A stretch of 12,598 bases of DNA, taken from the NCBI GenBank assembly GCA_900556645.1, contig USPJ01000011.1:1-12598 (forward strand), written 5' to 3'. Below the pieces are notes generated by a model. It saw only the letters and a list, made by a program, of their open reading frames with translations. It did no database searches and was not told where the DNA came from. The position numbers were made by a program, and so were the translations under genes. This stretch comes from an uncultured Lachnospiraceae bacterium. GTDB lineage: Bacteria; Bacillota_A; Clostridia; Lachnospirales; Lachnospiraceae. Each line of letters begins with the position of its first letter. Positions within the stretch are counted from its first letter, which is position 1. Below are positions 1 to 12,598 of this stretch, one piece after another.

Positions 1-45
1 AATGGACACAAATGAGATTTTGTCTATTTGGGTAAAAAATTGTGA

Positions 46-51
46 AGGAGG
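46..51 (+). promoter_or_regulatory. Ribosome binding site that decides the hydC start
   Basis: A perfect AGGAGG lies 7 nt before an in-frame TTG at 59-61. The upstream in-frame ATG at position 2 has no visible ribosome site within the window, and the residues between them (including a CEGGEG run) read like a translated Shine-Dalgarno. I therefore favour the TTG start. Confidence 0.7.
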
Positions 52-58
52 AGAAGGT

Positions 59-547
59 TTGTTAAAAAAAGAAGAAAAAAAGCAGCTTGATGCCATACTC
101 AAGGCACATGAGTACAACGCAACTGCGGTAATTGCAATCATGCAGGATATACAGAAGATATATCACTATTTACCGGAAGAGATGTTGTCCTATATTGCAA
201 AAGAGTTGGGATTGAGTGAAGCAAAAGTGTATGGGGTTGCAACTTTTTATGAAAACTTTTCATTGGAACCAAAAGGAAAGTATGTCATTAAAATCTGTGA
301 CGGAACAGCTTGCCATGTCAGAAATTCGACGGCAATTTTAGAGGAGATTCGTAGTCTGTTAGGGGTAACAGCAGAAAAACCGACCACAGAGGATATGCTG
401 TTTACCGTTGAGACGGTATCCTGTTTGGGAGCATGTGGACTTGCACCGGTCTGTACAGTTAATGATAAGGTACATCCGGCAATGACTCCGGAAAAAGCGA
501 GAGCTTTAATCAAAGAGTTAAAGGAGGAAGCTGCAAATGAGAATTAA
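59..547 (+). CDS. hydC: [FeFe] hydrogenase subunit gamma, NuoE-like HydC ([2Fe-2S] thioredoxin fold)
   Basis: Small iron-sulfur subunit of a trimeric cytoplasmic [FeFe] hydrogenase, homologous to NuoE of complex I. In this family it supports electron transfer between the flavin subunit HydB and the rest of the complex. From the TTG at 59 the protein is 162 residues, close to the usual length of about 160. A helical N-terminal half (YLPEE, then VYGVATFYENF) leads into a thioredoxin-like domain. The four [2Fe-2S] ligands are visible: C80 and C85 in CDGTAC, and C122 and C126 in CLGAC. It overlaps hydB by 11 nt, which suggests translational coupling. An in-frame ATG at 2 would add 19 residues but lacks a ribosome site in the window; the true start could also lie upstream of the window. 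Family and role are secure; the start is less so. Confidence 0.93.
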   Translation: MLKKEEKKQLDAILKAHEYNATAVIAIMQDIQKIYHYLPEEMLSYIAKELGLSEAKVYGVATFYENFSLEPKGKYVIKICDGTACHVRNSTAILEEIRSLLGVTAEKPTTEDMLFTVETVSCLGACGLAPVCTVNDKVHPAMTPEKARALIKELKEEAANEN

Positions 548-2426
548 TACAAGACAGGAATTAGAACAGAGAAGAAAAGAGTATGCAGCTTCTCTGAAAA
601 TGCAGAAAAAACAGATTTTAATCTGTGCGGGAACCGGATGTGTGGCAGGAGGTTCTTTAGATATATATGCCAGAATACAGGAGATTCTCAAAGAGCGTGG
701 AATTAAGTGTTCTCTGGTTCTGGAAAAAGAGCCACATGATGAGAGTGTGGGTTTGAAAAAAAGCGGATGTCACGGATTTTGTGAGATGGGTCCGTTGCTT
801 CGTATTGAACCGGCAGGATTATTATATATCAAAGTAAAAGTAGAAGACTGTGAAGAGATTATTGAAGAGAGTATCGTAAATGACCGTGTCATCGAGAGAC
901 TGGTTTATCATGACCAGAAGGGTGTGGCTTACGAAAAACAGGAAGAGATTCCGTTTTACAAACAGCAGACCCGTGTGGCGTTGGAGGATTGCGGACGTAT
1001 CAATGCGGAATCCATCAAAGAGTACATAGCGGTGGGCGGTTACAGTGCCGTTGCAAAGGCTCTGTTCGATATGACACCACAGCAGATAGTAGATGAAATT
1101 TCTGAGGCATCTCTCCGTGGACGTGGAGGCGGCGGCTTCCCAACCGGAAGAAAATGGGCTCAGGTTTTGGCACAGGATTCGGAAGTAAAATATGTGGTAT
1201 GTAACGGTGACGAGGGAGATCCGGGAGCATTTATGGATCGAAGCATGATGGAGGGAGATCCTCATCGTGTTATCGAGGGAATGTTGATTGCAGGTATTGC
1301 CACCGGAGCTCATTATGGATATATTTACGTGCGTGCCGAGTATCCGTTAGCCGTAGAGAGACTCCAGACAGCAATCAATAAGGCAGAGGAAAAGGGCCTG
1401 TTAGGAAAGAATATTCTGGATTCCGGTTTTGATTTTGAGTTAAAAATCAGCCAGGGTGCAGGAGCATTTGTCTGTGGCGAAGGTTCTGCCCTGACGGCTT
1501 CTATTGAAGGTAACCGTGGTATGCCTAGAGTAAAACCGCCTCGTACGGTAGAAAAAGGATTGTTTGAAAAACCAACGGTACTGAACAATGTAGAGACCTA
1601 CTGTAACGTACCGCCGATTATCAATAAAGGGGCTGAATGGTACAAGACCATCGGACCGGATAGAAACCATGGAACCAAGGCTTTTGCTTTGACTGGAAAT
1701 GTTATGAATACCGGATTGATTGAGGTACCGATGGGAACCACCCTGCGGGAGGTTATTTTTGACATCGGAGGCGGCGTCAAAGGCGGTGAGTTCAAAGCAG
1801 TACAGATTGGCGGACCATCCGGCGGATGTCTGTGTATCAATCCGTCAGAGGATCATTTGAATCTTCATTTGGATTTTGACTCTCTGAAAAAAGTAGGTGC
1901 CATGATTGGAAGCGGCGGTCTTGTTGTTATGAATGACAAGAGCTGTATGGTAGAAGTGGCAAGATTCTTTATGAACTTTACCCAGAATGAATCCTGTGGA
2001 AAATGTATTCCTTGCCGTGAGGGAACCAAGCGTATGCTGGAGCTTTTGACAGATATTTGTGAGGGAAGAGGAACCATGCAGCATATTACTCTGCTGGAAG
2101 AACTTTCTGAGACAATTTCAGCTACGGCGTTGTGTGGTCTGGGAAAAACCGCAGCATCACCGGTAGTCAGCACCATGAAATATTTCAGAGATGAATATAT
2201 TGCCCATGTAGTGGATAAGAAGTGTCCGGCAGGTCAGTGTAAGGCACTTGTAACCCTCCAGATTGATCCTGAGCTTTGTAAAGGCTGCTCTAAGTGTTCC
2301 AGAGTCTGTCCGGTTGGAGCTATTTCAGGAGAAATCAAAAAACCATTCACCATTGATACCACAAAATGTATCAAGTGCGGAGCCTGCAAGGAAGGTTGTC
2401 CATTCCATGCAGTAAAAGAAGTATAG
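537..2426 (+). CDS. hydB: [FeFe] hydrogenase subunit beta, NuoF-like HydB (FMN, NAD(H)-binding)
   Basis: Flavin subunit that exchanges electrons with NAD(P)H in HydABC-type hydrogenases. At 629 residues it has the long architecture typical of the bifurcating type. An N-terminal thioredoxin-like [2Fe-2S] domain has C30, C35, C78 and C82. The NuoF core follows, with glycine-rich GRGGGGFPTGRKW (about 195-207), NGDEGDPGAFMDR (about 223-235) and GAGAFVCGEGSAL (about 307-319) for FMN and NADH. An SLBB region comes next, then the C-terminal helical bundle with ESCGKCIPCREG (C487, C490, C493, plus C533 for a [4Fe-4S]). The tail is a two-cluster ferredoxin domain (C581, C584, C587, C591; C611, C614, C617, C621). 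The start ATG has AAGGAGG 9 nt upstream, inside the end of hydC. The stop overlaps the ribosome site of hydA. Whether the enzyme uses NAD or NADP cannot be told from sequence alone. Confidence 0.96.
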   Translation: MRINTRQELEQRRKEYAASLKMQKKQILICAGTGCVAGGSLDIYARIQEILKERGIKCSLVLEKEPHDESVGLKKSGCHGFCEMGPLLRIEPAGLLYIKVKVEDCEEIIEESIVNDRVIERLVYHDQKGVAYEKQEEIPFYKQQTRVALEDCGRINAESIKEYIAVGGYSAVAKALFDMTPQQIVDEISEASLRGRGGGGFPTGRKWAQVLAQDSEVKYVVCNGDEGDPGAFMDRSMMEGDPHRVIEGMLIAGIATGAHYGYIYVRAEYPLAVERLQTAINKAEEKGLLGKNILDSGFDFELKISQGAGAFVCGEGSALTASIEGNRGMPRVKPPRTVEKGLFEKPTVLNNVETYCNVPPIINKGAEWYKTIGPDRNHGTKAFALTGNVMNTGLIEVPMGTTLREVIFDIGGGVKGGEFKAVQIGGPSGGCLCINPSEDHLNLHLDFDSLKKVGAMIGSGGLVVMNDKSCMVEVARFFMNFTQNESCGKCIPCREGTKRMLELLTDICEGRGTMQHITLLEELSETISATALCGLGKTAASPVVSTMKYFRDEYIAHVVDKKCPAGQCKALVTLQIDPELCKGCSKCSRVCPVGAISGEIKKPFTIDTTKCIKCGACKEGCPFHAVKEV

Positions 2427-2439
2427 GAGGGAAGACGGC

Positions 2440-4140
2440 ATGGAAAAATATATGATTATAGACGGCGAACGTGTTTCGTTTACCGATGAGAAAAATATTC
2501 TTGCTGTCATCCGAAAAGCAGGAATTATCTTACCAACATTTTGTTACTATTCGGATTTGTCCATTTACGGTGCCTGCCGTATGTGTGTGGTGGAAGATGA
2601 GTGGGGCGGCATTATTGCATCCTGTTCCACACCTCCGAAGCATAAAATGGAAATCCGTACCAATACGCCACAGCTTTATTATCACAGAAAAAGAATTATA
2701 GAGTTGTTGTTGGCAGCACATTGCAGAGATTGTACTACCTGTGAGAAAAACGGAAAATGTAAGTTGCAGGAACTGGCAAGAAGATTTGGCATTCCGGGAG
2801 TTCGTTTTGAGAATACCAACCCGATTCGTCCGCTGGATACTTCATCCAAGGCGATTGTCAGAGATCCGAATAAGTGTATCCTTTGTGGTGACTGTGTTCG
2901 TGTCTGCAGCGAGATTCAGCACGTAGGAGCCATTGACTTTGCACATCGTGGTTCTAAAATGGAGATTTCCACAGCATTTGGAAAGGCCATTGCAGATACC
3001 AACTGTGTTAACTGTGGTCAGTGTGCGGCAGTCTGTCCTACAGGAGCAATTACTATTAAGAGTGATACCCATGATGTATGGGAGGCAATTCACGATTCGA
3101 AGAAACGTGTGGTTATGCAGATTGCCCCGGCAGTCCGTGTGGCTATCGGAGAGGCATACGGCTATGAGCCGGGAGAGAATACCATCGGAAAACTGATTGC
3201 ATCTTTGCGGAAACTGGGTGTAGACTATATCTTTGATACCTCTGTGGGAGCCGATTTAACTATTATGGAAGAGGCAGCAGAACTGGTAGAATCTTTGGGA
3301 GAAGAGGACCGGAAATATCCGTTGTTTACCTCCTGTTGTCCGGCGTGGATTCGGTTTGTAGAGACAAAATATCCGCATTTGATGAAATATGTCTCCACTT
3401 CCAAATCACCGATGGAGATGTTTGGTGCGGTTATCAAAGAGTACTTCAAGAAACTGGACAAAAAAGAAGGAAAAGAGACCGTATCTGTGGCAGTGATGCC
3501 TTGTACGGCAAAGAAATACGAGGCTTCCAGAGAAGAATTTGTCCGCAATGGAGTACCGGATGTGGACTATGTCATTACTTCGGAAGAGGTTATCGGTATG
3601 TTCAAAGAAATCGGTATCCGCTTTGACCGTCTGGAACCGGAAGCATATGATATGCCATTCTCTATTTATTCCGGTGCCGGAGTGATTTTTGGAGCTACCG
3701 GCGGTGTAACAGAGGCAGCAGTTCGCCGTGTGGTTGAAGATAAGAGTCCGAAGGCATTAAAGGATATTGAATTTATCGGAGCCAGAGGAATGGAAGGAAC
3801 CAAAATCTGTGAACTGGATTTAGGTGAGCGGATTGTTCGTATCGGAATTGTCAGCGGACTTGGAAATGCAGAGAAGCTGATTCAGAAAATCGAAAGCGGA
3901 GAAGAGCATTTTGACTTTGTGGAAGTCATGGCTTGTCCGGGAGGCTGTGTTGCGGGAGCAGGTCAGCCATTCGCACGCTCCATGGAAAAACGTCACAGAG
4001 CAGAGGGACTTTATAAGACGGATAAAGCACTCCAAATTAAGCGAAGCGAGAACAATCCATTGATGGATACTTTATACGGAGATTTGTTGAAAAACAGAGA
4101 ACATGAACTGCTTCATGTGCATTATCCGGATCATAAATAA
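2440..4140 (+). CDS. hydA: [FeFe] hydrogenase catalytic subunit HydA (H-cluster)
   Basis: Catalytic subunit that interconverts protons and H2. All cluster modules of the long form are present in its 566 residues: plant-type [2Fe-2S] (C35, C46, C49, C62); His-ligated [4Fe-4S] (H94, C98, C101, C107); two [4Fe-4S] ferredoxin sites (C146, C149, C152, C156; C189, C192, C195, C199); and the H-cluster domain. The three H-cluster signatures are TSCCPAW (proton-relay C299, ligand C300), MPCTAKKYE (C355, K358) and the ACPGGC segment (C499, C503, with E495 and M497 just before). The positions of H94 and of the H-cluster cysteines equal my recollection of the numbering of clostridial hydrogenase CpI. With hydC and hydB directly upstream it should be a trimeric A3-type, ferredoxin- and NAD-linked enzyme. 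It lacks the extra C-terminal [2Fe-2S] domain of the longer Thermotoga HydA. AGGAGG overlaps the hydB stop, 13 nt before this ATG. Confidence 0.96.
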   Translation: MEKYMIIDGERVSFTDEKNILAVIRKAGIILPTFCYYSDLSIYGACRMCVVEDEWGGIIASCSTPPKHKMEIRTNTPQLYYHRKRIIELLLAAHCRDCTTCEKNGKCKLQELARRFGIPGVRFENTNPIRPLDTSSKAIVRDPNKCILCGDCVRVCSEIQHVGAIDFAHRGSKMEISTAFGKAIADTNCVNCGQCAAVCPTGAITIKSDTHDVWEAIHDSKKRVVMQIAPAVRVAIGEAYGYEPGENTIGKLIASLRKLGVDYIFDTSVGADLTIMEEAAELVESLGEEDRKYPLFTSCCPAWIRFVETKYPHLMKYVSTSKSPMEMFGAVIKEYFKKLDKKEGKETVSVAVMPCTAKKYEASREEFVRNGVPDVDYVITSEEVIGMFKEIGIRFDRLEPEAYDMPFSIYSGAGVIFGATGGVTEAAVRRVVEDKSPKALKDIEFIGARGMEGTKICELDLGERIVRIGIVSGLGNAEKLIQKIESGEEHFDFVEVMACPGGCVAGAGQPFARSMEKRHRAEGLYKTDKALQIKRSENNPLMDTLYGDLLKNREHELLHVHYPDHK

Positions 4141-4166
4141 GTGATAAAAAAGTATATTACAAATGG

Positions 4167-4203
4167 CGGTATAGCCGGAGTATTCCGGCTATGCCGTTTT
4201 TAT
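4167..4203 (+). terminator. Intrinsic terminator of the hydCBA operon
   Basis: A 13-bp GC-rich stem with one G-U pair (arms 4167-4179 and 4184-4196, loop GTAT) is followed at once by TTTTTATT. It begins 26 nt after the hydA stop and should end the hydrogenase transcript. Confidence 0.93.
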
Positions 4204-4257
4204 TGTGAAAACTATAAAAAAGACTCTAAAATAGAAAAATCTATCCTTTTGGCTAGT

Positions 4258-4286
4258 TTACTTATGGGGCTTTAGTACTGTATAAT
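4258..4286 (+). promoter_or_regulatory. Probable sigma-A promoter for the sensor-kinase operon
   Basis: A perfect -10 TATAAT at 4281-4286 has a weak -35 (TTACTT at 4258-4263, 17-nt spacer). Transcription would start near 4292-4294. That is almost on top of the first in-frame ATG (4298) and favours the later ATG at 4337. A short AT-rich inverted repeat (4231-4235 / 4240-4244) lies just upstream. Confidence 0.65.
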
Positions 4287-4320
4287 AATATATAAAGATG
4301 GAAAATAATGAAGATTTGAA

Positions 4321-4327
4321 GAGGTGG
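4321..4327 (+). promoter_or_regulatory. Ribosome binding site deciding the sensor-kinase start
   Basis: GAGGTGG lies 9 nt before the ATG at 4337. The ATG at 4298 has only AT-rich sequence before it and no Shine-Dalgarno. Confidence 0.6.
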
Positions 4328-4336
4328 TGGGAAATT

Positions 4337-7084
4337 ATGAAGAAGTATTATAAAGTTATATGGACTATCTTTTTTATACAGTTGATAGTAATAGCAATTG
4401 TGATAAAAACAGCAAAGGTGGATGACGAGACTTTGGCAAAAGGTAAAGTGGAGTCTTTTAACAACGGTTGGGTACTTATCAGAGAAGATGGTACAGAGAT
4501 AGATTTGCAAAAATTACCTTATAATTCTACCAGCAGACCGAATGAAAAAATCGTTATCAAAAATACGATTCCAAAGGAATACTGGGGAGAGACTTTGAGC
4601 TTTTTGTCTGCTGACAAAACGTTAAAAATCACAGTTGATGGAGAGGAAATATATACCTTTGGATTGAATGATGAGAGATTGTTTGGACGGACGCCGGGGA
4701 GTGTAATGGTATTTGCTGATATACCAAAGGATTGTGAAGTGGGGGAGATACAGATTGAGATGAGTTCTCCTTACTCCAACTATGCTACCTATTTAACGGA
4801 AATATCTGTTGCCAAAAGAGATGTGGCAATTCTTCATTTTATAGAACAAAAAGCATTTGATATTATTTTGACGATGATTATCTTGATTGCTGCTGTGGCC
4901 TTTCTAATATTGGCAATTATGCAGAAAATGTCAATCAAGAAGATTGGTGGTATGGAATATCTGGGTATATATCTGTTACTTATGAGTATTTACTATTTTA
5001 TAGAAACAAAACTACCAGAAGTATTATACGGAAATCAGACATTGTACTCTAATCTAATCTTTATTATTCTGATGACCGCACCTCTCTTTTTTGAAGCATA
5101 TTGTTATGAGGCAATGCCCGGAAATTCCAACATTATATTAGTTGCAATGTCGGTTTCCACAGCAAATGTAATAATACAGCTAATTCTTCAAATTCTGGGA
5201 TTGGTGGATTTTATGGAGATGTCATTTATTTCTCATGGAATTATTACGTTGCTTATTTTTATAAATGTGGTGGCATTAGGAAAAAATGCCAGAAAAGAGA
5301 AAAGTCTGGAGGCGGGCATGAATTTTCTGGGGATTACCTGTATGATGTTCAGTGCATTTATCGATCTTTTGAGAAGTTATATTATTAAGATTGGAGATTT
5401 TGGAAAAGCAAGCAGATACGGGGTATGTATTTTTGCAATTTGTACATTAATTATCTATATGCGTCAAATGATGCAAGAACATGTAAAATTTGTTGAGCAG
5501 GCAAAAAATGATGCTGTTGCGGCAAATGTGGCAAAAAGTCAGTTCCTTGCAAATATGTCCCATGAAATCCGTACGCCGATTAATGGAATCATAGGTATGG
5601 ATGCCATGCTTTTGAAAAATTGTGATACCTGTGATACAGAGGAAATCAGAGAATATGCAAAAAACATTCAAAGTGCCAGCCAGACCTTATTATCTATTGT
5701 CAACGATGTTTTGGACATATCTAAAATTGAATCCGGAAAAATGGAAATTATTCCGGTGGAGTATGAATTGTTTTCGGTTTTGAATGACTGTTATAACATG
5801 GCAAAAGCCAGAGCCGATGCGAAAGATTTAGGCTTTGAGATGGAGATTGATTCAAAAGTGCCATCCGTTTTATATGGAGATGAGGTTCATGTCAGACAGG
5901 TTATCAATAACTTTCTGTCAAATGCTGTGAAATATACGAAGGAAGGAAAGGTAATTCTCCGCATGGGATTTGAGCGGAAGGCAGGGGAGCAGATTCTATT
6001 AAAAGTAGAAGTGGAGGATACCGGTATTGGAATTAAAGAATCGGATATAGATAAGCTGTTTTTGAATTTTACAAGAGTTGATGAACAGAAAAACCGCAAC
6101 ATCCAAGGAACCGGATTGGGACTTAGCCTTACGAAAAATCTGGTTGAATTGATGGGTGGAAAGATTCATGTCACAAGTGAGTATGGAAAGGGTTCTGTTT
6201 TCACTGCAACGATTCCGCAGCAGATTGCAAATCCTGAACCATTGGGGGACTTTGCACAAAAATATCAGCAATATATTCATTCAGCAGAGCTGGATAATCA
6301 TGTCTTACAGGCACCAAAAGCAAAAATCCTGGTGGTGGATGATGTGGAGATGAATTTAAAAGTAGCACAGAGCTATTTAAAACAAACAGATGCAAAGGTG
6401 GATATTGCATATAGTGGAGAGGAATGTCTTCGCATGATTTGTCAGGAAAAGTATGACATTATTTTTCTTGACCACATGATGCCGGAAATGGATGGAATTG
6501 AAACCTTGAAGGCGATGAAGCAGTCAAAAGACCATCCTAATGGGGAAACACCGGTCATTGCATTGACTGCCAATGCAATTGTGGGTGCAAAGGAGAAATA
6601 TCTGGAAGAAGGTTTTACCAATTATCTGGCAAAGCCTATACATGAGGATGAATTGATGGAGATGCTCCGCAAATATTTGCCAAAGGAACTGGTGGAAATG
6701 AAAGAAAACACAAAAAAAACTGCGGACACTACGAAAGAAAAGGCTCTGGAAGAACGATTTCCAAGCTTGAATATACCATTGGGAATGGGATATTGTATGG
6801 ATGATGAAGCTTTCTTTATGGAAATAATTGATACATATATTGGTGCAGATAGAAGAGAAGTATTGGAGAAGGAATATGCCGAAGAATCATGGAAAAACTA
6901 TCAGGTTCATATGCATGCGTTAAAAAGCAGTTCACTGACCATCGGAGCAGAAAAATTGTCAGAACATGCAAAGGCTCTGGAGCTTGCAGCAAAAGATGCT
7001 GACTATCCGTATATTCGTGAACATCATAAAGAGGTAATGGCAGAGTATGAGCAATTGCTTACGGAATTGCAAAGTGGACGATAG
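4337..7084 (+). CDS. Hybrid sensor histidine kinase with 7TM sensor, receiver and HPt domains
   Basis: Membrane signal-transduction kinase with a complete internal phosphorelay. Positions here count from the upstream ATG at 4298; subtract 13 for the chosen start. A first membrane helix (about 19-37) leads to an extracellular beta-rich domain (about 40-175). A multi-helix membrane block spans about 185-390, giving a layout like the 7TMR-DISM sensors. A short coiled segment ([20 protein letters not shown]) joins it to HisKA, whose phospho-acceptor is H422 in [11 protein letters not shown]. The HATPase has N-box N537, VEDTGIGI and GTGLGLSLT. The receiver domain (about 676-790) has D681/D682, acceptor D725 in [12 protein letters not shown]757 and K779. 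A C-terminal HPt domain carries HMHALKSSS with probable acceptor H873. The ligand is unknown. No DNA-binding or enzymatic output domain is fused or adjacent, so the phosphate must pass to a partner elsewhere. Confidence 0.92.
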
Positions 7085-7127
7085 GTTGAGGACATATCAT
7101 AAGAGTCAGAAAGAAGGAAGTGACCAC

Positions 7128-7634
7128 ATGAAGTTATTCCTGACAGAGACCAAACAATTAAAAAATAGAGTAGAGCAAATTCTGCACGTGCCGGGAAATT
7201 ACACAGGGAAAATCTTAGAGATGGAAATGGTGGTGGATGCTGCACTGCCAAAAGAAACTGTAAAGGAAACCGTACCGGAGCTTTTACTTACGTTAAAACG
7301 CCACAGCAAAGTCTTTCAGAATGTAAGGTTTAATTATACACTTTGGATATCCGACCGGAGGATAGAAAATAAAGTGTGTCCTATGATGCTGGCAACCACC
7401 TCCGGCTTTTATGAGGACTATCGGGAAGAAAAGACAGAGAAAAGCTATGAATCCTTATTGGAATATCTTCAAAAATTTCAGGCAAGGTCCAAGCTGATAT
7501 TGTTTTTGACGGATGGTTCTTATAGAATAGAAGATGAGGGTGCAGTACAGGAAAAAATGCAGCCTTTTTTGGGAAAAAAGCTGTTGGTACTGACAGTCAC
7601 AGAAGATGGATTAGAAATAGACTACCGCAGATAA
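7128..7634 (+). CDS. Unrecognised protein, possibly a degenerate von Willebrand A (vWA)-like domain
   Basis: A 168-residue soluble protein with no signal peptide or membrane helix. I do not recognise the family. Its pattern recalls a vWA fold. There is an early hydrophobic strand ending in Asp (EMEMVVDAALP, where a vWA protein would have DxSxS), then an amphipathic helix (ELLLTLKRH), a strand (VRFNYTLWISD), a helix (SYESLLEYLQKFQ), and a hydrophobic strand ending in LILFLTDGSY, which resembles the TDG strand of vWA proteins. The first metal-site serines are missing, so metal binding is doubtful. The start was chosen for AAGAAGGAAG just upstream; an earlier in-frame ATG at 7047 lies inside the kinase gene and has no good ribosome site. 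It sits 43 nt after the kinase and 18 nt before the NimA-like gene, so it is probably cotranscribed with both. The vWA reading is inference. Confidence 0.8.
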   Translation: MKLFLTETKQLKNRVEQILHVPGNYTGKILEMEMVVDAALPKETVKETVPELLLTLKRHSKVFQNVRFNYTLWISDRRIENKVCPMMLATTSGFYEDYREEKTEKSYESLLEYLQKFQARSKLILFLTDGSYRIEDEGAVQEKMQPFLGKKLLVLTVTEDGLEIDYRR

Positions 7635-7639
7635 AAGAA

Positions 7640-7646
7640 AGAAGGA
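7640..7646 (+). promoter_or_regulatory. Ribosome binding site deciding the NimA-like start
   Basis: AGAAGGA directly abuts the ATG at 7647, too close to serve it, but is 6 nt from the in-frame ATG at 7653, which I take as the start. Confidence 0.6.
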
Positions 7647-7652
7647 ATGGAT

Positions 7653-8138
7653 ATGACAAAAAGAGAGTTGGAGATTACCGATACGGAGGAGATATTAGAC
7701 ATATTGGAGAGAGGTCAAGTTCTCCACTTGGGACTCAGTGATGATGATATGCCCTATGTGGTTCCTATGAATTATGGATATACATACGAAAACGGAAAAT
7801 TAGTGTTATATATTCATGGAGCAAAATCAGGATACAAATATGAGGTAATAAAAAAGAACAACAAGGTATCCTTTTCCATAGAATGTGATGTACTTCCTTT
7901 TGAAGGAAAGGTAGCATGTCAATACGGAACCGCCTATTCCTGCGTCATGGGACAGGGAAAGGCATTTTTAGTGGAAGATGTCAAAGAAAAAATGAAAGCC
8001 TTATCCATACTGATGAAAACCCAGACAGGAAAAGACTTTACATTCGATGAAAAACTGGTATCCATTGTCAATGTGGTGCGGATAGAGGTAAATCAGTTTA
8101 CGGGAAAGAAAAGACCTCTGCCGCCAATGATGAAATAA
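7653..8138 (+). CDS. Pyridoxamine 5'-phosphate oxidase-fold flavoprotein, NimA-like
   Basis: A 161-residue split-barrel protein of the pyridoxamine 5'-phosphate oxidase superfamily, closest in pattern to the NimA/5-nitroimidazole reductase-like group. Visible family features are an N-terminal helix (TDTEEILDILERG), the barrel strands VLHLGLSDDDMPYVVPMNYGY, and IHGAKSGYK with H55, where NimA proteins have a conserved His near the flavin and nitroimidazole site. A VSFSIE strand follows, and the protein ends in a basic KKRPLPP tail. Most family members bind FMN and many have no proven substrate, so drug resistance should not be assumed. It is the last gene of the kinase operon, and its TAA directly abuts the stop codon of the opposing transporter gene, leaving no room for a terminator of its own. 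Confidence 0.88.
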   Translation: MTKRELEITDTEEILDILERGQVLHLGLSDDDMPYVVPMNYGYTYENGKLVLYIHGAKSGYKYEVIKKNNKVSFSIECDVLPFEGKVACQYGTAYSCVMGQGKAFLVEDVKEKMKALSILMKTQTGKDFTFDEKLVSIVNVVRIEVNQFTGKKRPLPPMMK

Positions 8139-8843
8139 TTAAGAATGGACGGTCATTTTTTCGTACATACGTCTGGCAAGATAGACAAAAGGGGTGTCTG
8201 CCAGACTGGTAACGATGAAGATAAGGTAACTGGAAATGGCGATGGAAATGAGGGTTTTGGTTCCGTGTACGCCATAAAAAGCACCCCATGTAAAAAGTAC
8301 CACATTTAAAAGCTGTGAAATCAATGTAGAGCCATTGTTTCGAAGCCACAAAAAGCCATGGGAGTTTCCAGTCTTTTCACTGGTGAAATGCCACCATTTG
8401 TGGTAAAGCCATACATCGAAAAGCTGAACAATGACATAAACCGCAATGCCCACCAGCATCAGCCGTGGAGTATTGGAAAAAATAGTTTTCATGGCAGGCA
8501 TGGCAAAGTCATTTTCGTTTGGCGTATAAAGCAGCCATGACTGGCTGATGAGAATGAAAATAACAGAGGTTGCAATTCCCAGCCAGACCGCTTTTTGAGC
8601 GGTCTTTTTTCCGTAAAGCTCACTTAAGATATCTGTTACCAGAAAGGTGGAGGCAAAGAGAATATTTCCCAGAGTCATCTCCATGCCAAAGGCATTCACG
8701 ATAATCAGCACCTCGATATTTGCGGCAATGGTAGCCACAATCGTCCATAAAAATAAGCCCTGTTCCCGAAAAATATAAAAAACAGCCAAAACGGCACTAT
8801 AGGTAATTAATAAAGATAAAATCAATAAAAGTTCGTTTGTCAT
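8139..8843 (-). CDS. yhhQ: Queuosine precursor transporter, YhhQ/VUT family
   Basis: Integral membrane transporter of the VUT/YhhQ family, which imports queuosine precursors (preQ0 and preQ1 in E. coli; queuine in Chlamydia). At 234 residues it has the expected length. Hydrophobic helices lie at about 6-24, 30-51, 57-72, 85-103, 127-147, 172-191 and 196-214. Family signatures include LFASTFLVTDILSELYGKK (about 62-80) and WLRNNGSTLISQ (about 166-177). From memory, many members have Asp in the following SQLLD segment; here it is Asn (N180), possibly related to substrate choice. It starts 3 nt after the radical SAM stop, with GGAGG inside the end of that gene, so the two are translationally coupled. 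It lies under the preQ1-like riboswitch, which supports a queuosine-precursor substrate. The operon context suggests the substrate may be queuine. Confidence 0.9.
   Translation of the reverse strand: MTNELLLILSLLITYSAVLAVFYIFREQGLFLWTIVATIAANIEVLIIVNAFGMEMTLGNILFASTFLVTDILSELYGKKTAQKAVWLGIATSVIFILISQSWLLYTPNENDFAMPAMKTIFSNTPRLMLVGIAVYVIVQLFDVWLYHKWWHFTSEKTGNSHGFLWLRNNGSTLISQLLNVVLFTWGAFYGVHGTKTLISIAISSYLIFIVTSLADTPFVYLARRMYEKMTVHS
8171..8206. repeat. Long hairpin in the 3' part of yhhQ
   Basis: A perfect 8-bp inverted repeat (GTCTGGCA at 8171-8178, TGCCAGAC at 8199-8206) encloses a further 4-bp pair (GACA 8184-8187, TGTC 8195-8198). No T-run follows on either strand, so it is not a standard terminator. 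It lies 33 nt inside the convergent gene border and could slow polymerase or protect the 3' ends of both transcripts. Confidence 0.5.
8585..8610 (+). terminator. Intrinsic terminator on the + strand embedded antisense in yhhQ
   Basis: A perfect 7-bp stem (AGACCGC at 8585-8591, GCGGTCT at 8599-8605) with loop TTTTTGA is followed by a T-run to 8610 on the + strand. On the - strand (yhhQ sense) the hairpin is followed by GGC, so it would not stop the yhhQ message. The upstream + operon ends without a terminator, so this site could end read-through about 450 nt into the opposing gene. Confidence 0.65.
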
Positions 8844-8846
8844 TTC

Positions 8847-9551
8847 TTAGTTTCCTCCAACTCCAAAATCTGTATTTTCCATTAAAATATCTATCCGGGG
8901 ATTCTCAGCATAGAGCGGGTAAAGCTCCCGTACAAAGAGTGAAATCACGGTATCATCCGGTTGAAGGGAGGAACCGTTGGGGGTCATAATATTGATACAG
9001 ACCCGCTGAAAGTATGTAAGAGCCGTTTCCACATCCCGTTTCATGGAAGCTGTGGTCTGTCCGGTAAGGCCGAATAAAAGGCAGGCTTCATCAAAATATT
9101 GGGCGATTTTTGCCGGGTCTTCTGTAGTAATCCCCTTATCCAAAACCTCTTCCCGGAATTTGAAATCAAAGGTTTCCACTCCGATTTTTATTTTTAGGGT
9201 AATCCCCTTGTCAGCAAAGCGTTTTCGGAAGTCAGCCACCGCCTTCCGGTGCATCCAGTGACATTCAAAATGCACCTGTGTAATGTCTTTTTCCAGACAG
9301 ATATGTTCAATCAAAGAAAGGGTCTGTTCATCTAAATCCACAAAGCTGCCGGAGTTAATGACCTCCAGACAATGGTATTTTCCGGTTACCTTTTGAAGCT
9401 GGGTGCTGTTCAAAGCAAAATTGGCAGCTTCGTCCTTGCTGTAATCCAAGTGGTAGTCGCAGAAACGGCAACGCCGCCATTTGCAGCCGCTTCCCCGCAG
9501 CATAACAATTTCACGGGGGTTTTTCTCAGTAATCATTGCGTAACGTATCAT
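8847..9551 (-). CDS. queL: Radical SAM protein, candidate queuine lyase (QueL)
   Basis: A small 234-residue radical SAM enzyme. The cluster motif is GSGCKWRRCRFCDYH, with C23, C28 and C31, giving CX4CX2C rather than the usual CX3CX2C. Later patterns fit a compact partial barrel: the strand EVINSGSF (about 63-70), VHFECHW (about 93-99), IKIGVETF (about 121-128) and a conserved-looking tail (about 223-234, NTDFGVGGN). Known background: in Clostridioides difficile and other gut bacteria, a radical SAM subgroup named QueL cleaves queuine to preQ1, which tRNA-guanine transglycosylase then reuses. The assignment here rests mainly on context: it is the first gene after a preQ1-like riboswitch and is coupled to a YhhQ transporter. 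No queuosine nucleosidase (QueK) or ECF transporter is in the window. The start ATG has AAGGAG 6 nt upstream. Another queuosine-related radical SAM role (QueE-like) is less likely given the size and motif. Confidence 0.7.
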   Translation of the reverse strand: MIRYAMITEKNPREIVMLRGSGCKWRRCRFCDYHLDYSKDEAANFALNSTQLQKVTGKYHCLEVINSGSFVDLDEQTLSLIEHICLEKDITQVHFECHWMHRKAVADFRKRFADKGITLKIKIGVETFDFKFREEVLDKGITTEDPAKIAQYFDEACLLFGLTGQTTASMKRDVETALTYFQRVCINIMTPNGSSLQPDDTVISLFVRELYPLYAENPRIDILMENTDFGVGGN

Positions 9552-9591
9552 AAATTCTCCTTACTCTCGTAGGAATCTTTGTATGGAGACC

Positions 9592-9619
9592 AATAAAAAA
9601 GGACACAAAAGCTGTGTCC
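9592..9619 (-). terminator. Intrinsic terminator of the riboswitch expression platform
   Basis: Read on the - strand, GGACACA (9619-9613) pairs with TGTGTCC (9607-9601) around a 5-nt loop and is followed by TTTTTT and ATT. It lies about 40 nt before the radical SAM start codon. The 5' arm is also the target of the antiterminator pairing with the aptamer loop (9690-9699), so the two structures exclude each other. Confidence 0.88.
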
Positions 9620-9635
9620 ATCCATACGAATTCCA

Positions 9636-9657
9636 TTTTGATATAAAAATATCAAAA
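9636..9657. repeat. Perfect AU-rich hairpin between aptamer and terminator
   Basis: A perfect 9-bp inverted repeat (TTTTGATAT / ATATCAAAA) with loop TTTT lies in the leader between the aptamer and the terminator. It could act as a spacer that brings the aptamer loop close to the terminator arm, or as a pause site. Function is inferred only. Confidence 0.5.
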
Positions 9658-9668
9658 GAAAGTTCAAT

Positions 9669-9708
9669 CCCTAGTTTTGTTTATAGACAGGATGGTCACG
9701 AACTGTCT
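9669..9708 (-). promoter_or_regulatory. preQ1-I-like riboswitch aptamer
   Basis: On the - strand a 6-bp P1 stem (AGACAG 9708-9703, CTGTCT 9690-9685) encloses a 12-nt loop (TTCGTGACCATC) that ends in C directly before the 3' arm. In preQ1-I aptamers that C pairs with the ligand. An A-rich tail follows (ATAAACAAAACTAGGG), as in known preQ1-I RNAs; loop and tail can form a short, imperfect P2 pseudoknot (G-C, U-A, C-G). It begins about 13 nt after the predicted transcription start and precedes two queuosine-salvage genes. Class and ligand are inferred from this layout and from memory of known examples; no covariance search was possible. Confidence 0.82.
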
Positions 9709-9727
9709 TATGTAATTGACGAAAGGT

Positions 9728-9756
9728 ATTGTAGCACAGCTTTCACAAAGTTGCAA
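9728..9756 (-). promoter_or_regulatory. Sigma-A promoter of the riboswitch/queL/yhhQ operon
   Basis: On the - strand the -35 TTGCAA (9756-9751) and -10 TACAAT (9733-9728) are separated by exactly 17 nt. The start point should be near 9721, just before the aptamer. The leader to the queL ATG would be about 170 nt. Confidence 0.78.
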
Positions 9757-9758
9757 GA

Positions 9759-9787
9759 TTTACAATCCTTTCATTTTTTAGTAAAAT
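9759..9787 (+). promoter_or_regulatory. Sigma-A promoter of the PPDK-like gene
   Basis: -35 TTTACA (9759-9764) and -10 TAAAAT (9782-9787) have a 17-nt spacer, giving a leader of about 30 nt before the AGGAGGAGG ribosome site and ATG at 9825. Its -35 lies two bases from the -35 of the divergent promoter. Confidence 0.65.
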
Positions 9788-9824
9788 ATTTAAAAATTCG
9801 ATATCAGCATAGGAGGAGGGTAAT

Positions 9825-12386
9825 ATGGCAGCATTTGAACGTATACAATCGGGAATCCCTGAGATGGATCAGGCGTTGGATAACATTCGCTTGGGAGACA
9901 ATGTGGTATGGCAGGTGACCAATCTGGAAGAGTTCCGGTATTTTGTAAATCCCTTTGTGAAACAGGCATTGGCAGATAAACGGAATCTTATCTACATCCG
10001 TTTTGCAAGCCATGAACCTTTTGTGGAAAAACAGGAAGGGGTCAAGGTCTATGAGGTGGAGCTTTCTCATAAATTTGAAACCTTTACCGCCACCATTCAC
10101 CACATTATAGAAAAGGAAGGCTATGATGCCTTTTATGTGTTCGATTGCCTTTCAGAACTACAGGTGGCATGGTCTACGGATTTGATGATGGGGAACTTTT
10201 TTAAAGTTACCTGTCCTTTCCTGTTTCAGTTGGATACAGTTGCCTTTTTCCCGATTATCCGAGGAAGACATTCCTATCAAGCTATTGCCAAGATTCGGGA
10301 GACTACGCAGCTACTGCTGGATGTGTACGGAGAAGAAGAGCTGTATGTGCATCCGCTGAAGGTCTGGAACCGCTATACGCCTACCATGTTCATGCCATAT
10401 CTGTACAAACCGGAGTCGGGAGAATTTCGTGCTGTGACCGATGGTGTGGATATGAGCCGTTACTATGCTGTCCTGAACAAGAACCAGAATCTCGAGGAGG
10501 TGGAAACGGATAGTTGGGACCGTTTCTTCCATATGGCAAAACTGCAAAAAGCTGCGGGAGTTCTGCCTAGGGAAGCCCTTCATACCATGTGCCGGATTAT
10601 GATGACCCGGGACGAAAGGCTACGGGAACTGGTGGAGGAATATTTTGAGGCGGAGGACTATTTTGAAATCCGAAACCGTATGATTGGAACGGGAACTATT
10701 GGAGGAAAAGCCAGCGGTATGTTGTTGGCGAGAAAAATCATCGAGAAAAAGCTGCCACAGGTAAAAGCAAAGATGGAGCCTCATGATTCCTTCTTTATCG
10801 GAGCAGATGTGTTCTACACCTTTATTGTGGAAAATAATTGCTGGGATTTGCGGATTCGCCAGCGGACACAAGAGGGGTATTTTCAGGTGGCACAGGAATT
10901 TCAGAATGCCATTTTAGAGGGACATTTCCCGGAGGATATTCGGGAAAAATTCCGAAGGATGCTGGACTATTTCGGGACCTGCCCGATTATCGTACGCTCC
11001 AGTAGTATTTTAGAGGACGGTTTCGGAAATGCCTTTGCGGGAAAATATGACTCTTATTTCTGTGTAAACGGCGGAACGGCAGAGGAACGTTTGGAAGCTT
11101 TGGAAGAGGCGGTAAAAAAAGTTTACGCCAGCACCCTGAATCCCTCTGCTTTGGAGTACCGAAAAATTAGAAATTTGCAAGAGAAGGACGAGCAGATGGC
11201 AATTCTGGTACAGCGGGTATCCGGTTCCTATTTTGACCATTTGTTTATGCCGTATGCTGCAGGCGTGGGATATTCTTACAGTATGTACCGTTTTATGCAG
11301 GAGATGGACCCGGCGGCAGGAATGCTTCGGATTGTGGCAGGTCTTGGAACAAAGGCGGTGGACCGTACCCAAGGGGATTATCCGAGATTAATCAGTATGG
11401 ATAAGCCTCTTGCCTTTGCAAGACCGGATGTGGCAGACCGCCACCGCTATTCCCAGAGAAAACTGGATGTGCTGGATTTGGAGAAAAATGAGCTGACGGA
11501 GGTATCCATGGAAGAGGTGCTGCCGCTGATGTCAAAGGTATACAAAAAGAATCTTTTGGAGCATGATACCGATGCCGAGAGAAGGCTGCGGGAACAGGGA
11601 CATTATCGGGAGGTCTATTTCATTTCCTGTCAGGGACTGGCTCGTAATCAGGTATTTACCGATACCATGAAGGAAATGCTGGCGGTGTTGGAGAAAGTTT
11701 ACGGAACGGCAGTAGATATTGAATATACAGTCAATCTGGGTGAGGATGATGACTTTGTGGTGAATCTGCTGCAATGCCGTCCTCTTCAGGTTTGTGTGGG
11801 AGGAAAAAAGGTGGACATTCCTCAGATTCCTAAGGAACGCACCCTCCTTCACATTGAACACAGCACCATGGGACGTTCCCGGGCGGAAGAGGTGCAGGTG
11901 CTGGTAAAGGTGGATGCCTATGCTTATTATAGCTATCCTTATGCGAATAAGCCTTCGGTGGCAAGGGCAATCGGAAAAATCAATGCTCATTTCAAAGAGC
12001 AGGGAAAGGGAATGGTACTTCTGGTGCCGGGCAGAATCGGAACCTCATCACCGGAACTGGGTGTCCCGGTGGCGTTTGCGGACATCAGCGGATTTCAGGC
12101 GATTTTTGAGGTGGCGTACAGTCAGGTGGGATATATGCCGGAGCTTTCCTACGGAAGCCATATGTTTCAGGATTTGGTGGAATCTGATATCTTCTACGGA
12201 GCAGTGTTTGAGAATGAGAAGCGGAAGCTATATCAGCCGGAGCTGATGGACAAGCTGCCGAATCACTTTTTGGAAATTTGCCCGGAATATGAGGAATTAA
12301 AGGATATGATAGAGGTCTGCATACTTGAAGAGGGAAGCAGACTGTACTATGATATGGAGTCGGAACAGGCAGTTTTACAGATTTAG
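9825..12386 (+). CDS. PEP/pyruvate-binding (PPDK N-terminal type) protein with N-terminal KaiC-like domain
   Basis: An 853-residue cytoplasmic protein. The first ~210 residues look like a KaiC/RecA-type domain: opening IQSGIPEMDQAL, a Walker B-like strand DAFYVFDCLSEL (about 101-112), and a late FFPIIRGRHS. The place of Walker A reads NVVWQVTNLEEF, with no GKT/S, so it is probably inactive. From about 285 it matches the nucleotide-binding ATP-grasp module of pyruvate phosphate dikinase and PEP synthase: GTIGGKASGM (about 290-299), PIIVRSSSILEDGFGNAFAGKY (387-408; key residues R391, E397, D398, G407 and K408), MAILVQRVSG (about 458-467), IVAGLGTKAVDR (about 503-514) and VVNLLQCRPLQ (about 645-655). 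The C-terminal part has LLVPGRIGTSSPELGVPV (about 732-749) and SYGSHMFQDLVE (about 775-786). The phospho-histidine swivel domain and the PEP-binding barrel are absent, so it is not a complete PPDK or PEP synthase. Reaction and substrate are unknown. A strong AGGAGGAGG precedes the start. Confidence 0.85.
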   Translation: MAAFERIQSGIPEMDQALDNIRLGDNVVWQVTNLEEFRYFVNPFVKQALADKRNLIYIRFASHEPFVEKQEGVKVYEVELSHKFETFTATIHHIIEKEGYDAFYVFDCLSELQVAWSTDLMMGNFFKVTCPFLFQLDTVAFFPIIRGRHSYQAIAKIRETTQLLLDVYGEEELYVHPLKVWNRYTPTMFMPYLYKPESGEFRAVTDGVDMSRYYAVLNKNQNLEEVETDSWDRFFHMAKLQKAAGVLPREALHTMCRIMMTRDERLRELVEEYFEAEDYFEIRNRMIGTGTIGGKASGMLLARKIIEKKLPQVKAKMEPHDSFFIGADVFYTFIVENNCWDLRIRQRTQEGYFQVAQEFQNAILEGHFPEDIREKFRRMLDYFGTCPIIVRSSSILEDGFGNAFAGKYDSYFCVNGGTAEERLEALEEAVKKVYASTLNPSALEYRKIRNLQEKDEQMAILVQRVSGSYFDHLFMPYAAGVGYSYSMYRFMQEMDPAAGMLRIVAGLGTKAVDRTQGDYPRLISMDKPLAFARPDVADRHRYSQRKLDVLDLEKNELTEVSMEEVLPLMSKVYKKNLLEHDTDAERRLREQGHYREVYFISCQGLARNQVFTDTMKEMLAVLEKVYGTAVDIEYTVNLGEDDDFVVNLLQCRPLQVCVGGKKVDIPQIPKERTLLHIEHSTMGRSRAEEVQVLVKVDAYAYYSYPYANKPSVARAIGKINAHFKEQGKGMVLLVPGRIGTSSPELGVPVAFADISGFQAIFEVAYSQVGYMPELSYGSHMFQDLVESDIFYGAVFENEKRKLYQPELMDKLPNHFLEICPEYEELKDMIEVCILEEGSRLYYDMESEQAVLQI

Positions 12387-12400
12387 ACGGAGAGAAAAGA

Positions 12401-12598
12401 ATGAACAGAGCAAAACAGGTTTCAGAATCATTAACATTGGGAATATTTCTTGCCTTGGCGGGAGGTTTTATGGACGCATATTCATATGTGTGCAGAGGAG
12501 AGGTATTTGCCAATGCCCAGACGGGCAACATCGTGCTGCTCAGTACGGCGCTGTTCCAGCGGGAGTGGCTGACTGCTCTGAAATATCTGATCCCCATT
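12401..12598 (+). CDS. DUF1275/YoaK-family membrane protein (5' part, runs off the window)
   Basis: The first 66 codons of a gene cut by the window edge. The translation opens with a hydrophobic helix and the family pattern LALAGGFMDAYSY, then GEVFANAQTGNIVLLS, typical of DUF1275 (YoaK) membrane proteins, whose function is not settled. It starts 14 nt after the PPDK-like gene, with GGAGAG upstream, so the two are probably cotranscribed. Confidence 0.82.
   Translation, partial: MNRAKQVSESLTLGIFLALAGGFMDAYSYVCRGEVFANAQTGNIVLLSTALFQREWLTALKYLIPI

Follow-up and report, generated by a model that had tools for sequence, protein, structure and literature searches.

Hosts are unable to synthesize the micronutrient queuine. 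The enzyme QueL and the queK-qrtT-queL salvage system of C. difficile are reportedly the subject of the QueL paper of Yuan et al. (PNAS, 2019). Several elements of the locus described below are already known from published accounts, which are cited throughout from excerpts: QueL itself, the import of queuine by a Chlamydia member of the queuosine precursor transporter family (QPTR, or YhhQ), and the control of queL and of yhhQ by preQ1 (PMC11477304, PMC11570991, PMC11130926, PMC12519234). A preQ1 riboswitch over queL is known in C. difficile (PMC11477304), and yhhQ, queT, qrtT, queL, and queK are found under preQ1 riboswitches in general (PMC12519234). Most species of the large intestine are described in the excerpted account as lacking queDECF and as having QueKL and transporters (PMC11130926).

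The window, the whole 12,598-nucleotide stretch of Lachnospiraceae DNA that was analyzed, contains a two-gene operon in which queL is followed by a yhhQ gene. Both genes are on the minus strand, have ATG starts and 234 codons each, and together span 8139..9551. In the order of transcription, the features are as follows.

9728..9756, minus strand: promoter-like site TTGCAA-17-TACAAT, with TG preceding the second hexamer (consensus scan)
9668..9711, minus strand: preQ1-I (type-I-like) aptamer (sub-threshold RF00522 match, core conservation, pair counts)
9708-9703 with 9690-9685, minus strand: aptamer stem P1, enclosing the loop 9702-9691; A-rich tail AAACAAAACTAGGGA at 9682-9668
9601..9619, minus strand: intrinsic-terminator-like hairpin GGACACAGCTTTTGTGTCC, 8 pairs and a 3-nt loop, then TTTTTT
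9557..9562, minus strand: queL ribosome-binding site AAGGAG (read from the sequence)
8847..9551, minus strand: queL, radical SAM queuine lyase homolog, 234 aa (6p78 match, model, tree)
8854..8858, minus strand: GGAGG within the 3' end of queL, candidate coupled ribosome-binding site (read from the sequence)
8139..8843, minus strand: yhhQ/QPTR, QueL-linked clade, Asn at residue 180 (TIGR00697, PF02592, tree)

The spacer between the two genes is 3 nt long (8844-8846), and the GGAGG motif at 8858-8854 sits 10 nt ahead of the yhhQ start codon. This spacing is compatible with the translational coupling proposed in the preliminary description, of which the layout stands and the coupling itself is a prediction from that layout. 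Among the open reading frames of the window, neither a QueK nor a QrtT gene is found beside queL, and the operon has no hydrolase gene.

The genes around the operon are all on the plus strand. Three genes at 2-4140 resemble those of a NADH-dependent group A6-like [FeFe] hydrogenase (NuoE-like, NuoF-like, and a catalytic subunit that scores 693 bits against an A6 cut-off of 765), and they are followed at 4298-7084 by a gene for a large hybrid sensor histidine kinase/response regulator. A pyridoxamine-5'-phosphate-oxidase-like protein encoded at 7647-8138 abuts the end of yhhQ; its top NCBIfam model, NimABCDEF, is matched at 64 bits, far below the cut-off of 260. Divergent from queL is a gene at 9825-12386 for an 853-aa protein with a PPDK_N domain at residues 291-668 and an N-terminal third without a Pfam family assignment, and its promoter-like site (9759-9787) and the queL promoter-like site are arranged back to back.

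The radical SAM protein is almost certainly a QueL homolog. It matches PDB entry 6p78 ("Queuine lyase") in a phmmer search over residues 1-232 of 234 (165 bits, E 3e-47), and it shares 38-39% identity over its full length with this Clostridium spiroforme QueL, whose structure entry names SAM and queuine as bound ligands in its title. An AlphaFold2 model built from 26 sequences (mean pLDDT 92) has 6P78 as its top Foldseek match, with TM scores of 0.92/0.94, against 0.48/0.31 for the runner-up. The preliminary description had called the protein a QueL candidate and had named comparison with the structure of a characterized QueL as a check; the fold agrees. C23, C28, and C31, which are invariant in an alignment of 34 QueL sequences (A2) and also occur in 6P78, would provide the cysteine triplet for the Fe-S cluster, and across these 34 sequences, which represent both of the clades described below, 42 columns are invariant. 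No Pfam family matched the protein at an E value of 0.001, and the NCBIfam search returned only a weak match, to RaSEA (TIGR01210; 38.5 bits against a cut-off of 212).

A QueL tree was built from 93 reading frames that scored more than 150 bits, minus L045 (incomplete) and L114 (excluded by the trimming rule), plus the window protein and 6P78; merging of identical sequences reduced the resulting 93 rows to 85. A branch with 100/100 support separates clade A, which consists of 61 rows including the window protein, from a side that holds clade B, 6P78, and L113; the bootstrap of the tree is unsettled, and the 6P78 branch is long. Eight positions are fixed differently in clades A and B. The possibility raised earlier that the protein falls outside the QueL subgroup is not borne out by its fold and full-length homology, which are those of QueL, though in this tree it groups in a QueL clade apart. 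By homology, the window enzyme would convert queuine to preQ1.

The product of the second gene is a member of the QPTR family, matching both TIGR00697 ("queuosine precursor transporter"; 160.3 bits, cut-off 50.95) and PF02592 (151.7 bits, cut-off 27.2). It scores only 25 bits against the preQ0/preQ1 transporter model, for which the cut-off is 252, and no solved structure was matched by sequence. In a tree of 150 QPTR sequences (FastTree, local support only), the window protein falls into a 59-row clade with a support of 100, which comprises 56 transporters encoded next to queL and three from genomes without a QueL match (L138 in G432, L144 in G476, and L145 in G462). All three are accompanied by the riboswitch; in these genomes the transporter apparently functions independently of QueL and may carry preQ1. 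The branch of E. coli YhhQ is very long, which makes its placement uninformative. Residue 180 is Asn in 59/59 members of the QueL-linked clade and Asp in the other 91/91 transporters of the set, among them E. coli YhhQ. Further marks of the clade are a short insertion in which His148 and Trp151 are fixed, as well as Glu55 (97%), Trp103, and Val135. A second pairing of QueL with a QPTR, seen in L113 and L114, involves another QPTR clade. Asn180 is dispensable for pairing with QueL, because the transporters of these two loci are paired with it and retain Asp at this position.

The pairing of queL with yhhQ in place of an ECF transporter, which the preliminary description had pointed out in the window, extends to its relatives: a QPTR gene lies directly downstream of queL in 44 of 46 related loci (the contig of L039 includes just a fragment of it), and the idea of an isolated peculiarity was rejected on this count. 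The length of the gap between the two genes could be read in 36 of the 47 loci, and the other 11 include L003 and L004, which lack the QPTR. At the level of the phylum, 93 of 398 genomes contain a QPTR above the cut-off. QueL was sought in 80 of these 93 (the remainder being 12 that were left out and G004, already known) and was present in five, adjoining the QPTR in 5/5; G004 is the sixth.

Within the family of G004, 43 of 397 genomes have a QueL match, of which 20 belong to clade A (51-70% identity to the window QueL), 22 belong to clade B (41-47%), and one is a fragment. The clade B loci have a different arrangement. In 21/22, queL has as its neighbor an S-component gene resembling the one in L071, and QueK is encoded beside the S component in 20/22, which is the gene order reported for C. 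difficile; of the exceptions, L082 is on a contig that begins at queL, and L073 lacks QueK but has the S component.

An inventory of queuosine-related genes covered 61 genomes: 25 with a clade A QueL (18 from the 46 loci and 7 others, with 7 further clade A genomes left out), 22 with a clade B QueL, and 14 that are QueL negative. Its counts are descriptive, given the relatedness of the genomes and the draft state of many. Fisher tests presuppose independent genomes, which these are not, and the counts alone are used. A QPTR was found in 22/25 clade A, 0/22 clade B, and 0/14 QueL-negative genomes; the corresponding counts for QueK (at least 54% identity) are 3/25, 20/22, and 0/14. QPTR and QueK are mutually exclusive among the 47 QueL genomes, QueK being present in 0/22 genomes with a QPTR and in 23/25 without one. 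The three clade A genomes with QueK (G002, G003, and G153) coincide exactly with those that lack a QPTR, and in each of them queK and a qrtT-like gene (judged by eye) lie on a contig other than that of queL (loci L208 to L210). Clade A QueL seems to be exchangeable with clade B QueL, because in these three genomes it occurs without a QPTR and with queK-qrtT elsewhere. Neither QPTR nor QueK is present in G387 or in G110, whose contig begins at queL. QueT is encoded in 2/25 clade A, 12/22 clade B, and 8/14 QueL-negative genomes. It was also observed that the lone clade A queL of G002, G003, and G153 has no detected riboswitch, the parts of the modules being split and mixed in these genomes.

The remainder of the pathway was traced in the same genomes. 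The preliminary description had proposed a check for tgt, queA, and queG/queH, and it had noted that a full de novo preQ1 pathway would make salvage unnecessary; no such full pathway was found in the relatives. Neither QueC nor QueF scored above its cut-off in any of the 47 QueL genomes (0/25 clade A and 0/22 clade B for each), compared with 5/14 (QueC) and 6/14 (QueF) of the QueL-negative genomes. The weak QueF matches, which span only a portion of the model, probably represent FolE. QueA is encoded in 25/25 clade A, 22/22 clade B, and 13/14 QueL-negative genomes and QueH in 20/25, 20/22, and 14/14. Tgt was found in all 18 clade A genomes tested, above the cut-off in 17, and the pocket motif GGLAVGE, of a type described for preQ1-inserting Tgt (PMC11570991), is present in 17/17 Tgt sequences examined. 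Judging from these relatives, the organism of the window would also have Tgt, QueA, and QueH. In G014, Tgt is in two pieces in different frames, for which pathway decay and a sequencing error are both possible.

The leader of the window operon matches the Rfam preQ1 model RF00522 at 9711-9665 below threshold (26.2 bits, E 0.0018, gathering cut-off 39), and at the gathering cut-off Rfam reports no PreQ1 in 6/6 sister loci; in contrast, the threshold is passed in 7/8 of the clade B queL loci scanned. The preliminary description had named a preQ1-like riboswitch; conservation bears this out, and the Rfam score by itself does not. The core CAGUUYGNVACCAUCCUG precedes queL in 41 of 47 loci, the window included, and in 34 of these aptamers (alignment A1, from which near-duplicates and two atypical copies, L025 and L042, were left out) P1 is paired in 204/204 cells. 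A chance resemblance was rejected on these two counts. Two of the six P1 pairs show two-sided changes and the other four are invariant; among 56 distinct aptamers, the three P1 pairs outside the fixed core form in 56, 56, and 54, respectively. The core is missing from six loci, namely L045 and L046, which have almost no upstream DNA, L003 and L004, which lack the QPTR, and L001 and L031, where the QueL-QPTR pair is present and the motif was not detected. The published type I consensus, as given in the excerpt, has UU after the 5' strand of P1, UC before the 3' strand, and a conserved C in the tail (PMC11625349). In the 34 A1 rows, UU and UC are invariant at these positions and so is the tail AAAACUA, which includes a C; the window aptamer fits the wording for type I, with a putative match of the tail C. 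The two unaligned aptamers, L025 and L042, differ in linker or tail. The unusual tail of L025 lies ahead of queL in G014 (Chakrabartyella piscis).

A motif model (R1) also matches the window aptamer, which was in its training set. When applied to 96 QPTR loci of the phylum sample, it matched 17 at an E value of <1e-4, including five QueL-QPTR loci and L157. In L157 (3177-3234), the same aptamer form precedes queF (QueF, 170 bits) beside a QPTR of another clade. Because the product of QueF is preQ1, this placement indicates preQ1 as the ligand, and the alternative that the aptamer senses queuine instead carries little weight. The form is also seen before a queF judged by eye in L187 (1668-1728), beside a QPTR of another clade. 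A genome-wide Rfam search that scored 150 candidates in each of 18 genomes gave one PreQ1 match, below the cut-off, and is of little informative value. This match, in G008 (C25:437798-437845, plus strand), lies 30 bases before a QueT gene, and G008 thus seems to have a QueL-QPTR operon as well as a QueT transporter. The aptamers described here would form a riboswitch subgroup that the threshold of Rfam misses.

The promoter-like site at 9728..9756 would start the RNA just ahead of the aptamer. Such sites number seven in the region 8000-9830 against 4.0 expected, which is weak evidence by itself, and the position fits. Terminator-like sites are similarly near expectation in the region (3 against 1.9). 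Across loci, 31 of 41 leaders have a terminator-like hairpin that separates the aptamer from queL, compared with about 4.2 in resampled sequence, and the hairpin at 9601..9619 is likely the expression platform. The minimum-energy fold of the window leader (z -2.2) contains both P1 and this hairpin; an antiterminator was sought in the window leader and none was identified. The arrangement suggests that preQ1 lowers expression of the operon, i.e., that the riboswitch is an OFF switch. The feedback that had been proposed earlier, in which the operon would be controlled by the product of its own enzyme, is not special to this operon, given the published cases of queL and related genes (PMC11477304, PMC12519234).

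We consider it fairly probable that the QPTR imports queuine, that QueL makes preQ1 from it, and that preQ1 represses the operon. Free queuine, possibly along with preQ1, would enter by way of the YhhQ-family transporter, and QueL would act as a radical SAM lyase that cleaves queuine to preQ1. A preQ1-selective Tgt would then insert the preQ1 into tRNA, where QueA and QueH (or QueG) would rebuild queuosine. Binding of preQ1 to the type-I-like aptamer would favor the terminator and turn the operon off, so that import and conversion would stop when preQ1 is plentiful. We infer queuine as the transported substrate because QueK is absent, because QueC and QueF are absent in the relatives, and because Tgt is of the preQ1 type.

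Other substrates would give the operon a different meaning. If the QPTR imported preQ1 only, as E. coli YhhQ does, QueL could separately recycle internal queuine, and the two genes would share an operon since both raise preQ1. preQ1 riboswitches are indeed known before the preQ1 importers queT and yhhQ (PMC11625349), and the three members of the transporter clade that have the riboswitch and no QueL are the best evidence that preQ1 may be carried, also or instead. Internal recycling, however, needs a nucleosidase, and QueK is missing from every one of the QueL-QPTR genomes; the QPTR is complementary to the QueK-ECF module throughout the QueL genomes save G387 and G110, and the window QPTR falls far short of the cut-off of the preQ0/preQ1 transporter model. 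On balance, import of preQ1 alone appears rather unlikely. The nucleoside is another candidate, in that the QPTR could import queuosine and some other hydrolase could release queuine for QueL. A QPTR from B. henselae enabled E. coli with the queK and queL genes of C. difficile to use 5 uM Q (PMC11570991), and nucleoside-hydrolase paralogs (30-35% identity) are present in 3 of the 22 QueL-QPTR genomes (G008, G014, and G015). The other 19 have no hydrolase that matches the QueK query at an E value of 1e-10, and the window operon itself encodes none, which makes nucleoside import decidedly improbable.

A further possibility concerns the enzyme: the clade A radical SAM protein could share the fold of QueL and act on another 7-deazaguanine, for example as a RaSEA-like lyase. 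RaSEA functions in archaeosine synthesis in archaea. Clade A is separate from the solved QueL and differs from clade B at the eight fixed positions, and the weak match to TIGR01210 points in the same direction, yet L113, on the clade B side, also scores 51.5 bits against this model, and the RaSEA name in NCBIfam denotes archaeosine synthesis. The full-length agreement with the QueL fold, the shared invariant residues including the cysteines, and the apparent exchangeability of clade A QueL in the three genomes with queK-qrtT elsewhere argue against a different substrate, which we regard as highly improbable.

If queuine import is correct, a group of Lachnospiraceae and related bacteria obtains queuine by two genes and without an ECF transporter. 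Schemes based on the presence or absence of genes would label these genomes preQ1 salvagers from their QueA and, mostly, QueH, whereas here they would be queuine salvagers. The queL-QPTR operon would be an alternative to queK-qrtT-queL, where a QueL of a different clade is supplied by an ECF S component together with a queuosine hydrolase. A broader proposal, to which we give about an even chance, is that the QueL-linked QPTR clade is a re-specialized queuine importer that replaced ECF uptake and the QueK step, marked by the change of Asp180 to Asn and by the His148/Trp151 insertion; that QueL-bearing Clostridia form two exclusive guilds; and that the pairing arose at least twice. One guild would then scavenge queuosine as well as queuine (queK-qrtT-queL) and the other queuine only (queL-QPTR). 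N180 would offer a concrete residue in a transporter family of mostly unknown specificity.

What the analysis adds is that the pairing of QueL with a QPTR is clade-wide and excludes QueK. In the portions of the literature that were examined, a body to which the founding 2019 QueL study does not belong, no description was found of a QueL-QPTR module, of the exclusion of QueK, or of the Asn180 signature. The Clostridium spiroforme QueL of 6P78 has the same fold as the window protein and lies on the clade B side of the tree, a placement that is unsure given its long branch. E. coli yhhQ is likewise a QPTR gene under a preQ1-I riboswitch, but it differs in having no QueL, in importing preQ0/preQ1, and in a type III aptamer (PMC10622847), and its product has Asp at the position of N180. 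The system of Chlamydia trachomatis, in which queuine import by a QPTR-family protein has been proposed, relies on a Tgt that accepts queuine (PMC11570991), whereas the relatives of the window keep QueL and QueA and have a Tgt pocket of the preQ1 type. Closest is the queK-qrtT-queL module of C. difficile, where QueL makes preQ1 from queuine for a canonical Tgt, a preQ1-I riboswitch lies upstream, and preQ1 synthesis is absent (PMC11477304). In contrast to that module, the window has a QPTR rather than the ECF S component QrtT, no QueK, a QueL from a separate clade, and a form of the aptamer that stays under the Rfam threshold passed by nearly all of the clade B loci scanned.
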